Assembly: GCF_003605475.1 (NCBI RefSeq)
Contig: NZ_RAHX01000001.1
Span: 1,984,001-2,048,000, forward strand
Length of the DNA: 64,000 nucleotides
Direction of reading: 5' to 3'
From: Aurantiacibacter aquimixticola
Lineage (GTDB): Bacteria > Pseudomonadota > Alphaproteobacteria > Sphingomonadales > Sphingomonadaceae
Under the pieces are notes generated by a model that did no database searches, was not told the origin of the DNA, and was given only the letters and a program-made list of their open reading frames with translations. Each line of letters starts with the position of its first letter. Position 1 is the first letter of the stretch. The translations under genes and the position numbers were made by a program. Shown piece by piece: positions 1 to 64,000 of this stretch.

Positions 1-68
1 TCCGCCTTCGCCTGTTCCGCAATGCGTTTTGCCGAATAGCCGAGGCCGAAAATGAACAGATGCGCCAT
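1..68 (-). CDS. Rossmann-fold SDR/epimerase-type protein, 5' end only
   Basis: An ATG at base 68 on the minus strand opens a frame that runs off the window start. Its 22 residues begin MAHLFIFGLGYSAKRIAEQ, a beta strand followed by the GxGYxA dinucleotide-binding turn and helix seen at the N-terminus of atypical short-chain dehydrogenase/epimerase proteins (YeeZ-like). It diverges from pepN with about 53 bases between the starts. The rest of the gene is outside the window, so substrate and exact family cannot be stated. Confidence 0.6.
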   Translation of the reverse strand, partial: MAHLFIFGLGYSAKRIAEQAKA

Positions 69-121
69 GTCATGCGTATTAGCGGTTGGACGCTCATCGC
101 CAAGGAATTACGCAAGCCGCC

Positions 122-2776
122 ATGGATATCGCCCGCACACCCGCCACGCCCGACGGCAACCAGCATCTTGCCGATGCCGCGCCAGAACCGCACGATCCCG
201 CCACGATTCGGCGCGAGGATTACCGCCCGTATCCGTGGCTGGTGCCCGACGTCGCTCTGGACTTTGATCTTGGACTCGAAGCGACGCGGATAACTGCAAG
301 GCTGACCGTCGCGCGCAATGCCGAGGCCGATGCTTCGGACACGATCCGCCTCAACGGCGACGATATCGAACCGTTGAGCATCAAGGTGGATGGCGAAGTG
401 TCGAACGACTGGCACATGGATGGCAGCGACCTGATCCTGCCACTTTCGGGCGATGCGCACGAAATCGAGATCGCGACCGCAATCGACCCGTCCGCCAACA
501 CCAAGTTAATGGGTCTTTTCGCCTCGAATGGGATGCTGTGCACGCAATGCGAGGCGGAGGGCTTCCGCCGCATCACTTTCTTCCCTGACAGGCCGGATGT
601 GCTTTCGACTTATCGTGTGCGGATGAGCGGGCCGAAGGCGCAATTTCCGGTCCTGCTGAGCAACGGCAATCTCGAGGCGCAGGGCGATGGCGAGGAAGGC
701 ACGCACTGGGCCCAGTGGCACGATCCATGGCCCAAACCATCGTATCTCTTCGCTCTTGTCGCGGGCGATCTGGTCGCCAATTCCGACAGCTTCACCACGA
801 TGTCGGGCCGCGAGGTCGCGCTGAACATCTGGGTGCGCGAAGGCGATGAGAACCGAACCGGTCACGCCATGGAATCGCTCAAGAGGTCCATGCGCTGGGA
901 CGAGCAGACGTTCGGGCGCGAATACGATCTCAACCTCTACAACATCGTCGCCGTCAGCGATTTCAACATGGGCGCGATGGAGAATAAGGGCCTCAACGTC
1001 TTCAACACGAAATACGTGCTGGCGGACGCGGAGACCGCGACCGACGGCGATTTCGACGGCGTCGAAGGCGTCATCGCGCATGAGTATTTCCACAATTGGT
1101 CGGGCAATCGCATCACCTGCCGCGACTGGTTCCAGCTTAGCCTGAAGGAAGGTTTCACCGTTCTGCGGGACCAGCTTTTCAGCCAGGACATGGGAAGCGA
1201 GCCTGTCAAGCGGATCGAGGACGTGCGCATATTGCGCGGGGCGCAATTCCCGGAGGATAGCGGCCCGCTCGCCCACCCGATCCGTCCCGACAGCTATCGC
1301 GAGATCAGCAATTTCTACACCGCTACGGTGTATAACAAAGGTGCCGAGGTCATCCGTATGATGCGTACGATGGCCGGTGGAGATGCCTTCCGGAAAGGCA
1401 CCGACCTCTATTTCGATCGCCATGATGGCGAGGCGGCGACCTGCGAGGATTTCGTCACCGCGATGGAGGATGGTGCAGGGCTAGACCTCACGCAGTTCCG
1501 CCTCTGGTACAGCCAGGCCGGCACCCCGAAGATCGGTGTTCGCATGGAGCATCGCGGCGATAGGGCGATTTTGCATCTCAAACAGGATGTCCCACCGACG
1601 CCGGGCCAGCCCGATAAGGCGCCGATGCCCATTCCGCTCAGGATCGCGCTGTTCGATCGCGAGAGCGGGCAACACGATGGTGAACAGCTGGTTACGCTCA
1701 CCAAAGCTCAAGAAAGCTTCAGCTTCGACAGCATCTCTTCGCTTCCGGTGCTCAGCATCAATCGTGGCTTTTCCGCGCCCGTGACCATCGAACGCGAAAT
1801 TTCGCAGGACGATCTGGTCTTCCTTGCCGCGCATGACGACGATCCCTTTGCGCGCTACGAGGCGCTGCAGGATCTTGTCGTAAGTCACCTAAAGGCTGCC
1901 GTTTCGGGCCAATTGGAAGAAGCTGCGAAGCGGGATGGCGAGGAAGCCATCACCAGCGCATTCGCCTCCGTGCTGGCCGACGACAGCCTGGATGAGTTGA
2001 TGCGGGGCGAACTGCTCGTCCTGCCCAGTGAGACATACCTGGCCGAAACGATGCTGGTGGCTGATCCGGCAGCGATCCATTCCGAACGGCAGGCATTGCG
2101 CGGTGCGATCGCCCGCGCGCTGGAGAGCGAATTTCTGAATCTACACGAACGCGCCGGCGCCGTGCCTTTCGGCATGGATGCTGCCGCAAAGGGCGCGCGG
2201 AAGGTGAAGACGCAGGCGCTCATCTATCTCGCTGCCGGCAATCCCGACGTGGCGCGCCGGCGCGCGTGGTCGCAGTACGAACAGGCCGATAACATGACTG
2301 ACCGGCAGGGCGCATTGATGGTACTTTGCGGCTTGTCGGGCATCGAACGGACCAATGCGCTGATAGACTTCTACAATCGCTTCCAGGGCAATCCGCTGGT
2401 CATCGACAAGTGGTTCGCGCTGCAGGCAAGTTCCATGCATCCCGCTGCGCTCGAACATGTGAAAGCGCTGGCCGATCATCAGGATTTCACGCTCAAAAAC
2501 CCCAATCGCGTGCGCTCGCTCTACATGGCGATGGCATATAGTCCGCACGCATTCCATGCAGCGGACGGCGAGGGCTATCGTATGATCGCTGACCTGATCC
2601 TGGCGCTGGATCCGATCAATCCGCAGACGGCATCGCGTTTCGTGCCGCCTCTGGGGCGCTGGCGGCGGATCGAGCCGAAACGTTCGGCCTTGATGAAGGA
2701 GCAGCTCGAACGTCTCGCTGCCGCGCCCGGGCTTTCGAGTGACACGCATGAACAAGTTAGCCGCAGCCTTGGATAA
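122..2776 (+). CDS. pepN: Aminopeptidase N (M1 family zinc metallopeptidase)
   Basis: A cytosolic aminopeptidase that removes N-terminal residues from peptides. The 884-residue length fits the bacterial PepN branch of family M1. The substrate-binding GAMEN motif lies at residues 284-288. The zinc site HEYFHNW starts at residue 320 (H320, E321, H324), and the third ligand Glu lies about 19 residues later in the SLKEG segment. A TTG at 86 also opens this frame, but the ATG at 122 has an AAGGA upstream (15 bases away) and gives a normal N-terminus. The 3' end overlaps pgeF, suggesting translational coupling. Confidence 0.95.
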   Translation: MDIARTPATPDGNQHLADAAPEPHDPATIRREDYRPYPWLVPDVALDFDLGLEATRITARLTVARNAEADASDTIRLNGDDIEPLSIKVDGEVSNDWHMDGSDLILPLSGDAHEIEIATAIDPSANTKLMGLFASNGMLCTQCEAEGFRRITFFPDRPDVLSTYRVRMSGPKAQFPVLLSNGNLEAQGDGEEGTHWAQWHDPWPKPSYLFALVAGDLVANSDSFTTMSGREVALNIWVREGDENRTGHAMESLKRSMRWDEQTFGREYDLNLYNIVAVSDFNMGAMENKGLNVFNTKYVLADAETATDGDFDGVEGVIAHEYFHNWSGNRITCRDWFQLSLKEGFTVLRDQLFSQDMGSEPVKRIEDVRILRGAQFPEDSGPLAHPIRPDSYREISNFYTATVYNKGAEVIRMMRTMAGGDAFRKGTDLYFDRHDGEAATCEDFVTAMEDGAGLDLTQFRLWYSQAGTPKIGVRMEHRGDRAILHLKQDVPPTPGQPDKAPMPIPLRIALFDRESGQHDGEQLVTLTKAQESFSFDSISSLPVLSINRGFSAPVTIEREISQDDLVFLAAHDDDPFARYEALQDLVVSHLKAAVSGQLEEAAKRDGEEAITSAFASVLADDSLDELMRGELLVLPSETYLAETMLVADPAAIHSERQALRGAIARALESEFLNLHERAGAVPFGMDAAAKGARKVKTQALIYLAAGNPDVARRRAWSQYEQADNMTDRQGALMVLCGLSGIERTNALIDFYNRFQGNPLVIDKWFALQASSMHPAALEHVKALADHQDFTLKNPNRVRSLYMAMAYSPHAFHAADGEGYRMIADLILALDPINPQTASRFVPPLGRWRRIEPKRSALMKEQLERLAAAPGLSSDTHEQVSRSLG

Positions 2777-3458
2777 TCCGCGCGCGATCATCCGCAGCGA
2801 GGCGCTAGGCGGCGTTCCGCACGGCTTCCTGACCGGGATCGCCTCCACGGCCGAGCCCGATCCAGCGCGCATTTCGCCCGGTGCGCAACTCGTGCTGGTG
2901 AAGCAGGTGCATTCGGCCACCGCGCTGAGCGTGGACGCGCCCTTCGTCGGTGCCCCACGGCCGGAAGCCGATGCCATGGCAACCGCCACGCCGGGTCTCC
3001 TGCTTGGAATCGTAACGGCCGACTGCGCGCCCGTGCTTTTTGCGGACAGAGAGGCGGGTGTGGTAGGCGCAGCCCATGCCGGGTGGCGGGGCGCGCAAGG
3101 CGGGGTGCTGGAAGCCACGGTGAAGCAGATGGAGACGCTCGGCGCCGAGCGCGCGAATATACGGGCAGCCATTGGACCAACGATTGCGCAATCAAGTTAC
3201 GAGGTCGATGAGGATTTCGCAGAACGATTCGACGCACGCGATGCGCGCTTCTTCGAGCGCGGCGAGCCGGGGAAGTATCAGTTCGATCTGCCTGCCTATG
3301 TTCGGCATCGCCTCGAAGAATTGCAACTTGCGGCGGTCGACGATCTCGGCCTCGACACTTATGCCAGCGAAGATCGCTTTCACTCCTACCGCCGCGCCAC
3401 GCATCGGGGGGAGGACAGGACGGGCCGCCAGTTCTCCCTGATCGCGCTTCCCGGATAA
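2748..3458 (+). CDS. pgeF: Purine nucleoside phosphorylase / multicopper polyphenol oxidase family (YfiH/PgeF)
   Basis: A 236-residue protein of the YfiH/CNF1-like family, reported both as a purine nucleoside phosphorylase/adenosine deaminase and, in E. coli, as a peptidoglycan editing factor. The zinc site is visible as H55 (KQVHS), C93 (ADCAP) and H110 (HAGWRG), followed by the conserved IGPTI segment and the C-terminal RATHRGEDRTGRQFS motif. The ATG at 2748 is used here; an in-frame GTG at 2739 would add three residues. The start lies inside the last codons of pepN, so the two genes are probably cotranscribed. Confidence 0.9.
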   Translation: MNKLAAALDNPRAIIRSEALGGVPHGFLTGIASTAEPDPARISPGAQLVLVKQVHSATALSVDAPFVGAPRPEADAMATATPGLLLGIVTADCAPVLFADREAGVVGAAHAGWRGAQGGVLEATVKQMETLGAERANIRAAIGPTIAQSSYEVDEDFAERFDARDARFFERGEPGKYQFDLPAYVRHRLEELQLAAVDDLGLDTYASEDRFHSYRRATHRGEDRTGRQFSLIALPG

Positions 3459-3661
3459 CCGCGTTGCAAAAACTGCAAGAGCAGGTGCCGGATTAGGGCG
3501 AAAAGGCGGGTTGGCACGGCAGGCAAGCTGGTCTATTGGCGCGCCAAGCTGCGCTGCCATGCCCGCACTTCACGGGCGATTTCCGGGGCGCGAGAATGCA
3601 TCAATCCGGCTGCGATCCGCCTGTCGAGGCGGCTTCCGGCTTCGATAGGCAAGGCAAGGAC

Positions 3662-4243
3662 ATGGCAACGACCACGGGCTCCCCCGACTCGAATGAACCG
3701 GTCGCCGAAACCACCACGGAAGACGGCGTGCGCCGCCGCGACTTTCTTGAAGTCGCCGCGGTATCGGCCGCCGGCGTGGGTGGCCTCATCATGGTCTATC
3801 CGCTCGTAAGCCAGATGGCCCCGTCGGCGGACGTGCTGGCCGAAAGCACGACCGAGCTCGACCTTTCGTCGCTCGAAGCGGGGCAGGCGATCAAGGCCAC
3901 CTTCCGCAAGCAGCCGGTCTTCGTCCGTCGCCTGACGAGCGAGGAAATCGCTGAAGCGAATGCCGTGCCGACCGGTTCTCTACGCGACGCGGAATCGCTC
4001 GCCGATCGCACGCAAGAGGGACATGAAGACGTATTGGTCGTCATGGGTGTCTGCACCCATTTGGGCTGTGTGCCGCTGGGCGCTGCCGAAGGTGAGAACA
4101 AGGGCGAATATAACGGGTATTTCTGCCCGTGCCACGGTTCGCATTACGACACCGCAGCGCGCATTCGCAAAGGCCCGGCGCCGACCAACCTGGTGGTGCC
4201 GGAATACCAGTTTACTTCCGATACGACGATCCTGATCGGATAG
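3662..4243 (+). CDS. petA: Ubiquinol-cytochrome c reductase Rieske iron-sulfur subunit
   Basis: A 193-residue Rieske subunit of the cytochrome bc1 complex, carrying the [2Fe-2S] cluster on the periplasmic side. An uncleaved twin-arginine anchor is visible (RRRDFL at 24-29, hydrophobic segment about 31-50). The cluster ligands are in CTHLGC (C131, H133, C136) and CPCHGS (C155, C157, H158), and a proline loop GPAP follows. The frame is open further upstream, but the ATG at 3662 has AAGG about 8 bases before it and gives the family-length protein. It is first in petABC; the 203 bases upstream probably hold the promoter. Confidence 0.96.
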
Positions 4244-4262
4244 GACTAGCAAGAGACCTGAT

Positions 4263-5558
4263 ATGAGTTTTCCCTGGGCCAGAGAATATCAGCCGGCGAA
4301 CGGCTTCACCAAGTTTCTCGACGAGAAGCTGCCGGTGCCACGCCTCGTCTACAATGCCGTAGGTGCCGGTTACCCGGTCCCGCGCAACCTGTCCTATTTC
4401 TGGAATTTCGGCGTGCTTGCGGGGTTCTGCCTCGTCCTGCAGATCGTGACTGGCGTCGTTCTCGGTATGCATTACGCCGCCAATGCCGAAATCGCCTTCG
4501 CCTCGGTCGAGCACATCATGCGCGACGTCAACTGGGGCTGGCTGATGCGCTATGTCCATGCGAATGGCGCAAGCTTCTTCTTCCTCGTTATCTACATCCA
4601 CATCTTCCGCGGGCTTTTCTACGCATCGTACAAGCCGCCGCGCGAAATGATCTGGCTGCTGGGCGTCACGATCTTCCTGCTGATGATGGCGACCGCCTTC
4701 ATGGGCTATGTTCTGCCCTGGGGTCAGATGAGCTTCTGGGGTGCACAGGTTATTACGGGCCTTTTCAGCGCCATTCCCTTGGTGGGTGAGCCGCTGCAGG
4801 TTTGGATCCTGGGCGGTTTCGCACCGGACAACGCCGCGCTGAACCGGTTTTTCAGCCTCCACTATCTGCTGCCCTTCGTGATCGCGGGCTGCGTCATCCT
4901 GCACATCTGGGCGCTGCACATTCCGGGTTCGAGCAACCCGACTGGTGTGGAAGTGAAGCAGGAAAGCGACACCTTGCCGTTCCACCCGTATTACACGGCG
5001 AAGGACGGCTTCGGACTCGGCATCTTCCTGTTGCTGTTCTTCGCTTTCGTGTTCTTCCTGCCAAACGTGCTCGGCCATGCGGACAATTACATCCCGGCGA
5101 ACCCGCTATCGACGCCCGCACACATCGTGCCAGAATGGTATTTCTATCCCTTCTATGCGATCCTGCGCGCCTTCACCTTCGACTTCATCCTGCCGGCGAA
5201 GCTCTGGGGCGTGCTCGCGATGTTCAGCTCGATCCTTGTGTGGTTCTTCCTGCCCTGGTTGGATAAGGGCCCGGTGCGTTCTGGCCATTATCGCCCGCTG
5301 TTCCGCAAGTTCTTCTGGTTCGGCCTCATTCCCTGCATGGCGATCCTGTTCGTCTGTGGCGGAGCGCCGGCCGAAGAACCGTGGGTAATGTTGAGCCAGA
5401 TCGCGACCGCCTACTACTTCCTTCACTTCCTGGTGATCCTGCCGATCGTGTCGTCGATCGAGCGTCCGGACCCGCTTCCCTATTCCATCACCGAAGCGGT
5501 GCTGGGGTCGGACAAGAAAGCGGTGTTGGGCGAGAACGCCGAACCGGTAGCCGTCTGA
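4263..5558 (+). CDS. petB: Cytochrome b of the bc1 complex
   Basis: A 431-residue membrane subunit that binds both b hemes and the quinol sites. The heme ligands H99/H113 and H200/H214 keep the 14-residue spacing of the family. The PWGQ region (about 152-155) and the PEWY motif of the Qo site (P290-Y293) are intact. Eight transmembrane helices can be traced. It lies 19 bases after petA and 30 before petC, so petABC forms one operon. The length fits the alphaproteobacterial fbcB type. Confidence 0.97.
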
Positions 5559-5588
5559 GCCGGACCGGATTAGGGGAATAACGAAATC

Positions 5589-6464
5589 ATGATCCGCCTT
5601 GTTGGTATTCTCGTCGGCCTCGGCTTCACCTTCGTGGTGATGATCTCTTTCGCGGTCGGCGCCTACACCGCCGCGACCGAGCCGGCCGAAAAGCCCGCCT
5701 ATTATGCCTTCCACAAAGAGCCGGTGCAGCCCGCCGGAGGTTTCCAGTTCGATGGAGCTTTCGGGACATGGGATGTCGCCCAGCTCCAGCGCGGGTATCA
5801 GGTCTATAAGGAAGTGTGCGCGGCCTGCCATGCGATGGATTACGTCGCGTTCCGCAATCTTGCCGAACTCGGCTATTCCGAAGCACAGGTAAAAGCCGAA
5901 GCCGCGACCTGGCAGGTGCCGGGCGTCGATCCAAACACCGGTGAGGCGACGATGCGCCCGGCCACCGCGACCGACTATTTCCCTTCGCCCTATCCCAACA
6001 ATGTGGCGGCTGCTGCGGCGAACAACAACGCGATCCCGCCCAACCTCTCGCTGATAACCAAGGCGCGCAACAACGGCTCGAACTACGTCTATTCGCTGCT
6101 GGCCGGTTATGCCGATCCGACCACGTATCGGAATGAAGATGGTGCTGTCTTTGCCGAGGCCGCGCCGGGTTCGATGCCTGGCACGGGTCTGTATTTCAAT
6201 CCGTATTTCGAGAACCTCAACATCGCGATGGCGCCGCCGCTGACGACGACGGGTCAAGTCACATATGCCGATGGCACGGAAGCGACGATTCCGCAGATGT
6301 CCGCGGACGTGGCCGCTTTCCTTACCTGGACGGCAGAACCCAGGATGATCGTGCGCAAGCAGACCGGATGGTGGGTCATCGCCTTCACGCTCTTCGCGAC
6401 GATCCTCGCCTGGTTCGCCAAGAAACAGGTCTGGTCCGGGGTCAAGCCGACCCGGCGCGACTGA
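5589..6464 (+). CDS. petC: Cytochrome c1
   Basis: A 291-residue membrane-anchored c-type cytochrome that passes electrons from the Rieske protein to soluble cytochrome c. It has an N-terminal hydrophobic export segment (residues 3-27), a CAACH heme site (C77, C80, H81), a probable axial Met214 in NIAMAPPL and a C-terminal anchor at about 263-280. The aromatic/Ala/Asn-rich stretch at 129-148 is a loop. GGGG-type SD sequence precedes the ATG. The stop lies 4 bases before the GTG of apt. Confidence 0.96.
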   Translation: MIRLVGILVGLGFTFVVMISFAVGAYTAATEPAEKPAYYAFHKEPVQPAGGFQFDGAFGTWDVAQLQRGYQVYKEVCAACHAMDYVAFRNLAELGYSEAQVKAEAATWQVPGVDPNTGEATMRPATATDYFPSPYPNNVAAAAANNNAIPPNLSLITKARNNGSNYVYSLLAGYADPTTYRNEDGAVFAEAAPGSMPGTGLYFNPYFENLNIAMAPPLTTTGQVTYADGTEATIPQMSADVAAFLTWTAEPRMIVRKQTGWWVIAFTLFATILAWFAKKQVWSGVKPTRRD

Positions 6465-6468
6465 TCGG

Positions 6469-7020
6469 GTGAGTGCCGCCACGTCCGCAGCGGACGCGGT
6501 GCGGCCGCTAATCCGAACCATTCCCGATTTTCCGAAGCCGGGCATCCAGTTTCGAGACATCACCACGCTGCTGGCCGATGCATACGGGCTGCGTGCTGCG
6601 ACACACGGACTGGCCGAGCTCGCGGCCTGCCATCCGTGCGATGTCATCGCCGGGATCGAAGCGCGTGGCTTCATCTTCGGCAGCGCGCTCGCGGTCGAAG
6701 TGGGATGCGGCTTCGTCCCTCTGCGCAAGCCAGGCAAACTGCCCGTCGACACGATCGGCGAGGACTATCAGCTCGAATACGGCGAAGCGCGGCTCGAACT
6801 CGATCCGACGCTGATCGTCGACGGCGCGCGCGTGCTGCTTGTCGACGATCTGTTGGCGACCGGCGGCACGGCAGTGGCCGGGGCCAGACTGCTGCGCCGT
6901 GCCGGTGCGGTGGTCGAGCAAGCGCTGTTCGTCATCGATCTGCCAGATCTGCCCGGGCGTGGGGCACTCTCGGCAGAGGGCGTCGAGGCGCATGCGCTTA
7001 TTGCGTTCGAGGGCCATTGA
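6469..7020 (+). CDS. apt: Adenine phosphoribosyltransferase
   Basis: Salvages adenine to AMP using PRPP. The 183-residue length is normal for Apt. The PRPP loop VLLVDDLLATGGTA lies at 122-134 and the substrate-binding AGIEARGF segment at about 61-68. The proposed GTG start sits 4 bases after the petC stop, which implies coupling to the bc1 operon; an internal GTG at about 6499 is an alternative. Apt behind petABC is a neighbourhood I associate with sphingomonads, with no obvious functional link. Confidence 0.93.
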   Translation: MSAATSAADAVRPLIRTIPDFPKPGIQFRDITTLLADAYGLRAATHGLAELAACHPCDVIAGIEARGFIFGSALAVEVGCGFVPLRKPGKLPVDTIGEDYQLEYGEARLELDPTLIVDGARVLLVDDLLATGGTAVAGARLLRRAGAVVEQALFVIDLPDLPGRGALSAEGVEAHALIAFEGH

Positions 7021-7092
7021 TCCGCAGGCAAGTGGGAAAGGTTCGCGTCCACGCGCATTTGGCGTATAGCAGGACAGGATAACGGGAGGATC

Positions 7093-8997
7093 ATGGAAAC
7101 TCAGGCGCTTACAATCGCATTGGTCGGCGTGCTCGGCATCGGTGCCCAATGGCTGGCCTGGCGCACGGGATGGCCCGCCATCGTGCTCATGCTCGCGGCC
7201 GGTTTCCTTGCCGGGCCGGTGCTCGGCTATTTCGGCTACCCCCTGCTCGATCCCGAAGCCGCATTCGGAGACCTGCTCGAACCGATGGTCGGCATCGGTG
7301 TCGCCATCATCCTGTTTGAAGGCGGGCTCAGTCTCGATTACCGCGAGCTCAAGAAATACGGCGAAGGCGTCTGGCGCCTCGTTTTCCTCGGCGTTCCGCT
7401 GGGCTGGATCTTCGGAACGCTGGCCTGCTATTATATCGCCGGACTCGTCCTTCCCGTGGCGATCCTGTTCGCAGGCATCCTCGTGGTGACCGGGCCTACG
7501 GTCGTCCTTCCACTCCTGCGCCAGTCGGCAGTGCAGCAACGCCCCGCGGCCTTGCTGAAATGGGAAGCCATCGTCAACGATCCCATCGGCGCGCTGTGCG
7601 CCGTGGTCGCCTATGAATATTTCCGCGCCACCGTGGATGGCGGAACCGCGTTCGAGGTCGTGCCGCAGATCGCTATCGCGGGCGCCCTGTCCGGCGTAAT
7701 CGGCTATGCTGCGGCAAAGCTGGTCGCCTGGAGTTTTCCCCGCGGCCTCGTGCCCGAATATCTCAAAGTGCCGGTGCTGCTGGTTCTCGTCGTCGGCGTC
7801 TTCGTTGTCTGCAACAAGATCGAGCATGAAGCCGGGCTGGTCGCGGTCACCGTCATGGGCATTGCGCTCGCCAACATGCACGTGTCGAGCCTTCGCAGCA
7901 TCCATCCGTTCAAGCAGAACATCGCCGTCCTGCTCGTGTCGGGCATCTTTATCTTGCTGTCGGCCTCGCTCGATCTTAGCGAGCTGACCTACCTCAACCC
8001 GTTCGAGGTCGAAGGGCTGCGGCTGTATCTGTTCCTTCTGGCGCTTCTTTTCATGGTGCGACCGGCGACGATCCTGCTTTCGCTGCTTGGAAGTTCGGTC
8101 CCCTGGAACGAGCGCCTGTTCCTTGCCTGGATCGCTCCGCGCGGCATCGTGCTCGTCGCCATCAGCGGCCTTTTCGCGCTGCGATTGTCGGATCTTGGCT
8201 ATGCCGACGGTTCGATCCTGATCGGCCTGAGCTTTGCCGTGGTCGTGGCGACGATCGTCGCGCACGGTTTCTCGGTCGACATCGTCGCCCGTCTTCTCAA
8301 GGTGAAGGGTGCGGAGCGTCCTGGGCTTCTTATGGCGGGATCGACACCTTGGACCGTCGGCCTTGCCGAAGTCCTTCAGAAGACCGACACGCCGGTGATG
8401 ATCGTCGATTCTTCGTGGCAACGCCTGAAGCGTGCGAGGACGCGCGGCCTGCCGACCTATCATGGCGAAATCCTGAACGAGGCGACCGAACACAATCTCG
8501 ATCTGACGCCGTTCCAGTCGCTGGTCGCCGCCACCGATAACGAGGCATACAATGCGCTCGTCTGTTCGGAATTCGCGCCGGAGATCGGCACGGACAAGGT
8601 CTATCAGCTGGGCGAAGGTGCGGACGATGACGACCACCGCCAGATCCCCGCATCGCTACGCGGACGTGCGCTCTTTGCCTCCGGCTTCGGGGTGGACGAC
8701 GTACAGCAGCGCCAGCAGGAAGGCTGGGTCTTCCGCCGCACCAAGCTGTCCGAGCAGTTCGATATGGACGATGCGCGCGAAAGCTTGCCGGAGGCGGCGA
8801 ACATGCTGCTGCTGATCAAGCCGAGCGGCGAGTTGAAATTCTTCACTCACGCTGCCGCACCGGAACCGCAGCCGGGCGACCAGATCATCTCCTTCTCGCC
8901 GCCGCGTGCGCAAAGCGAGGAGAAGGCGGCGAAGAACGCGGAGCGCAATGCGACGCGCAACCAATCAAAGGGCGGCCCCAAGCCGGAGCCCGCATGA
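7093..8997 (+). CDS. CPA-family cation/proton antiporter with C-terminal TrkA-N-like domain
   Basis: A 634-residue inner-membrane protein. The first ~400 residues hold about twelve hydrophobic segments with the Na+/H+ exchanger pattern, including an acidic membrane segment (VAIILFEGGLSLD) and a TGPTVVLPLL turn. From about 405 to 530 a Rossmann-like soluble domain resembles the TrkA-N regulator of KefC/NhaP2-type proteins. The tail is charged. This suggests monovalent cation/proton exchange; whether K+ or Na+ is moved cannot be read. A good SD (GGGAGG) precedes the ATG. The stop overlaps an ATG of the downstream lipoprotein frame. Confidence 0.88.
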   Translation: METQALTIALVGVLGIGAQWLAWRTGWPAIVLMLAAGFLAGPVLGYFGYPLLDPEAAFGDLLEPMVGIGVAIILFEGGLSLDYRELKKYGEGVWRLVFLGVPLGWIFGTLACYYIAGLVLPVAILFAGILVVTGPTVVLPLLRQSAVQQRPAALLKWEAIVNDPIGALCAVVAYEYFRATVDGGTAFEVVPQIAIAGALSGVIGYAAAKLVAWSFPRGLVPEYLKVPVLLVLVVGVFVVCNKIEHEAGLVAVTVMGIALANMHVSSLRSIHPFKQNIAVLLVSGIFILLSASLDLSELTYLNPFEVEGLRLYLFLLALLFMVRPATILLSLLGSSVPWNERLFLAWIAPRGIVLVAISGLFALRLSDLGYADGSILIGLSFAVVVATIVAHGFSVDIVARLLKVKGAERPGLLMAGSTPWTVGLAEVLQKTDTPVMIVDSSWQRLKRARTRGLPTYHGEILNEATEHNLDLTPFQSLVAATDNEAYNALVCSEFAPEIGTDKVYQLGEGADDDDHRQIPASLRGRALFASGFGVDDVQQRQQEGWVFRRTKLSEQFDMDDARESLPEAANMLLLIKPSGELKFFTHAAAPEPQPGDQIISFSPPRAQSEEKAAKNAERNATRNQSKGGPKPEPA

Positions 8998-9014
8998 GGA
9001 CGAGAGACCACCCC

Positions 9015-9713
9015 ATGACCAATCGTCTTGCTATACGCGCGCTAACCTTAGCAGCGCTTGGCGCATCGGCACTCGCTTTGGCGGCATGCGATGTGCGCCG
9101 AGACAGTGATGCGGAGGAGCCCGCGCCTACCGCTACGCCGAGCGAGACTGCATCGCCCGATGCCGAGACCACTCCAAGCCCGAGCGCGACGCCCGTACAA
9201 TCCATCCTGCGGGACGAGACCGCGCCGGAACAGGACACGGTCCTGCCCGCGCAGCCCATCGAGCTCGTCATCCCGTTTCCCGACGGTGCGGATATCGGGG
9301 GCGATGCCGAGCGCATGCTGGCCGGCGTCATCGGCTCGCGCGCGCTCGAAGAAGAGGACTGGCAGGTAATTCTGCGCGGCCATACCGATTCGTCCGGTAA
9401 CGATCAGGCGAATCTGCGCGCCTCGCGCGCTCGCGCCGAAGCGGTCGCTGCCTGGCTCGTCGAACGCGGCGTGGATGATGACCGGATCAAAGTGATCGCC
9501 TTCGGAGAACAGAACCCCATCGCGCCGAATGCGCTGCCCGATGGCTCCGCTAATGAGGAAGGCCGTCGGGAGAACCGCCGCGTCGAACTCACGATTGAGC
9601 CGGAGGGAGGCGCGCAGGACGATAGGCAGAGCGATGCGACAGGCGGTGATGCACAAGCGCGCCCGACGGCGCGCCCCAGCGCGGCGCGCACTTCGCGCCC
9701 TTTTCGCGACTGA
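9015..9713 (+). CDS. OmpA-family lipoprotein (peptidoglycan-binding)
   Basis: A 232-residue protein with a lipoprotein signal ending in LAAC (Cys25), a Pro/Thr/Ser/Glu-rich linker (about 30-75) and a C-terminal OmpA/Pal-type domain (about 85-200) with the RGHTDSSG motif and the NRRVEL end. It is predicted to sit in the outer membrane and bind peptidoglycan. An in-frame ATG at 8994 overlaps the antiporter stop and would add 7 residues; the start at 9015 gives a cleaner signal peptide. The C-terminus is Ala/Arg-rich. Coupling with the antiporter suggests coexpression. Confidence 0.85.
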   Translation: MTNRLAIRALTLAALGASALALAACDVRRDSDAEEPAPTATPSETASPDAETTPSPSATPVQSILRDETAPEQDTVLPAQPIELVIPFPDGADIGGDAERMLAGVIGSRALEEEDWQVILRGHTDSSGNDQANLRASRARAEAVAAWLVERGVDDDRIKVIAFGEQNPIAPNALPDGSANEEGRRENRRVELTIEPEGGAQDDRQSDATGGDAQARPTARPSAARTSRPFRD

Positions 9714-9765
9714 CGATCTTCGCTTGACGTAGCCGCCCCGCCGGTGGCAATCGCGGCATTGGAGT

Positions 9766-9839
9766 GCGGGTATAGCATAGTGGTAATGCTCCAGCCTTCC
9801 AAGCTGGCTAGAGGGGTTCGATTCCCCTTACCCGCTCCA
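9766..9839 (+). tRNA. tRNA-Gly (anticodon TCC)
   Basis: A full cloverleaf is visible. The acceptor arms GCGGGTA (9766-9772) and TACCCGC (9829-9835) pair, the anticodon stem CCAGC/GCTGG encloses the loop CTTCCAA with anticodon TCC, and the T arm has GGTTCGATTCC. The CCA end is encoded at 9837-9839. The anticodon reads GGA/GGG glycine codons. It lies between ompA and the convergent panC. Confidence 0.97.
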
Positions 9840-9844
9840 GAAAC

Positions 9845-10693
9845 TTACACCTCCATATTGTCGATCAGGCGCGTCCCGCCGATCCGCGCGGCCACGAAAA
9901 GGCGGGAATTGCCGTTATCGGTATCGAGCCGTTCCAGTGTATCGGCATCACGCAATTGCGCGTAATCGACCTGCGCAAAACCGGCACCGAGCAATTCGTC
10001 CTCCAGCATGCCGAGGGTCGGATGGACTTCCTGCCCATCGCGAATGCGCGCGATCGCCTCCTCCATCGCGCGGGGGAGAGTGGCGGCCGCTGCGCGCTGT
10101 TCGGGTGACAGATACGCATTGCGGCTGCTCATCGCGAGACCGTCCGGCTCGCGCACGGTCGGCACAGCAAGGATCGCCTCGGCGCGCGGAAAGGACAGGT
10201 CGAGATCGCGCGCCATGCGGCGGATGACGGCAAGCTGCTGCCAGTCCTTTTCGCCGAAAAATGCCATGTCCGGCCGCACCTGGTTGAAGAGCTTGCACAC
10301 AACCGTCGCCACGCCGTCGAAATGGCTGGGCCTGTCCGATCCGCATAGCCCGCCGCTTACGCCCGAAACGCTGATATTCGTGGCATAGCCCGCAGGGTAC
10401 ATCGCCGCGCCATCGGGCGCCCACAGCAGTTCCACGCCCTCGCGGTCGAGCTTCGCGGTGTCCTCCGCCAGGGGTCGCGGATAGGCATCCAGATCTTCGC
10501 CCTCGCCGAATTGCCGCGGATTGACGTAGATCGAGGCGATAACGTCGTCCGCCTGCTTCATCGCCTCTCGTATCAGGGTCAGATGCCCGTCATGCAAAGC
10601 GCCCATCGTCGGCACCAGCGCCACCGTGCCGCCATCGGCGCGCAACTCTTCCACAGCTTCGCGCAGGGCGTCGATTGTCGTGACGGTTTGCAA
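9845..10693 (-). CDS. panC: Pantoate--beta-alanine ligase
   Basis: Joins pantoate and beta-alanine with ATP in the last step of pantothenate synthesis. At 282 residues it has the family length. The nucleotidyl-transfer motif HDGH lies at 34-37, with QFGEGED at about 61-67, FFGEKDWQQ at about 145-153 and the S189-S190-R191-N192 signature. The start is a TTG preceded by an AAGG about 9 bases upstream; no in-frame ATG is nearby. It diverges from the MipZ-like gene with 53 bases between starts and ends just after the tRNA. Confidence 0.95.
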   Translation of the reverse strand: MQTVTTIDALREAVEELRADGGTVALVPTMGALHDGHLTLIREAMKQADDVIASIYVNPRQFGEGEDLDAYPRPLAEDTAKLDREGVELLWAPDGAAMYPAGYATNISVSGVSGGLCGSDRPSHFDGVATVVCKLFNQVRPDMAFFGEKDWQQLAVIRRMARDLDLSFPRAEAILAVPTVREPDGLAMSSRNAYLSPEQRAAAATLPRAMEEAIARIRDGQEVHPTLGMLEDELLGAGFAQVDYAQLRDADTLERLDTDNGNSRLFVAARIGGTRLIDNMEV

Positions 10694-10746
10694 GGGTTCA
10701 TGCCTTCCCTATTGTTAACGGCGTCCGGGGCGCATTGCCTCACCCT

Positions 10747-11604
10747 ATGAGAGAAAGCCAGCTTTTGACCACGCCGCACCGCATCGTCTTCGCCAATGAA
10801 AAGGGCGGCACCGGAAAGTCGACGACGGCCGTGCATGTCGCCGTGGCGCTGGCTTATCAGGGCGCGACGGTGGCCGCGCTCGATCTCGACACGCGGCAGG
10901 CGACCTTCTTCCGTTATTGCGAGAACCGCAGCGATACGCAGACGCGGCGCGGCGCGACCTTGCCCGGCCCGGTGTTCGACACATGTCACGGCGACACGAT
11001 CGAGAGCCTGGAGGCAGAAGCTGCCCGCATCGGCGAAGGCGCGGACTTCATCGTATTCGACACGCCGGGGCGCGACGATCGCTTTGCCCGCCATGTCGCC
11101 GCAAGTGCGGACACGCTGGTGACGCCGATGAATGACAGTTTCGTCGATTTCGACCTGATCGGGCAAGTCGATGCCGAGACCTTCAAGGTGCGCAAGCTCT
11201 CTTTCTATGCCGAACTGATCTGGGAAGCCCGCATCAAGCGCAGCCGGGTTCAGCTGGAGGAAAGCAGGCGCGAGATGGACTGGGTCGTGGTTCGCAACCG
11301 CACCGGCTACACCGATGCCCGCAATCAGCGCCGCATCGACCAGGCACTGACCGAACTGTCCAAGCGGGTCGGTTTCCGCGCGGTCCAGGGCCTGTCGGAG
11401 CGCGTCATCTATCGCGAGCTTTTCCCGTCCGGCCTGACTCTGCTCGACAAGGGGCATCTGGGCGAACTGGGAACCAGCCATCTTGTCGCGCGGCAGGAAT
11501 TGCGCAATCTGGTGCAGAACTTGCGCCTGCCCATGCCCAAGCGTGACGGCGAGGTGCCTCGCGCCGATCTTCCGGCCACCGCGCCCGCGCACGAACCCGC
11601 CTGA
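10747..11604 (+). CDS. mipZ: MipZ-like ParA-family ATPase (division plane positioning)
   Basis: A 285-residue P-loop ATPase with a deviant Walker A NEKGGTGKST (17-26), the DLDTRQATFFRYCENR region that matches MipZ more than plasmid ParA, and a Walker B-like FIVFDTPG. In Caulobacter MipZ forms a gradient with ParB and keeps FtsZ away from the poles; the same role is inferred here. No parB is in the window. The ATG at 10747 is preferred over an upstream TTG. The next gene starts one base after its stop. Confidence 0.85.
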   Translation: MRESQLLTTPHRIVFANEKGGTGKSTTAVHVAVALAYQGATVAALDLDTRQATFFRYCENRSDTQTRRGATLPGPVFDTCHGDTIESLEAEAARIGEGADFIVFDTPGRDDRFARHVAASADTLVTPMNDSFVDFDLIGQVDAETFKVRKLSFYAELIWEARIKRSRVQLEESRREMDWVVVRNRTGYTDARNQRRIDQALTELSKRVGFRAVQGLSERVIYRELFPSGLTLLDKGHLGELGTSHLVARQELRNLVQNLRLPMPKRDGEVPRADLPATAPAHEPA

Positions 11605-11605
11605 G

Positions 11606-11890
11606 ATGATGCGCCTAATCGTCCTTGCCGGCCTCGGACTGCTCGCCTTTCGCTGGATCACCGGCCGCTGGCCGTGGCAACCCAAGGTATCCACTCGCAA
11701 TCAGGCGATCTTCCGTGCTCGTCGACTGCTCGGTGTCGAAGCAGGCGCAAATCGCGCGGAGATCATGGCTGCGCATAAGCGGCTGATCGCCGTGGTGCAT
11801 CCCGATCGTGGCGGTTCGAGCGACCAAGTGCATGAAGCGAACGCCGCGCGCGATCTGCTGCTGGACGAGTTGCCCCGCGAAGTGCGCTAA
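11606..11890 (+). CDS. Small membrane-anchored DnaJ-domain protein
   Basis: A 94-residue protein with one N-terminal transmembrane segment (about 3-17) and a J-domain-like region (about 35-92) holding the HPD triad at 65-67 followed by RGG. This is the layout of small Pam18/DnaJ-like cochaperones. It probably stimulates a DnaK-type ATPase at the membrane, but the partner is unknown. The start at 11606 (two consecutive ATGs) is one base after the mipZ stop, so the pair is likely cotranslated. Confidence 0.8.
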   Translation: MMRLIVLAGLGLLAFRWITGRWPWQPKVSTRNQAIFRARRLLGVEAGANRAEIMAAHKRLIAVVHPDRGGSSDQVHEANAARDLLLDELPREVR

Positions 11891-11923
11891 GCTACCGCCG
11901 GGCCAGAGAAAGGTCCGCAAAGC

Positions 11924-13351
11924 ATGAGCCACGATTTCCACCCCACCGTCCTTCGCGAATATGATATTCGCGGCATCATCGGAGAGACGCTCGGCCCCGA
12001 CGATGCCCGCGCCATCGGCCGCGGTTTCGGCACGCTGCTGGCACGCGATCTCGGCGATGGCGCGGTGCCGCTGGTTGCCGTGGGTTACGATGGCCGCGTC
12101 AGTTCCCCCATCCTGGAAAGTGCGCTGATCGAAGGACTCACCGCGAGCGGCTGCAATGTGCGCCGCATCGGGATGGGCGCGACCCCCATGCTGTATTACG
12201 CCGAAGCGTCAGCCGAAGAGGTGGATGGCGGCATTCAGATAACTGGCAGCCACAATCCCGCCAATTACAACGGCTTCAAAATGGTATTTCGCGGGCGTCC
12301 GTTCTTCGGGGCCGATATCCAGCGGCTCGGCGAGATCGGCGCTGCCGGAGAGTGGATAGACGGCGCCGGTAGTGTCGAGACGATAGAGATCGAGGACGAA
12401 TACGTTGCTCGCATGCTCGCCGCGCTGGACAGTATCGAACCGAGCGCCCTGGAGGGCCTCACGGTGGCGTGGGACGCCGGCAATGGCGCGGCGGGCCCCG
12501 TGCTCGAAAAGCTGGCTGCGCGGCTTCCCGGCACGCACCATCTCCTCTTTACCGAAGTCGACGGAAACTTTCCCAACCATCATCCTGATCCCACTGTCGA
12601 GGCAAACCTTGCGGACCTGAAGGCCCTGGTCGCCGAGAAGTCCTGCGACTTCGGAATTGCCTTCGATGGCGATGGCGACCGGATCGGCGCGATCGACGGC
12701 GAAGGCCGCGTTATATGGGGGGATCAACTACTGATGATCTACGCTGAGGACCTCCTAGGGAAACTACCTAATTCGACCATTATCGCCGATGTGAAGGCGA
12801 GCCGCGCGCTGTTCGATCATGTGGAACAGCACGGTGGGAAGCCGCTGATGTGGAAGACCGGCCATTCGCTGATTAAGTCCAAAATGAAGGAAGTTTCTTC
12901 GCCGCTGGCGGGCGAAATGAGCGGTCACGTCTTTTTCGCCGACGAGTATCACGGTTTCGACGATGCGCTTTACGCAGGCGTGCGACTGATTGCTGCCTCG
13001 GCTAGGCTTGGAAAATCGGTGACGCAGCTTCGCGGTGAAATGCCTGCCATGCTCAACACGCCGGAAATGCGCTTTCAGGTGGATGAAAGCCGTAAATTCG
13101 CCGCCATCGAGGAGGTGAAGGCGCGCATGACCGGCGATAACGTGCCCGAGGGCGTCGAAGTGAACGCGACCGACGGCGTTCGGGTAAATACGCCCGATGG
13201 CTGGTGGCTGCTGCGCGCCTCGAACACGCAGGATGTGCTGGTCGCGCGCGCGGAAAGCGAAAGCGAGGCAGGTCTGGAGCGCTTGATGGCACAGATCGAC
13301 GAACAACTGGCGCTAAGCGGCCTCGAACGCGGCGAGAGCGTAGGGCATTGA
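11924..13351 (+). CDS. Phosphomannomutase/phosphoglucomutase
   Basis: A 475-residue alpha-D-phosphohexomutase that interconverts hexose 1- and 6-phosphates, feeding nucleotide sugars for LPS or exopolysaccharide. The catalytic phosphoserine motif TGSHNP (S109) is present, as are the metal loop DGDGDR (248-253), the sugar-binding GEMSGHVFF segment (about 326-334) and a C-terminal phosphate-binding domain with RASNT. The length fits the AlgC/ManB type. It starts 33 bases after the DnaJ-like gene, and a secreted DUF2059-type gene follows after 10 bases. Confidence 0.93.
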   Translation: MSHDFHPTVLREYDIRGIIGETLGPDDARAIGRGFGTLLARDLGDGAVPLVAVGYDGRVSSPILESALIEGLTASGCNVRRIGMGATPMLYYAEASAEEVDGGIQITGSHNPANYNGFKMVFRGRPFFGADIQRLGEIGAAGEWIDGAGSVETIEIEDEYVARMLAALDSIEPSALEGLTVAWDAGNGAAGPVLEKLAARLPGTHHLLFTEVDGNFPNHHPDPTVEANLADLKALVAEKSCDFGIAFDGDGDRIGAIDGEGRVIWGDQLLMIYAEDLLGKLPNSTIIADVKASRALFDHVEQHGGKPLMWKTGHSLIKSKMKEVSSPLAGEMSGHVFFADEYHGFDDALYAGVRLIAASARLGKSVTQLRGEMPAMLNTPEMRFQVDESRKFAAIEEVKARMTGDNVPEGVEVNATDGVRVNTPDGWWLLRASNTQDVLVARAESESEAGLERLMAQIDEQLALSGLERGESVGH

Positions 13352-13361
13352 GAGGAAAATC

Positions 13362-14162
13362 ATGAAAATTGTTTTTGCACCGCTGGCAGCCTTCGGGCTC
13401 GCCGTTTCGCAACCCGTGATGGCGCAGGACGCGCAAACCGTCAGCGAAGACGACATGGCGGTGGTCGGCGAGATGATGGCGGAGCTGTTCCAGTCCGAGC
13501 CGCTGACCGCCGAACAGCAGGCTCGCCTGCCGGCTGCGCAGCAAGTCGTCGGGGCGATGATCCCCGAAGGCTCCTATGCCGAGATGATGCGGGAAGTGAT
13601 GCAGAATACGATGGCGCCCATGTTGGGCCTCATCGGCAGTCCGGAAGTCATTCTTATGTCGCGGATCGATGTGGACGAACAGGTGTTCAACGCCATGTCC
13701 GAAAACGAACGACGCGAACTGATGACCATGCTCGATCCCGCATATGAAGAGCGCGGGTCGGTGATGATGGACGCGCTGATGGGCAGCATGTACGGGATGT
13801 TCGACGTCATCGAAGAGCCGATGCGTGAAGGGCTGTCGAAAGCCTATGCCGCGCGCTTCACCGCCGATCAGCTGGCCGATATCGCGGTATTCTTCGCAAC
13901 GCCGACTGGGCAGGTTTACGCTCCAGAATCCATGGCGCTGTTTGCCGATCCGCGTGTCATGTCGGCAAGCATGGAAGCGATGCCTGCAATGCTCGGCAGT
14001 TTCGCCAATATGGAAGCCGACATCGCCGCGGCGATGGCATCTCTGCCTGCCGAACGCGGTGTGGACGACCTCACGGCTTCCGAGCGCGCGAGGGCGGCCA
14101 GGCTCCTCGGCGTCAAACCCGCCCAGCTTGGCGACGTGATTCTCCCGCCAACGGGAATATAG
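13362..14162 (+). CDS. DUF2059-like secreted protein
   Basis: A 266-residue protein with a cleavable signal peptide (MAQ cleavage region near residue 22). It contains a helical repeat with the pattern ARFTADQLADIAVFFATPTGQ (about residues 162-182), characteristic of DUF2059-type periplasmic proteins of sphingomonads. It is rich in Met and Ala and has no catalytic motif that I recognise. An AGAGGA SD precedes the ATG. It is 10 bases after the mutase gene and followed at once by a strong terminator, so it ends this operon. Confidence 0.75.
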   Translation: MKIVFAPLAAFGLAVSQPVMAQDAQTVSEDDMAVVGEMMAELFQSEPLTAEQQARLPAAQQVVGAMIPEGSYAEMMREVMQNTMAPMLGLIGSPEVILMSRIDVDEQVFNAMSENERRELMTMLDPAYEERGSVMMDALMGSMYGMFDVIEEPMREGLSKAYAARFTADQLADIAVFFATPTGQVYAPESMALFADPRVMSASMEAMPAMLGSFANMEADIAAAMASLPAERGVDDLTASERARAARLLGVKPAQLGDVILPPTGI

Positions 14163-14168
14163 GACAGA

Positions 14169-14196
14169 AAAAGGCCCGCATCGCTGCGGGCCTTTT
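14169..14196 (+). terminator. Rho-independent terminator after the DUF2059 gene
   Basis: Twelve-base arms (14169-14180 and 14185-14196) pair around a TCGC loop, with a GC-rich core and A/T ends. The stem ends in TTTT, so it can act on the plus strand; the A-run on the other side could also stop transcription of the convergent BON gene. Confidence 0.9.
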
Positions 14197-14217
14197 CATT
14201 TTGGGTGATATAACCGA

Positions 14218-14994
14218 TCAGGATTCGCTGATCTGCTCCTTGCCGGACCGCATATCGGTCTGATGCAGGCGCAGGTTGTTCTGCACGTGATCGACTCCCG
14301 ACACATCGTAGATGCAGTCTTCCGCACGGCGCTTCTCCCAGCGCGTATTGACCTTGCCGTCGAGCGTCACTTCACGGTCGGAGACGGTCACCTGAATGTC
14401 CGTTGCGTCCACGCCGCGATCATCGGTCAGCCGGTCACACGAGTCTTCCAGAATACGCTCGTCCGAACGCCTGTAATTGCTAGGCCCACGACCGCGATTG
14501 TCCATTTCCCGGCGACGTTCTGCGTCTTCGTCGCCAAACCAGCTAGCAATTTCGTCACCGGCCTTGTCGAAAAAGCCACGTTCATCGCGATTAGTGCTGC
14601 GACGCGAATACGTATCCTGCGGCCAGAAACTGCCGCCGCCGGTCATCTGCTCGGGACCGGCGAGCGGCTCCTGTCCACCATAAGAGTCGCCTCGGAAATA
14701 GCCGTGATTGGCGCGTTCGCCCGATCGTTCGAAGCCCGTGGCATCGCGGTCATACTGGTCGAGCGGGTTGTAATCGCTGCGCGCGCGTGAGGGCATCGCC
14801 GTCTTGCGGCGACCGCGTCCGCGCTGGAAGTCGCGGTCGAACCGGTCGGAGTATTCATCGTCGCGCTCGCGATACATGCTCTCGCCATATTGCGAGGACG
14901 AGCGCTGCTCTAACTGCTCCTGCTGGCGGCCATAGCCGCGATCGTCGTCGTAATAGCGATTGCTTTCGTTCGATTGGTTGTAACGGTTTGGCAT
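14218..14994 (-). CDS. BON-domain protein with disordered Arg/Asp/Tyr-rich N-terminus
   Basis: A 258-residue protein. The first ~135 residues are low-complexity (Asn, Tyr, Arg, Asp, Gln, Ser) and probably disordered. A DKAGDEIASWFGDEDAERR segment near the middle is a signature I associate with stress-related sphingomonad BON proteins. The C-terminal ~75 residues form one BON domain with the VSDREVTLDGKV core. BON domains bind membranes or phospholipids. The ATG at 14994 has an AGGAG nine bases upstream; the longer frame to 15126 lacks that support. It faces the DUF2059 gene across the terminator. Confidence 0.8.
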   Translation of the reverse strand: MPNRYNQSNESNRYYDDDRGYGRQQEQLEQRSSSQYGESMYRERDDEYSDRFDRDFQRGRGRRKTAMPSRARSDYNPLDQYDRDATGFERSGERANHGYFRGDSYGGQEPLAGPEQMTGGGSFWPQDTYSRRSTNRDERGFFDKAGDEIASWFGDEDAERRREMDNRGRGPSNYRRSDERILEDSCDRLTDDRGVDATDIQVTVSDREVTLDGKVNTRWEKRRAEDCIYDVSGVDHVQNNLRLHQTDMRSGKEQISES

Positions 14995-15304
14995 AAGTGT
15001 GGCTCCTGCGTTTGAGAGTGTCGCCTGTGTGCGTTGGGAGGCCCGGCGATGCGCCCCATTGGCGCGGTATATTGTGAGAACGGTTGAGCCCGCCTGCCGG
15101 TCCACAACGCGGCGCGGCTGGTTCACGCTTCGGCTGATCGGCGACAGACAGCCTGCTTTCCTACGCAGCCGCGCTCTGCGAAGGGATCGCCATGTCCATT
15201 CTCACGCCCTTCTCCATCCGTCGACGAATCCGCGGAAACACGCCCGGCCTTTTTCGTTTCAGGACAGTGTCACACCTGTCACACCCTGCCCTGGCAACGG
15301 CCTG
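14995..15304. other. Intergenic region between divergent BON gene and helicase
   Basis: About 310 bases without a supported gene. It holds the SD of the BON gene (AGGAG, minus strand) and, just before the helicase, a short direct repeat CTGTCACACC/TGTCACACCCT at about 15268-15286. The helicase frame stays open through most of this stretch, but the translation is unlike the family. No LexA-type site (GTTC-N7-GTTC) was found. Confidence 0.6.
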
Positions 15305-17764
15305 GTGAGCGCTGTGCCGCCCGAGATCGCGGACTGGTTCTCCGGCCGCGGCTGGCGCGTGCGGCGTCATCAGGCGGAGATGCTGGCAGCCAGCGATGCT
15401 GGCAAGCACGCGATGCTCGTCGCCGATACCGGGGCTGGCAAGACGCTGGCGGGCTTCCTGCCGACGCTTGCCGCGTTCACGCCGTCCCGCATTGCCGATG
15501 GCGCGCGGCCCGAAGGGCTCCACACACTCTACATCTCGCCATTGAAGGCGCTGGCGCACGATGTGCAGCGCAATCTCGTCACTCCCGTCGAGGAAATGGG
15601 CCTCGACATTCGTGTCGAGACCCGCAGCGGCGACACGTCGTCGGACAAGAAGCGCAGGCAGCGCAGCAAGCCGCCCAATGTGCTGCTGACGACGCCGGAA
15701 AGCCTCTCCCTCCTGCTGAGCTATCCCGAAAGCTTCGACCTGTTCGCAGGACTGAAGCGCGTTGTCGTGGATGAAGTGCACGCTTTCGCGACGCAAAAGC
15801 GCGGGGACATGCTCGCCCTGTCGCTCAGCCGCCTCCAGGCGATCGCGCCCTCAATGCAGCGTGCTGCCCTGTCAGCCACGGTTGCGGATCCGGAAGCCTT
15901 CCAGGGCTGGGTCGCGCCATGGGGCGATATCGATCAGGTAGAGCTGGTGATCGGCGAGGAGGGTGCCGAGCCGCAGGTGGAGATCCTGCTGCCCGACGAA
16001 GAACGCGTTCCGTGGGGCGGCCACGCAGCCACTTGGTCCATCCCCCAGCTCTACGGGCGTATCCGGAAGAACAGGACGACGCTCGTCTTCACCAATACGC
16101 GCTTTCTGGCGGAGTACATCTTCCAGCACCTGTGGGACGCGAACCACGACAATCTGCCGATCGGCATCCATCATGGCTCGCTAAGCAAGGAGGCCCGACG
16201 CAAGGTCGAAGCGGCGATGGCGGCAGGCGAATTGCGCGCGCTGGTGTGCACGGCCAGCCTCGATCTCGGCGTCGATTGGGGCGATATCGACCTCGTCGTA
16301 CAGATGGGCGCTCCGAAAGGATCGAGCCGCCTACTGCAGCGGATCGGACGCGCAAACCACCGGCTCGACAGCCCTAGCCGTGCCCTGCTCGTCCCCGGTA
16401 ATCGGTTCGAGTTTCTCGAGGCGACGGCCGCCCGAGACGCGGTGAAAGAGGGCATGCGCGATGGCGAAGACTTCCGGCCCGGCGGCCTGGATGTACTTGC
16501 TCAACATGTGATGGCCTGCGCCTGCGCCGCACCATTCGACGAGGCGGCATTGCTGAGGGAGATACGCTCCTGCCTGCCCTATGCGGGCGTCGATGAAAGC
16601 GTCTGGGGCCGTGTGCTCGAATTCGTGGCGACGGGCGGATACGCGCTGCGCGCTTATGATAAGTTCAAGCGCATCACGAAGGACGGCGATGGCCTCTGGC
16701 GATTGAGCCATCCCGAGCACGCACACCGCCATCGAATGAATGCGGGCATCATCCTCGATGCCGAGATGCTCGAGGTTCGGTTCCGCAATGGCCGCTCGCT
16801 CGGCAAGGTGGAAGAACGCTTTGCCGCCTCGCTGAGGCCCGGTGACACGTTTCAATTCAGCGGCGTGAATGTCGAGGTCGAGCAGCTCAAGGACATGGAG
16901 CTGATCGTTCGGGCGAGCGCCAAATCCGCCATGATCCCGAGCTATGGGGGGCTGCGCCTTCCGCTCACCACACATCTGGCCGATCGCGTTCGCACCATGC
17001 TGACCGACCGCGCGGGCTGGGCGCGTTTCCCCGACGATGTGCGCGAATGGCTGGAAGTGCAGGACTGGCGCAGCCATTTGCCGGGTCCGGACAATCTGCT
17101 GGTCGAGAGCTTCCCCCACGCCAAGCGGCATTACACCGTTTATTACACCTTCGTCGGCTGGAACGCGAACCAGTCGCTAGGCATGCTGATTACCAAGCGC
17201 ATGGACGAGATGGGGCTGATGCCCGGCGGTTTCGTGGCGAACGATTACTCGCTGGCGGTATGGGGCCTGAAACCGGTGACCGACCCTGCGCCGCTGCTAT
17301 CGCCCGATATCCTGACGGAGGAGTTTATCGACTGGGTGCAGGACTCGCACCTGCTGCGCCGTGCTTTCCGCGAAGTCGCGGTGATCGGCGGGCTGGTCGA
17401 GCGCCAGCATCCGGGCAAGCGCAAGACCGGGCGGCAGGTCACTTTCAGCACCGACCTCATCTACGATGTGCTGCGCAAATACGAACCGGATCATGTCCTG
17501 ATCGAGGCTGCCTGGGCCGATGCGCGCGCTCGAATGACTGATATCGGAAGGCTTGGCGACCTGCTCGATACAGCCGCGGAAAAGCTCGATTTCGTCGAGC
17601 TCGATCGGGTCAGTCCGCTTGCGGTGCCGGTGATGGTAATGATCGGCCGCGAAAGTGTGCCGCAGGGTGCGCAGGACGACGAACTGCTGCTGGAGGCGGA
17701 GAGCCTAGCGGGAGCGGCGATGCGGGTGGATGGCGTGCCGGAGGAGTCGGACAGGTCAAATTGA
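15305..17764 (+). CDS. Ligase-associated DEXH-box DNA helicase (Lhr-like)
   Basis: An SF2 helicase of about 819 residues. Walker A DTGAGKT lies at 41-47, the DEVH box at 156-159, a motif III-like ALSATV follows, and the C-terminal helicase lobe ends with the motif VI segment LLQRIGRANH. The C-terminal half is the Lhr-type winged-helix/DEAD-associated region. Family members are usually linked to an ATP-dependent DNA ligase and a phosphoesterase in DNA damage response; no such partner is adjacent here. The GTG at 15305 gives the usual length; a GTG at 15314 is also possible. Confidence 0.9.
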   Translation: MSAVPPEIADWFSGRGWRVRRHQAEMLAASDAGKHAMLVADTGAGKTLAGFLPTLAAFTPSRIADGARPEGLHTLYISPLKALAHDVQRNLVTPVEEMGLDIRVETRSGDTSSDKKRRQRSKPPNVLLTTPESLSLLLSYPESFDLFAGLKRVVVDEVHAFATQKRGDMLALSLSRLQAIAPSMQRAALSATVADPEAFQGWVAPWGDIDQVELVIGEEGAEPQVEILLPDEERVPWGGHAATWSIPQLYGRIRKNRTTLVFTNTRFLAEYIFQHLWDANHDNLPIGIHHGSLSKEARRKVEAAMAAGELRALVCTASLDLGVDWGDIDLVVQMGAPKGSSRLLQRIGRANHRLDSPSRALLVPGNRFEFLEATAARDAVKEGMRDGEDFRPGGLDVLAQHVMACACAAPFDEAALLREIRSCLPYAGVDESVWGRVLEFVATGGYALRAYDKFKRITKDGDGLWRLSHPEHAHRHRMNAGIILDAEMLEVRFRNGRSLGKVEERFAASLRPGDTFQFSGVNVEVEQLKDMELIVRASAKSAMIPSYGGLRLPLTTHLADRVRTMLTDRAGWARFPDDVREWLEVQDWRSHLPGPDNLLVESFPHAKRHYTVYYTFVGWNANQSLGMLITKRMDEMGLMPGGFVANDYSLAVWGLKPVTDPAPLLSPDILTEEFIDWVQDSHLLRRAFREVAVIGGLVERQHPGKRKTGRQVTFSTDLIYDVLRKYEPDHVLIEAAWADARARMTDIGRLGDLLDTAAEKLDFVELDRVSPLAVPVMVMIGRESVPQGAQDDELLLEAESLAGAAMRVDGVPEESDRSN

Positions 17765-17765
17765 T

Positions 17766-18347
17766 CTAGCGATTAGGCGAGGCGCAAGCCGGTGTTTCGG
17801 CTAGCGGGGCAACCCGTTCGATTGGTTCGACTACGATGCTGGTGTCATTAGGTGTCCGAGTGATCATTAGGCGCAGAGAGTCGGAATCGAAATGTCGATG
17901 ATCATCTAAGTCACCGAAGCAGAACTTGTTCGCTCCACTGCGCTTCACTAACGAAAGAACTCGTAGCGACAATTCGTAGCTGGCATTGGGATCCGGTGCG
18001 AAAACAAGGCTTGGCTCTACAGGCAGCATCAAATTCCCAGTCAGCTGTTTCCGGAGTTCCCGTTCGGAGACGGTTTCGCCGTTCCATTGGATGGTCCCAT
18101 CCTCTTTCGGCACCACGACATTGACCAGCGCATCGTCCGAGAGGTCCCATGCCTCGGGAGGCAGCGAAAGGGGTCCCGTGGTCGGGATGTCTACTTCAAG
18201 AGCGTGCGTTTGCATGGGCGCATCGACCCAGATGACCATGCCGACGAATAGCGCGACCGCGACTGCAATGACGTCGTAATTGCTTCGCCGGAATGGTCCG
18301 CCGTGATTGTATGGCAGCCGAGGTGAGCGCCGAAGCTTACTCGGCAT
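17766..18347 (-). CDS. ExbD-like single-pass membrane protein (divergent)
   Basis: A 193-residue protein with a positively charged N-terminus, one transmembrane helix (about 26-43) and a periplasmic domain. An aspartate in the motif NYDVIAVAVALF (D25) aligns with the proton-path Asp of ExbD. The periplasmic part shares the pattern IQWNGETVSERELRKQL and ends in a long tail. It is more divergent than its upstream neighbour and was probably produced by duplication. Its start overlaps the end of the upstream exbD by 11 bases, so the two are coupled. No signal or enzyme motif is present. Confidence 0.7.
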   Translation of the reverse strand: MPSKLRRSPRLPYNHGGPFRRSNYDVIAVAVALFVGMVIWVDAPMQTHALEVDIPTTGPLSLPPEAWDLSDDALVNVVVPKEDGTIQWNGETVSERELRKQLTGNLMLPVEPSLVFAPDPNASYELSLRVLSLVKRSGANKFCFGDLDDHRHFDSDSLRLMITRTPNDTSIVVEPIERVAPLAETPACASPNR

Positions 18348-18780
18348 CGAAGCGGCGATACTGGTGATTACCATCGAAAGCGAAGCGGGAGATGTCGGCG
18401 TCGCCTACGAGATGGATGACCTGCACCGCGTCCTCGTAGCTCGTGTTCGCGTCTGGCCGAAAGCGGACCACCGGATCGGCCGGGTTCGCTTTGGCGGCGG
18501 CGAGGCGGGCTTCGAGCTCAGGATGATCGACGGCCTCGCCATTCCAGTAGATCGTGCCGCCGCGCGATAGTGTGAGCGCGATTTGCTGCGTCTCTCGGCT
18601 TTTGGTTTCGCCGGTCGGAAGGTCGACTTCGATCGAGTCGGTCGCGAGTGGGATAGAGAGGATCAGCATTACCAGCAGGACGAGCAACACATCGATCAGC
18701 GGCGTGATGTTGAGTTCGCTCATGGGCGGCGCAGGCGTGGTTGCATAGGGCCGGGCGAGCAGTCGCGATTGCAGAGCCAT
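18337..18780 (-). CDS. exbD: Biopolymer transporter ExbD (orphan pair, no exbB)
   Basis: A 147-residue ExbD with a short cytoplasmic start, the conserved NITPLIDVLLVLLVMLIL helix (about 24-41, with the proton-path Asp) and a periplasmic domain with the YWNGEAV segment. It belongs to the TonB-energising proton motor, but no exbB is next to it; the nearest is in the tonB operon on the other side of a terminator. A strong promoter-like region lies upstream (18808-18836) and overlaps a Zur-like palindrome. Confidence 0.88.
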   Translation of the reverse strand: MALQSRLLARPYATTPAPPMSELNITPLIDVLLVLLVMLILSIPLATDSIEVDLPTGETKSRETQQIALTLSRGGTIYWNGEAVDHPELEARLAAAKANPADPVVRFRPDANTSYEDAVQVIHLVGDADISRFAFDGNHQYRRFDAE

Positions 18781-18798
18781 CGGGCAGTCTCCTCTGTT

Positions 18799-18836
18799 TG
18801 TTACATGATAACATCACAGAGATTGCCCGCTGTCAA
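18799..18836 (-). promoter_or_regulatory. Promoter of the exbD pair with overlapping 15-bp palindrome (Zur-like)
   Basis: On the minus strand a perfect TTGACA (18831-18836) is followed after exactly 17 bases by TGTTAT (18808-18813). The palindrome TGTTATCATGTAACA (18799-18813) covers the -10. It resembles the alphaproteobacterial/gammaproteobacterial Zur box (TGTTATANTATAACA), differing at two central positions. This placement fits a repressor site. The regulator assignment is inference. Confidence 0.6.
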
Positions 18837-18871
18837 ATCGGACCACGCGGCATGGACGCATCGTGGGCACA

Positions 18872-18897
18872 AAAAAGGCGGCCGAGGCCGCCTTTTT
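18872..18897 (-). terminator. Rho-independent terminator of the tonB-exbB-exbD-exbD operon
   Basis: GGCGGCC and GGCCGCC arms (18877-18883, 18886-18892) enclose a GA turn and are flanked by A- and T-runs on either side, so the hairpin can act in both directions. It lies 25 bases after the stop of the last exbD in the operon and insulates it from the downstream exbD pair. Confidence 0.9.
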
Positions 18898-18917
18898 CAG
18901 TAGTGTTGTGGGAAGAC

Positions 18918-19355
18918 TTACTCGCCCGAACCGAACTGGCGATACCGCTCATTTCCGACGAAGCCGAAACGCGTAACGCCCGAGCTCTTGATGATGTCGA
19001 GAACCCGTGCAGACCGGTCGTAGCTGGCATTGGCTTCCGGTTCGAACTGCAGTTCGGGCTCCGGCTGGAGCTGCATCGACTGCTGCAGCTGGAAGACCAG
19101 ACCGCCCTCATCGACCTGTTCACCGTTCCACAGGATCTCGTCATTGGGCGTGATCACCACCTTGTTGGTGATCGGATCGACTTCCGGCTCATTCGTCGGT
19201 GGCGACGGTTGCGGCAGGTCGACATTGATCGCGTTGGTGGCGACGGGAATGGTGATGATGAACATGATCAGCAGAACGAGCAGGACGTCGATCAACGGCG
19301 TCATATTCATTTCCATCATCGGTGCGCCGTCGTCGCTACCGCCAGACATTGCCAT
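18918..19355 (-). CDS. exbD: Biopolymer transporter ExbD
   Basis: A 145-residue ExbD, last gene of the tonB operon. It has the NMTPLIDVLLVLLIMFII helix (about 17-34) with the key Asp, a Pro/Asn-rich stretch (50-65) and a periplasmic domain. The segment ILWNGEQVDEGG and the ANASYDRSARVLDIIKSSG region match the orphan pair downstream. AGGAG lies nine bases before the ATG. It works with ExbB to use proton motive force for TonB. Confidence 0.92.
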   Translation of the reverse strand: MAMSGGSDDGAPMMEMNMTPLIDVLLVLLIMFIITIPVATNAINVDLPQPSPPTNEPEVDPITNKVVITPNDEILWNGEQVDEGGLVFQLQQSMQLQPEPELQFEPEANASYDRSARVLDIIKSSGVTRFGFVGNERYRQFGSGE

Positions 19356-19407
19356 GTTTGCGTACTCCTAATTGACGCTGCGAGCGTGCCGCTCGCGCAT
19401 CGTGAAT

Positions 19408-19944
19408 TCAGCCTTCCGGATCGACCGGGTTCGAGATGAAGGCTACGGTCGGGTAACCGGCGGCCTGCACGTTGAAAATCGTACCGGCGACACAGCGCCA
19501 CGGTGCGTTGACGTCTCCGCGGATATGAACCTGCGGGATCAATTCGGGGTCGGCCATGATCGCTTCCGGTCCACCGGCGCGCTGCACGATGTTATCGAGA
19601 CGCTCGAAGGCGACATCGTAAAGCTCGGTCGAATCGACCAGCGTGGTGTTGTTGAAAAACACCCGGCATTCGCCGTCACGCGTCGCGCCAGTATACCCGG
19701 AGCGGATCGTGCGCGGTGTGCGACCTTCCGCATCGGTGGTCGTGACCGTGATGAGCAAATTCTCGACCTTGTCGTCAGATTCCTGGTTTTCGATGATCGG
19801 GATCTGCAGTTCTTCGACAGTCTGGATAGCGACCGGGACAGCGATCAGGAAGATGATCAGCAGCACCAGCATGATGTCCACCAGCGGTGTCGTGTTGATG
19901 TCGGACATCGGCGTCGCTTCGCCACCGCCCATACTGATTGCCAT
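19408..19944 (-). CDS. exbD: Biopolymer transporter ExbD (long form)
   Basis: A 178-residue ExbD with the INTTPLVDIMLVLLIIFLIA helix (about 16-35). Its periplasmic domain is about 35 residues longer than in the second ExbD, with an insertion containing two cysteines (in DGECRVFF and PWRCVAG) that could form a disulfide. The C-terminus ends VAFISNPVDPEG. It lies between exbB and the second exbD, with AGGA before the ATG. Two different ExbD subunits in one operon may make a heteromeric motor. Confidence 0.92.
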   Translation of the reverse strand: MAISMGGGEATPMSDINTTPLVDIMLVLLIIFLIAVPVAIQTVEELQIPIIENQESDDKVENLLITVTTTDAEGRTPRTIRSGYTGATRDGECRVFFNNTTLVDSTELYDVAFERLDNIVQRAGGPEAIMADPELIPQVHIRGDVNAPWRCVAGTIFNVQAAGYPTVAFISNPVDPEG

Positions 19945-20022
19945 AATCTCGTCCTATCTCACGTTACATCTGGAGGCGGCGGGCGCCAGCATGCGACAAG
20001 CGCCCGCCGATTTCACTCTGTC

Positions 20023-20871
20023 TTAGCGCTTGGTCGGCGTGCCACCCGACGTCGTAGAGGTCGTGCCCGCAGTGCCGGCCGGGCGCGCGGTGCTGCCGGC
20101 AGGCTTGGCGGTGGCGGGCGCAGTCTTCGCAGCCTGGCCGGAAGCCTGGGTGGAGTTCGACGTCATCACTGCCGGCTTAACGGCGCCATTGGAGGTGATA
20201 TTCGCCTGCAGGTCGGTCGAAAAACCGGACAGCATCGCAGCGATGCGACGGTTGCGCGACTGAAGGTAGTTATAGGCGAACACCGCAGGCACGGCGACGA
20301 GCAGACCGATGGCGGTCATGATCAGCGCTTCGCCGACCGGGCCGGCGACCTGGTCGATCGAGGCCGAACCGGTGGCACCGATCTTGATGAGCGCGTTGTA
20401 GATACCGATCACCGTACCGAGCAGGCCGACGAAGGGTGCGGTCGCGCCGACCGTGGCGAGGAAGGGCAAGCCACCTGCAAGCTTCGCATTGATCGAAGCT
20501 TCCGAGCGCGCGAGCGTGCCATGCAGCCAATCGTGCGATTCGAGATTGTCGTCCATCTTAGCCGACTCGTTGCCGGCACGGATGCCGTCATCGACCAGCT
20601 GACGCCAGGCGCTGTTCTTGTCGAACTTGGTTGCGCCTTCCTTCAGCGAACCGGCACGCCAGAAAGCGGCGCGATTGGAACGATATTCCTTCATCACCTT
20701 GTTCTGCTCGAAATACTTGGTGATCAGGATGTAGAACGATCCAACCGACATGATGATCATGACGCTGAGAATGAACCAGGCGACCGGGCCGCCTTCTTCC
20801 ATTGCCTGCACAAAGCCGAAATCAGCTTGCGGAGCCTCTCCGGATGCGGCGGTCAGTAGTTCGATAAGCAT
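20023..20871 (-). CDS. exbB: MotA/TolQ/ExbB proton channel protein
   Basis: A 282-residue inner-membrane protein with three transmembrane segments (about 28-50, 137-160, 180-205). The family core LPFLATVGATAPFVGLLGTVIGI is at about 135-157, and GPVGEALIMTAIGLLVAVPAV follows. The last ~55 residues are a low-complexity Ala/Thr/Pro/Gly/Lys tail. It forms the stator-like pentamer around ExbD and powers TonB. AAGGA precedes the ATG. It sits between tonB and the first exbD. Confidence 0.95.
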   Translation of the reverse strand: MLIELLTAASGEAPQADFGFVQAMEEGGPVAWFILSVMIIMSVGSFYILITKYFEQNKVMKEYRSNRAAFWRAGSLKEGATKFDKNSAWRQLVDDGIRAGNESAKMDDNLESHDWLHGTLARSEASINAKLAGGLPFLATVGATAPFVGLLGTVIGIYNALIKIGATGSASIDQVAGPVGEALIMTAIGLLVAVPAVFAYNYLQSRNRRIAAMLSGFSTDLQANITSNGAVKPAVMTSNSTQASGQAAKTAPATAKPAGSTARPAGTAGTTSTTSGGTPTKR

Positions 20872-20918
20872 GCTGTGGTTTCCTTAATCAAAAAACGTTC
20901 GGGTCCAGTTCCGAAATG

Positions 20919-21617
20919 CTATTCGGGAAGCCGGTAAACGATGGTTTGCGACAGTGTCGATTGTATCGGATTGCCAGCGTCATTGAGAGCAGGGTTGTAG
21001 CGCGCATAGCGCTCCATCCCGCGGCACGCCGCGTCGTCGAGCGTGCTCGAACCCGAGCTTCCCGTCACCGAGCACGCGGCGACGCGACCGTTGGTGCCAA
21101 CGGTTATGTTCATCCGCACGGTGCCCTCTTCTTCGCGGCGAATGGCGCGCGAAGGATAGTCACCCTGAATCCGTCCAGCCCAGCGCCCCTGCCCATCAGG
21201 TGTGGCAGCGCGGGCACGCGAGGGCGGTGTCGGGGTCGGTGTCGGCGTCGGTACTACCGTCGGAATGCCGGTGGGCTCGGCCCTCGGCACTCTGGTAACT
21301 ACAGGCCGCTCCGGAGGTATATTCACTTGCGTCCGAACATTGGGAGGATTCGGGGCGATATTAACGGGCGGCGGCGGCGCAACCGGCGGCGGCGGTGCAA
21401 CCTCCACCTGCGGCTCTTCGGGTGGCGGCGGTTCTTCCTCCGGCTCCGGCGGTTCAGGCTCCTCGATATCCACGGTGGTAACCCGCTCGACGGCTTCTTT
21501 CACCGCCGAATATGCAAGCCCGGTCACGAGCGCATAACCGATACCAACATGGATGAGGGCAACGATGATAATCGCGATAATGCGATTACCGCTCATTTCT
21601 TGGTCAGCGTAAGCCAT
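20919..21617 (-). CDS. tonB: TonB family energy transducer
   Basis: A 232-residue protein with one N-terminal transmembrane helix (about 11-33). A Glu/Pro-rich periplasm-spanning region (about 50-135) includes a Thr-Pro repeat. The C-terminal TonB domain (about 145-232) shows the YPSRAIRREEEGTVRMNITV pattern, which docks with TonB boxes. Two cysteines in the C-terminal domain may be oxidised. It is the first gene of the operon tonB-exbB-exbD-exbD, with a GAAGGGA SD. Confidence 0.93.
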   Translation of the reverse strand: MAYADQEMSGNRIIAIIIVALIHVGIGYALVTGLAYSAVKEAVERVTTVDIEEPEPPEPEEEPPPPEEPQVEVAPPPPVAPPPPVNIAPNPPNVRTQVNIPPERPVVTRVPRAEPTGIPTVVPTPTPTPTPPSRARAATPDGQGRWAGRIQGDYPSRAIRREEEGTVRMNITVGTNGRVAACSVTGSSGSSTLDDAACRGMERYARYNPALNDAGNPIQSTLSQTIVYRLPE

Positions 21618-21952
21618 CCAGTCCCTTCACTCCATCTCATTTCGCCGGGTTTCCGGCCTTCGCGATCAACAGGATTCGCACCCTGCCAGTCGCCTTCGTC
21701 CCTTGTCCAGCATGGATAACATGCCGGAAAATCCAACGGGGCGCGAGAATTTTTGTGCCCCATCGGCAACAGCCGGGAAATTTTTGGCAAGTCCCGGGCC
21801 GCAGGGGGCGCGTCTTAACGAGGCGGAAAGGTCAGGGCAAACGCTTTATCGGTTAAGTCCCAATTCACGCCTTCTGACGCCTGAGGGCTGCACAATGCGC
21901 AAGGCGCGCCGTGCCTTGCCAAGCCGCATCGAGCCGGGGCAGAGGACTTTTC
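21618..21952. other. Intergenic region between divergent tonB and a lipoprotein-like gene
   Basis: About 335 bases without a supported gene. It should hold the tonB promoter (minus strand) and that of the downstream gene. No clear Fur box was recognised. A weak hairpin with AAGGC/GCCTT arms lies at about 21900-21916. A frame at 21703-21963 has no recognisable domain and overlaps the next start, so it is not annotated. Confidence 0.5.
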
Positions 21953-22846
21953 ATGAAAAATGACAAACGCTTTTCGGACGCACTCAAACTGACTCTGACC
22001 GCCCTCGCTGCAGCCGCATTGCCCGCATGCGCGGCATCGCTGCCTTCTCTGCCTGGCACGGGCGGTGCGCCGCAGCCGCAGGCGGAGCTGCCGGAAGCCC
22101 AGGCACCGACCTATGCCGATCTGGTAACGTTCGCGCGCGCCGCGCCGCTGGTGGCGATTGTCACGGTGGACGACCAGGCGGTTTTCCCGGTGGAGCGCGC
22201 CCCCGATCTCGCACCGGGCCGCGCACGGCTCTATCTTGAATCTTTAACCCGTAACCTTTTGACGTCGCCCACGGGCGTCGGCGAATCGCTGACCTTCGTC
22301 ACCGATGTCGATCGCGATGCGGATGGCGACGCGCCCGATCTGGAGGAACAGGATTTCATCGTCTTCGCCAGCCTTGTTCCGGGGCGCCCCGGCGAAGTGC
22401 AACTCGTATCCAGTCGCGCAATCCTTGCGGCAGGCCCCTCGATCGAAGAACGAGTCCGCCGCGTTCTGCGCCAGCTTGCAGCAGCAGATAGTCCGCCAAC
22501 AGCCACCGGCGTTCGCGACGTGATCTCCGTGCCTGGCAATCTTGCGGGCGAATCGGAAACGCAGATGTTCGTCGAAACCGCGCGCGGTGCACCGGTTTCG
22601 CTCAGCGTCGTGCGACGTCCCGGGCAGCAACCGCAATGGGGGGTCTCCTTCGGAGAGATTGTCGACAGCGCAGCGCGCCCGCCAGCGCCAGAAACCCTCG
22701 AATGGTTTGCGCTCGCCTGCTTTTTGCCCCGCGAACTGCCAGAGAGCGCGTTCCTGCAGGCCGATAGCGATGCGCGCCAGCGGGCCCGCGCCGATTACGC
22801 CTTCGTGCTTGAAGAACTCGGCCGCTGCGAAAGGCGCTTCACCTGA
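21953..22846 (+). CDS. Conserved exported protein of unknown function
   Basis: A 297-residue protein that I do not recognise. It has a signal segment (residues 12-27) ending ALPAC, so Cys26 may be lipidated, although Pro before Ala is unusual in a lipobox. A Pro-rich linker follows, then a soluble Ala/Arg/Glu-rich region with no enzyme motif. Four cysteines are visible in all. The ATG at 21953 has a GGGGCAGAGGA-type SD. It lies 63 bases before hom on the same strand, between the divergent tonB operon and amino acid synthesis. Confidence 0.7.
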   Translation: MKNDKRFSDALKLTLTALAAAALPACAASLPSLPGTGGAPQPQAELPEAQAPTYADLVTFARAAPLVAIVTVDDQAVFPVERAPDLAPGRARLYLESLTRNLLTSPTGVGESLTFVTDVDRDADGDAPDLEEQDFIVFASLVPGRPGEVQLVSSRAILAAGPSIEERVRRVLRQLAAADSPPTATGVRDVISVPGNLAGESETQMFVETARGAPVSLSVVRRPGQQPQWGVSFGEIVDSAARPPAPETLEWFALACFLPRELPESAFLQADSDARQRARADYAFVLEELGRCERRFT

Positions 22847-22909
22847 GGCTGGCCAAGCCTCGATGGCGCGACTACTCCGCACGCCGCATTGCACAATAGC
22901 GGGGACGAC

Positions 22910-24208
22910 ATGGCGGAACAGTTGCGAATAGCTTTGGCGGGTCTCGGCACGGTGGGCGCGGGCGTGATCCGCCTGCTCGAGGAGAATGGTGACACAATTG
23001 CGCAGCGCGCCGGGCGGCCTATCGCGATTAGTGCCGTTTCCGCGCGGGATCGCACGAAGGATCGCGGTGTCGACCTGTCCGGCTATGCCTGGGAGGACGA
23101 CATGACGCGGCTGGCTGCGCGCGATGATGTCGATGTCGTTGTCGAGCTGGTTGGCGGATCGGACGGCCCCGCGCTCGCTCTGGCGCGCGAGGCGCTGGGC
23201 CATGGCAAGGGCTTTGTGACGGCCAACAAGGCGATGGTCGCCCATCACGGTCTCGAACTGGCGGAACTGGCGGAGCAAGAGGACGCTCCGATGCGCTATG
23301 AAGCGGCGGTTGCGGGCGGTATCCCGGCCATCAAAGGAATCGGAGAAGGCGCTGCGGCCAATCGGATCGCGCGAATTTACGGTATTCTCAACGGCACCTG
23401 CAATTACATCCTGTCGGAAATGGAAAGCAGCGGGCGTGATTTCGGCGATGTGCTGAGCGAAGCGCAGGTACTGGGCTATGCCGAAGCCGATCCCACGTTC
23501 GATATCGAAGGCGTCGACGCGGCGCACAAACTCGCCATCCTGGCCGCCCTCGGATTCGGCACGCGGCTCGATTTTGCTGATGTCGAGATGATCGGCATCA
23601 GCCGCATCCGCGCTGCGGACATCGCGCAGGCCCGCGCTTTGGGCTATGTCATCCGCCTTATCGGCCTTGCCGATTGCGAGGATGGCGGGCGACTCTTCCA
23701 GCGCGTCGCGCCCTATCTGGTCCCAGCGTCGCATCCTCTCGCCGGGGTATCCGGGGCGACGAACGCAGTGGTTGCCGAGGGCAACTTCGCAGGCCGCCTT
23801 CTGTTCGAAGGCGCCGGCGCGGGGGACGGCCCCACGGCCAGCGCGGTCGTGGCCGACATCATCGACATCGCCCGCGGCAACACGCCGCCGCCGTTCGCGG
23901 TCCCCGTATCGGCGTTGCGCCATACCGAAAGCGCCGATCCCGCCAACCGCCGGAACCGCGCCTATCTGCGCTTCGTCGTCGCGGATCGCCCCGGTGTTCT
24001 CGCCGAAATTACCGCCGCCATGCGCGATGCGGGGGTGTCGATCGAAAGCATGATCCAAGAGGGTCATCCGGAGGACGATGAGGGTCCGGTCCTGGTCGGC
24101 ATGGTAACGCATGAGGGCCGGGAGGGTACTGTGACCAAGGCAATGGACCTGCTCGAAGGATCGCCCAGCCTGGCCGAAGCGCCGCTGGTGATGCGGCTGC
24201 TCGGTTAG
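22910..24208 (+). CDS. hom: Homoserine dehydrogenase
   Basis: Reduces aspartate semialdehyde to homoserine for threonine and methionine synthesis. The 432-residue form has an N-terminal NAD(P)-binding domain with GLGTVGAGV (about 9-17), the catalytic NGTCNYIL segment and conserved Lys/Asp/Glu in the middle. A C-terminal ACT domain (about 345-430, starting LRFVVADRPGVLAEI) usually gives allosteric control by threonine. A GGGGA SD precedes the ATG at 22910. Its last 4 bases overlap the convergent gene on the other strand. Confidence 0.95.
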   Translation: MAEQLRIALAGLGTVGAGVIRLLEENGDTIAQRAGRPIAISAVSARDRTKDRGVDLSGYAWEDDMTRLAARDDVDVVVELVGGSDGPALALAREALGHGKGFVTANKAMVAHHGLELAELAEQEDAPMRYEAAVAGGIPAIKGIGEGAAANRIARIYGILNGTCNYILSEMESSGRDFGDVLSEAQVLGYAEADPTFDIEGVDAAHKLAILAALGFGTRLDFADVEMIGISRIRAADIAQARALGYVIRLIGLADCEDGGRLFQRVAPYLVPASHPLAGVSGATNAVVAEGNFAGRLLFEGAGAGDGPTASAVVADIIDIARGNTPPPFAVPVSALRHTESADPANRRNRAYLRFVVADRPGVLAEITAAMRDAGVSIESMIQEGHPEDDEGPVLVGMVTHEGREGTVTKAMDLLEGSPSLAEAPLVMRLLG

Positions 24209-24675
24209 TCCTCGTCCGACAGGTCGATCGGCACACGTTCGCCAGTCAATCGCTCATCCATTTGCTCCCCGGGCGCGGCCGAAACCAACGCTGCGTCCTC
24301 TGCACTAAGCGGCTCGGCGAAGGCGGTGGTGTCGACCATCAGCGCGGGTTCGGGCGCCCAGCCGAAGCGGATGCATCCGGGGCCGGGGTTCGTCACCCAA
24401 CAAGGCGGATCGGTCAGTCCGGGAATGATCCGCCGGTCGGAACGCGTCGGCCGTGGGATGGGCGAGAGGTAGCGTTCCGTCTCCGGCAGTTCGGCGCAGA
24501 CGAGGATGACGTCCTCGTCCTGCGCCTCGGTCTCGCAGCGATCCTGCCGCGTGATCGGCTCCTGCTGCGGTGTTTCATCCTCGCCTTCGAGTTGCGGGCC
24601 GTAAGCCTCCTGCGCTCCGGCGGGCGAGGCAGGCAGGCCGAGAAGGAGGAAAGGCAGCGCCAGCTTTCTCGACAT
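24205..24675 (-). CDS. Hypothetical secreted protein
   Basis: A 156-residue protein with a clear signal peptide (cleavage after AGAQ, about residue 22). The mature part is acidic and contains four cysteines in a CETEAQDEDVILVCAEL pair and a PPCWVTNPGPGC pair, which suggests two disulfides. I do not recognise the family. It converges with hom (4-base overlap) and diverges from glpX with 56 bases between starts. Confidence 0.7.
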   Translation of the reverse strand: MSRKLALPFLLLGLPASPAGAQEAYGPQLEGEDETPQQEPITRQDRCETEAQDEDVILVCAELPETERYLSPIPRPTRSDRRIIPGLTDPPCWVTNPGPGCIRFGWAPEPALMVDTTAFAEPLSAEDAALVSAAPGEQMDERLTGERVPIDLSDED

Positions 24676-24731
24676 TGCCTCAACCCCTCTCTAAGCGGTG
24701 CGGCACCATCACCCGGGAGAGTGAATTGCCG

Positions 24732-25721
24732 ATGAACTCCGATACCCAAAGCCCGAGCGAAAGCGTCCTCGACCGCGTCCTCGTGCTCGAAATGGTGCGC
24801 GTCACCGAAGCCGCAGCCATCGCCGCTTCCGACCTGATCGGACGGGGAGATGAAAAAGCCGCCGACGCCGCCGCCGTGGAAGCCATGCGGGGTGCCTTCG
24901 ACACGCTCTACATGGATGGCACGGTGGTGATCGGAGAGGGAGAGCGAGACGAGGCGCCCATGCTCTATATCGGCGAGAAGGTCGGCATGGGGAAGGGGCC
25001 GAAGATCGACATCGCTCTCGATCCGCTGGAAGGCACCACCATCACCGCGAAGGCCGGGCCCAACGCGCTCGCCGTGCTGGCGGCGGCGGAGGAGGGCTGC
25101 CTGCTCAACGCGCCCGATGTCTATATGGACAAGATCGCGGTCGGCCCAGGTTATCCCGAAGACGTCATCAGCCTCGAGAAGTCGGTGAGCGAGAATGTCG
25201 AGGCGGTGGCGAAGGCCAAGGGCGTGGAGCCGAAGGACATCATCGTCTGCGTGCTCGACAGGCCGCGCCATGCCGACATCATTGCGGAGCTTCGCTCGCT
25301 CGGTTGCGGTGTCGTGCTCATCGGCGATGGCGATGTGGCGGGCGTGATCGCGACGACCGACCAGGACACCACGATCGACATGTATATGGGCCAGGGCGGC
25401 GCGCCAGAAGGCGTGCTGGCCGCCGCAGCCCTGCGCTGCGTGGGCGGACAGTTCAACGGGCGGCTCGTTTTCCGCAATGCCGACGAGCGCGCTCGCGCCG
25501 CCAAGTGGGGCATCGAGGATCTCGACCGCATCTACAAGCTGCACGATCTTGCTAGCGGCGATTGCATCTTCGCAGCCACCGGCGTCACCGAAGGCTCGCT
25601 GCTGGACGGCGTGAAGCGCCTTCGCCGCCCGGACGGCTCCCGCGTGATGACGACCGAGAGCGTGGTCATGCGCGCGAGTAGCGGGACCGTGCGCTGGATC
25701 AGGGGCGAGCACCGAATCTGA
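24732..25721 (+). CDS. glpX: Class II fructose-1,6-bisphosphatase
   Basis: Hydrolyses fructose 1,6-bisphosphate in gluconeogenesis. The 329-residue GlpX fold is recognised by the GEGERDEAPML segment (68-78) and the metal-binding DPLEGTT motif (97-103) of the lithium-sensitive phosphatase superfamily. The end is MRASSGTVRWIRGEH. The ATG at 24732 has a GGGAGAG upstream; the frame is open further but overlaps the divergent gene. Placing glpX right after hom is common in sphingomonads as far as I know. Confidence 0.95.
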   Translation: MNSDTQSPSESVLDRVLVLEMVRVTEAAAIAASDLIGRGDEKAADAAAVEAMRGAFDTLYMDGTVVIGEGERDEAPMLYIGEKVGMGKGPKIDIALDPLEGTTITAKAGPNALAVLAAAEEGCLLNAPDVYMDKIAVGPGYPEDVISLEKSVSENVEAVAKAKGVEPKDIIVCVLDRPRHADIIAELRSLGCGVVLIGDGDVAGVIATTDQDTTIDMYMGQGGAPEGVLAAAALRCVGGQFNGRLVFRNADERARAAKWGIEDLDRIYKLHDLASGDCIFAATGVTEGSLLDGVKRLRRPDGSRVMTTESVVMRASSGTVRWIRGEHRI

Positions 25722-25766
25722 CGGAATTGGCTGAAGTCCAACCGCGCGCCGAAGGGGAGAAAAGCT

Positions 25767-26126
25767 TTGCAGCTTTTGCCAAGTCAGTGGCTCGCGAAAA
25801 ACATCGCACTTCAGCTTGTGCTTGCGATCGGCGCATTTTGGACACTCATCTCTGACCTTCCAGTCGCCACTGGTATTGCAATCGCCGCGGCTGTGGTCAT
25901 TTTGGGCATCGCATTGAGGAAAAGCGTCGGCGTCAAGCTGGTCTGGAAAGCCGCATTGCTGGTCTTGTCGCTGTCAGGCATGTCGATCGCGCTTCTGCTT
26001 GGCTCGGCGATGCAGCATCGTGCTGTCTGCGACGATGTACATGGAAATAAGGTTTGCTCACCCGGGATCTACGCGCCCCTGCCTTACGACAATCCGCGAC
26101 GGCCGATGTATAATTCGGCCCGCTAG
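25767..26126 (+). CDS. Small hypothetical membrane protein (TTG start)
   Basis: A 119-residue frame with two or three hydrophobic segments (about 12-30, 33-49 and 60-82), then a C-terminal part with two Cys (DDVHGNKVC) and a Pro/Tyr-rich end. The start is a TTG preceded by GGGGAG at suitable spacing. No family is recognised. It lies 45 bases after glpX. Coding potential is supported by the hydrophobic pattern only, so it remains tentative. Confidence 0.5.
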   Translation: MQLLPSQWLAKNIALQLVLAIGAFWTLISDLPVATGIAIAAAVVILGIALRKSVGVKLVWKAALLVLSLSGMSIALLLGSAMQHRAVCDDVHGNKVCSPGIYAPLPYDNPRRPMYNSAR

Positions 26127-26223
26127 ATCGCCGTTGATCTGACGACAAAGCGCCTCGCCATGTTGCACTCCCATGACCGTCCGCTAGGCCGGGACAGCAC
26201 CAGCCAACAGGGATTCGCGCTCC

Positions 26224-27159
26224 ATGAAGATCATGTCCGGCAACTCCAACCTGCCGCTCGCTCGCGCCATTGCCGGATATCTCGAAGTGCCGCTCACCGA
26301 TGCCAGCGTTCGCCGGTTCGCGGATGACGAGATTTTCATCGAGATCCATGAGAACGTGCGCGGCGAGGACGTATTCATCGTTCAGTCGACGAGCTATCCG
26401 GCCAATGACAATCTGATGGAGCTGCTCATCGGGATCGATGCGCTGCGCCGCGCCTCGGCCGCCCGGATTACTGCCGTGGTCCCCTATTTCGGTTATGCGC
26501 GGCAAGACCGGAAGCCCGGCCCGCGCACGCCGATTTCCGCCAAGCTGGTCGCCAATCTCATTACCGAGGCAGGCGCTGATCGGGTGCTGGCGGTGGACCT
26601 GCATGCAGGGCAGATCCAGGGTTTCTTCGATATCCCGACCGACAATCTCTACGCCGCGCCGACGATGGCGGCGGACATACAGGCGCGCTACGGCGACAAG
26701 GATCTGATGGTCGTCTCCCCCGATGTGGGCGGCGTGGTGCGTGCCCGCGCGCTCGCCAAGCGGCTCGACAACGCGCCGCTCGCTATCGTCGACAAACGGC
26801 GCGATCGCCCGGGCGAAAGCGAAGTGATGAACATTATCGGCGACGTGAAGGATCGTGCCTGCATCCTGATCGACGACATCGTCGATTCGGGCGGCACGCT
26901 CTGTAACGCGGCGCAGGCGCTGCTCGATCAGGGTGCGAAAAGCGTCGCCGCCTATATCACGCATGGCGTGCTGTCCGGCGGCGCTGTGGCGCGGGTGGAC
27001 AAGAGTGCACTGACCGAGCTCGTCATCACCGACACGATCAAGCCGACCGATGCCGCCGACGATTCCAGCCGTATTCGCGTTCTAACCATCGCCCCGCTGC
27101 TGGGCGAAGCCATCCGCCGCATCGCCGACGAAAGCAGCGTGTCGAGCCTGTTCGATTAG
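26224..27159 (+). CDS. prs: Ribose-phosphate pyrophosphokinase
   Basis: Makes PRPP from ribose 5-phosphate and ATP for nucleotide, histidine and tryptophan synthesis. The 311-residue protein shows the [16 protein letters not shown] start region, a [10 protein letters not shown] catalytic flexible segment (88-97), a [11 protein letters not shown] segment and the PRPP-binding [13 protein letters not shown] at 214-226. The length matches class I PRPP synthetases. An AGGGA SD precedes the ATG. The stop is 3 bases from the end of the convergent AraC gene. Confidence 0.95.
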
Positions 27160-27162
27160 GGT

Positions 27163-28149
27163 CTAGGCCACAGCGTCCTGCGGGCCGGAGCGCGGTTCGC
27201 TGTCGGGGTCGCGCCACGGGCCGAGTTCATTGGCCGAGAGGCGGTTCAGGGCATCGAGCCGCCGTCGCTGACGCACTTCGAGTGCGAGGCGCAGGAAGGG
27301 GTGCGGGCCGGTCTGCAATTCGCTGGGCGGTCGGTCGAAGAAGCTGCGCACTTCCTTGATCCGGTGCGACTGGTCGAAATAGCGATCCTCGATCTCGGGC
27401 CGGTCCTCGGGCCGTGCGACATCCAGCAGCGCCGCGCCCATGTCGAGCACGCGTGCCCGGCGCAGCGCCTGTTTCGGCGTGAGGCCATAGGCGTGTTTGA
27501 TCGTACGCTCTATCGTGCGCTTGGAGACATCGTGCTGGCGTGCGAATTCCTCCACCGTCATGTCCGGATCGGCGAGGCATTGCTGTTCGAAATCGAGGAC
27601 GATTGGATCGGGATCGGGCCAGCCGGCCTTCTCGATCAGCGGGCGCACAAAACCGTCTTCCAGCGCGCGCAGCCACAGATCGTAAGGGCTCTCCAGCGGG
27701 ACGAGCGAACCGATGGGGGTGTCGCGATCCAGATGTTCGTCGAGATCGATGATCCGATCCACCATCGCGCAATTGTCCGGCAGGCCTAGCAGCGATGCGG
27801 CACCGGCGTTGAAATGCAGCGTGATGGCGACATAGCGGCCCGAAATTCCAAGCGGCATGCAGCGGGTCTGCGGGCCGAAATAGAGCGCGCGGCCATGCGG
27901 ACCGGGCTGCCACACCTGCTCGCCATCAGCCGTGCCTGCCGTCCACGGATCGTGATAGATGATCGTCATGCAGGGATGATCGACAACGCGGCCACACTGG
28001 ATCCGCATTCCGTCGGGCAATTCGCCCTCGGCAATGCTCCACCAGTAACACCAGGGAAGAAGGTCGGACGCAGGGGCGCGGGAAAGGGCGAGCGGTGATC
28101 CGCTGCGTGTCGCGCCTGTCCGCGACGTGATGTGCGGCCCCTGTGCCAT
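27163..28149 (-). CDS. AraC-family transcriptional regulator
   Basis: A 328-residue regulator. The N-terminal ~190 residues are a ligand-sensing region of unknown specificity (Cys/Trp-rich start). The AraC DNA-binding domain begins near residue 195, with the first helix-turn-helix in TVEEFARQHDVSKRTIERTI (about 198-217), followed by the GLTPKQALRRAR signature. The longer start at 28218 would overlap the hisN start, so ATG 28149 is preferred. It diverges from hisN with 67 bases between starts and may control it, but this is only positional inference. Confidence 0.85.
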   Translation of the reverse strand: MAQGPHITSRTGATRSGSPLALSRAPASDLLPWCYWWSIAEGELPDGMRIQCGRVVDHPCMTIIYHDPWTAGTADGEQVWQPGPHGRALYFGPQTRCMPLGISGRYVAITLHFNAGAASLLGLPDNCAMVDRIIDLDEHLDRDTPIGSLVPLESPYDLWLRALEDGFVRPLIEKAGWPDPDPIVLDFEQQCLADPDMTVEEFARQHDVSKRTIERTIKHAYGLTPKQALRRARVLDMGAALLDVARPEDRPEIEDRYFDQSHRIKEVRSFFDRPPSELQTGPHPFLRLALEVRQRRRLDALNRLSANELGPWRDPDSEPRSGPQDAVA

Positions 28150-28216
28150 TAACCATGCCTTCTGCGCCTCGCACGGCCCGATTGCAACTTTCTCACCACC
28201 GGCTAGGAGAAAGTGC

Positions 28217-28996
28217 ATGATTTCCGACAGCGATATCGCTCTGGCTCACCGCTGCGCCGACGCGGCGCGCGATGCCATCCGCCCGCTTTTCCGTGGCGAA
28301 TACGATTCCGACTCGAAAGCCGATGCCAGTCCGGTGACCGAAGCCGACCGGGCAGCGGAAGCCGCGATGCGCAAGCTGATCGAGGCGGAATGTTCGGCGG
28401 ACGGCATTCACGGCGAGGAATTCGGTGTGAAGGACGGCGCGAGCGCGCGCCAATGGGTGCTCGATCCGATCGATGGGACCACCGCCTTTCTGGCCGGCCG
28501 TCCGATCTTCGGCACGCTGATCGCGCTGCTGGTGGATGGCTTTCCGGTGATGGGCGTGATCGATCAGCCGATCCTTGGTGAACGCTGGATCGGCATTGCC
28601 GGGCAGGGCACGCGCTTCAATGGCAAGGCTGTGAAGGCGCGGCTGTGTCCGGAGCTCGGCAAGGCGACCATCGCCACAACGGGGCCGCATTATTTCAGCG
28701 TCGAGCAGGGAGATCGCTTCATGGCGCTGGCCGGGCAGACAGACCACAGGCGCATGGTGATGGGCGGCGATTGCTACAATTACGGCTGCCTTGCCTCGGG
28801 CCAGCTCGACATCGTCGCCGAGGCCGGGCTGAAGCTGCACGACTACGCCGCGCTCGTCCCGGTGGTCGAAGGTGCGGGCGGGGTGATGAGCGACTGGGGC
28901 GGCGAGCCGCTCCATGCGGAGAGCGACGGCACCGTGCTCGCACTAGGCGATCCGGCGCGGCTGGAGGATGTGCTGGACGTGCTTGCCAACGACTGA
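28217..28996 (+). CDS. hisN: Histidinol-phosphatase (inositol monophosphatase family)
   Basis: A 259-residue member of the IMPase superfamily with both metal-binding motifs: GEE (66-68) and DPIDGTT (83-89), plus a late GLKLHDYAALVPVVEGAGG segment. Sphingomonads and actinobacteria use such a protein as HisN in histidine synthesis. The substrate cannot be proven from sequence, so inositol-phosphatase activity is an alternative. AGGAG lies 8 bases before the ATG. Confidence 0.85.
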   Translation: MISDSDIALAHRCADAARDAIRPLFRGEYDSDSKADASPVTEADRAAEAAMRKLIEAECSADGIHGEEFGVKDGASARQWVLDPIDGTTAFLAGRPIFGTLIALLVDGFPVMGVIDQPILGERWIGIAGQGTRFNGKAVKARLCPELGKATIATTGPHYFSVEQGDRFMALAGQTDHRRMVMGGDCYNYGCLASGQLDIVAEAGLKLHDYAALVPVVEGAGGVMSDWGGEPLHAESDGTVLALGDPARLEDVLDVLAND

Positions 28997-29166
28997 CCGA
29001 TGGTGCGGCACGGCTCGGCATCGCTTTGTTGCGCCTCGGCACCACCGGTTCGGTCAAATATGACAGATCGGTGAAGCATCATTTCCGAGCAGGGCGCGCG
29101 AGCGTATTTTCCCGCAAGGCCGGATGCGCCAATAGAGCGCGTTGAGCCCGCAAGAGGGAGAATGTC

Positions 29167-31575
29167 ATGCGTATTTTGCCGATCTCTACATCGAAATCAC
29201 GTGCCGCCTGGCTCGCAGGATGTGCGACGCTCGCGGTCATGGCCACACCCGCTCACGCGCAGGAGGGGCAGGAGCCGGTCGCCGCCGAGGAAGACGATCT
29301 CAATAATGCGATCATCGTTACCGCCACGAAGCGCGCGGCCAACATTCAGGACATTCCCTTTTCCATCAACGCGCAGACCGCCGATGACATCCAGCGTTCG
29401 GGCGCGGTTACGATCGAGGACCTGTCGCGCAATGTCGCTGGCTTGTCGGTCCAGAATCTCGGCCCCGGGCAGAGCCAGGTCTCGGTGCGCGGCGTGTCCG
29501 CCGGACAGGTCGTGCGCGACCAGCCGGGCGTGAAGGAACAGGTCGGTGTCTATCTCGATGAAAGCGTCATCTCGCTCTCGCTCTTCACCCCCGATCTCGA
29601 TCTGTTCGATCTCAACCGCGTGGAAACCTTGCGCGGCCCGCAGGGCACGCTGTTCGGTTCAGGCAGCGTCGGCGGCACCATCCGCTACATCACCAACCAG
29701 CCGGTCATCGGCCTGACCGAAGGTGTGGTCGAAGGGAACATCAACCGCGTCGACGGGGACGATCTAGGCTACCATCTGAAGGGGGCGATCAACGTGCCGC
29801 TCGGCGGCAATGTCGCGGCGCGCGCGGTCGGCTATTATACGCAATATGGCGGCTTCATCGACGCCGCTGGATCGGGCGGCGGGCAGAACGTCAATGATGG
29901 CGAGCGCTATGGCGGCCGCTTGTCAATCCGCTTCGACAATGGTGCCGGGCTAAGCGTCACGCCGCGCGTGGTCTACCAGCGCGTCGAGGCGAACGGCTTC
30001 AACCGGCAGGAGGTGTTCAATCTTTACGCCAACCCCTTTACGGTAAGCACCGATCCTTTCATCTTCGACGATCGCCAGCAATTCCTGCTTCTGCGCGAAG
30101 GGTTCGAGGACGAGACGCTGATCGCCGACCTTGTCGCCGACGTGGATCTGGGCGGCATCATCCTCACCTCGGTCACGTCCTACACGGACCGCGAGATCCT
30201 CGTCAGCCGCGATGCGAGCGCGTTGACAGGGTCGGTCTCGGTCGATCTCGATCTCGACAACGACGCAGTCTTCCTGCCCTCCAACCTGCGCGACACGACC
30301 GACCTCGAAACGTGGACGCAGGAACTGCGGCTGGCATCCGACACGGACGGCCCGCTGCAATGGCTCATCGGCGGCTTCTATCAGGACACCAGCCGTTTCT
30401 ATCGCCAGCGCTTGCCGACGCCGGGTTACGCCGCGTTCGTCGACGATGCGCTCGGCGATGGCACGTCTGCCGCGGTCGCCAATGGCTTCGACAATCTGGA
30501 CAGTCCGTTCAACTCGGACCTGCCTTACGATATCGAACAGTTCGCCGTGTTCGGTGAGGCGACCTATTCGCTGACCGACCGCTTCGATATCACAGCAGGC
30601 GCGCGCTATTACAATTTCGACGAGACGCGCACGATCACCACGGGCGGCTTGTTCGCCAATGGCGATGCCGGTCAGGTTGACACGACCAGCTCGGACGGGA
30701 TCAGCCCGCGCGTGCTGCTGAGCTACGACATCACGCCCGATCTCACGCTGAACGCGCAGGCGTCCAAAGGCTTCCGCCTTGGCGGCGTGAACGATCCGCT
30801 CAACACACCGCTCTGCAATGACGAGGATCTGGCACTGTTCGGCGGTTTCCAGGACTATGACGACGAGTCGCTCTGGAATTACGAAGTCGGCGCGAAGGCG
30901 CAGGGCCGCGGCTTCTATGCCAATGCCGCCGCCTTCTACACTGATATCAGCGATCTGCAGGTGACGCTCGATGCGGGCAGCTGCTCTTCCCGCATCGTCT
31001 TCAACGTGCCCGAAGCGCATACGATGGGCGTGGAAGCAGAATTCGGCGTGACGCCGCTCGACGGGCTCGATTTCGTCGTCTCCGGCAGCCTGCTGGAAGC
31101 CGAGTTCGACAGCACGCTGCCCGATCCGCTGGCCGGGGCGACGGGTATTCGCGAAGGCAATCGCCTGCCATCGGTGCCGGAATTCCAGGTGTCGGTTACC
31201 GGCAGTTACGAATTCCCTATCGCTCGCAACGCCGACGCGTATTTCGCTGCGGCCTTTACCCATGTCGGCAATCGCTACACCCAGCCGAGCGACCAGGAAG
31301 ACAATCCGCGCACCTTCGTGTCGAACCTGCCCTTCCTCGGCGCGCCCGGCACGGATGAAACCGTGGTCGACTTGCTGCTGCCGTCCTACGAATTGCTGAA
31401 CCTGTCGGCTGGCGTGGACATGGACAATGGCCTGTCTGTCATCGCTTATGTGAACAATGTGTTTGACGAGAACCCGCTGCTTTCCTTCGACCGAGAACGC
31501 GGCGGCCGCGCCCGCCTTGGCTTCGCCGTGGGCCAGCCGCGCACATACGGCATGACGGTCCGCAAGGAGTTCTGA
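29167..31575 (+). CDS. TonB-dependent outer-membrane receptor
   Basis: An 802-residue receptor with a signal peptide (cleavage after AHAQ, about 32) and a TonB-box-like AIIVTATKR (about 47-55). The plug domain (about 58-170) contains LRGPQGTLFGSGSVGGTIRY, and a 22-strand barrel ends with FAVGQPRTYGMTVRKEF. This Caulobacter/sphingomonad-type receptor takes up an unknown substrate using the TonB-ExbBD motor encoded upstream. A GAGGGAG SD precedes the ATG. The 170 bases upstream hold no recognisable riboswitch. Confidence 0.93.
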   Translation: MRILPISTSKSRAAWLAGCATLAVMATPAHAQEGQEPVAAEEDDLNNAIIVTATKRAANIQDIPFSINAQTADDIQRSGAVTIEDLSRNVAGLSVQNLGPGQSQVSVRGVSAGQVVRDQPGVKEQVGVYLDESVISLSLFTPDLDLFDLNRVETLRGPQGTLFGSGSVGGTIRYITNQPVIGLTEGVVEGNINRVDGDDLGYHLKGAINVPLGGNVAARAVGYYTQYGGFIDAAGSGGGQNVNDGERYGGRLSIRFDNGAGLSVTPRVVYQRVEANGFNRQEVFNLYANPFTVSTDPFIFDDRQQFLLLREGFEDETLIADLVADVDLGGIILTSVTSYTDREILVSRDASALTGSVSVDLDLDNDAVFLPSNLRDTTDLETWTQELRLASDTDGPLQWLIGGFYQDTSRFYRQRLPTPGYAAFVDDALGDGTSAAVANGFDNLDSPFNSDLPYDIEQFAVFGEATYSLTDRFDITAGARYYNFDETRTITTGGLFANGDAGQVDTTSSDGISPRVLLSYDITPDLTLNAQASKGFRLGGVNDPLNTPLCNDEDLALFGGFQDYDDESLWNYEVGAKAQGRGFYANAAAFYTDISDLQVTLDAGSCSSRIVFNVPEAHTMGVEAEFGVTPLDGLDFVVSGSLLEAEFDSTLPDPLAGATGIREGNRLPSVPEFQVSVTGSYEFPIARNADAYFAAAFTHVGNRYTQPSDQEDNPRTFVSNLPFLGAPGTDETVVDLLLPSYELLNLSAGVDMDNGLSVIAYVNNVFDENPLLSFDRERGGRARLGFAVGQPRTYGMTVRKEF

Positions 31576-31728
31576 TTTCGATCTTTCCGGCGGCGCATCG
31601 CCCTCTGTCGAAGCGCCGTCGGACAGCAACATTTCCGAACCCTAACGCGGGCACTTTTCGCCGCCGCAAAAATATGCAAATGGCCCCCGCCCGCCACGTC
31701 GGCGGGCATCGTTAGGGGGTCTAACCAC

Positions 31729-32337
31729 ATGAAGAACTTGCTTATCGCCGCCGCGCTTGGCGCGGTGGTGGCCACGCCTGCCTACGCGCAGGATCTCAAT
31801 CCGGCAGCCGAAGACAAGGCCGGTGCGCGCATCGAAGGCCGCGTCTTCTGGGAACGCATCAACGATCCGGAAGAAGACATCGGCATCAATTACGAGCTCG
31901 GCAGCGGTGTCGGCTTCGGCGGCGAAATCGGCTATGATATTCCCGTAAGCGAAACCGTGCTGGTCGGTCCGTATGCGCAGTACTCGGCCTCCACGGTCGA
32001 AACCTGCGAACTTCACCTCTGCGTCAGCTCCGGCGGCTACTGGGCTGCGGGGCTGCAGGTCGGCTTCATCACCGGCCAGTCCGGCATGGTTTATGGCAAG
32101 CTGGGCTATGGCCAGCAGACCGTCGACCTGGTCGGCCCGTTCGAATTCGAAGGCGAGACTTTCAACTTCGACGAAAGCGAAAGCGGCGGCGGATACAAAT
32201 TCGCCCTCGGTTACGATCACAGCTTCTCCGAGAACATTTACGGGCGCATCGATCTGTCGGTCAGCGAAAGCTACGACATTTACGATTTCGATTTCCAGCG
32301 CACCACCATCGGCATCGGGATCGGCGCGCGCTTCTAA
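31729..32337 (+). CDS. Outer-membrane beta-barrel protein (opacity/porin type)
   Basis: A 202-residue protein with a signal peptide (cleavage after AYAQ, about residue 21). It is predicted to be an eight-stranded barrel: strands alternate from residue 31 onward and the last strand ends IGIGIGARF with a terminal Phe. The family resembles porin-family/Rv-like OprF N-domains. The SD GGGGG lies in the loop of a small GTTAG/CTAAC hairpin (31711-31725), which could affect translation. It follows the TonB receptor by 153 bases. Confidence 0.85.
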   Translation: MKNLLIAAALGAVVATPAYAQDLNPAAEDKAGARIEGRVFWERINDPEEDIGINYELGSGVGFGGEIGYDIPVSETVLVGPYAQYSASTVETCELHLCVSSGGYWAAGLQVGFITGQSGMVYGKLGYGQQTVDLVGPFEFEGETFNFDESESGGGYKFALGYDHSFSENIYGRIDLSVSESYDIYDFDFQRTTIGIGIGARF

Positions 32338-32358
32338 GCGCTTCTCGCAAGCTTGAAC

Positions 32359-32390
32359 GCGGCGGCGTGGCCTACGGGCTGCGCCGCCGC
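32359..32390 (+). terminator. Possible terminator hairpin after the beta-barrel gene
   Basis: Nine-base arms GCGGCGGCG (32359-32367) and CGCCGCCGC (32382-32390) enclose a 14-base loop. The following ATTTGC has only a short T-run, so intrinsic termination would be weak. Confidence 0.4.
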
Positions 32391-32533
32391 ATTTGCATGC
32401 CGGGCCGCGAATCGCTTGCATTTGCGGGCAAAAGCGCTAATTGCGCGCCCTTCACCGACACGTGATTATCTGCCGGTCTGGCCGTAAGGGCTGCCAGGGC
32501 TGGTTCGGACGTGTCTCTGACAAGGAGATGAAA

Positions 32534-32737
32534 ATGCCCAAGCTGAAGACCAAGAGCGGTGTGAAGAAACGCTTCAAAATCACCGCCAACGGCAAGGTCA
32601 AGCATGGTGTCGCGGGCAAGCGCCACCGCCTGATCAGCCACAGTGCGAAGTATATCCGCCAGCAGCGCGGCACCAAGGTTCTCGCCAAGTGCGACCAGGC
32701 TGCCGTGAAGAAATGGGCCCCTTACGGGCTCGATTGA
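32534..32737 (+). CDS. rpmI: 50S ribosomal protein L35
   Basis: A 67-residue ribosomal protein with the [14 protein letters not shown] start and KHGVAGKRH region of L35. AAGGAG lies 8 bases before the ATG. It is followed by rplT after 14 bases. infC, often upstream, is not here. The 196 bases before it probably hold the promoter. Confidence 0.97.
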
Positions 32738-32751
32738 GGGAGTACTAGCAC

Positions 32752-33111
32752 ATGCCTCGCATCAAACGCGGCGTCACCACGCGCCAGAAGCACAAGCGTC
32801 TACTGGATCAGGCGAAGGGCTATCGCGGCCGTCGCAAGAATACGATCCGTGTCGCTCGCCAGGCCGTCGAAAAGGCCGGCCAGTACGCCTATCGCGACCG
32901 CAAGGTCAAAAAGCGCAACTTCCGCGCGCTGTGGATCCAGCGCATCAACGCGGCCGTGCGCGCGGAAGGCCTCACCTATTCGCAGTTCATGCACGGCGTG
33001 AAGCTTGCGGGTATCGAGCTTGATCGCAAGGTCATGGCCGATCTCGCCATGAACGAGGCGGAAGCCTTTACCGGCATCATCAAGCAGGCGAAGGAAGCGC
33101 TTCCCGCCTGA
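32752..33111 (+). CDS. rplT: 50S ribosomal protein L20
   Basis: A 119-residue ribosomal protein needed for early large-subunit assembly. It has the [16 protein letters not shown] start and the [16 protein letters not shown] and [11 protein letters not shown] segments typical of L20. GGGAG precedes the ATG. The gene is followed by an intrinsic terminator before pheS, so rpmI-rplT is a separate unit from pheST. Confidence 0.97.
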
Positions 33112-33135
33112 TTGACGAGCTTTAGAAATACGAGA

Positions 33136-33165
33136 AGCGCCATCCGAGAGGGTGGCGCTTTTTGT
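33136..33165 (+). terminator. Rho-independent terminator after rplT
   Basis: Ten-base arms (33136-33145 and 33150-33159, one G-T pair) with a GAGA loop are followed by a T-run. This separates rpmI-rplT from pheS. A pheA-like attenuator is unlikely because the hairpin is at the usual post-stop distance. Confidence 0.88.
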
Positions 33166-33190
33166 TTGCGACCACTAAGCGAGCGAGCCC

Positions 33191-34330
33191 ATGAGCACGA
33201 GCCAGGAAGAACAGGTCACCCAAACGCTGGAGCGCCTGCATCGCGCCGCAAGCGTTGCCGATGTCGAAGCGATCCGCGTGGAAGCGCTGGGCAAGCAGGG
33301 CTGGATCAGCCAGCTGATGAAATCGCTCGGTAAGATGACGCCTGAGGAGCGCCAGAGCGAAGCTCCGCGCATTCAGGGCCTGCGCACCCGGGTCGCCGAC
33401 GCGATCGAAGCGCGCAAGGCGGCGCTGGCGTCGGCCGAGCTCGAGGCCCGCCTCGCGACCGAGACGATCGACCTCACATTGCCTGCGCCCGCGCAGCCGC
33501 AAGGCAGCATCCACCCTGTGAGCCAGGTAATGGACGAGCTGGCGGAGATCTTCGCCGATATGGGCTTCTCCGTCGCTACTGGCCCGGAGATCGAGGACGA
33601 CTGGTACAATTTCACCGCGCTCAACATGCCCGAAAGCCATCCCGCGCGCGCGATGCACGACACCTTCTACTTCCCGGACGAAGCACATAAGGGCGGGCGA
33701 CCGGCCTCAAGTAGCGAAGCGGTAGGCCCAGGACGAATGCTGCTGCGCACGCACACATCTCCGGTGCAGATCCGCACCATGATCGCCGAGGGCGCGCCCT
33801 TGCGCATCATCGCGCCGGGCCGCGTCTATCGCAGCGACAGCGATGCGACGCATACGCCGATGTTTCACCAGGTCGAAGGGCTGGTGATCGACAAGGGCAT
33901 CCATCTCGGCCATCTGAAATGGACGCTGGAGACGTTTCTCAAGGCGTTCTTCGAGAAGGACGATATCGTCCTGCGTTTGCGCCCCAGCTACTTTCCCTTC
34001 ACCGAGCCGAGCGTCGAGGCCGATGTCGGCTTCGCCATCGTCGACGGCAAGCGCGTGCTCGGCGGCAGCGGCGATGCGCCGGGGCATGGCTGGATGGAGC
34101 TGCTCGGCAGCGGCATGGTCAACCGCCGGGTCATCGAGTTTGCCGGACTGGACCCGGATGAATGGCAGGGTTTCGCCTGGGGCCTCGGGGTCGATCGGCT
34201 CGCCATGTTGAAATACGGCATGGACGATCTGCGCGCCTTTTTCGACGGCGATGCCCGCTGGCTGTCGCATTACGGCTTTTCCGCTTTCGATCAGCCGACC
34301 CTTTCCGCCGGCGTGGGAGCGCGGTCATGA
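33191..34330 (+). CDS. pheS: Phenylalanine--tRNA ligase alpha subunit (with in-frame insertion)
   Basis: Charges tRNA-Phe with PheT. The class II motifs are intact: [12 protein letters not shown] (about 150-161), [14 protein letters not shown] (about 184-197), [20 protein letters not shown] and the motif 3 region [13 protein letters not shown]. At 379 residues it is longer than most. Residues 167-182 ([16 protein letters not shown]) sit between DEAH and MLLRTHTS, where other alphaproteobacteria have about 3-4 residues. The insertion is in frame and probably lies in a surface loop. It overlaps pheT by 4 bases. Confidence 0.96.
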
Positions 34331-36723
34331 AATTCTCGCTCGAATGGCTGAAATATTTCCTCGAAACCGATGCCACGCTGGACGAGATCGCCGCGAAGCT
34401 GAATGCCATCGGCATCGAGGTGGAGGATATCGAAGATCCGGCACAGAAGCTGGACGGCTTTCGCGTAGCGGAGGTGCTGACGGCCGAGAAGCATCCCGAT
34501 GCGGACAAGCTGCAGGTGCTGTCGGTGAACACCGGTGAGGGTTCGCCGCTGCAGGTCGTTTGCGGTGCGCCCAATGCGCGCGCGGGTATGAAGGGCGTGC
34601 TCGGCCTGCCCGGCGCGGTCGTCCCGGCAAACGGGATGAAGCTGCGCCAGAGCGCCATTCGCGGCGTGGAGAGCAACGGCATGATGTGCTCGGTGCGCGA
34701 GCTGGAGCTGGGCGATGAGCATGACGGCATCATCGAACTGCCGGAGGACGCGCCGGTGGGCGAAGCCTTTGCGCAATATCAGGGCACGAGCCCGGTCTTC
34801 GATGTGGCGATCACGCCGAACCGGCCCGATTGCATGGGCGTTTACGGCATTGCGCGCGATCTCGCCGCGGCTGGCATGGGCACGTTCAAGCCTGTCGAGC
34901 CGAGCGGTATCGAGGCGACGCATCCCTGCCCGGTCGAAATCCGCACCGACGATCCCGAAGGGTGTCCTGCATTCTATGGCCGCGTGATCAGGGGCGTCGA
35001 CAACACCGTGCCGTCTCCCGACTGGATGCAGCGGCGGCTGATCGCCGCGGGCCAGCGGCCGATCAGCGCTATCGTCGACATCACCAATTACGTCATGCTC
35101 GCTTACGGCCGCCCGGCGCATGCCTACGACCTCGCAAAGCTCTCCGGCCCCGTGGTCGCTCGCCGCGCCAGAAACGACGAAACGGTCCAGGCGCTGAATG
35201 AGAAGACCTATACGCTCGACGACACGATGACAGTCATTGCGGACGACAATGGCGTCCATGACATCGCCGGGATCATGGGCGGCGAGCATTCGGGCGTGCA
35301 AACGCAGACGACCGATGTGCTGCTCGAAATCGCCTATTTTGACCCGGAGCGTATCGGCGTGACGGGCCGCAAGCTCGGCCTCGCCAGCGATGCGCGCACG
35401 CGGTTCGAGCGCGGCGTCGATCCGGCCTTCCTCGACGATGGTCTGGCTATTCTCACCAGCCTCATTCAGCGCGTCTGCGGCGGGGAGGCGAGCGAGGTTG
35501 TGCGCGCCGGATCGCCGCCGAGCGAGCCGAAGGCGGTTGCCTTCGATCCCGGCCTGACCGAGCGACTGGGCGGCATCGGCATTCCCGAAGACGAGCAGCG
35601 CCGCATTCTCGAAAGCCTCGATTTCACAGTCAGCCCGGACTGGCAGGTCACCTGTCCGCTGCGCCGCCACGACGTGGAAGGCGCAGCCGACCTGGTCGAG
35701 GAAGTCGTTCGCATCCACGGCCTCGACAAGGTCGCAAGCGTTGCCTTGCCGCGCGTGGATGGCGTGGCCCGCCCGACAGCCACGCCCGAGCAGCAGGTGG
35801 AGCGCCGGGTGCGACGCGCCGCCGCTGCGCGCGGTCTGCACGAGGCGATCACCTGGTCTTTCCTGCCGACCGATCAGGCCGAGCATTTTGCCTCCGACGG
35901 CGAAGCGCTGTGGGTGCTCGACAACCCGATCAGCGAGGACATGAAGGCGATGCGCCCCTCGCTTATCCCCGGCCTGCTGTCGGCGGCCAAGCGCAATGCC
36001 GATCGCGGCGCGGATGGCGCGCGGCTGTTCGAGATCGGCCGTCGCTATCTGCGCGGTAAGGATGGCGCGAGCGACGAGCATCCAACGCTTGCCGTGCTGC
36101 TGGCGGGAGAGAAGACACCGCGCGGCTGGGTCAACGGAAAGGCGGCGATGTTCGACGCCTTCGACGCCAAGGCCGAGGCGGAAGCGCTGCTTGCCGAAGC
36201 GGGAGCTCCGGTCGACAGGCTGATGGTGATGAGCGAGGCGGGGGCACAATTCCATCCCGGGCAGTCGGGAACGCTGCGGCTCGGCCCGAAAAACGTGCTT
36301 GCCCGCTTCGGCGCGCTGCATCCGGCCACGCTCGATTCTTTCGATATCGACGGGCCGGTGATGGCGGTCGAAATCTATCTCGACGCGATCCCCGCCAAGA
36401 AGGGCAAGCAGGGCTTCGCCAAGCCCGACTATGCGCCGCCCGCTCTGCAGGCCGTCAAGCGCGACTTCGCCTTCCTCGTTCCGGCAGAGCTTGCCGCGGG
36501 CAATCTGCTGCGCGCCGTGAAAGGCGCGGACAAGGCCCACCTGACCAATGCGCGCATCTTTGACGTGTTCGCCGGGCAGGGCGTGCCGGAAGGCAAGAAG
36601 TCGATCGCGCTGGAAGTCACGCTCCAGCCCGGAGAGAAGTCGTTCAAGGATGACGAGCTGAAGGCGATCTCGGACGCCGTGGTTGCCGCCGCGGGCAAGC
36701 TCGGCGCGGAACTGCGCGGCTGA
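34327..36723 (+). CDS. pheT: Phenylalanine--tRNA ligase beta subunit
   Basis: A 798-residue subunit with an N-terminal EMAP/tRNA-binding domain (about 40-150), a B3/B4 editing region in the middle, a B5 domain and a C-terminal FDX-ACB anticodon-binding domain (about 705-798, beginning [20 protein letters not shown]). The ATG overlaps the pheS stop (ATGA), which is typical of pheST. The frame is open upstream within pheS, but only from 34327 does it match the family. prfC follows after 4 bases. Confidence 0.97.
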
Positions 36724-36727
36724 CCCG

Positions 36728-38263
36728 ATGACCAATTCGCGCCGCACCTTCGCGATCATCTCGCACCCTGACGCCGGCAAGACCACGCTGACCGAAAAGC
36801 TGTTGCTGCAGGGCGGGGCGATCCATCTGGCGGGCGAGGTGAAGGCGCGCGGTGCGGCGCGGAGGGCGCGGTCCGACTGGATGAAGATCGAGCAGCAGCG
36901 CGGCATCTCCGTCACGTCCAGCGTGATGACCTTCGAAAAGGAGATCGAAGGGGAGACGATCACCTTCAATCTGCTCGATACGCCGGGCCACGAAGACTTC
37001 TCGGAAGACACCTATCGTACGCTGACGGCGGTCGACAGCGCCATCATGGTGATCGATGCCGCCAAGGGTATCGAGCCGCAGACGCGCAAGCTGTTCGAGG
37101 TCTGCCGTCTTCGCTCCGTCCCGATCATTACCTTAATCAACAAGGTGGACCGCGAGGGGCGCAGCGGATTCGAATTGCTCGACGAGGTGGCGGACATGCT
37201 GGCGCTCGACGTCAGCCCGCAGATGTGGCCCGTTGGCATGGGCGGCCTGTTCGAAGGCCTGCTCGATTTCCGCAGCGGCGAGGTCGCGCGGCCCGAAGGC
37301 GACTCGAAGGAATATCTCGGCAAGCGCGATGGTGACGCGGATATTCCGGAGAATTTCGCCGAGGAGGCCGAACTGGCGCAGGTCGGCTATCCCGAATTCG
37401 ATCTGGAGGCCTATCGCAATGGCGATCTCACGCCGGTCTATTTCGGCAGCGCGCTCAAGAATTTCGGAGTCGAGGAGCTGATCGATGCGATTGCGCGTCA
37501 CGCCCCGCCCCCGCGCCCCCAGCCTGCCGGCGAGGACCAGATCAGCCCAGAGCGGGACGAGGTCACCGGCTTCATCTTCAAGGTGCAGGCGAATATGGAC
37601 CCGAACCATCGCGACCGGATCGCCTTCATGCGGCAGGTGTCCGGCACGTTCAAACGCGGCATGAAACTGACGCCGAGCGGGCTGGGCAAACCCATTGCCG
37701 TGCATTCGCCTATCCTGTTTTTCGCACAGGACCGCGAGATTGCCGACACTGCCGAGCCGGGCGATATCATCGGCATTCCCAATCACGGCACGCTGCGCGT
37801 TGGTGATACGCTGTCCGAAAAGAACGACATTCGCTTCACCGGCCTGCCCAATTTCGCGCCCGAGATCCTGCGCCGCGTGCAATTGAAGGATCCGACAAAG
37901 ACCAAGCAGTTGCGAAAGGCACTGGACGATCTTTCCGAAGAGGGCGTGATACAGGTATTCTACCCGGAGATCGGCGGCAGCAGCATTGTTGGCGTGGTCG
38001 GACAGTTGCAGCTCGACGTGCTGATTTCGCGCCTCTCAGCGGAATACAAGGTGGAAGCCGCACTCGAAGCCTCACCCTTCGCCACCGCCCGCTGGCTGAA
38101 GGGCCCACAGGACAAGATCGACGAATTCGAGCGCTTCAACCAGGGCAGCCTCGCGCGCGACCGTGACGGCGACCTCGTCTTCATGGCGAAGAGCCCTTGG
38201 GATGTCGGCTATCAGGAAGAGAAGAACCCCGAACTGGCGTTTTCGGCAACGAAGGAACGGTGA
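36728..38263 (+). CDS. prfC: Peptide chain release factor 3
   Basis: A GTPase that recycles release factors after termination. The 511-residue length is slightly under the E. coli protein. The P-loop SHPDAGKTT lies at about 12-20, switch regions include QQRGISVTSSVM and DTPGHEDFSEDTYR, and NKVDREG provides the G4 motif. It starts 4 bases after pheT. prfC behind pheST may be cotranscribed. Confidence 0.96.
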   Translation: MTNSRRTFAIISHPDAGKTTLTEKLLLQGGAIHLAGEVKARGAARRARSDWMKIEQQRGISVTSSVMTFEKEIEGETITFNLLDTPGHEDFSEDTYRTLTAVDSAIMVIDAAKGIEPQTRKLFEVCRLRSVPIITLINKVDREGRSGFELLDEVADMLALDVSPQMWPVGMGGLFEGLLDFRSGEVARPEGDSKEYLGKRDGDADIPENFAEEAELAQVGYPEFDLEAYRNGDLTPVYFGSALKNFGVEELIDAIARHAPPPRPQPAGEDQISPERDEVTGFIFKVQANMDPNHRDRIAFMRQVSGTFKRGMKLTPSGLGKPIAVHSPILFFAQDREIADTAEPGDIIGIPNHGTLRVGDTLSEKNDIRFTGLPNFAPEILRRVQLKDPTKTKQLRKALDDLSEEGVIQVFYPEIGGSSIVGVVGQLQLDVLISRLSAEYKVEAALEASPFATARWLKGPQDKIDEFERFNQGSLARDRDGDLVFMAKSPWDVGYQEEKNPELAFSATKER

Positions 38264-38294
38264 CAGCAGCGTCGGGCGTCACTAGGCTGACCCA

Positions 38295-38870
38295 ATGGCT
38301 GATTTCTTCGACGCGCTGAGCGACAAACATATTGCGATGATCGAGCGCCAGCCGGTGTTCTTCGTTGCCACCGCCGCACCGGATGCGCGGATCAATCTGT
38401 CGCCCAAGGGCTACGACGCGTTTCGCATCCTCTCGCCGACACGCGTTGCCTATCTCGACCTCGCCGGATCGGGCAACGAGACCAACGCCCATCTGCTCGC
38501 CGACGGGCGCATCACCGTCATGTTTTGCAATTTCGAACAGCCCGCGCTCATCCTGCGCCTCTATGGCATCGGCAAGCCGGTGTTGCCGAAAGACGAGGGC
38601 TGGGATGCGCTTGCCGTCCATTTCACCCTGCTGCCCGGCACGCGGCAGATTTTCGATATCGCCGTAGAGAGCGTGCAGACAAGCTGTGGCTGGGGTGTGC
38701 CCTTCATGGATTACGAACGCGAGCGGCACACGCTGCTCAAGGCGCACAAGGATGTCGATGCAGAAGCGTGGGCGGCCAAGCACCGGGCTCGCACCGAGAG
38801 CATCGATGGGCTGCCGACACGGCCGACCGATCGCTATATCGAGGGAGAAATGCCGGACACGCCCGCGTGA
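38295..38870 (+). CDS. Pyridoxamine 5'-phosphate oxidase-family flavoprotein
   Basis: A 191-residue protein of the split-barrel FMN-binding fold. The N-terminal half carries PVFFVATAAPDARINLSPKG and the GSGNETNAHLLADGRITVMFCNF region. Proteins of this type are annotated as general stress or PNPOx-like; the true substrate is unknown. It follows prfC by 31 bases and ends close to the nuclease-like gene, which may be coupled through a GTG at 38867. Confidence 0.8.
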   Translation: MADFFDALSDKHIAMIERQPVFFVATAAPDARINLSPKGYDAFRILSPTRVAYLDLAGSGNETNAHLLADGRITVMFCNFEQPALILRLYGIGKPVLPKDEGWDALAVHFTLLPGTRQIFDIAVESVQTSCGWGVPFMDYERERHTLLKAHKDVDAEAWAAKHRARTESIDGLPTRPTDRYIEGEMPDTPA

Positions 38871-38875
38871 GCGGT

Positions 38876-39571
38876 ATGCGGATTACCTTCGCAAGCTACA
38901 ATATCCACAAGGGCGTGGGCGGTGATCGACGACGCGATCCCGAGCGCATCGTGGACGTGCTTGGCGAGCTCAAGGCCGATGTGGTCGCGTTACAGGAAGT
39001 GGACGAACGGTTCGGCACGCGCAGAAGCATACTCGATCGCAATATGCTCGCCGAGCGCGGCTGGCAAATTGCTTCCATTCCGATAAAGCCCGCCAGCCTC
39101 GGCTGGCATGGCAATGCACTGCTGGTCCGCGAAGGGCTGGAAATCGTCGATGTCGAAGCCGATCACCTGCCGCAGATCGAGCCGCGTGGAGCGGTTCGGG
39201 CGACGATCATGGCGGGTGCGCAGCCGATCTGCGTCACCGGTATGCATCTCGACCTGTCCGGTCTCGGGCGAAAGCGGCAATTCGCGCATCTGTGCAATGC
39301 CAGCCGCGCGCCGGGTCTGCCCGCCGTGATGATGGGCGACTGCAATGAATGGCTCCGTCCGATCGGCGGCGAGCGCGGGCTCGCGGCACATTGGACCATG
39401 GTCGAGCCGGGGCGAAGCTTTCCCGCGCGGCGGCCGCTGCTGGCGCTCGACCGGCTGATGCACACGCCGCATTGGGAATGCCTCCGCGCCGAAGTCCATG
39501 CGACCGCGCTGGCGAGACAGGCATCCGATCACTTGCCGATCCGCGTGACGCTGGCGCTGCCCACGAATTAG
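38876..39571 (+). CDS. Endonuclease/exonuclease/phosphatase-family protein
   Basis: A 231-residue protein of the EEP (DNase I-like) fold. Visible motifs are ASYNIHKG, ALQEVD (metal Glu), TGMHLDLSG, GDCNEW and the C-terminal SDHLPI. Substrates in this family range from DNA to phospholipids and phosphoinositides, so function is open. The ATG at 38876 is used; an in-frame GTG at 38867 overlapping the preceding stop is also plausible. The 3' end abuts the regulatory region of glnK. Confidence 0.83.
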   Translation: MRITFASYNIHKGVGGDRRRDPERIVDVLGELKADVVALQEVDERFGTRRSILDRNMLAERGWQIASIPIKPASLGWHGNALLVREGLEIVDVEADHLPQIEPRGAVRATIMAGAQPICVTGMHLDLSGLGRKRQFAHLCNASRAPGLPAVMMGDCNEWLRPIGGERGLAAHWTMVEPGRSFPARRPLLALDRLMHTPHWECLRAEVHATALARQASDHLPIRVTLALPTN

Positions 39572-39597
39572 GCGGCCCTGCCCGCGATTTGTGCGGT

Positions 39598-39620
39598 GCA
39601 ACACGACGACGTGGTGTTGC
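39598..39620. promoter_or_regulatory. Candidate NtrC-type dyad upstream of glnK
   Basis: Perfect inverted arms GCAACAC (39598-39604) and GTGTTGC (39614-39620) with a 9-base spacer lie about 40 bases upstream of the sigma-54 -24 element. They resemble NtrC half-sites (GCAC/GTGC) but are not a full match. Enhancer assignment is inference from position. Confidence 0.45.
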
Positions 39621-39659
39621 GCGAATGAAAAGCGCCTTGAAACTAGCGGAATGCCGAAC

Positions 39660-39675
39660 TGGCACGCTGCTTGCT
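39660..39675 (+). promoter_or_regulatory. Sigma-54 (RpoN) promoter of glnK-amtB
   Basis: TGGCACG at 39660-39666, four bases, then TTGCT at 39671-39675 match the -24/-12 consensus (GG and GC exactly spaced). The expected start of transcription is near 39686, about 40 bases before glnK. This fits nitrogen-limited expression of PII and ammonium transport genes. Confidence 0.85.
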
Positions 39676-39724
39676 GATCATGCTGTGCCGGGAACGGTCT
39701 CCCGGGGCAGCAAAGGGGGTCGGC

Positions 39725-40063
39725 GTGAAATTCGTCATTGCCATCATCAAACCGTTCAAGCTCGACGAAGTGCGCGAAGCGCTCGCCGAGATCGGCGTCG
39801 CCGGAATGACCGTTTCCGAGGTCAAGGGCTTCGGGAGGCAGAAGGGGCAGACCGAAATTTACCGCGGGGCGGAATACGCGGTGAACATGCTGCCGAAGGT
39901 GAAACTGGAAATCGCTGCGAGCGACGATCTGGCACCCAAGGTGGTGGAAGCGATCCAGCAGACGGCCAGCACCGAAAGTATCGGCGATGGAAAGATCTTC
40001 GTGCTCGATCTCGCATCGACCACGCGCATCCGCACCGGCGAAACCGACGAAACCGCGCTCTAA
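39725..40063 (+). CDS. glnK: Nitrogen regulatory protein P-II
   Basis: A 112-residue PII signal protein that senses ATP/ADP and 2-oxoglutarate and blocks AmtB. The T-loop has the uridylylation Tyr51 in RGAEYAVN, and the KFVIAIIKPFKLDEVREAL start is canonical. The start is a GTG preceded by a GGGGG SD; an upstream ATG in frame would add an unlike N-terminus. It is the first gene of a glnK-amtB operon, 16 bases before amtB, behind a sigma-54 promoter. Confidence 0.96.
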   Translation: MKFVIAIIKPFKLDEVREALAEIGVAGMTVSEVKGFGRQKGQTEIYRGAEYAVNMLPKVKLEIAASDDLAPKVVEAIQQTASTESIGDGKIFVLDLASTTRIRTGETDETAL

Positions 40064-40079
40064 TCAGGGGTCGAGCACA

Positions 40080-41426
40080 ATGAACACGAAATTCCTTATC
40101 GGTGCCGCGGCTTTCCCCGCTGCGCTTGTCCTGTCCGGCCCGGCCGTCGCGGCACCGGTCGCGGAGGCCGCCGCGCCCGTGGCTGACGCGGTCGGCGGTG
40201 GCACGGCCTATATCTTCAACACGCTGCTGTTCCTGATCGGCGGCTTCCTGGTGATGTGGATGGCGGCAGGCTTCGCCATGCTCGAAGCCGGTCTGGTGCG
40301 CGCAAAGAACACCTCTACCCAGTGCCTGAAAAACATCGGCCTCTATTCGATTGCCGGTCTGATGTTCTGGGCGGTCGGCTATAACATCGCCTATCCCGGC
40401 TTTGCCGAGGGGGCGCTTGGCCTCTTCGGTATCGGCGGCACGACCTACGGCATGCAATCCGCGGGCGAGGCCGATCTCGAAAAAGGCTATTCGGTCGCGT
40501 CCGACTGGTTCTTCCAGATGGTGTTCTGCGCGACGACGGCGTCCATCGTGTCCGGGACGTTGGCGGAGCGCATCAAGATCGTCCCGTTCTTCATGTTCGT
40601 AACGGTGCTGACTGCCGTCATCTATCCGGTCGTGGTGAGCTGGGAATGGGGTGAAGGCTATCTCGATAGCGTCTGGGGTTTCTCCGACTTCGCCGGATCG
40701 ACTCTCGTCCACTCGACCGGCGGCTGGGCTGCCTTGGTGGGCGCGATCATTCTCGGTCCGCGCCTCGGTCGTTATGGGCCGAACGGACAGATCAACGTCT
40801 TTCCCGGCACCAACATTCCGCTGGCGACGCTCGGGACGTTCATTCTCTGGCTCGGCTGGTTCGGTTTCAATGGCGCATCGCAACTGGCGATGGGTACGGT
40901 TGGCGATGTTTCGGACGTTTCGAAGATCTTCGTGAACACCAATATGGCTGCGTGCGGTGGTGTGGTGGTCGCGATCATTGCCACCCAGCTGCGCTACGGC
41001 AAGGCTGACGTGACGATGGCGCTGAACGGCGCGCTGGCTGGCCTCGTCGCGATCACGGCAGAGCCGCTCGCGCCCACGGTCGGCCAGTCGGTCCTGATCG
41101 GCGGTATCGGCGGATTGCTGCCGGTGATCTTCGTGCCGCTGCTCGACAAACTGAAAATCGACGACGTGGTCGGCGCGATCCCGGTCCACCTCGTAGCGGG
41201 CATCTGGGGCACGCTGATCGTCGCATGGACGGGCGATGCCACCCTCGTCGGCCAGCTGGTCGGTGTGCTGCTCACGATGGTGTGGGTCAGCGCAGCGAGC
41301 GCGATCGTCTGGCTCCTCCTGAAAATCACGATCGGCATCCGCCCATCGGAAGAGATCGAACTTGCCGGTCTCGATATCCACGAAACCGGCGTCGAAGCCT
41401 ATCCGGGTCTCGCCAACCAGGCCTGA
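40080..41426 (+). CDS. amtB: Ammonium transporter
   Basis: A 448-residue Amt/Rh-family channel for ammonium. It has a cleavable N-terminal signal segment (residues 1-24), then eleven transmembrane helices. Visible signatures are FQMVFCATTASIVSGTLAERIK, the first pore His in STLVHSTGGWAAL and the second in IPVHLVAGIWGTL. The C-terminal tail regulated by PII is present. It is downstream of glnK and ended by a strong terminator. Confidence 0.96.
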   Translation: MNTKFLIGAAAFPAALVLSGPAVAAPVAEAAAPVADAVGGGTAYIFNTLLFLIGGFLVMWMAAGFAMLEAGLVRAKNTSTQCLKNIGLYSIAGLMFWAVGYNIAYPGFAEGALGLFGIGGTTYGMQSAGEADLEKGYSVASDWFFQMVFCATTASIVSGTLAERIKIVPFFMFVTVLTAVIYPVVVSWEWGEGYLDSVWGFSDFAGSTLVHSTGGWAALVGAIILGPRLGRYGPNGQINVFPGTNIPLATLGTFILWLGWFGFNGASQLAMGTVGDVSDVSKIFVNTNMAACGGVVVAIIATQLRYGKADVTMALNGALAGLVAITAEPLAPTVGQSVLIGGIGGLLPVIFVPLLDKLKIDDVVGAIPVHLVAGIWGTLIVAWTGDATLVGQLVGVLLTMVWVSAASAIVWLLLKITIGIRPSEEIELAGLDIHETGVEAYPGLANQA

Positions 41427-41513
41427 CCCGAAAAGCTCGGCGCGGATCGGGAGGCTCCTCTCTCTCCCTCTCGATCCCGCCTTCCCTCGTTCCTCCTGCG
41501 AACGACACTGCAA

Positions 41514-41546
41514 CGGGCCGGAGCCGACCGCTCCGGCCCGCTTTTT
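41514..41546 (+). terminator. Rho-independent terminator after amtB
   Basis: Arms CGGGCCGGAG (41514-41523) and CTCCGGCCCG (41531-41540) form a long GC stem followed by a run of five T. It lies about 90 bases after amtB and before the porin gene. Confidence 0.92.
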
Positions 41547-41635
41547 GTTTTCCTTGCGCGATGACATCCACGCTCGATTGCCAAAGAGCGTGTGTTACGT
41601 GTTTATGCGTATCGAGAATTGTCGGGGAGCGAGTG

Positions 41636-42757
41636 ATGAAGCGGAGCCTTTGGATTGCCGGCGCGACTGCGATGATGGCCACGCCTGCAATGGCGCAGGA
41701 TGGGCCGTATGTCGGAGTGGACGGCGGGGCAGTGCTTACACAGGACACCTCGGTCGATATCGGGAATGAACGCGAGCCCGTCGAGATCGCCAGCGACCTC
41801 GGCTGGATTGGCGCGGCGAATGCCGGTTACGACTGGGGCTCGCTGCGGACCGAACTCGAAGGATCCTATCGCAGCTGGAGCCTGGACGAGCTGACGGCGA
41901 CGGCGCGCGGCATTCCGACAGGCGGCGACGATTTGGAAACCGGGACATTTGCGCTGGATGGCGATGCCAGCCTCGCATCGGTCATGGGCAATGTGCTGCT
42001 CGATTTCGGCGGGGACGAGGGGCTCGGCCTGTCGCTCGGTGTCGGTGTCGGTCGCACATGGCTGGATATCGATGCGAGCGCGGACGAGACCGGGCCGGGC
42101 TATCTGGACGGTAATGATAGCGCGTGGGCATGGCAGGGGCTTGCGCATGCACGGCTGCCGATCAGCGACCGCGTGAATGCAGGCCTCAAATATCGCTATT
42201 TCAGCACGCTCGAATTCGAACTCGACGATAGCTTGGGGCGTTTCAACGAATTCGAATTCGCCGTGCATTCGCTCTCTGTAGGCGTGGAAATCGCTCTCGG
42301 GCGTCGGCAGGAGGCGGCGCAGGTGATCCAGCGCCCCGCGCCGCCGGCTCCGCGTTCGATCGCTACTGCGCCACCCCCTCCACCGCCACCGCCGGTCGAT
42401 GTGTCCTGCAACGCCGGACCGTATATCGCCTTTTTCGACTGGGACGAGGCAACCATCACGCCGGAAGCCGCCGCCGTGTTGAACAGCGCCATTTCAGCAT
42501 ATCGCAATTGCGGCACCGCTCGGGTCATGCTGGCCGGACATACCGACACCTCGGGCCCGCGCGGCTACAACCAGCGGCTCGCCGAGAGACGTAACACCGC
42601 CGTGCGCGATTACCTGCTCAGTCGCGGTATCTCTGCGGCGCGGATAGCGGGTGAAGCCTTCGGTGAAAGCGACCTGCTGGTTCCGACGGCGGATGGCGTG
42701 AGGGAGCCGCAGAACCGCCGCGTGGAAGTCACTTACGGGCCGAATGCGGGCATGTAG
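41636..42757 (+). CDS. ompA: OmpA-family outer-membrane porin
   Basis: A 373-residue protein with a signal peptide (cleavage after AMAQ, about residue 21) and an eight-stranded N-terminal barrel (about 25-230). A Pro-rich hinge (about 235-255) leads to a C-terminal peptidoglycan-binding OmpA domain with AGHTDTSG and the RRVEVTYG end. A GGGGAG SD precedes the ATG at 41636. The stop touches the convergent desaturase stop directly. Confidence 0.92.
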   Translation: MKRSLWIAGATAMMATPAMAQDGPYVGVDGGAVLTQDTSVDIGNEREPVEIASDLGWIGAANAGYDWGSLRTELEGSYRSWSLDELTATARGIPTGGDDLETGTFALDGDASLASVMGNVLLDFGGDEGLGLSLGVGVGRTWLDIDASADETGPGYLDGNDSAWAWQGLAHARLPISDRVNAGLKYRYFSTLEFELDDSLGRFNEFEFAVHSLSVGVEIALGRRQEAAQVIQRPAPPAPRSIATAPPPPPPPPVDVSCNAGPYIAFFDWDEATITPEAAAVLNSAISAYRNCGTARVMLAGHTDTSGPRGYNQRLAERRNTAVRDYLLSRGISAARIAGEAFGESDLLVPTADGVREPQNRRVEVTYGPNAGM

Positions 42758-43636
42758 TCAGTCCTCGCTTGGCGTGCAGCGCTTGCGGATCATGTCGGAG
42801 GTTTCGCGGCTGCCATCGTGTGACCAGCCGGGCTCGCGCCAGATGTAATCCAGTTTGTGTCGCCACGGGGCGCGCCAGACATCGCGTACGATCGCCTGCC
42901 ACTCGTGGAACACCGTCTTCAGCAGATTGAAGCTGCCGAGCTGGTTTACGATTCCGTAGCGAATGCGGTCGGTATCGTCCTCGGGAGCGAAGGTCCCGAA
43001 CATCCTGTCCCACACGATGAAGGTGCCGGCGTAGTTGCGATCCAGATAGCGCGCGTTGACGGCATGATGGACGCGGTGATGCGATGGCGTGTTCATGACC
43101 GCCTCGAACCAGCGTGGCATGCGCGTCACGCTCTCGGTGTGAATCCAGAACTGGTAGATCAGGTTGAACCCGCCGCAGATCAGGATCATCCCCGGCTCGA
43201 AGCCGATCGCGGCCAACGGCAGGCGAAAGACGAAACTGACTGCGATGAAGCCGGTCCAGCTCTGCCGGAGCGCGGTGGAGAGATTGTAGTGCTGGCTTGA
43301 ATGGTGGTTGACGTGGCTCGCCCAGAACCAGCGCACGCGGTGCGCGGTACGGTGAAAACAGTAATAGGCCAGATCGTCGAGCGCGAAGCAGAGCGGCCAC
43401 GCCCACCAGGCCCAGCCGATGTCGAGCGGCGCGAAGCGATGCGTCCAGACGAGCATGGCGACCACCGCGCCGCCGGTCAGCGCGCCTGCCACCGTGCTGC
43501 CGAGGCCGATGGCGAGTGAAGTTGCCGTGTCGCGTGATTCGTAAGCGGCAGGATTCCGACGGCGCGCCCAGAGCAGTTCGGCGACGATCAGCAGCACGAA
43601 GATCGGGATTGCATAGGTGACCGGATTGAAATCCAT
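42758..43636 (-). CDS. Sterol desaturase / fatty acid hydroxylase family membrane protein
   Basis: A 292-residue di-iron membrane enzyme with several hydrophobic segments and the three histidine clusters of the family: HRTAH, HVNHH and HHRVHH, and a further His upstream in the DDLAYYCFHR segment. It may hydroxylate or desaturate a lipid or carotenoid, but the substrate is unknown. The ATG at 43636 is chosen over an upstream TTG. It converges with ompA. Confidence 0.87.
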   Translation of the reverse strand: MDFNPVTYAIPIFVLLIVAELLWARRRNPAAYESRDTATSLAIGLGSTVAGALTGGAVVAMLVWTHRFAPLDIGWAWWAWPLCFALDDLAYYCFHRTAHRVRWFWASHVNHHSSQHYNLSTALRQSWTGFIAVSFVFRLPLAAIGFEPGMILICGGFNLIYQFWIHTESVTRMPRWFEAVMNTPSHHRVHHAVNARYLDRNYAGTFIVWDRMFGTFAPEDDTDRIRYGIVNQLGSFNLLKTVFHEWQAIVRDVWRAPWRHKLDYIWREPGWSHDGSRETSDMIRKRCTPSED

Positions 43637-43660
43637 GCCGCGCAATCTAGCAGAGCTTCA

Positions 43661-44038
43661 TCACGTCGCCCAGCATTCGGCGTCTTTGCCGATTGCCAGC
43701 GATAGCTCGAATGTCGGGTCTGCAAAACGAATGTCCAGCCTACCGTCGGCGGCTGTCACCCTGTCTTCGGCGGTTAGCGTTCTCGCCACGAATTGCGCGC
43801 CGTGCGGCACGAGCACCGCCGTCCTGCCGGAGGCGTCCCGAGCAATCGCCCCTGCGCCATCAGTATCCAGAGCAATGGCAATCGGCTCGAACCCGCCCGC
43901 CGCAAGTCGAAACCGCTCGCGAGCATCATCTTCGTCTTCGAGTTGCGCATTACGTGAGAAGCCGAGCCGATGGGCAAAATAGATAAGCGCGAGAATGGCG
44001 AGCAGCGATCCCGCAAATTGCAGCGCCGCCCCGATCAT
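43661..44038 (-). CDS. Hypothetical membrane-anchored protein
   Basis: A 125-residue protein with one N-terminal transmembrane helix (about 5-22), an Arg/Asp/Glu-rich linker and a soluble C-terminal region of alternating strands ending in GKDAECWAT. I do not recognise the family. It starts 6 bases after the stop of the phosphatase gene and precedes the desaturase by 24 bases, so these three minus-strand genes probably share a transcript. Confidence 0.7.
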   Translation of the reverse strand: MIGAALQFAGSLLAILALIYFAHRLGFSRNAQLEDEDDARERFRLAAGGFEPIAIALDTDGAGAIARDASGRTAVLVPHGAQFVARTLTAEDRVTAADGRLDIRFADPTFELSLAIGKDAECWAT

Positions 44039-44044
44039 GGCGGA

Positions 44045-44485
44045 TCAGCCGCGCGCCTTTGCCGATAGCGTGGCCATGGCATCCTTCATCGGGTTGAGGT
44101 CGTAGCCTGCCCTCGCCGCAGCCTCCGCAAGCGTTTCGGGACTGTCGCCCTCGCTGGCGCGTGCGAGAGCCCACAGGAAAGTCGAGCGCGTGCCGGATCG
44201 GCAATAGGCAAGCACCTTGCCGTCGGCTTCCGCAAGAGCGGCTTGCATAGCCGCGATCTGTGGCGGACCGAAGCCAGCCTGGCCCACCGGGATGGCGCGA
44301 TAGGCCAAGCCATGCTCGGCGGCGCACGCCTCGATGTCGGAGCCTGCAGGCTGGCCCGGCACTTCGCCATCGGGACGATTGTTCACGATCATTGCAAACC
44401 CCTGCGCCTTCGCTTCTGCGACGTCGCCGGTGGTGATCTGCGGGCTCGCCGATACGGTTTCGGACAAGATTCGAAAATCTGTCAT
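44045..44485 (-). CDS. TIGR01244-type phosphatase (DSP/PTP-like)
   Basis: A 146-residue protein of the beta-lactamase-hydrolase-associated phosphatase group. The P-loop motif CRSGTRS (at about 106-112) matches the Cx5R active site of protein tyrosine phosphatases, and NNRPDGE lies upstream. It may act in sulfide detoxification or a related pathway, but this is not shown here. The ATG at 44485 (MTDFRIL) is preferred over the longer start at 44521. Confidence 0.82.
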   Translation of the reverse strand: MTDFRILSETVSASPQITTGDVAEAKAQGFAMIVNNRPDGEVPGQPAGSDIEACAAEHGLAYRAIPVGQAGFGPPQIAAMQAALAEADGKVLAYCRSGTRSTFLWALARASEGDSPETLAEAAARAGYDLNPMKDAMATLSAKARG

Positions 44486-44729
44486 GGATGACGTGTGACA
44501 GCCGAAAGGCTCCCCGCGCAATGGTAAATCGTGCGCGTATGCAGGATGCGACGCGTGGCGCTTTGGCCACTGTCACGCAAATGCAAAGTTAAAATGTTCG
44601 CGTCGCTGGGGATTTGTGTCTATACCTCGCCGACGAAGCGGCGGGGGAGGTCCGTCACTTCGGGTCGGCGGATCACTTGTCCGCCCTGCCGGCCGGTATC
44701 AGGACGAGAATTGAAGGTTCACGGTTTTC

Positions 44730-45482
44730 ATGGGTTACGACAAGGGACGTCGCGGTCGGGGTCGCGACAAGCGGGACGGTTTCGGCGAAGAAGGTTTCGA
44801 TCCATTCGGTGAGGGCGGTCCGCCCCCGATGGATAGCGGCGGCTGGCGCGATGGCGGCAATGATCGCTTCGGCGGCGGTAGCGGTGGCGGCGGCCGTTTC
44901 AATGACGATCGCGGCGGAGGCGGCTTCGGTGGCCAGCGTGGCGGAGGCGGTGGCTTTCGCGGCGGCGGCGGCGGTGCCCCGCGCGGCGGCGGCATGCCTG
45001 CCCAGGTGGTCGGCACGGGCCAGGGCAAGGTCAAGTTCTTCAACACGCAGAAAGGCTTCGGCTTCATTCAGCGTGACGAGGGCGGAGAGGACGTGTTCGT
45101 CCATATCAGCCAGGTCGAACGTGCAGGCCTCGAAGGTCTTGCCGAGGGGCAGGAGCTGCAGTTCAATCTCGTCGATCGCGGCGGGAAGGTTTCGGCAGCG
45201 GACCTCCAGGTCGTGGGCGACGTGATCGAAGTGCAGAAGGCTGCGCCGCAGCGCGAGCTGACCGGTGAAAAGGCCGTGGGCACGGTGAAGTTCTTCAATT
45301 CGATGAAGGGCTTCGGTTTCATTACTCGCGACGATGGCAAGGAAGACGCCTTCGTGCACATCAGCGCGGTAGAGCGGTCCGGCCTGCAGGGCATCGACGA
45401 AGGCGACAGGTTCGAATTCGACCTCGAAGTCGATCGGCGCGGCAAGTATTCGGCCGTCAATCTGGTCCCCGTCCAGGCCTGA
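44730..45482 (+). CDS. Two-domain cold-shock protein with Gly-rich N-terminus
   Basis: A 250-residue RNA-binding protein. Residues 1-95 are very rich in Gly/Arg/Asp with RGRGR, GGGG and FGG repeats and probably disordered (RGG-like). Two cold-shock domains follow, at about 99-165 and 185-248, each with KGFGFI (RNP1) and FVHIS (RNP2). Such double CSDs occur in alphaproteobacteria; the long Gly-rich arm is less usual. GAAGG precedes the ATG. The ~240 bases upstream may form a structured leader. Confidence 0.9.
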   Translation: MGYDKGRRGRGRDKRDGFGEEGFDPFGEGGPPPMDSGGWRDGGNDRFGGGSGGGGRFNDDRGGGGFGGQRGGGGGFRGGGGGAPRGGGMPAQVVGTGQGKVKFFNTQKGFGFIQRDEGGEDVFVHISQVERAGLEGLAEGQELQFNLVDRGGKVSAADLQVVGDVIEVQKAAPQRELTGEKAVGTVKFFNSMKGFGFITRDDGKEDAFVHISAVERSGLQGIDEGDRFEFDLEVDRRGKYSAVNLVPVQA

Positions 45483-45551
45483 CCGGATTTGCGGATAGGG
45501 TCGGCCGGAAATTTGACCGGCTGCCCGCTGCGAAATAAAGACACATCGTAA

Positions 45552-45581
45552 GGCGGTCGGACCGGAACAGGCCCGGCCGCC
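45552..45581 (+). terminator. Possible weak terminator before argD
   Basis: GGCGGTCGG (45552-45560) can pair with CCGGCCGCC (45573-45581) with one G-T pair. The following bases TCTTACG lack a proper T-run, so termination would be weak. It may only separate the csp and arg transcripts. Confidence 0.35.
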
Positions 45582-45617
45582 TCTTACGTTTCACCCGCTT
45601 TTCGAGGAATGCACACC

Positions 45618-46805
45618 ATGTCGATCACGCCGCTCATGCCAGTCTATCCCCGCTGCGGCGTGCGGCCGGTGCGCGGCGAGCACTGTCATCTGATCGACGA
45701 GGACGGCACGCGCTATCTCGATTTTGCGAGCGGCATCGCGGTCAACCTGCTGGGTCACAGCCACGCCGGCCTGATTGGCGCGATCCAGAAGCAGGCGGAA
45801 ACGCTGATGCATGTCTCCAACCTCTATGGCAGTCCGCAGGGCGAAGAGCTGGCGCAGAAGTTGGTCGACAACACCTTTGCCGACACCGTGTTCTTCACCA
45901 ATTCCGGCGCCGAAGCGGTGGAATGCGCGATCAAGACGGTACGTGCCTATCACCAGCATGACGGGAATGACGAGCGGTTCGAGATCATCACCTTCGTCAA
46001 CGCCTTCCACGGACGTACGATGGCCACGATCAGCGCATCCAATCAGGAAAAGATGCACAAGGGCTTCAACCCGCTGCTGCCCGGCTTCCGCTATGTCGAG
46101 TTCGACGATCTGGAAGCGGCAAAGGCGGCGATCGGACCGCAAACCGCGGGTTTTCTCGTCGAGCCGGTCCAGGGCGAAGGCGGTATCCGGCCGGCGAGCC
46201 AGGAATTCATGCAAGGCCTGCGCAAGCTCGCCGACGAGCACGACCTGCTCCTCGCGCTCGACGAAGTGCAATGCGGTGTTGCGCGCACCGGCACACTCTA
46301 CGCCTACGAGCAGTACGGGATCGAGCCGGACGTCGTCGCCAGCGCCAAGGGCATTGGCGGCGGCTTTCCCATCGGCGCTTGCCTTGCCACCGAAAAGGCG
46401 GCGCGCGGCATGACGTTCGGCACGCACGGCTCCACCTATGGCGGCAATCCCCTCGGCATGGCGGCAGGCATGGCGGTGATGGAAGCCGTGGCGAACGACG
46501 AATTTCTCGCCGAAGTCCGCGCGAAGGGAGAGCGGCTGCGCAGTCGGCTCGAACAGTTCATCGGCAATTATCCGGATCTGTTCGAAAGCGTGCGCGGCAT
46601 GGGCCTGATGCTCGGAATGAAGATGAAGGTCGAGCCGAGACCGTTCATGGTGCATCTGCGCGATCATCACGAGCTGCTGACCGTCGCTGCCGGCGATAAC
46701 ACGTTGCGCCTGCTGCCTCCGCTGGTGATCGGCGATGCGGAAATGGACGAGTTTTTCGAGAAGCTTTCTGCAGGCGCGGCGAGCTTTCAGCCCGAACACG
46801 CCTGA
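45618..46805 (+). CDS. argD: Acetylornithine/succinyldiaminopimelate aminotransferase
   Basis: PLP-dependent aminotransferase of arginine (and possibly lysine) synthesis, 395 residues. Conserved points: [12 protein letters not shown], the FHGRT segment, [12 protein letters not shown] and the PLP Lys244 in [12 protein letters not shown]. The ATG at 45618 has GAGGA nine bases upstream; an ATG at 45609 is less well placed. It is followed by argF with a TGATG junction, so translation is coupled. Confidence 0.95.
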
Positions 46806-47737
46806 TGGCGGGGCGCCATTTCCTCGATCTGTCGGATGCGGGCGGCGATGCCGTGGCGGCGATTATTGCCGACGCGCTCGACCGCAAGAAGGCGCGTGCC
46901 GACTGGCCGAAGGGGAAGGCCGATGCCGATGCGCCGATGGCGGGCCGCGTGCTTGCCATGGTGTTCGAGAAGAATTCGACCCGCACCCGTGTCAGCTTCG
47001 ACATCGCCATGCGCCAGCTCGGCGGCACTGCCATCATCGTCGATGCGGGCACGTCCCAGCTTGGGCGCGGAGAATCGGCGGCGGACACGGCGCGCGTGCT
47101 CAGCCGGATGGCCGATGCAATCATGGTTCGCACTGACGACCACGCGAAGATCGAGGCGATGGCCCGCCATGCCGACGTGCCGGTAATCAACGGTCTGACC
47201 GACCGCTCGCATCCGTGCCAGATTGTGGCCGATCTGCTCACTGCCATCGAGCACGAGAAAGCGCTGCCGGGGCTCGAGGTCGCGTGGTTCGGGGATGGCA
47301 ACAATGTGCTCCATTCGATCCTGGAGGCCGCGGCGTTGATGAAGTTCAACGTGCGCATCGCGACGCCGCGCGGCTACGAACCGGACGCGGAGTTCGTGGA
47401 AATGGCGCGCGCGGAGGGCTCGACAGTTACGCTGACGCAGGATGCGCGCGAGGCGGCTGCCGCGGCCGATGTCCTTGTTACCGATACATGGGTGTCGATG
47501 GGGCAGGCCGACACCGAAGAGAAGCTCGCCGCGATGCAGCCCTATCGCGTCGACGCCGCGCTGATGGCGCAGGCGAAGTCCGATGCGATCTTCCTGCATT
47601 GCTTGCCGGCGCATGTCGGCGACGAAGTGAGCGAGGAGGTTTTCGAGGGTCCGCAGTCGGTCGTGTTCGACGAAGCAGAAAATCGGATCCACGCGCAGAA
47701 GTCGGTGCTCTTGTGGTGTTTCGGCCTGCTCGGCTGA
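46805..47737 (+). CDS. argF: Ornithine carbamoyltransferase
   Basis: Forms citrulline from ornithine and carbamoyl phosphate. The 310-residue protein has the carbamoyl-phosphate motif STRTR (58-62), HPCQ (136-139) and the ornithine-side HCLPAH (about 263-268), followed by the AENR region. It overlaps argD by one base. hslO follows after 31 bases. Confidence 0.96.
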
Positions 47738-47768
47738 GCTGCCTTCCAAAAGCCGACGCCATTCCCAT

Positions 47769-48674
47769 ATGGCGGCCATGACTTCCCTACACAGCGAAAC
47801 CTTTGCCGACAGGCTGCTCGGCTTCACCTTGCCCGATCGAGACAGCCGCGGCCGCCTTGTGCGGCTGGGGCCGGTGCTCGACGAGATCCTTGGCGCGCAT
47901 GATTACCCGACGGCGCTGGCCCACGCGCTTTCCGAAGCGCTCGTGCTGACGACGCTGATGGGCGGGCTGCTGAAGGACGAGGGCGACCAGCTGACGCTGC
48001 AAGTGCAGAGCAAAGGCGGCATCGCCGACCTGCTCGTGTGCGATTATCGTGGCGGAGAATTGCGCGGCTATGTCCAGCATGATCGCGACAAGGCGATCGC
48101 GACCGGCGCGAGCGCATCTCTCGCCACCCTTTTCGGGGAAGGCCACCTCGCCATCACCTTCGACATTGCGCGCACCGGCAAGCGCTATCAGGGCATCGTT
48201 CCGCTCGAAGGCGAGTCGCTGTCGGCGGCGGTGGAAAGCTATTTCGCGCAAAGCGAGCAGGTGCCGACCCGCATACAGACCGCGATCCGCTCCGGACCCG
48301 AAGGCAGCCTGGCGGCGGGGTTTCTGGTGCAGCACCTGCCCGATGGCGAAGAGGGGCGAGAGCGCCTCCATGCGAGGCTCGACCATCCGGAGTGGCAGCA
48401 CGTCTCCGTCATGGCGGAGAGCATCAAGCACGAGGAGCTCGCCGATGCGGGTCTGTCGCTCGAAGAATTGGTGTGGCGCCTCTATCACGAAGAGCGTGAA
48501 GTGCGGGTCATGCCGGGAGCGCGGATTTCGCGCGGCTGTCGCTGCACGGAAACGCATTTCGAGAGCGTGCTGGCGCGCTTCCCGAAAGAGGAGCGGCGCG
48601 AAATGGCGAATGAGGACGGGATAATTCTGGTGGATTGCGCATTCTGTTCAAAAGAGTTCGCCATCCAGGATTGA
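47769..48674 (+). CDS. hslO: Redox-regulated Hsp33 chaperone
   Basis: A 301-residue oxidation-activated holdase. The zinc-binding C-terminal cysteines are C257, C259 and C290, C293 in the CxC...CxxC layout. The dimerisation/substrate region shows GYVQHDRDKAIATGA. An alternative start at 47778 would remove three residues. argD-argF-hslO is a neighbourhood common in alphaproteobacteria. Confidence 0.95.
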   Translation: MAAMTSLHSETFADRLLGFTLPDRDSRGRLVRLGPVLDEILGAHDYPTALAHALSEALVLTTLMGGLLKDEGDQLTLQVQSKGGIADLLVCDYRGGELRGYVQHDRDKAIATGASASLATLFGEGHLAITFDIARTGKRYQGIVPLEGESLSAAVESYFAQSEQVPTRIQTAIRSGPEGSLAAGFLVQHLPDGEEGRERLHARLDHPEWQHVSVMAESIKHEELADAGLSLEELVWRLYHEEREVRVMPGARISRGCRCTETHFESVLARFPKEERREMANEDGIILVDCAFCSKEFAIQD

Positions 48675-48754
48675 ACGGTTCGTCGCGCAGAAAGTGCAAT
48701 TCGCCGTTCATGTCGGACTGTGGTATAGAGACGAATACGACCAAGGAATTTGAA

Positions 48755-49153
48755 ATGCAGATCGGGAAAGTCATCAGGATAGCGGGCGTCGCCGGCGCGG
48801 CGCTGCTCGCTTTCGCACCTGCATCGGCGCAAGCGCCGGGCCTCGCCATGCTGGAACGGCTCGATCGCGGACAATGGACGCTTTCGATGCGCGGCGGTGG
48901 GTCGCAAAGGATCTGCGTGCGCACGGGCCGCGAATTCATCCAGCTGCGGCATCGCCAGCCCGGCTGCGAACGCTTCGTCGTTGGCGACGAAAGCAATGAA
49001 GTCACCGTCCAGTATACCTGCCGCGGCAATGGCTATGGCCGCACGACCATTCGGCGCGAGTCGAGCAATCTCGTGCAGGTTCGCAGCCAGGGCATTCACG
49101 GCGGGCGCCCATTCTCCATCGATGCGGAAGCGCGCCGCACCGGCAGCTGCTAG
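48755..49153 (+). CDS. Secreted DUF3617-like protein
   Basis: A 132-residue protein with a signal peptide (cleavage after ASAQ, about residue 26). It has four cysteines spaced as in DUF3617-type periplasmic proteins (in QRICVRT, QPGCERF, QYTCRGN and the terminal Cys), with the last residues RRTGSC. Function unknown. AAGGAA lies before the ATG. It is between hslO and queC on the same strand. Confidence 0.7.
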   Translation: MQIGKVIRIAGVAGAALLAFAPASAQAPGLAMLERLDRGQWTLSMRGGGSQRICVRTGREFIQLRHRQPGCERFVVGDESNEVTVQYTCRGNGYGRTTIRRESSNLVQVRSQGIHGGRPFSIDAEARRTGSC

Positions 49154-49180
49154 GCGCTTGCCCGTGCGCAATGAGCCGCT

Positions 49181-49885
49181 ATGGCGCAGCGCATGTCGAC
49201 TGAGAAATCGATAGCGACGATCCTGCTGTCAGGCGGGCTGGATTCGATGGTAAGCGCGGCACTCGCGCGTGAGCAGGGCTTTCGCCTGCACGCGCTGACG
49301 ATCGATTACGGCCAGCGCCATGTGCGCGAATTGCAATCGGCAAAGGCGATTGCCGAGAGGATGGGCGTGGAACGGCATGTCGAACTCCCGCTCGATCTGC
49401 GCCAATTCGGTGGTTCGGCGCTGACCGACGATATCGAGGTCCCGAAGGATGGCGTGGGCGAGGACATCCCCGTCACTTACGTGCCCGCGCGCAACTTGCT
49501 GTTTCTCGCGCTGACCACGGCCTTTGCCGAAAGCAGCGGCTCTACCGATCTGTTCATCGGGGTGAATGCGCTCGACTATTCGGGCTATCCCGATTGTCGC
49601 CCCGAATTCATCGCAAGCTTTGCAGAGACGGCGCGGCTGGGCACGAAGCAGGGTGTGGAGGGTCAGCCCTTCGTTATCCACGCGCCATTGCAGCACATGA
49701 CGAAGGCTGAAATTGCCAGCGAATGCGCACGGCTAGAGCTCGATCCGGCTTGGAGCTGGTCCTGCTACGATCCGACCGACGAGGGGATGGCCTGCGGCCG
49801 CTGCGACAGCTGTCGCCTGCGTCGCAAGGGGTTTGCCGAAGCGGGGGTCACGGATACAGCTCCCTACGCCGCCGATCCGGACTAG
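49181..49885 (+). CDS. queC: 7-cyano-7-deazaguanine synthase
   Basis: Makes preQ0 for queuosine tRNA modification. The 234-residue protein has the PP-loop SGGLDS (17-22) and a zinc site of C195, C205, C208 and C211. The Met at 49193 is an alternative start. No queD or queE is in the window, so the pathway genes are split. It converges with sodC by a 4-base overlap. Confidence 0.94.
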   Translation: MAQRMSTEKSIATILLSGGLDSMVSAALAREQGFRLHALTIDYGQRHVRELQSAKAIAERMGVERHVELPLDLRQFGGSALTDDIEVPKDGVGEDIPVTYVPARNLLFLALTTAFAESSGSTDLFIGVNALDYSGYPDCRPEFIASFAETARLGTKQGVEGQPFVIHAPLQHMTKAEIASECARLELDPAWSWSCYDPTDEGMACGRCDSCRLRRKGFAEAGVTDTAPYAADPD

Positions 49886-50412
49886 CTGCGGGTCACCAAG
49901 CCGCAGGCGACCCGGCTTCCGGCATCGCCAGCGGGATCGCTTCGGTAATCGTCGGCGCCTTCGTGCACCACGATTGCAGTACCGTCCGCGTCGAAGACGC
50001 TGTCGCCTACGAAATCGGCAGTCCCGCGCAGCAGCGTGCTCATTGTCCCGGTGCCATCGGCTGCGATCGTTACATTCGGCAGATCGCCGAGATGCGCGCC
50101 CTGAGGGTTGAGCGTGCCATGCTCATTGCCACGCGGATTGAGATGCCCGCCAGCCGAGGTGAAATCGTTCGCGGTGCAATCGCCGGTGGTGTGAAGATGC
50201 ACGGCGTGCGTTCCGGCGGAGAGTCCGGTGAAACTCGCGTTCAAGGTAACCTCGCCGCCAAGCGAATACATGCGGGCCGAGCCCACAGTATTGCCCTGCC
50301 TGTCCTGCAATGTCGCGCTGCCGATTTCGGTGGCCGCGGTCTGATAGGCTGTCTGGCATCCCGCCAGGGCGAGGAAGGCCAGCGGGGCGATGATGAGCGA
50401 GCGCTTTTGCAT
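49882..50412 (-). CDS. sodC: Cu/Zn superoxide dismutase (lipoprotein)
   Basis: A periplasmic/outer-membrane SOD, 176 residues. The signal ends LALAGC (lipobox Cys19). Copper ligands are H72, H74, H90 and H150; zinc ligands are H90, H98, H107 and D110; the disulfide is C79-C170. All are present. The ATG at 50412 with AAGGA upstream is chosen. It lies 54 bases downstream of the last GTA-cluster gene on the same strand. Confidence 0.93.
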   Translation of the reverse strand: MQKRSLIIAPLAFLALAGCQTAYQTAATEIGSATLQDRQGNTVGSARMYSLGGEVTLNASFTGLSAGTHAVHLHTTGDCTANDFTSAGGHLNPRGNEHGTLNPQGAHLGDLPNVTIAADGTGTMSTLLRGTADFVGDSVFDADGTAIVVHEGADDYRSDPAGDAGSRVACGLVTRS

Positions 50413-50466
50413 GCGAGATCCTTTCGTCATTCAGCGAGTAAACTCGGAAAACTTTGAAAAGGTCCG

Positions 50467-50925
50467 TCAGGCGTGGGGGAGGATACCCGCTTCGGTCAGG
50501 GCGGCGATCAGCTCCACGATGGCTGCGCGCGCTTCGCTATCTTCGGTAGTGCCGCCGCTGGGAGAGCTCACAATACCAGCCCGTCGCCAGCCATTGTCGA
50601 AGCGGATGCTCGCTCCGGTCGAGATATCGAAGACCTTCATCCCATTTCGGGGCTGGGCAAACAGCCAGTTGCCGGCCTGCCGGCACGCGATTGCGCCCGG
50701 ATGGTGCACCCAATCGCCGGTAGGCTGGTCGCCCACCAGCCAGCACTCGCCGTCGGTCGGAGCGCTCGGCGGTGCGTCGCTTTCCCCCTGAACCGCGCAA
50801 TGCAGCAGCGCGTCGATCCGGGCGAGCGCCTCGTTTATGAAGCTTTCCTTCTGTGCCTGGGCGACGAACAGGTTGGGAAGGTCGAAACGCGGGGTGGCGG
50901 AGGTGAAACTGATCGGTTCTGTCAT
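50467..50925 (-). CDS. DUF2793 family protein of the GTA tail region
   Basis: A 152-residue protein with the pattern of DUF2793 proteins found after gp15 in sphingomonad GTAs: FVAQAQKESFINEALARIDALL near the start and a GECWLVGDQPTGDWVHHPGAIA segment. It is likely a tail-tip or baseplate-associated component, perhaps for surface attachment; not shown. It starts 10 bases after gp15 and is last in the cluster. Confidence 0.85.
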   Translation of the reverse strand: MTEPISFTSATPRFDLPNLFVAQAQKESFINEALARIDALLHCAVQGESDAPPSAPTDGECWLVGDQPTGDWVHHPGAIACRQAGNWLFAQPRNGMKVFDISTGASIRFDNGWRRAGIVSSPSGGTTEDSEARAAIVELIAALTEAGILPHA

Positions 50926-50935
50926 GGCGTGTTCC

Positions 50936-53113
50936 TCAGTCGATACGAGTTAGGGCAAGGGGGTGCGAGCGGGCGTGGGTGCCGATCTGCCGGACCCAGA
51001 GCTGCTGCCCCGAATGATCGGCGCGAAGCTGCGTCAGGGTGGCCGCATCGATGCGGAGCGAAGGCCGATCGGACTGCCACAGCAGGCGTGGAGCTTCGAT
51101 GCTGCCGAGCCCGACTTCGTAACTTTCGGTCTGTTCGACAAGCGGCACCTCGACACCATCCGGCCAGCGCCACGCGCCGCGCGCGCGCCTGGTCCAGCCG
51201 AGCGTGAGTCCGCCATCGGACTCAATGTCCGCGCGCGGATGGACAGGCGTAAGCGGTCGCCTCGAAGCACCTGACAGCGCAATGGTGGCGATCACCGGGT
51301 CGGTATCGACGAGGCCGATGGCGGCAATCGCCTCGCTGTCACCGAGCTTTGCCGTGTCCAGCTGGATCGGCTTGCCATCGAGAAGGACGAATGGCGCACC
51401 GGCCGGGGCACCGGTCGCATCTTCCGTCCCACCGCGGCCGCGCAGCAATGTCGAGAGACGCCAGCGCGCATCGCCGAGACGCTCGGCATGACAGAACTGG
51501 AGGATTTCCTCGCCGACAAGCGCCCGGTTCGCGCCGCTCGCCAGCTCGGCAAGAGTGCAGCTTTCGAGCACGAAGTCGGTTGAGGCGAGGGAAACGATCG
51601 CTTCGGAATGGCGGTCGATGATCATCGCAGGGGCTGGCGACAAGTCGGTGGCGAGTGTGCCGACCACGCTGCGGCGGCTGCCCGTCGCGCCGATAGGCGA
51701 GAGACCGCTGGCGGTTTGCGCGTATAGCGCCGAGCCTTTCCACCCGGCCGAGCTTGACGAAGCCGCAGCATAAATTTGCCGCGTATCGGTCTCTCCCGCG
51801 CCGTCCCATGGCAGTTCAAAGGCATAAAGGGTGGTGGGCGAGGATACGAGGTCGGGCGGTGACAGCACTCGGCCCGTCTGCGTCGCGGTCGTCACGCCCT
51901 GGTGGCTCGGGAGCCGCAGCAGTTCCAACTCGACGCCGGTATCGCGCCACTCCCACGCTTCGATCCGCCACCGCCCGGGCAGGTCGGGCAGGGCGACGAC
52001 CTGTCCAGGCTTCACGCGCGGATCGATCTCGGCGATGCGATAGGCAAGGCGATCCTGCGCGAGGAAGGCTCGGCTCGCGGCGGCATCGGCCAGCGACTTG
52101 GCGCTATCCGCTGTCAGGGCGCCGGGAAATTCGATCACGCGGTTGCGACCGGGATCGGCACGGCCGCTCGCGCGCTGGAGCCCCGCCTGATAGTCGCGGT
52201 CTACGTCGTAATATCGCATCCCGGCGGGCACTCTTGCAGCGTCGGCGCGGCGGCTTTCCGACCGGCCGCTTTCGTCGCCGAAGCTATCTCCCGACGCATC
52301 CACCACCGCTTCCGGCAGGGTGAAGATTGCATCGTCCTGCGGTGCGCCGTCGCCGATGGCGAGCCCCTCGCCCGATGCATCGCTGGCGAGAGGATAGACT
52401 TGGTCGATCGCTGCAAGATGGCTCGCCAGCGGGCCGCCCTCGTCGCTGTAGCCTCGCAATTTGCCGAGTGGGCGGCTGGACGTGACGTGTCCGGCGAGCG
52501 GCGCGAGCATCGTGGCGAGGCTGACATCGCCGTCCTCCGCAACGACTTCGAATGTCAGCGCGGGAATGCGATTGCCGAATTCGGCGAGTTGCAAGTCCTC
52601 GAACACGCCATAGGCGAAGCCGCGATAGGCGGGGCATTCACTCCCCTCGGCGCTTGCAAGCAAGGGGTCGACGGGCTGGTCTCCGGCGCCATCATGGATG
52701 CGCAGTGTTCCAGGGACCTTGAGATCTCCGGCCGCACCGCGCAGCAAATTGCCATCCGCCCAGATCCGTCCCACGCGCGCAATTGGTCGGCTGGCGAGCG
52801 CGACTGCAAAGGAAATCGAGTAGGCGAAGGTCGTCGTCGATGGTTGGCCCTTGCCGCCGCCCGTCTTCTCGCTCGTCTCCTGAAGGTCGGTCGCCCAGAT
52901 GATCGTTCCGGCGGCGCGCATCGTGCCGAAGTGACGCGGCACGGGAGCGCCATAGCTCGATGTCGTCACCTTCAGCTCGGTCAGGCGCGGGCCTTCATTG
53001 CTGTCCGTGCCGAAAATCTCGGCGTCGATTTTCGAACCGATGCTCGATCCGAAGACGGCGCCGATCGGCCCGAGAATGGCGGAACCGACGGAGGAGAGAA
53101 CCAGTGTGGCCAT
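50936..53113 (-). CDS. GTA tail-tip multidomain protein (gp15-like)
   Basis: A 725-residue tail protein in the position of RcGTA gp15 (megatron/host-specificity). It opens with a glycine-rich helix-prone stretch (1-35) and then a GPRLTELKVTTSSYGAPVPRH segment of phage baseplate hub proteins. The C-terminal half holds phage tail (Put_phage_tail) type beta domains. It is much shorter than the ~1300 residues I know for RcGTA gp15, so a large insertion domain is absent. Sixteen bases separate it from gp14. Confidence 0.8.
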   Translation of the reverse strand: MATLVLSSVGSAILGPIGAVFGSSIGSKIDAEIFGTDSNEGPRLTELKVTTSSYGAPVPRHFGTMRAAGTIIWATDLQETSEKTGGGKGQPSTTTFAYSISFAVALASRPIARVGRIWADGNLLRGAAGDLKVPGTLRIHDGAGDQPVDPLLASAEGSECPAYRGFAYGVFEDLQLAEFGNRIPALTFEVVAEDGDVSLATMLAPLAGHVTSSRPLGKLRGYSDEGGPLASHLAAIDQVYPLASDASGEGLAIGDGAPQDDAIFTLPEAVVDASGDSFGDESGRSESRRADAARVPAGMRYYDVDRDYQAGLQRASGRADPGRNRVIEFPGALTADSAKSLADAAASRAFLAQDRLAYRIAEIDPRVKPGQVVALPDLPGRWRIEAWEWRDTGVELELLRLPSHQGVTTATQTGRVLSPPDLVSSPTTLYAFELPWDGAGETDTRQIYAAASSSSAGWKGSALYAQTASGLSPIGATGSRRSVVGTLATDLSPAPAMIIDRHSEAIVSLASTDFVLESCTLAELASGANRALVGEEILQFCHAERLGDARWRLSTLLRGRGGTEDATGAPAGAPFVLLDGKPIQLDTAKLGDSEAIAAIGLVDTDPVIATIALSGASRRPLTPVHPRADIESDGGLTLGWTRRARGAWRWPDGVEVPLVEQTESYEVGLGSIEAPRLLWQSDRPSLRIDAATLTQLRADHSGQQLWVRQIGTHARSHPLALTRID

Positions 53114-53129
53114 GAGAATTGGATTCCTG

Positions 53130-53534
53130 TCAGGAGAGGCGCCAGCGCCCGGTCACCCTATCGGTGTCGGTCAAGGCGGTGCGTACGACGCGGCGAAGTC
53201 CGGCATGGGCATGGACGATCCGCGTCGCATCGAGCGCGATTGCGAGGTGAAATTGCCCGGGGCCGGGTTGCATCAGCAGAAGGTCGCCCGCGGCGGTGGA
53301 GCGCGATGTGGCCGTGAAACCCGCAGGAGCGAGTAAGGCAAGCAAGCCGTCAATATGCGCTTGCCGGAGCGAGTAGGCCGGCAGCGTCGGCGGCGTCCGG
53401 CCGATATCGCGTAGAGCGAGGTGGACAAGCCCGATACAGTCGATTCCGGTGACCGGGTCACGCCCGCGCAGGCGGAACGGCACCCCGCAATAAGCATCGG
53501 CGGCCCGCGCAAAGGCCGCGCCATCGCTCTCCAT
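53130..53534 (-). CDS. GTA NlpC/P60-type cell-wall peptidase (gp14-like)
   Basis: A 134-residue protein with the papain-like NlpC/P60 core. The catalytic Cys33 is in GIDCIGL, followed by a His in QFHLAI. In RcGTA the gp14 peptidase is on the tail tip and helps DNA entry by cutting peptidoglycan. The gene overlaps gp13 by one base. Confidence 0.87.
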   Translation of the reverse strand: MESDGAAFARAADAYCGVPFRLRGRDPVTGIDCIGLVHLALRDIGRTPPTLPAYSLRQAHIDGLLALLAPAGFTATSRSTAAGDLLLMQPGPGQFHLAIALDATRIVHAHAGLRRVVRTALTDTDRVTGRWRLS

Positions 53535-54349
53535 CAGCCTGTCGGGTAGCGCGCCAGCAAGTCATTGCCCGGCAGATGCGGTTCGCCTCGGAAATTGGCG
53601 GCATTGCCGAAGCGCGTGGCGCAGGTCGAGATGGTGTGATCGCACCCTTCGCGAAGAAAGGCCTTGTCGCCCACCGCAATGGCATCGGTCAGTGTCCGGT
53701 CGAGCACCAGCCCCGATGGTCCCGCTTCGATGACCTCCATCGTCAGGCCGGCGAGAGGACCATCCACCCACTTTACCGTGCCGCCATGCATGTTGCCCGC
53801 CGGAGGCGCGCTGCCAAAGCGCACGCGGTTGTCCGCCAGGTCGAGCGCGGTCACGGCGGCCAAGTGAGTTACGCGGGCCGGATTGAACCGGCAATCGGCG
53901 TCGCAGAAACTTGCCCGGCATGTCGGGCTCGTTCGCGGGACGAAGTCGGCTTCGAGCGCGGCCTTCGCCGAACGCAGCTCGGCTTCGAAACGGCCGCTGG
54001 TGCGCGATACGCCGCCCAGCTCACCGTGGAAGAGCGTGGCGTTGTCCAGACTTTCCCAATCGACAAGTCCGATGGCGATATGCGCGCTTTCGTATCGGCC
54101 GCTCGCGAGGTCATCTTCGGAGATGGAGTCGTGCGCGAGGACGCCTTCGACTTCGACGCCGTCTCTCTCGAGTCCGGCGGTGCGGCGGATGGCGGACGGC
54201 AGCATTCCAGGTGCAGCTCTATATGTCATCCCGCCGAAGGCCAGGTCGCGATCATGGCTGGTAAACCCCAGCGCGACGCCGTCCTTGCGGCGAATGCGCC
54301 ACCAGGTCGCGACGCCTTCCAGTTCGGAACCCAGGAAGACGTGGCTCAT
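53534..54349 (-). CDS. GTA tail hub protein (gp13-like, DUF2163/BR0599)
   Basis: A 271-residue protein. The N-terminal DUF2163 part begins VTWWRIRRKDG-like and the C-terminal BR0599 part has clustered cysteines (C144, C149, C153 and C236, C243). In RcGTA the equivalent hub protein binds an iron-sulfur cluster, and the cysteines fit this. Overlaps gp12 by 4 bases. Confidence 0.85.
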   Translation of the reverse strand: MSHVFLGSELEGVATWWRIRRKDGVALGFTSHDRDLAFGGMTYRAAPGMLPSAIRRTAGLERDGVEVEGVLAHDSISEDDLASGRYESAHIAIGLVDWESLDNATLFHGELGGVSRTSGRFEAELRSAKAALEADFVPRTSPTCRASFCDADCRFNPARVTHLAAVTALDLADNRVRFGSAPPAGNMHGGTVKWVDGPLAGLTMEVIEAGPSGLVLDRTLTDAIAVGDKAFLREGCDHTISTCATRFGNAANFRGEPHLPGNDLLARYPTG

Positions 54350-56670
54350 GTCTCTTCCTTCACTTCGATCAGCGGCACGCTGGGCGCTTCTCCCGCCGCG
54401 AAGGTCGCGCCGGTGATGTCCAGCCGATCCTCGGCGAAGCGGACGGGCACGTCGAAGTAGAATCCGGCACGCACTTCCGCGCCATCCGGCGGTGCGTCGA
54501 TGAAGATGATCCGTCCGCCGTCCTCCAGCGTCCAGTCATTGGTGACCTCGCCAGCGACGCTGACCAGGATGCTGTCGGCACGCGGGCGGGTGATGGTCCG
54601 CTGTTGCGGCTCATCCCCGCTCCCGTAGCTTTTCGACAGGTGATATGTGGCGGCAAGACCGTCTCCCACCCCGATCAGCTGATCGCTCGCGGTCGGCGTA
54701 CCGGTCAATCCATTGGAGCTGAAATCGTAGGGATCGGCGAGGCGAAAGCCGCGCGCCGGACCGCGCCGCGCGCGGAAGAATTCGAGCAACACGCCAAGCT
54801 CGCTATGCGAACGGATGCCGGGGCCGACATCGTAATTGAGACGCGCATCGCTCCACTGGCTGTTGCGTCGTTCATGGCCGGATGCGGTGAGCGCGATGGA
54901 TGTCGAAAATTCCGGGCTGACTCCGGCATCCCGCCCGAGAGCGAGCGGATAGAGCACATCGTCGAAAGCTTGCATTGGTGTCTCCTGTGGCGGAAGGCGG
55001 ACGTATCCATCGCGGCAGACCTGCGGCAGCGCCCAGACGAACCGTCGCGGAACGCCGCGCGCGGCGGCCTCGTCCAGTCCGGCGTCGATACGCGCCCAGA
55101 ACAGCTCTGCATCGGCAGGGTCGAGGACGAAGCCTGCCATGTAATCCTGCTGGCCGAGAGGGTAGCCGAGCCGCTGGTCGACCTCCGTATACGTCTTGCG
55201 CCGCAGCGCTTCGGCACCCAGCGTCAGCCAGTCATAATCTTCCAGCTGAAGCCGGTCATATTGCGGGTGGGCCCATTGGCTTGGCAGGTTGAGCCTGTCC
55301 GCCTCTGGCATGTCGGCATCGAAAATCGTCGGCGTGAAGGCGAGCAGGTAGCATTTTGCATCGCTGCCCGATTGCTGCCGCACACGATTGCGGACCGAAT
55401 TGGCGGCGAAGCCCAGCGATTTCGCTGCCTCGTCCAGCACCACCAACTGCGCCGCCGTGATCGGTCCGCGCATGTCGGTTATCGGCGGCGCAGCGTTGCT
55501 GAAAACGCTGCGCGCCGCATCATCGTATATGCAAGGCGCCCCGGTATCGGGCTGGATCCACCACCACGGCTCGCCGACCTGCATCACCACATCCATCCCG
55601 GCCTGCTCCTGCAGCAGCCCGAAGCGCGCTGCCGCGCCGCGCACGAAGTTCTTCGCGGCATTGTTGGCCGGCGAGATGAGCGATGACGGCGGCACCCAGC
55701 CGGTGAGCGCGGGCGATCCGTCATGGGCGCGCTGCATCCAATCGGGCGGGCAATGCTCGGCGAAAATCTCGAAACTGATCGAGGCGATCACCTGATAATC
55801 CATCGCCAGCGCTTCTTCGAAAAAGGCGCGGTGCCAGGTTTCTGCCGGTCCGCAGAGCAGGCCATTGCGCTCCACCAGCAGCGTGCCGTCCGCCGCCGGC
55901 TCCAGCCGGAAGAAGTGGCTCATCCCGACATAATGGATGATCTCGCCACGATAGCCGAGCTGCAAGGTGTTGCGCAGCAGGCGGGCAGGCGTCTGGTTGT
56001 AGGCATCATCATAGGCGGTCGCCATGCCGATATCGTGCGGTGGCAGCATGACATCGCCGATCGGCAGCATGGCGTGCGCGCCATCGCTGGCGATGTCGAA
56101 CAGCTCGACCCAACCATTGGCGCGCGAGGTTAGCAGCGCGCCATTCGCCGGATCGTAGGCGGGCGGCACCAGCGAGATGAACAGCCGGTCGATATCGGAC
56201 GGATGGACGACAGCGCCGTCCGCCTGCCAGCCTTCGCGCAGCTGCGAAAAATCGAGCGACACCACCGCATCGTCGGGCGCGCCGCTCGCGTAGTTCCACA
56301 GCCGGACATACCAGGTGCGCGACGCGCCGCCGGCATCGCGCCCTTCGATTGTCAGCGTCGGCCCATGCACCGCATCGAGCGGCAGGACGCCTGCGGACCG
56401 CCAGCGAAAGGTCAAGCTGGTATGCGCGTAATCGCGGTTCGTGTCATAGGCCAGAAGCGGATGATCGAGCGTATCCTCGCTGTCCCAGATCAATCCGGCT
56501 AGGGCATCGTGATGCAGGAATTCGCATTCGACGCGCAGGGTCGTGGGACCGGTTCCGGTGATGCTGGCCATCATCGGGCGCGGAAAATCGACCGTCCAGA
56601 AACGCGGATCGAAGCGCTGGATAAAATCGGAGTCCTGCCCGGTGCGGTCTTTCGCGAGCCAGTAAGCCAT
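54346..56670 (-). CDS. GTA tail protein: large N-terminal module fused to a DUF2460 (gp12-like) domain
   Basis: A 774-residue protein. Residues ~566-774 are a complete DUF2460/TIGR02217 distal tail domain (LTASGHERRNSQWSDARL ... FYFDVPVRFAEDRL), which alone would be a normal gp12. The preceding ~565 residues have no counterpart in RcGTA gp12. They contain aromatic-rich segments (GEPWWW, EIFAEHCPPDW) that look like a TIM-barrel/tail-sheath type module; this is a guess from the look of it. The frame is uninterrupted. Confidence 0.8.
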   Translation of the reverse strand: MAYWLAKDRTGQDSDFIQRFDPRFWTVDFPRPMMASITGTGPTTLRVECEFLHHDALAGLIWDSEDTLDHPLLAYDTNRDYAHTSLTFRWRSAGVLPLDAVHGPTLTIEGRDAGGASRTWYVRLWNYASGAPDDAVVSLDFSQLREGWQADGAVVHPSDIDRLFISLVPPAYDPANGALLTSRANGWVELFDIASDGAHAMLPIGDVMLPPHDIGMATAYDDAYNQTPARLLRNTLQLGYRGEIIHYVGMSHFFRLEPAADGTLLVERNGLLCGPAETWHRAFFEEALAMDYQVIASISFEIFAEHCPPDWMQRAHDGSPALTGWVPPSSLISPANNAAKNFVRGAAARFGLLQEQAGMDVVMQVGEPWWWIQPDTGAPCIYDDAARSVFSNAAPPITDMRGPITAAQLVVLDEAAKSLGFAANSVRNRVRQQSGSDAKCYLLAFTPTIFDADMPEADRLNLPSQWAHPQYDRLQLEDYDWLTLGAEALRRKTYTEVDQRLGYPLGQQDYMAGFVLDPADAELFWARIDAGLDEAAARGVPRRFVWALPQVCRDGYVRLPPQETPMQAFDDVLYPLALGRDAGVSPEFSTSIALTASGHERRNSQWSDARLNYDVGPGIRSHSELGVLLEFFRARRGPARGFRLADPYDFSSNGLTGTPTASDQLIGVGDGLAATYHLSKSYGSGDEPQQRTITRPRADSILVSVAGEVTNDWTLEDGGRIIFIDAPPDGAEVRAGFYFDVPVRFAEDRLDITGATFAAGEAPSVPLIEVKEET

Positions 56671-56681
56671 GTCGTGCCTCC

Positions 56682-57275
56682 TCAGCTTTCCCGCATCGCG
56701 CGGGCGACGGCGCTCGCCACCTGGCGCGACGAGCGGCGCAGCATTTGCGGGCTGCCGGTTGCGCGCGGCGCGGAAAGGTTGATCGCAACGCGCACATCGC
56801 GCGCGCCCTTGCCGCTGCCGGTCTCGACACGCCCGGCGCTGGTCGGCACGAACACTTCGGGTCCGCGTTCGCCTACGAGATAAGCATTGCCGGGCGATAC
56901 CGGCCCGCCGGTTGCACGACCGGGCAGACCGAGCAGGGAACCGAAAATGCCCTGCAGGGCGGAGCCGAAATTGAAGCCACCACCCTGGCCCTGGCCACCG
57001 CCCTGACCTTGGCCGAACAGCGATCCGAAGCCTGACTGGATGGCCTGCGCGGCAATTTCTCCGAGCGCCTTCAGCGCCACGTTCTTCAATTCTTCGAAGC
57101 TCAGCTTGCCCCGGCGAATGGCCGAGACAAGCCCGCGTTCCAGCACGTCGCCAGCCTTGGCGAAGCCATCGAGCAGCGAGCTGTCCAGCGCGCTGCGCAT
57201 CTCCTGCACGTCGCTGCGAAAGCCGCTGGTGCTTGCGCGCACATCGACCATCAGGGTTTCGATTTCATCGTCCAT
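56682..57275 (-). CDS. GTA short tape-measure protein (gp11-like)
   Basis: A 197-residue protein. Helical N-terminus (1-75), then a Gly/Gln-rich stretch (GQGQGGG repeats, about 90-105) and a C-terminal part with RATGGPVSPGNAYLVGERGPEVF typical of phage tape-measure C-termini. RcGTA gp11 is also short. It overlaps the downstream chaperone gene by 11 bases. Confidence 0.85.
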   Translation of the reverse strand: MDDEIETLMVDVRASTSGFRSDVQEMRSALDSSLLDGFAKAGDVLERGLVSAIRRGKLSFEELKNVALKALGEIAAQAIQSGFGSLFGQGQGGGQGQGGGFNFGSALQGIFGSLLGLPGRATGGPVSPGNAYLVGERGPEVFVPTSAGRVETGSGKGARDVRVAINLSAPRATGSPQMLRRSSRQVASAVARAMRES

Positions 57276-57465
57276 TGTCGTCCATTTCCATCATGCGTTG
57301 CAGCGCCGCGCGGTCGATCCCGTCGCCGCGAGGTTCGCTTTCGGGATCGAGGATTGCAGCGAGTTCGGCCGGGGTGGCCTGCCAGAACCAGTGCGGCGGC
57401 CAGCCGAGCAGCCTGCCCGCGCCGCCCGCCAATCGCCGCGCGCCGGCGGCGAAGGTGGCTTCCAT
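57265..57465 (-). CDS. GTA tail assembly chaperone-like (gp10.1, rcc01693 type)
   Basis: A 66-residue protein with the HWFWQATPAELAAIL pattern of small GTA/phage tail assembly proteins (TIGR02216 type). It overlaps gp11 by 11 bases and gp10 by one base, typical of translational coupling. Function inferred from position and pattern. Confidence 0.75.
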   Translation of the reverse strand: MEATFAAGARRLAGGAGRLLGWPPHWFWQATPAELAAILDPESEPRGDGIDRAALQRMMEMDDNGR

Positions 57466-57773
57466 CAGGCCCGGCCCTGGAGGATTTGCGCCAGAAGCGC
57501 GCGCAGCGGCTTCGACACGGCGGCAAGCCCCGCCGCCATCACCGCTTCTCCGACGTCATCGCGTGTCGTTGCGCCGCGCTCTGCCAGGCAATGCCAGAAC
57601 AACGCGGCGATCTCGGTGAGGCGCAGCTGTCCTTCGCTCGCCCTCTCGACGAGCGCAAAGAGCGGCCCCAATTCCTCCTCGGCGGCGACCAGTGCGGCAA
57701 AGGTCGGGCGCAGCACGCGCGCTGTGCCGTGGATGACGATAGCCGCCTCACCGCGCAGAACATTCGCGGTCAC
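57465..57773 (-). CDS. GTA gp10 family protein
   Basis: A 102-residue GTA_gp10-type protein with an AIVIHGTARVLRPTFAALVAAEEELG start and a helical C-terminus. It probably assists tail assembly together with gp10.1. Four-base overlap with the tail tube gene. Confidence 0.83.
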   Translation of the reverse strand: MTANVLRGEAAIVIHGTARVLRPTFAALVAAEEELGPLFALVERASEGQLRLTEIAALFWHCLAERGATTRDDVGEAVMAAGLAAVSKPLRALLAQILQGRA

Positions 57774-58177
57774 GACGGCATCACCGGGCCGGAGCTTTCC
57801 AGCTGCAACGTGTAATTGCGCTCACCGTTGAAATCGCCCGAATAGTCGAGCCGCTGGACGAGGAAACGACCGCGCAGGCGCTCGCCATCCTCGAAGGACA
57901 ATTCGTATTCGTCGATCGTGCCGGCGAGGGCATGGGCGCGGATCGCGGTCTCGGCTTCGCTGGCGAGGAAAATACCCGCCGCGCTGACCGAGACGGAGCG
58001 CACGCCGGCGCCGGAGAGCAGATCGCGCCAGCCGCCCGATTCCTTGTGCGTGACGACGACGGCATCGCCGTTGATCGACATCTGCGTGGTGCGCAAGCCG
58101 GCAACGGTTTCATATGCAGGGGGCTGGGCGCCGTCCCCGATCTTGAGGAGGAAGGCGGAGCCTTTTTGAGCTGACAT
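57770..58177 (-). CDS. GTA major tail tube protein (gp9-like, TP901-1 family)
   Basis: A 135-residue tail tube protein. The pattern KGSAFLLKIGD...YETVAGLRTTQMSINGDAV and the HKESGGWRDLLSGAGVRSVSVSAAGIF core are those of TP901-1-type major tail proteins. The ATG at 58177 is chosen; the longer frame to 58312 runs through a repeat element. The element (58196-58332) begins 18 bases upstream. Confidence 0.88.
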   Translation of the reverse strand: MSAQKGSAFLLKIGDGAQPPAYETVAGLRTTQMSINGDAVVVTHKESGGWRDLLSGAGVRSVSVSAAGIFLASEAETAIRAHALAGTIDEYELSFEDGERLRGRFLVQRLDYSGDFNGERNYTLQLESSGPVMPS

Positions 58178-58195
58178 GTTTGGTTCTCCGATAAA

Positions 58196-58332
58196 CTCCC
58201 CTCCTGCTTGCGGGAGGGGCTGGGGGTGGGCCGGTGAAAGAGGCGCGGTGCGGGCATCGCCCACCCCGCTGCGACTATGCCTCGCCGACGGCTCGGCAAG
58301 TCTCGCTCCCATCCCGCAGGCGGGAGGGGATT
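58196..58332. repeat. 136-137 bp structured repeat, copy A (upstream of tail tube gene)
   Basis: Hairpin-forming ends (CCCCTCC...GGAGGGG) and a body with GGGGGTGGG/CCCACCCC arms match copy B at 60865-61000 in ends, length and the GCTGCGACTA and CAAGTCTCG stretches. It fills the space between the gp8 stop (58331-58333) and the SD of gp9. Confidence 0.8.
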
Positions 58333-58723
58333 AGGCGGCCAAAAGCCGGAAGCGGTATTCGAGCAGCGTTGCGCGTCTGTTGAGCGAGCGTTGCGCGGCC
58401 CGGGTGCGCAGGAAAGTCACGTTGGCGATGGCGAAACCGTCCTGGTCCGGCGACAGCGCGGCGATGCGATCTTCGATCAGCGCGGCGGTGGCGGCGGTTT
58501 GCGCTGCCTCCTCTCCGCGCGTTTCGAGTTCGAGCGCCACGCGCACTTCGCGACCCTTGCGGGTCTTGGTGCTCCAGTCCGTGCTCGCGCTTGCGGCAAT
58601 GCCCAGCCAGGGCGGCGCGGCGCGCGACGGCGCTTCCTCGGCGACATCGTTGAGCGCGGCGGACAGCAGCGGATCGCTGGCCAGCCATGCGATGAGTGCC
58701 ATGCGAAGGGTGTTTTCCATCAT
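58331..58723 (-). CDS. GTA gp8-like (DUF3168) tail completion protein
   Basis: A 130-residue protein with DUF3168 features: LRMALIAWLASDPLLSAALND near the start, and a REVRVALELETRGEEAAQTA segment. It probably joins head connector and tail. It overlaps gp7 by 4 bases. Confidence 0.83.
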   Translation of the reverse strand: MMENTLRMALIAWLASDPLLSAALNDVAEEAPSRAAPPWLGIAASASTDWSTKTRKGREVRVALELETRGEEAAQTAATAALIEDRIAALSPDQDGFAIANVTFLRTRAAQRSLNRRATLLEYRFRLLAA

Positions 58724-58893
58724 GGTTCCTCCCGGCCCGCAAGCGGCCAGAGCAGCCGCGCGTCACGCCAGTGTGCGCCATCGCGGCGACGGGCACGCAG
58801 GGCGCTTTCCGCGTGCGCTTCGGCCAGTTTTCGCGCTTTCGCTGTAAGCCTTGAAGCGAGGCCGGAACGGCGAGCGATGCTGGCAGAAATCAT
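58720..58893 (-). CDS. Small GTA protein in the gp7 position
   Basis: A 57-residue basic protein (Arg/Ala-rich). Its ATG overlaps the gp6 stop (ATGA) and its stop overlaps the gp8 start by 4 bases, which argues for a real gene. RcGTA gp7 is a larger head-tail stopper; whether this is a shortened homologue is uncertain. A longer start at 58923 exists. Confidence 0.6.
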   Translation of the reverse strand: MISASIARRSGLASRLTAKARKLAEAHAESALRARRRDGAHWRDARLLWPLAGREEP

Positions 58894-59435
58894 GCCACGC
58901 GCATCCGGCGCCAGGGCTGCCACAGAGCGACAACTGCCGCTGGCGGAGCCTGCCCGCCGCCTTCATTGCGCTGGCGATAATGGTGCGCGGCAAGCCGCAG
59001 CACGCCGTGGCGAATGCCCTCGGGCAGACCTGCCCAGTCGGGGGCGAGGCCCGCAGTGAAGCGAACACTCACACGGCTCACCGCTGGAGAGGCCAGCAGG
59101 TGCACGCGGCCGCAGCCATCTGCCGCGATATCCAGGAGATACTGTCCGGGATCGAGCGGCGTGCGCGCGCTATCCGATGTGATCGCTTCCATCGCGGTGA
59201 TGGCCTGCACCGGCGTGGCGACGAGCGATTGCCAGCCGCGCATGGCGGGCAGCACCTCTTCGCATTCAGCTTCCAGCGGCATGATGCGCGTGAACGCCTC
59301 GCAGGTGTCCAGTGCTGCGCGCAACAACGCTTCGAGCGAGGCGTCATCACGTGTGGTGGTGATGGCGAGCCACCGTTTGAGCTCGTCCAAAGCATCGGCC
59401 GCCAGCACGGGCGGTACGACAATAGCCCGCCTCAT
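58890..59435 (-). CDS. GTA head-tail connector protein (gp6-like)
   Basis: A 181-residue protein with the pattern LDELKRWLAITTTRDDASLEALLRAALDTCEAFT seen in Phage_connect_1/GTA gp6 adaptors. It sits between portal/capsid and tail. A ~220-base structured spacer separates it from gp5. Its stop overlaps the gp7-like start. Confidence 0.82.
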   Translation of the reverse strand: MRRAIVVPPVLAADALDELKRWLAITTTRDDASLEALLRAALDTCEAFTRIMPLEAECEEVLPAMRGWQSLVATPVQAITAMEAITSDSARTPLDPGQYLLDIAADGCGRVHLLASPAVSRVSVRFTAGLAPDWAGLPEGIRHGVLRLAAHHYRQRNEGGGQAPPAAVVALWQPWRRMRVA

Positions 59436-59657
59436 GGCAGTCTCCTTGTGGTTGAGGTATTTTGGTTTCGCACACCCGCATCCGAGGGCGCGTCCTCGGT
59501 GCTGGTCGCACCGGAAATCAGCGCGAGTTTGCTGGCCCGCTGCGGAGCACCGTCACGCAAGAGACGGCAAGGCCGAACGGCCGCCCGCAGCGGGCGCAGC
59601 TTGCTGCGCATCTAGCCCGGACGAAGCCGCGGACGCGGCTTCGCAAACAGACTTTCC
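59436..59657. other. Hairpin-rich spacer between capsid and gp6 genes
   Basis: About 222 bases without a supported gene, in a cluster where most neighbours overlap. It can form a hairpin CGAAGCCGCG/CGCGGCTTCG (59622-59631, 59634-59643), GCGCAGC/GCTGCGC (59595-59601, 59604-59610) and CGCCCGC with GGGCG nearby. No T-run follows on the minus strand. Confidence 0.6.
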
Positions 59658-60836
59658 CTACACCTCGATCTTGAGCAGTTTGATCGCTGCACTATCGAGC
59701 ACCTGGCCGCCCACGCGCTTGGTCGCGTAGAAGTGGACGAAGGGCTTGTTGGTGAACGGATCGCGCAGCACCTGCGTGGCGCTGCGTTCAGCGATCAGGT
59801 AACCGGCGCGGAAATTGCCGAAGGCGATCGGGAAAGCGCCGCCCGCGACATCGGGCATGTCCTCGGCCTCGACTACCGGATAGCCGAGCAGTCGATCCGG
59901 CTGGCCCTCGACGAGGCCCGGCTGCCACAGGAACGCGCCGTCGCTGGTCTTCAGTTTGCGCACTTCGCTGAGCGTTGCCGAATTCATCACCCAACTCGCG
60001 CCCTGGCGATGCCCGGCCTTCATCGTGTGGACGAGGTCGATCAGCCGCGCTTCCGGGTTGGTGCCGAAACCGTCCGCATCGCCCGTGCCGATATATTGCA
60101 GCGAGCCGAAGGGGCGGACCGCATCGCCGGCCATGGACGTCGGCGAGGAAAGGAAGCCGAGCGGCTGGTCGACGCCGGAACCGTTGACGAAGGCGGAGCC
60201 TTCTGCGCGGGCGAATTCCATGGCGATTTCGCTCGCCAGCCATGCTTCCATGTCGAAACCGGCATCGTCGAGCATCGCCTGGCTTGCCGCCGGATTGGCG
60301 TAGAGCTCTCCGGTCGGCGGAGCGATCTCGGCGAATTCCGGCGTGTCGGTTTGCGGGCGACCGGCTGTCTCGCCAACCCAGCCCGAGGCGGTGCCGCCGG
60401 TAGTGACGAGCTTGCGATAACCGGCGCTGCCGGTCTGCACGACTTGTGCCAGCGCGCGAATTGGCGAGATTTCCTTCAATTCGCTCGAAATGAGCGTGTC
60501 GATCTGGCGCGGCACGGCATAGCCGCCATCGCGCGGTACGGCGCCGGAAATCGACTTGATCTCGTCCTCGCGGCCGCGGCGCAGATAGCCGTCGACGAAG
60601 CCCTTGACCTCGGCGGTCGGCTCGGCGGACGATGCGGCGATGGCGGGACGCGACGCGGCGCGGCTGACCCGGTCGAGCCGGGCTTTCACCTCGTCGACAT
60701 CCGAACGAAGCGTCTTCACGTCGGCCTCTGTCTTGTCCTGCCGCGCGACGATATCGAAGCTTTCGGCCATCGGATCGGACGCGGCCGGCTGGGCCGGGTC
60801 GGCGGTAACTGTCTGGGTGGGAATCTGGATATCCAT
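59658..60836 (-). CDS. GTA major capsid protein (HK97 fold)
   Basis: A 392-residue capsid protein. The first ~100 residues form the scaffold-like delta domain with a coiled-coil heptad (DKTEADVKTLRSDVDEVKARLD, about residues 33-54). The HK97 part includes RQIDTLISSELKEISPIRALAQVV and GNFRAGYLIAERSATQVLRDPFTNK. The protease encoded next to it probably removes the delta domain. The ATG at 60836 is chosen; the longer frame runs into repeat copy B (60865-61000). Confidence 0.93.
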   Translation of the reverse strand: MDIQIPTQTVTADPAQPAASDPMAESFDIVARQDKTEADVKTLRSDVDEVKARLDRVSRAASRPAIAASSAEPTAEVKGFVDGYLRRGREDEIKSISGAVPRDGGYAVPRQIDTLISSELKEISPIRALAQVVQTGSAGYRKLVTTGGTASGWVGETAGRPQTDTPEFAEIAPPTGELYANPAASQAMLDDAGFDMEAWLASEIAMEFARAEGSAFVNGSGVDQPLGFLSSPTSMAGDAVRPFGSLQYIGTGDADGFGTNPEARLIDLVHTMKAGHRQGASWVMNSATLSEVRKLKTSDGAFLWQPGLVEGQPDRLLGYPVVEAEDMPDVAGGAFPIAFGNFRAGYLIAERSATQVLRDPFTNKPFVHFYATKRVGGQVLDSAAIKLLKIEV

Positions 60837-60864
60837 AGGGGTATTTGCCTTTCGGTTGAAAATC

Positions 60865-61000
60865 CTCCCCTCCTTTTCAAAGGAGGGGGTTGGGGTGGTT
60901 GTGCGACCGCGAGGTCGCATTGCGGGTCGAGCACCACCCCACTGCGACTAGGCAGCCAGCTGCCAAGTCTCGTTGCCCCTCCTCTCAAGAGGAGGGGATT
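60865..61000. repeat. 136 bp structured repeat, copy B (upstream of capsid gene)
   Basis: Ends form perfect hairpins CCCCTCCTTT/AAAGGAGGGG and CCCCTCCTCT/AGAGGAGGGG. Internal arms TGGGGTGGT/ACCACCCCA, GCGACC/GGTCGC and GGCAGC/GCTGCC pair further. It shares ends, length and internal stretches with copy A. It ends one base from the gp4 stop and starts 28 bases before the gp5 ATG. Confidence 0.8.
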
Positions 61001-61001
61001 G

Positions 61002-61394
61002 TCAGGAAATCAGGTGTATTCTCGCTCCGTGCTGGAGCGGACGGGTGACGAGGCTTACTTCGAACAGGTCGATGTCTTCCAGCACACGGCCAGCGGGCGA
61101 GCGGCGAAAGCCTCGCGCGCGGTAGCCGAAGCTGAGGCCGTTCGCGGCTTTGGAAAGCAGGGCGGAGACGGCGCGGCTTTCGGGATTGTCGATCCGGGCG
61201 ATGACGCGCAATCCGCGGTCATCCTCCTGCGCAAGCTCGACTGAGCCGATGCGCTGGTCGGGCCGATGCTGCCAGAAGAGCGGGATCGGATCGCGACGCT
61301 CGGCCAGTGTTCTGGCGAAAGCGCCGGGCCGGATCGTGTCTTTCGCGCCGTCGGCAATGTCGAACAGCGCGGCGTAACCGGCGATCCGCATCAC
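61002..61394 (-). CDS. GTA prohead protease (gp4-like, HK97 type)
   Basis: A 130-residue protease (short for the family) with IAGYAALFDIADGAKDTI at the start, an RIGSVELAQEDDRGL segment and FEVSLVTRPLQ near the end (catalytic Ser in LVTRP context, His in LFWQHRPDQ). It cleaves the capsid delta domain. It overlaps the small DUF6127 gene by 4 bases. Confidence 0.88.
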   Translation of the reverse strand: MMRIAGYAALFDIADGAKDTIRPGAFARTLAERRDPIPLFWQHRPDQRIGSVELAQEDDRGLRVIARIDNPESRAVSALLSKAANGLSFGYRARGFRRSPAGRVLEDIDLFEVSLVTRPLQHGARIHLIS

Positions 61395-61705
61395 CGCAGC
61401 AGCTCCGCGACGTTGAGCCTGACCGCGATGCCGACCAGCAGCAAAGCGCCCAGCACGCGGACGAGCCAGTCCACTGCCGCCTTCCAGGCGCTGGCCTTGG
61501 CCGTGCGCCAGGCGCCGAGCAGGTCGCGCAATTCGTCGAGATCGTCCTGCGCGTTGTCGTCGCCCAGGCCGAGCCGGTCGAGCACGCGCCGCGCGCCGAC
61601 TTCGCTCGCTTCCTCGACAATGGCGCGCAAGGTGACGAGGTCAGCCCCGCCGTCCTGCGTTTGCGCCTGCGCGATCAACGCGGCGAGCATGTCTTCGCGG
61701 TTCAT
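61391..61705 (-). CDS. GTA small protein, DUF6127 type (gp3.5 position)
   Basis: A 104-residue protein with the DUF6127-like pattern DLVTLRAIVEEASEVGARR and a C-terminal transmembrane segment (about 84-100). It overlaps both the portal stop (4 bases) and the protease start. In RcGTA a small gene lies in the same place; its function is unknown to me. Confidence 0.7.
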   Translation of the reverse strand: MNREDMLAALIAQAQTQDGGADLVTLRAIVEEASEVGARRVLDRLGLGDDNAQDDLDELRDLLGAWRTAKASAWKAAVDWLVRVLGALLLVGIAVRLNVAELLR

Positions 61706-62862
61706 TTCGTATCTCCGGCAGGGGCGAGGCCGAGCAGGCTGCGCTTTTCTTCCGTGCTCAGGAATTCCGCCGCGCTCACCTGCTTCCACAGCCGCTCGCG
61801 GTCCTCGGAAAGCGCGGTCACCTGGTCGAGATCGACGGTGAGCGACAGGCCCGGGAACCACGGCGACAGACCCTCCGCGAGACCGCCCAGGATCTTGCCC
61901 GAAAGCGGCAGCAGGGTGAGGCGCCACAGCGCGCGATTGGCCTCGCGATAATTGGCGTAGGTGTTGTCGCCCGGCAGGCCGAGCAGCATGGGCGGCACGC
62001 CGAACGCGAGCGCGATATCGCGCGCGGCGGCGGACTTCAGCTCCGCGAAGTCCATATCGGCGGGGGAGAGGGAGAGGCTCTGCCATTTCAGCCCGCCTTC
62101 CAGCAGCATGGGCCGCCCGGCATTGCCGCCGCCCTGATAGGCTGATTGCAATTCCGCCTTCAGCCGCTCGAACTGGTCGGTCGTAAGGCCGGCCGTGTCT
62201 GCGCCGCCGTCATAGACCAGCGCGCCCGATGGCCGCGCCGCATTCTCCAGCAAAGCGCGATTCCAGTGGGCGGCAGCATTGTGGATCGCGACGGCCTGCT
62301 CGGCAGCGGAGAGGCACCCCGCGCCGTAGTGATCGTCTGCCGGGTGGAAGGCTTTCAGATGCACGACCGAGGGCCAGCCATGCTCATCCTCCACCGGCAA
62401 TTCCAGCGTCCGCTCGCCCAGGCGATAGCGATAGGCTGCGGGCCAGCCATCCTCTCCCGGCACGATCGCAACGCGCTCGGGCCGCAGCGCGAACAGTTCG
62501 ACAGGCTGGCCCGCGCCGTCCTTCGCGATCTGCACGAAGGCATTGCCGTGCAGCAGCAGATGCGCGGCGAGCGTTTCGAGCAGTGATTGCCCCGCGCTCG
62601 AGGCATTTACGAGCGCCATCGCGCCATCGTCGGAGGCGCTGAGCGGCGCGCCGCCCACGCCTTCGGACACGATCCGCACCGCGCGCTGCGCCACCGGATT
62701 GTCGAGAAAGGCATGGCGCACGGCGGAGCGATATTCGAACGGCGCCCGCGCCCCGCCCTGCTCGTAGGTCCACCCCCAGGGCGACTGAAACGAGCGCGCC
62801 AAAGGCACGCGAGAACCCGCCCCGCCCTTGAAGGCGGAGCGTAGCGATGAGAGAAATTGCAT
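61702..62862 (-). CDS. GTA portal protein (gp3-like)
   Basis: A 386-residue phage portal of the HK97/lambda type, with FEYRSAVRHAFLDNPVAQRAVRIV near the start, PLSGKILGGLAEGLSPWFPGL and ILPAFGVPPMLLG-like core (here AFGVPPMLLGLPGDNTYANY). AGGAG precedes the ATG. It is separated from the terminase by the GIY-YIG element. Confidence 0.9.
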   Translation of the reverse strand: MQFLSSLRSAFKGGAGSRVPLARSFQSPWGWTYEQGGARAPFEYRSAVRHAFLDNPVAQRAVRIVSEGVGGAPLSASDDGAMALVNASSAGQSLLETLAAHLLLHGNAFVQIAKDGAGQPVELFALRPERVAIVPGEDGWPAAYRYRLGERTLELPVEDEHGWPSVVHLKAFHPADDHYGAGCLSAAEQAVAIHNAAAHWNRALLENAARPSGALVYDGGADTAGLTTDQFERLKAELQSAYQGGGNAGRPMLLEGGLKWQSLSLSPADMDFAELKSAAARDIALAFGVPPMLLGLPGDNTYANYREANRALWRLTLLPLSGKILGGLAEGLSPWFPGLSLTVDLDQVTALSEDRERLWKQVSAAEFLSTEEKRSLLGLAPAGDTK

Positions 62863-62880
62863 GGAAATGCTCCTGAATTG

Positions 62881-62910
62881 TTCGTCATTCCCGCGAAGGC
62901 GGGAATCCAG
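62881..62910. repeat. Palindromic REP-like repeat, left copy
   Basis: Arms ATTCCCGC and GCGGGAAT form an imperfect hairpin within TTCGTCATTCCCGCGAAGG and its continuation. The right copy at 63236-63265 is its reverse complement with a single loop change. It lies 18 bases upstream of the portal start. Confidence 0.85.
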
Positions 62911-62923
62911 TAGCGGATGAGCG

Positions 62924-63235
62924 ATGCAGCGCGATTTCGCTCCAACCGTTTATCTTCTGGCCTCCGCGCGCAACGGCACACTCTATGTCGGCGTCACATC
63001 CAATTTGATGCAGCGCATTGCTCAGCACCGCGCAGGAATCGGCGGAGGATTCGCCGCCAGACATCGCGTCACGCGGCTTGTGTGGTTCGAACAGCACGGG
63101 ACTATGGAGCACGCGATTATTCGCGAGAAACGCATCAAGAAATGGAACCGCGCGTGGAAACTGAGACTGATCGAGGCTGACAATCCGGACTGGCGCGATC
63201 TTGCGGAGGAGTTCGGTTTCAAACCGCTCGGCTGA
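62924..63235 (+). CDS. GIY-YIG nuclease-domain protein
   Basis: A 103-residue single-domain nuclease. It has the VYLLAS start (GIY-like), the YVGVTSNLMQRIAQHR core (YIG, catalytic Arg) and the conserved Glu in REKRIKKWNR near residue 68. These small proteins resemble UvrC/URI-type domains. It is on the strand opposite to the GTA operon. The stop is directly followed by the right palindromic repeat. Its start is 13 bases after the left repeat. Confidence 0.9.
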   Translation: MQRDFAPTVYLLASARNGTLYVGVTSNLMQRIAQHRAGIGGGFAARHRVTRLVWFEQHGTMEHAIIREKRIKKWNRAWKLRLIEADNPDWRDLAEEFGFKPLG

Positions 63236-63265
63236 CTGGATTCCCGCCTGCGCGGGAATGACGAA
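63236..63265. repeat. Palindromic REP-like repeat, right copy
   Basis: Contains CTGGATTCCCGCCTGCG followed by the partner arm GCGGGAATGACGAA. It matches the reverse complement of the left copy except for one loop base. It lies 21 bases after the terminase stop. Confidence 0.85.
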
Positions 63266-63286
63266 ATTATATTTATCGGCGTTCTA

Positions 63287-64000
63287 TCAAAATCCCCGCA
63301 CCCTCGGCACCGCGCCGCGCTTGCCCAGCATCAGTTCGGTCAGCGCCCATACCAGCGCGTCGGCCCTGTCCGGCGAGCGGCCGGGGCCTTCGTAACTGCC
63401 GCCGGTCATCAGGCCGCAGAGCTGGTCTTCGAGCCTGGCGAACTGGCCGGCATGGCGCACGCGGTCGTTTTCGTAGAGCGCGGCTACGGGCTCGGCGCGG
63501 GCCACTTTGCCGGTGCTCGCATGGACGAGCTTGATCGGCATCTGGCAATCGGCCGCGCGCAGCACGCTTTCGACCATCGCGCCGCCCTGGTTCGCCTCGG
63601 CAACCACGCGGTCCGCTTTCCAGTGCAGCGCCGATGCGGCGACCGCGCGAGCCCAGCGTTCCGGGCTGGGCCGCGCGACGCTGTCATCGGCCATCACCTT
63701 GGCCAGCCCGTCTGCGGTCAGCCCGACGACGATGATGCCGCATTCGTCACCGCGCGCCGAAGCGGGCGGATCGACGCCGATCACCACGCGAACGAAGCCT
63801 TCCACATTGAACCCTTCACGGCACCGCTCGATCAGCGAGCGGGTCCATAGCGCGCCCTCGACATCACGCAGCAGCTCGCCATCGAGTTCCTGCCGACCGA
63901 GCGCGCTGTCGCCATATTGGCGGCGCATGACATCGATGAAGCCGACCGCGAGATTGTCCTCATTCTCGTCCGAGCGCCCCCGCGTAAGCGCAATGTCCGG
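63287..64000 (-). CDS. GTA terminase large subunit (gp2-like), C-terminal part
   Basis: 237 residues are visible; the N-terminal ATPase domain lies outside the window. The visible start TRGRSDENEDNLAVGFIDVM and RRQYGDSALGRQELDGELL match the end of the ATPase region. The nuclease domain shows VIGVDPPAS (metal Asp), VAEANQGG and SPDRADALVWAL (metal Asp). It packages DNA into heads. The reading frame is intact to base 64000. Confidence 0.92.
   Translation of the reverse strand, partial: PDIALTRGRSDENEDNLAVGFIDVMRRQYGDSALGRQELDGELLRDVEGALWTRSLIERCREGFNVEGFVRVVIGVDPPASARGDECGIIVVGLTADGLAKVMADDSVARPSPERWARAVAASALHWKADRVVAEANQGGAMVESVLRAADCQMPIKLVHASTGKVARAEPVAALYENDRVRHAGQFARLEDQLCGLMTGGSYEGPGRSPDRADALVWALTELMLGKRGAVPRVRGF

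Follow-up and report, generated by a model that had tools for sequence, protein, structure and literature searches.

The window, by which we mean the whole 64-kb stretch of DNA analysed, contains a 381 bp unit (62883..63263, from CGTC head to CGTC head, unstranded) in which one small GIY-YIG nuclease gene lies between two inverted CGTC-tagged REPs of its own type, and it is probable that this unit is a minimal autonomous mobile element of REP/RAYT-like character with the nuclease as its dedicated enzyme. Comparison of related loci strongly favours a GIY-YIG enzyme acting in the role of RAYT. The support read directly comprises the pairing of gene and repeat, a separate palindrome for each nuclease subfamily, a common orientation of the repeats, dispersed copies with fixed ends, a site that is filled in some genomes and empty in others, conservation of the active site and RAYT genes that are mostly undetected.

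The left REP (62883..62910, + strand) consists of a CGTC head, an 8-bp stem, a 4-nt loop and a CCAG tail, and the right REP (63236..63263, - strand) is its inverted counterpart with the head facing outward. Measured as inverted arms (62881-62911 and 63235-63265), the two are 31 nt each, 97% complementary and separated by 323 nt, each forming a hairpin of the order CGTC, ATTCCCGC, 4 nt, GCGGGAAT, CCAG, with the CGTC head outward and the CCAG tail inward. The 64-kb window has two copies of the pattern CGTCATTCCCGC N2-8 GCGGGAAT, the mean in 100 shuffles being 0.00. Between the arms, the nuclease gene (62924..63235, + strand, 103 aa) starts 12 nt past the left arm and its stop codon directly abuts the right arm. 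The surrounding genes are on the - strand and form an RcGTA-like cluster that includes Rcc01698-like, non-contractile tail sheath, tail tube, protease and capsid genes as well as the unit's two host neighbours, the GTA portal protein (61702..62862, -, PF04860) and the C-terminal part of the GTA large terminase (63287..64000, -, PF17289), which continues past the window end. What remains of the junction is 20 nt on the portal side (62863..62882, -), including the portal's Shine-Dalgarno-like AGGAG, and 23 nt on the terminase side (63264..63286, -). The initial annotation had described near-identical inverted palindromes bracketing a single GIY-YIG gene tightly at both ends, oriented against the GTA genes and placed between portal and terminase, and this description is borne out.

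The 103-aa protein matches PF01541 with an E value of 2e-16 and has the motifs and the Tyr, Arg and Glu residues by which the GIY-YIG superfamily is recognised. Y10, Y21, G23, R31 and E68 are what we take to be the catalytic positions of the superfamily, after I-TevI and UvrC, and among 212 members of the family Y10 is kept in 207/208, Y21 in 208/210, R31 in 207/209 and E68 in 211/211; a C-terminal K-x-W-x-R-x-W-K stretch is also conserved among the relatives. The AlphaFold2 model has a mean pLDDT of 89.6, and the closest solved structures, in sequence or in fold, are UPF0213 proteins, the UvrC N-domain and SLX1. The UPF0213-type structure 1zg2 (phmmer E 0.004) was the sole fold match at E <= 0.001, at 26% identity, SLX1 was matched with Foldseek probabilities of 0.84-0.99 (E 0.07-0.27) and I-TevI poorly (E 1.7). 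The fold is shared with UPF0213/YhbQ-type GIY-YIG proteins and SLX1, with a weak match in sequence, and the likeness to SLX1, a structure-specific nuclease, is one of fold only. No NCBIfam model was found at E 0.001 for the five members searched, and no PADLOC family at E 0.001 for the window nuclease; a function in anti-phage defence was rejected, there being no PADLOC match.

The window's genome has two members of the family, which are 53% identical and have different palindromes. The second (L002, G000:C1:1128165-1128431) has GCTCCTGC-type arms, and the start of the gene just after it reads by eye like dihydrolipoamide dehydrogenase; because it directly precedes this gene, L002 probably lies inside an operon. 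More distant relatives include phage proteins of merely 33-34% identity in 10 Rhizobium phage records, and proteins of approximately 40% identity on a Planktothrix plasmid (L129, Cyanobacteriota), adjoining DISARM drmA and a type IIL restriction enzyme, and on a Spirosoma plasmid (L128, Bacteroidota); the repeats near these two are of the GTCATTCTGAG and GTCATCCCGAG types. Four records of the plasmids collection that were searched (H1, H2, H16 and H20) are chromosome-sized (2.2-3.7 Mb) and probably misfiled. Stop codons interrupt the match in L022, L135, L215, L225, L166 and L185, and an inverted repeat still flanks most of those scored; such broken members with a retained flanking repeat would be as expected of a decaying mobile gene.

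The unpaired CGTC end, the 8-bp stem starting AT, the 4-nt loop and the CCA tail of the arms agree with the definition of the CGTC-1 REP in the cited passages of Di Nocera et al. (2013; PMC3733652). The same passages place dRS3 of Neisseria in the CGTC REP class and report no association of CGTC repeats with transposase genes, a dedicated transposase being apparently absent; a text search of PMC3733652 found no occurrence of 'GIY-YIG'. CGTC-1 dimers are there mostly of one orientation (HH), and across 40 genomes of the window's genus all 29 of 29 type-a pairs within 150 bp run + then -, heads outward, as do the unit's arms, an arrangement that on our own reading of the wording of PMC3733652 corresponds to HH. 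The repeat is rare in the window's genome: the short palindrome TTCCCGC N2-9 GCGGGAAT occurs at 4 places in 2.55 Mb, two of them the unit's arms (1 for the reversed control), and the full motif with at most two mismatches at 5 places (control 0). These 4-5 sites, and a palindrome that tracks the nuclease, run counter to the situation that the initial annotation had named as fatal to a mobile unit, namely a ubiquitous repeat unrelated to the nuclease. An Rfam search of the unit region returned nothing but matches of both arms (62861-62958 and 63196-63279) to FtrB at 22-23 bits, below the gathering threshold of 66; FtrB, a Francisella sRNA, may derive from such a repeat.

To avoid ranking bias, the association of gene and repeat was assessed in 199 Pseudomonadota genomes that the tool had drawn; 51 of them carry the nuclease, 3 of these in the window's genus. 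Outside that genus an inverted repeat with a score of at least 13.5 spans the gene in 56 of 73 loci (at least 16 in 50 of 73), whereas this is so for 1 of 213 shifted flanks and for none of 69 neighbouring ORFs. The 73 loci are what is left of 87 rows after setting aside 7 that belong to the window's genus and 7 matches that are partial or lie at a contig edge. Among the 17 loci with no inverted pair, 8 have no tagged hairpin nearby and 9 have at least one (one seemingly spurious), the comparison value in shifted windows being 8 of 142. Within the 40 genomes of the window's genus the inverted repeat is present in 45 of 52 loci (53 member rows, all above 100 bits, minus the broken copy L135) versus 1 of 156 shifted flanks, and in 0 of 11 longer GIY-YIG proteins (open frames of 234-388 aa) from the same genomes, a control group picked by open-frame length after the repeat scores were seen.

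Outside the 52-locus count stand 25 weaker rows from the genus: these 11 controls, a second piece of L156 and 13 others. Eight of the 13 (L156, L194, L197, L198, L199, L201, L202 and L204) have an inverted repeat of another kind scoring at least 13.5, and it is absent in five (L195, L196, L200, L203 and L205). The seven other than L156 are more distant small GIY-YIG genes (45-60 bits) lying between inverted CTGAGCTTGTCGAAGG-type palindromes, presumably another common repeat, and the nuclease-palindrome system may thus reach past the CGTC REPs. Among the best 80 of 262 relatives, which come from alpha-, beta- and gammaproteobacteria as well as from records whose titles name Planctomycetota, Chloroflexi, Hydrogenedentota and other groups, a tagged hairpin lies within 160 bp on both sides of the gene in 53, on one side in 22 and on neither in 5, and the density of tagged hairpins by the gene is 6.8 per kb versus 0.30 elsewhere in the loci, a 23-fold difference. 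Relatives in N. gonorrhoeae, S. meliloti, A. lipoferum and N. aromaticivorans likewise have CGTC-type repeats at the gene. Judged from these loci, the pairing is general and not special to the window's site.

The palindromes themselves differ between loci, the genus alone having ATTCCCGC, ATCCCCGC, ATCCCAGC, CTGAACTTGTTTCAG, CATTGCGAG..GCAATCC, ACCCCGGACTTGATCCGGGGT, GCCCCGTGCTTGACACGGGGC and more, and further types come from plasmids and chromosomes of Azospirillum, Shinella, Rhizobium, Sinorhizobium, Novosphingobium and Sphingobium. The similarity of the repeats rises with the identity of the proteins (Mantel r 0.62, 0 of 2000 permutations), and for non-syntenic pairs from different genomes r is 0.54, whereas the highest value among 5000 within-genome reshuffles is 0.43. 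Two repeats agree (similarity of at least 0.6) in 76% of 17 pairs above 75% protein identity and 67% of 55 pairs at 65-75% identity, compared to 4-11% of 907 pairs below 65%. On a tree of the nucleases three repeat groups require 3 changes, where shuffling requires 16.4 on average (0 of 200), with few branches well supported for such short proteins; the groups were made by single linkage, which merged several palindromes, and the pairwise non-syntenic test is independent of that grouping. By these measures the palindrome tracks the nuclease subfamily, each lineage having its own.

REPs also occur away from any nuclease gene. Type-a REPs were found at 123 sites in 20 of the 40 same-genus genomes, and next to the 29 close pairs there are 7 neighbour pairs 150-2500 bp apart, of which 5 have their heads outward; all 5 of these enclose a GIY-YIG gene, with a spacing of 340-354 bp, and the other two are one unit with an extra dimer (G027) and one pair of sites in the same direction. 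Since the close pairs are uniformly heads outward and the wider heads-outward pairs enclose the gene, the gene-less dimers look like units minus the gene. Type-d REPs beyond the unit were present, among the matches listed, in 9 of 10 carriers of the type-d nuclease versus 8 of 30 non-carriers (one-sided p 7e-4), where the unit-flanking sites were set by hand among those matches, the G037 positions and one in G033 lie outside them, and the values for G002 and G025 are low by one or two with the carrier and non-carrier categories unchanged. Again among the matches listed, type-d REPs without a matching nuclease number 12 sites in G027, 9 in G005, 8 in G015 and 6 in G000; the 8 non-carrier genomes are a real exception, which we read as holding relics. 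For type a at zero mismatch, REPs beyond the unit occur in 4 of 6 carriers of the ATTCCCGC type versus 11 of 34 non-carriers (p 0.13, not significant), the sole such sites in carriers G001 and G035 being the unit's own arms. The number of type-a REPs was consequently dropped as a sign of action in trans, whilst the type-d comparison is significant. In rhizobia, a 2.7-kb stretch containing one Sinorhizobium unit (L126) matches at least 720 places, spread over 113 records, in 8 of which the count is too low. To judge by this number, the REP dimers of the Sinorhizobium unit seem to be the intergenic mosaic repeats, which are abundant in rhizobia.

The state of the insertion site could be compared among relatives, as had been proposed with the initial annotation. 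A portal match was present in 27 of the 40 same-genus genomes, and 25 portal loci (L090-L114) were examined, G035, whose portal is split, and G005, whose match is weak, not being among them; the terminase lies upstream in 24. Counting the window among these 24, the junction is bare in six (37-42 nt), to be compared with the 43 nt (20+23) left outside the unit in the window. In L093 a repeat dimer without the gene lies almost exactly where the window has its unit, L092 has other sequence plus a repeat dimer, L095/L173 has a different GIY-YIG gene with a different palindrome, and 14 of 24 loci, read by eye, have assorted other sequence, so that the junction looks like an insertion hot spot. Related GTA clusters, then, do not all carry the gene, a finding that leaves the mobile-unit idea standing.

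Dispersal is most evident in the Mesorhizobium-like genus of G195, where one unit with its flanks, used as a query, matched 51 of 61 genomes somewhere. Here at least 36 of at least 67 alignments covering the gene, in 22 genomes, end a few bases from CTTCGTC and GACGAAG on both sides, and one genome has up to at least 5 copies with fixed ends, these copy numbers being lower bounds that include five alignments starting at query position 793. Copies that share a genome, of which G195 and G094 have three each, show 87-94% identity, and their homology stops in the flanks; duplicated relatives thus end at their REP heads, and several copies per genome with fixed ends indicate that the unit has dispersed. 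An Azospirillum unit sits between sufB and sufC. One Mesorhizobium-like site measures just 34 bp in one genome, is occupied by different inserts elsewhere, and is too busy for an exact insertion point. At two Sinorhizobium loci, compared by eye, one strain has lone REPs where another has REP-gene-REP, one each way; because lone REPs sit at the site in the comparison strains, a clean empty site was rejected there and the loci are taken as switching between REP and REP-gene-REP. Direct repeats, as left by target-site duplication, were not in excess at the outer edges of 72 units or of 109 units with ends set at the GTC heads. The outer flanks of the 109 units are slightly more inverted-complementary than shuffled pairs, which we do not use as evidence because the arms were picked by inverted similarity.

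PF01797 (RAYT/Y1) was undetected in the window's genome and in 37 of 40 same-genus genomes, and detected in 3 of 40, so RAYT is an unlikely spreader of these REPs in the genus and was rejected as mobiliser for the 37 genomes. The unit nevertheless resembles the REP/RAYT systems (REPtron, REPIN) in that an enzyme gene is flanked by a REP dispersed in the genome, gene-less dimers are scattered and enzyme lineages have REPs of their own. RAYT, however, is an HUH tyrosine (Y1) transposase with GTAG REPs, and here a GIY-YIG gene with CGTC-tagged REPs stands in its place; since the defining Y1 enzyme was looked for and not found, the unit works like REP/RAYT and is not a member. With free-standing homing endonucleases of the I-TevI type it has in common a GIY-YIG catalytic domain and filled and empty sites, but the unit has no intron or intein and has its own inverted palindromic ends and dispersed gene-less copies. 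Like an insertion sequence it has terminal inverted repeats around one enzyme gene, yet target-site duplication was not detected (72 and 109 units) and its sole gene encodes a GIY-YIG protein rather than a DDE, HUH, Ser or Tyr transposase. With the CGTC-tagged REPs, dRS3 included, as described in the cited passages of PMC3733652, it shares head, stem, loop, CCA tail and dimers of one orientation; they were described there with no transposase association, whereas here a GIY-YIG gene lies inside the pair.

The most likely course of events is that the nuclease would recognise its own REP hairpin, as a cruciform or as single-stranded DNA at the replication fork, and cut at or near the CGTC head. 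Host repair would then copy or rejoin the released or broken intermediate, by which the REP-gene-REP unit and, in trans, gene-less dimers could settle at further intergenic sites, the target being left unduplicated. The reaction of GIY-YIG enzymes is hydrolysis of DNA, and they are not known to perform strand transfer, so insertion would need host factors. The initial annotation had suggested that a GIY-YIG nuclease, an enzyme of a different class, might play a RAYT-like part: the pairing and how specific it is, the borders of the unit and its dispersal are read from the sequence, and that the nuclease spread the repeats, like hairpin recognition, cutting and the insertion step, is what we infer from them.

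The main alternative is homing among existing REPs, in which the REPs spread by other means and the nuclease, as a gene drive, cuts REP alleles lacking it so that repair copies the gene in, with no new REP sites formed. GIY-YIG domains occur in homing endonucleases, the Sinorhizobium loci alternate by eye between lone REPs and REP-gene-REP, and the gene-less dimer of L093 lies at nearly the same portal-terminase point, all as homing would have it. We nevertheless regard it as unlikely, given that homing alone does not explain why nuclease clades have palindromes of their own, leaves insertion into a junction that is REP-free in six relatives unaccounted for, and does not name the enzyme that spreads the REPs. 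The gene might instead be a passenger, cargo or a stabilising addiction gene on REP-ended DNA moved by a host or trans-acting transposase. The linkage of gene and arms alone does not decide the matter because such a passenger would show it too, as would anything moving as one, and there are genomes with REPs and no matching nuclease; yet no other cargo was seen for type a, its 5 of 5 heads-outward pairs 150-2500 bp apart holding a GIY-YIG gene, Y1/RAYT is undetected in 37 of 40 genomes, and the cited passages of Di Nocera et al. (PMC3733652) name no transposase class with CGTC REPs. As no other cargo is seen for type a, we consider this reading less likely than homing and improbable.

That the nuclease is a housekeeping enzyme, resolving or trimming REP cruciforms or processing REP RNA and kept near REPs for regulation without being mobile, would suit its closest solved relatives (UPF0213, UvrC and the structure-specific SLX1), but the patchy presence (51 of 199 genomes), changing location, sharp-ended multiple copies and empty sites make it very improbable. 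We give next to no credence to REPs being so dense that any small intergenic gene becomes flanked by them: they are intergenic and abundant in some hosts, as the Sinorhizobium stretch with its at least 720 matching places attests, but the controls (none of the 69 neighbouring ORFs and one among the 213 shifted flanks) refute this in the sets tested, the window's genome has only 4-5 sites of which two are the arms, and none of the 11 longer GIY-YIG proteins is so flanked.

On balance we favour extending the mobile-element reading to small GIY-YIG nucleases as dedicated mobilisers of the super-family of CGTC REPs, in which dRS3 of Neisseria and several orphan alphaproteobacterial palindromes would be counted. 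They would make up a class of prokaryotic mobile elements with a hydrolytic nuclease and host repair replacing a transposase and many lineages co-evolving with their own palindromes. Among the matches listed for open-access full text (subscription papers and preprints being outside its scope) there was no link between GIY-YIG and REPs, and text searches of a 2025 REP survey (PMC12306157) and a 2021 RAYT study (PMC8266576) found no 'GIY'. One clade of Moraxella catarrhalis has both RAYT and GIY-YIG among its specific genes, and the clade-specific gene table cited from PMC9465073 has them as separate, unlinked rows. Novelty rests on the enzyme class; on a stricter view, the unit could be called a variation on REP-plus-enzyme systems.

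CGTC REPs occur in several phyla and, in the cited passages of PMC3733652, were published without an enzyme; a dedicated nuclease, if true, would explain their spread and make it testable with one purified protein and one oligonucleotide. It would also provide many natural enzyme-hairpin pairs for the question of how a domain of approximately 90 residues reads a palindrome, and would mean that a GIY-YIG nuclease drives mobility without an intron, intein or reverse transcriptase. GIY-YIG enzymes may then be the partner that a large class of bacterial repeats has so far lacked.
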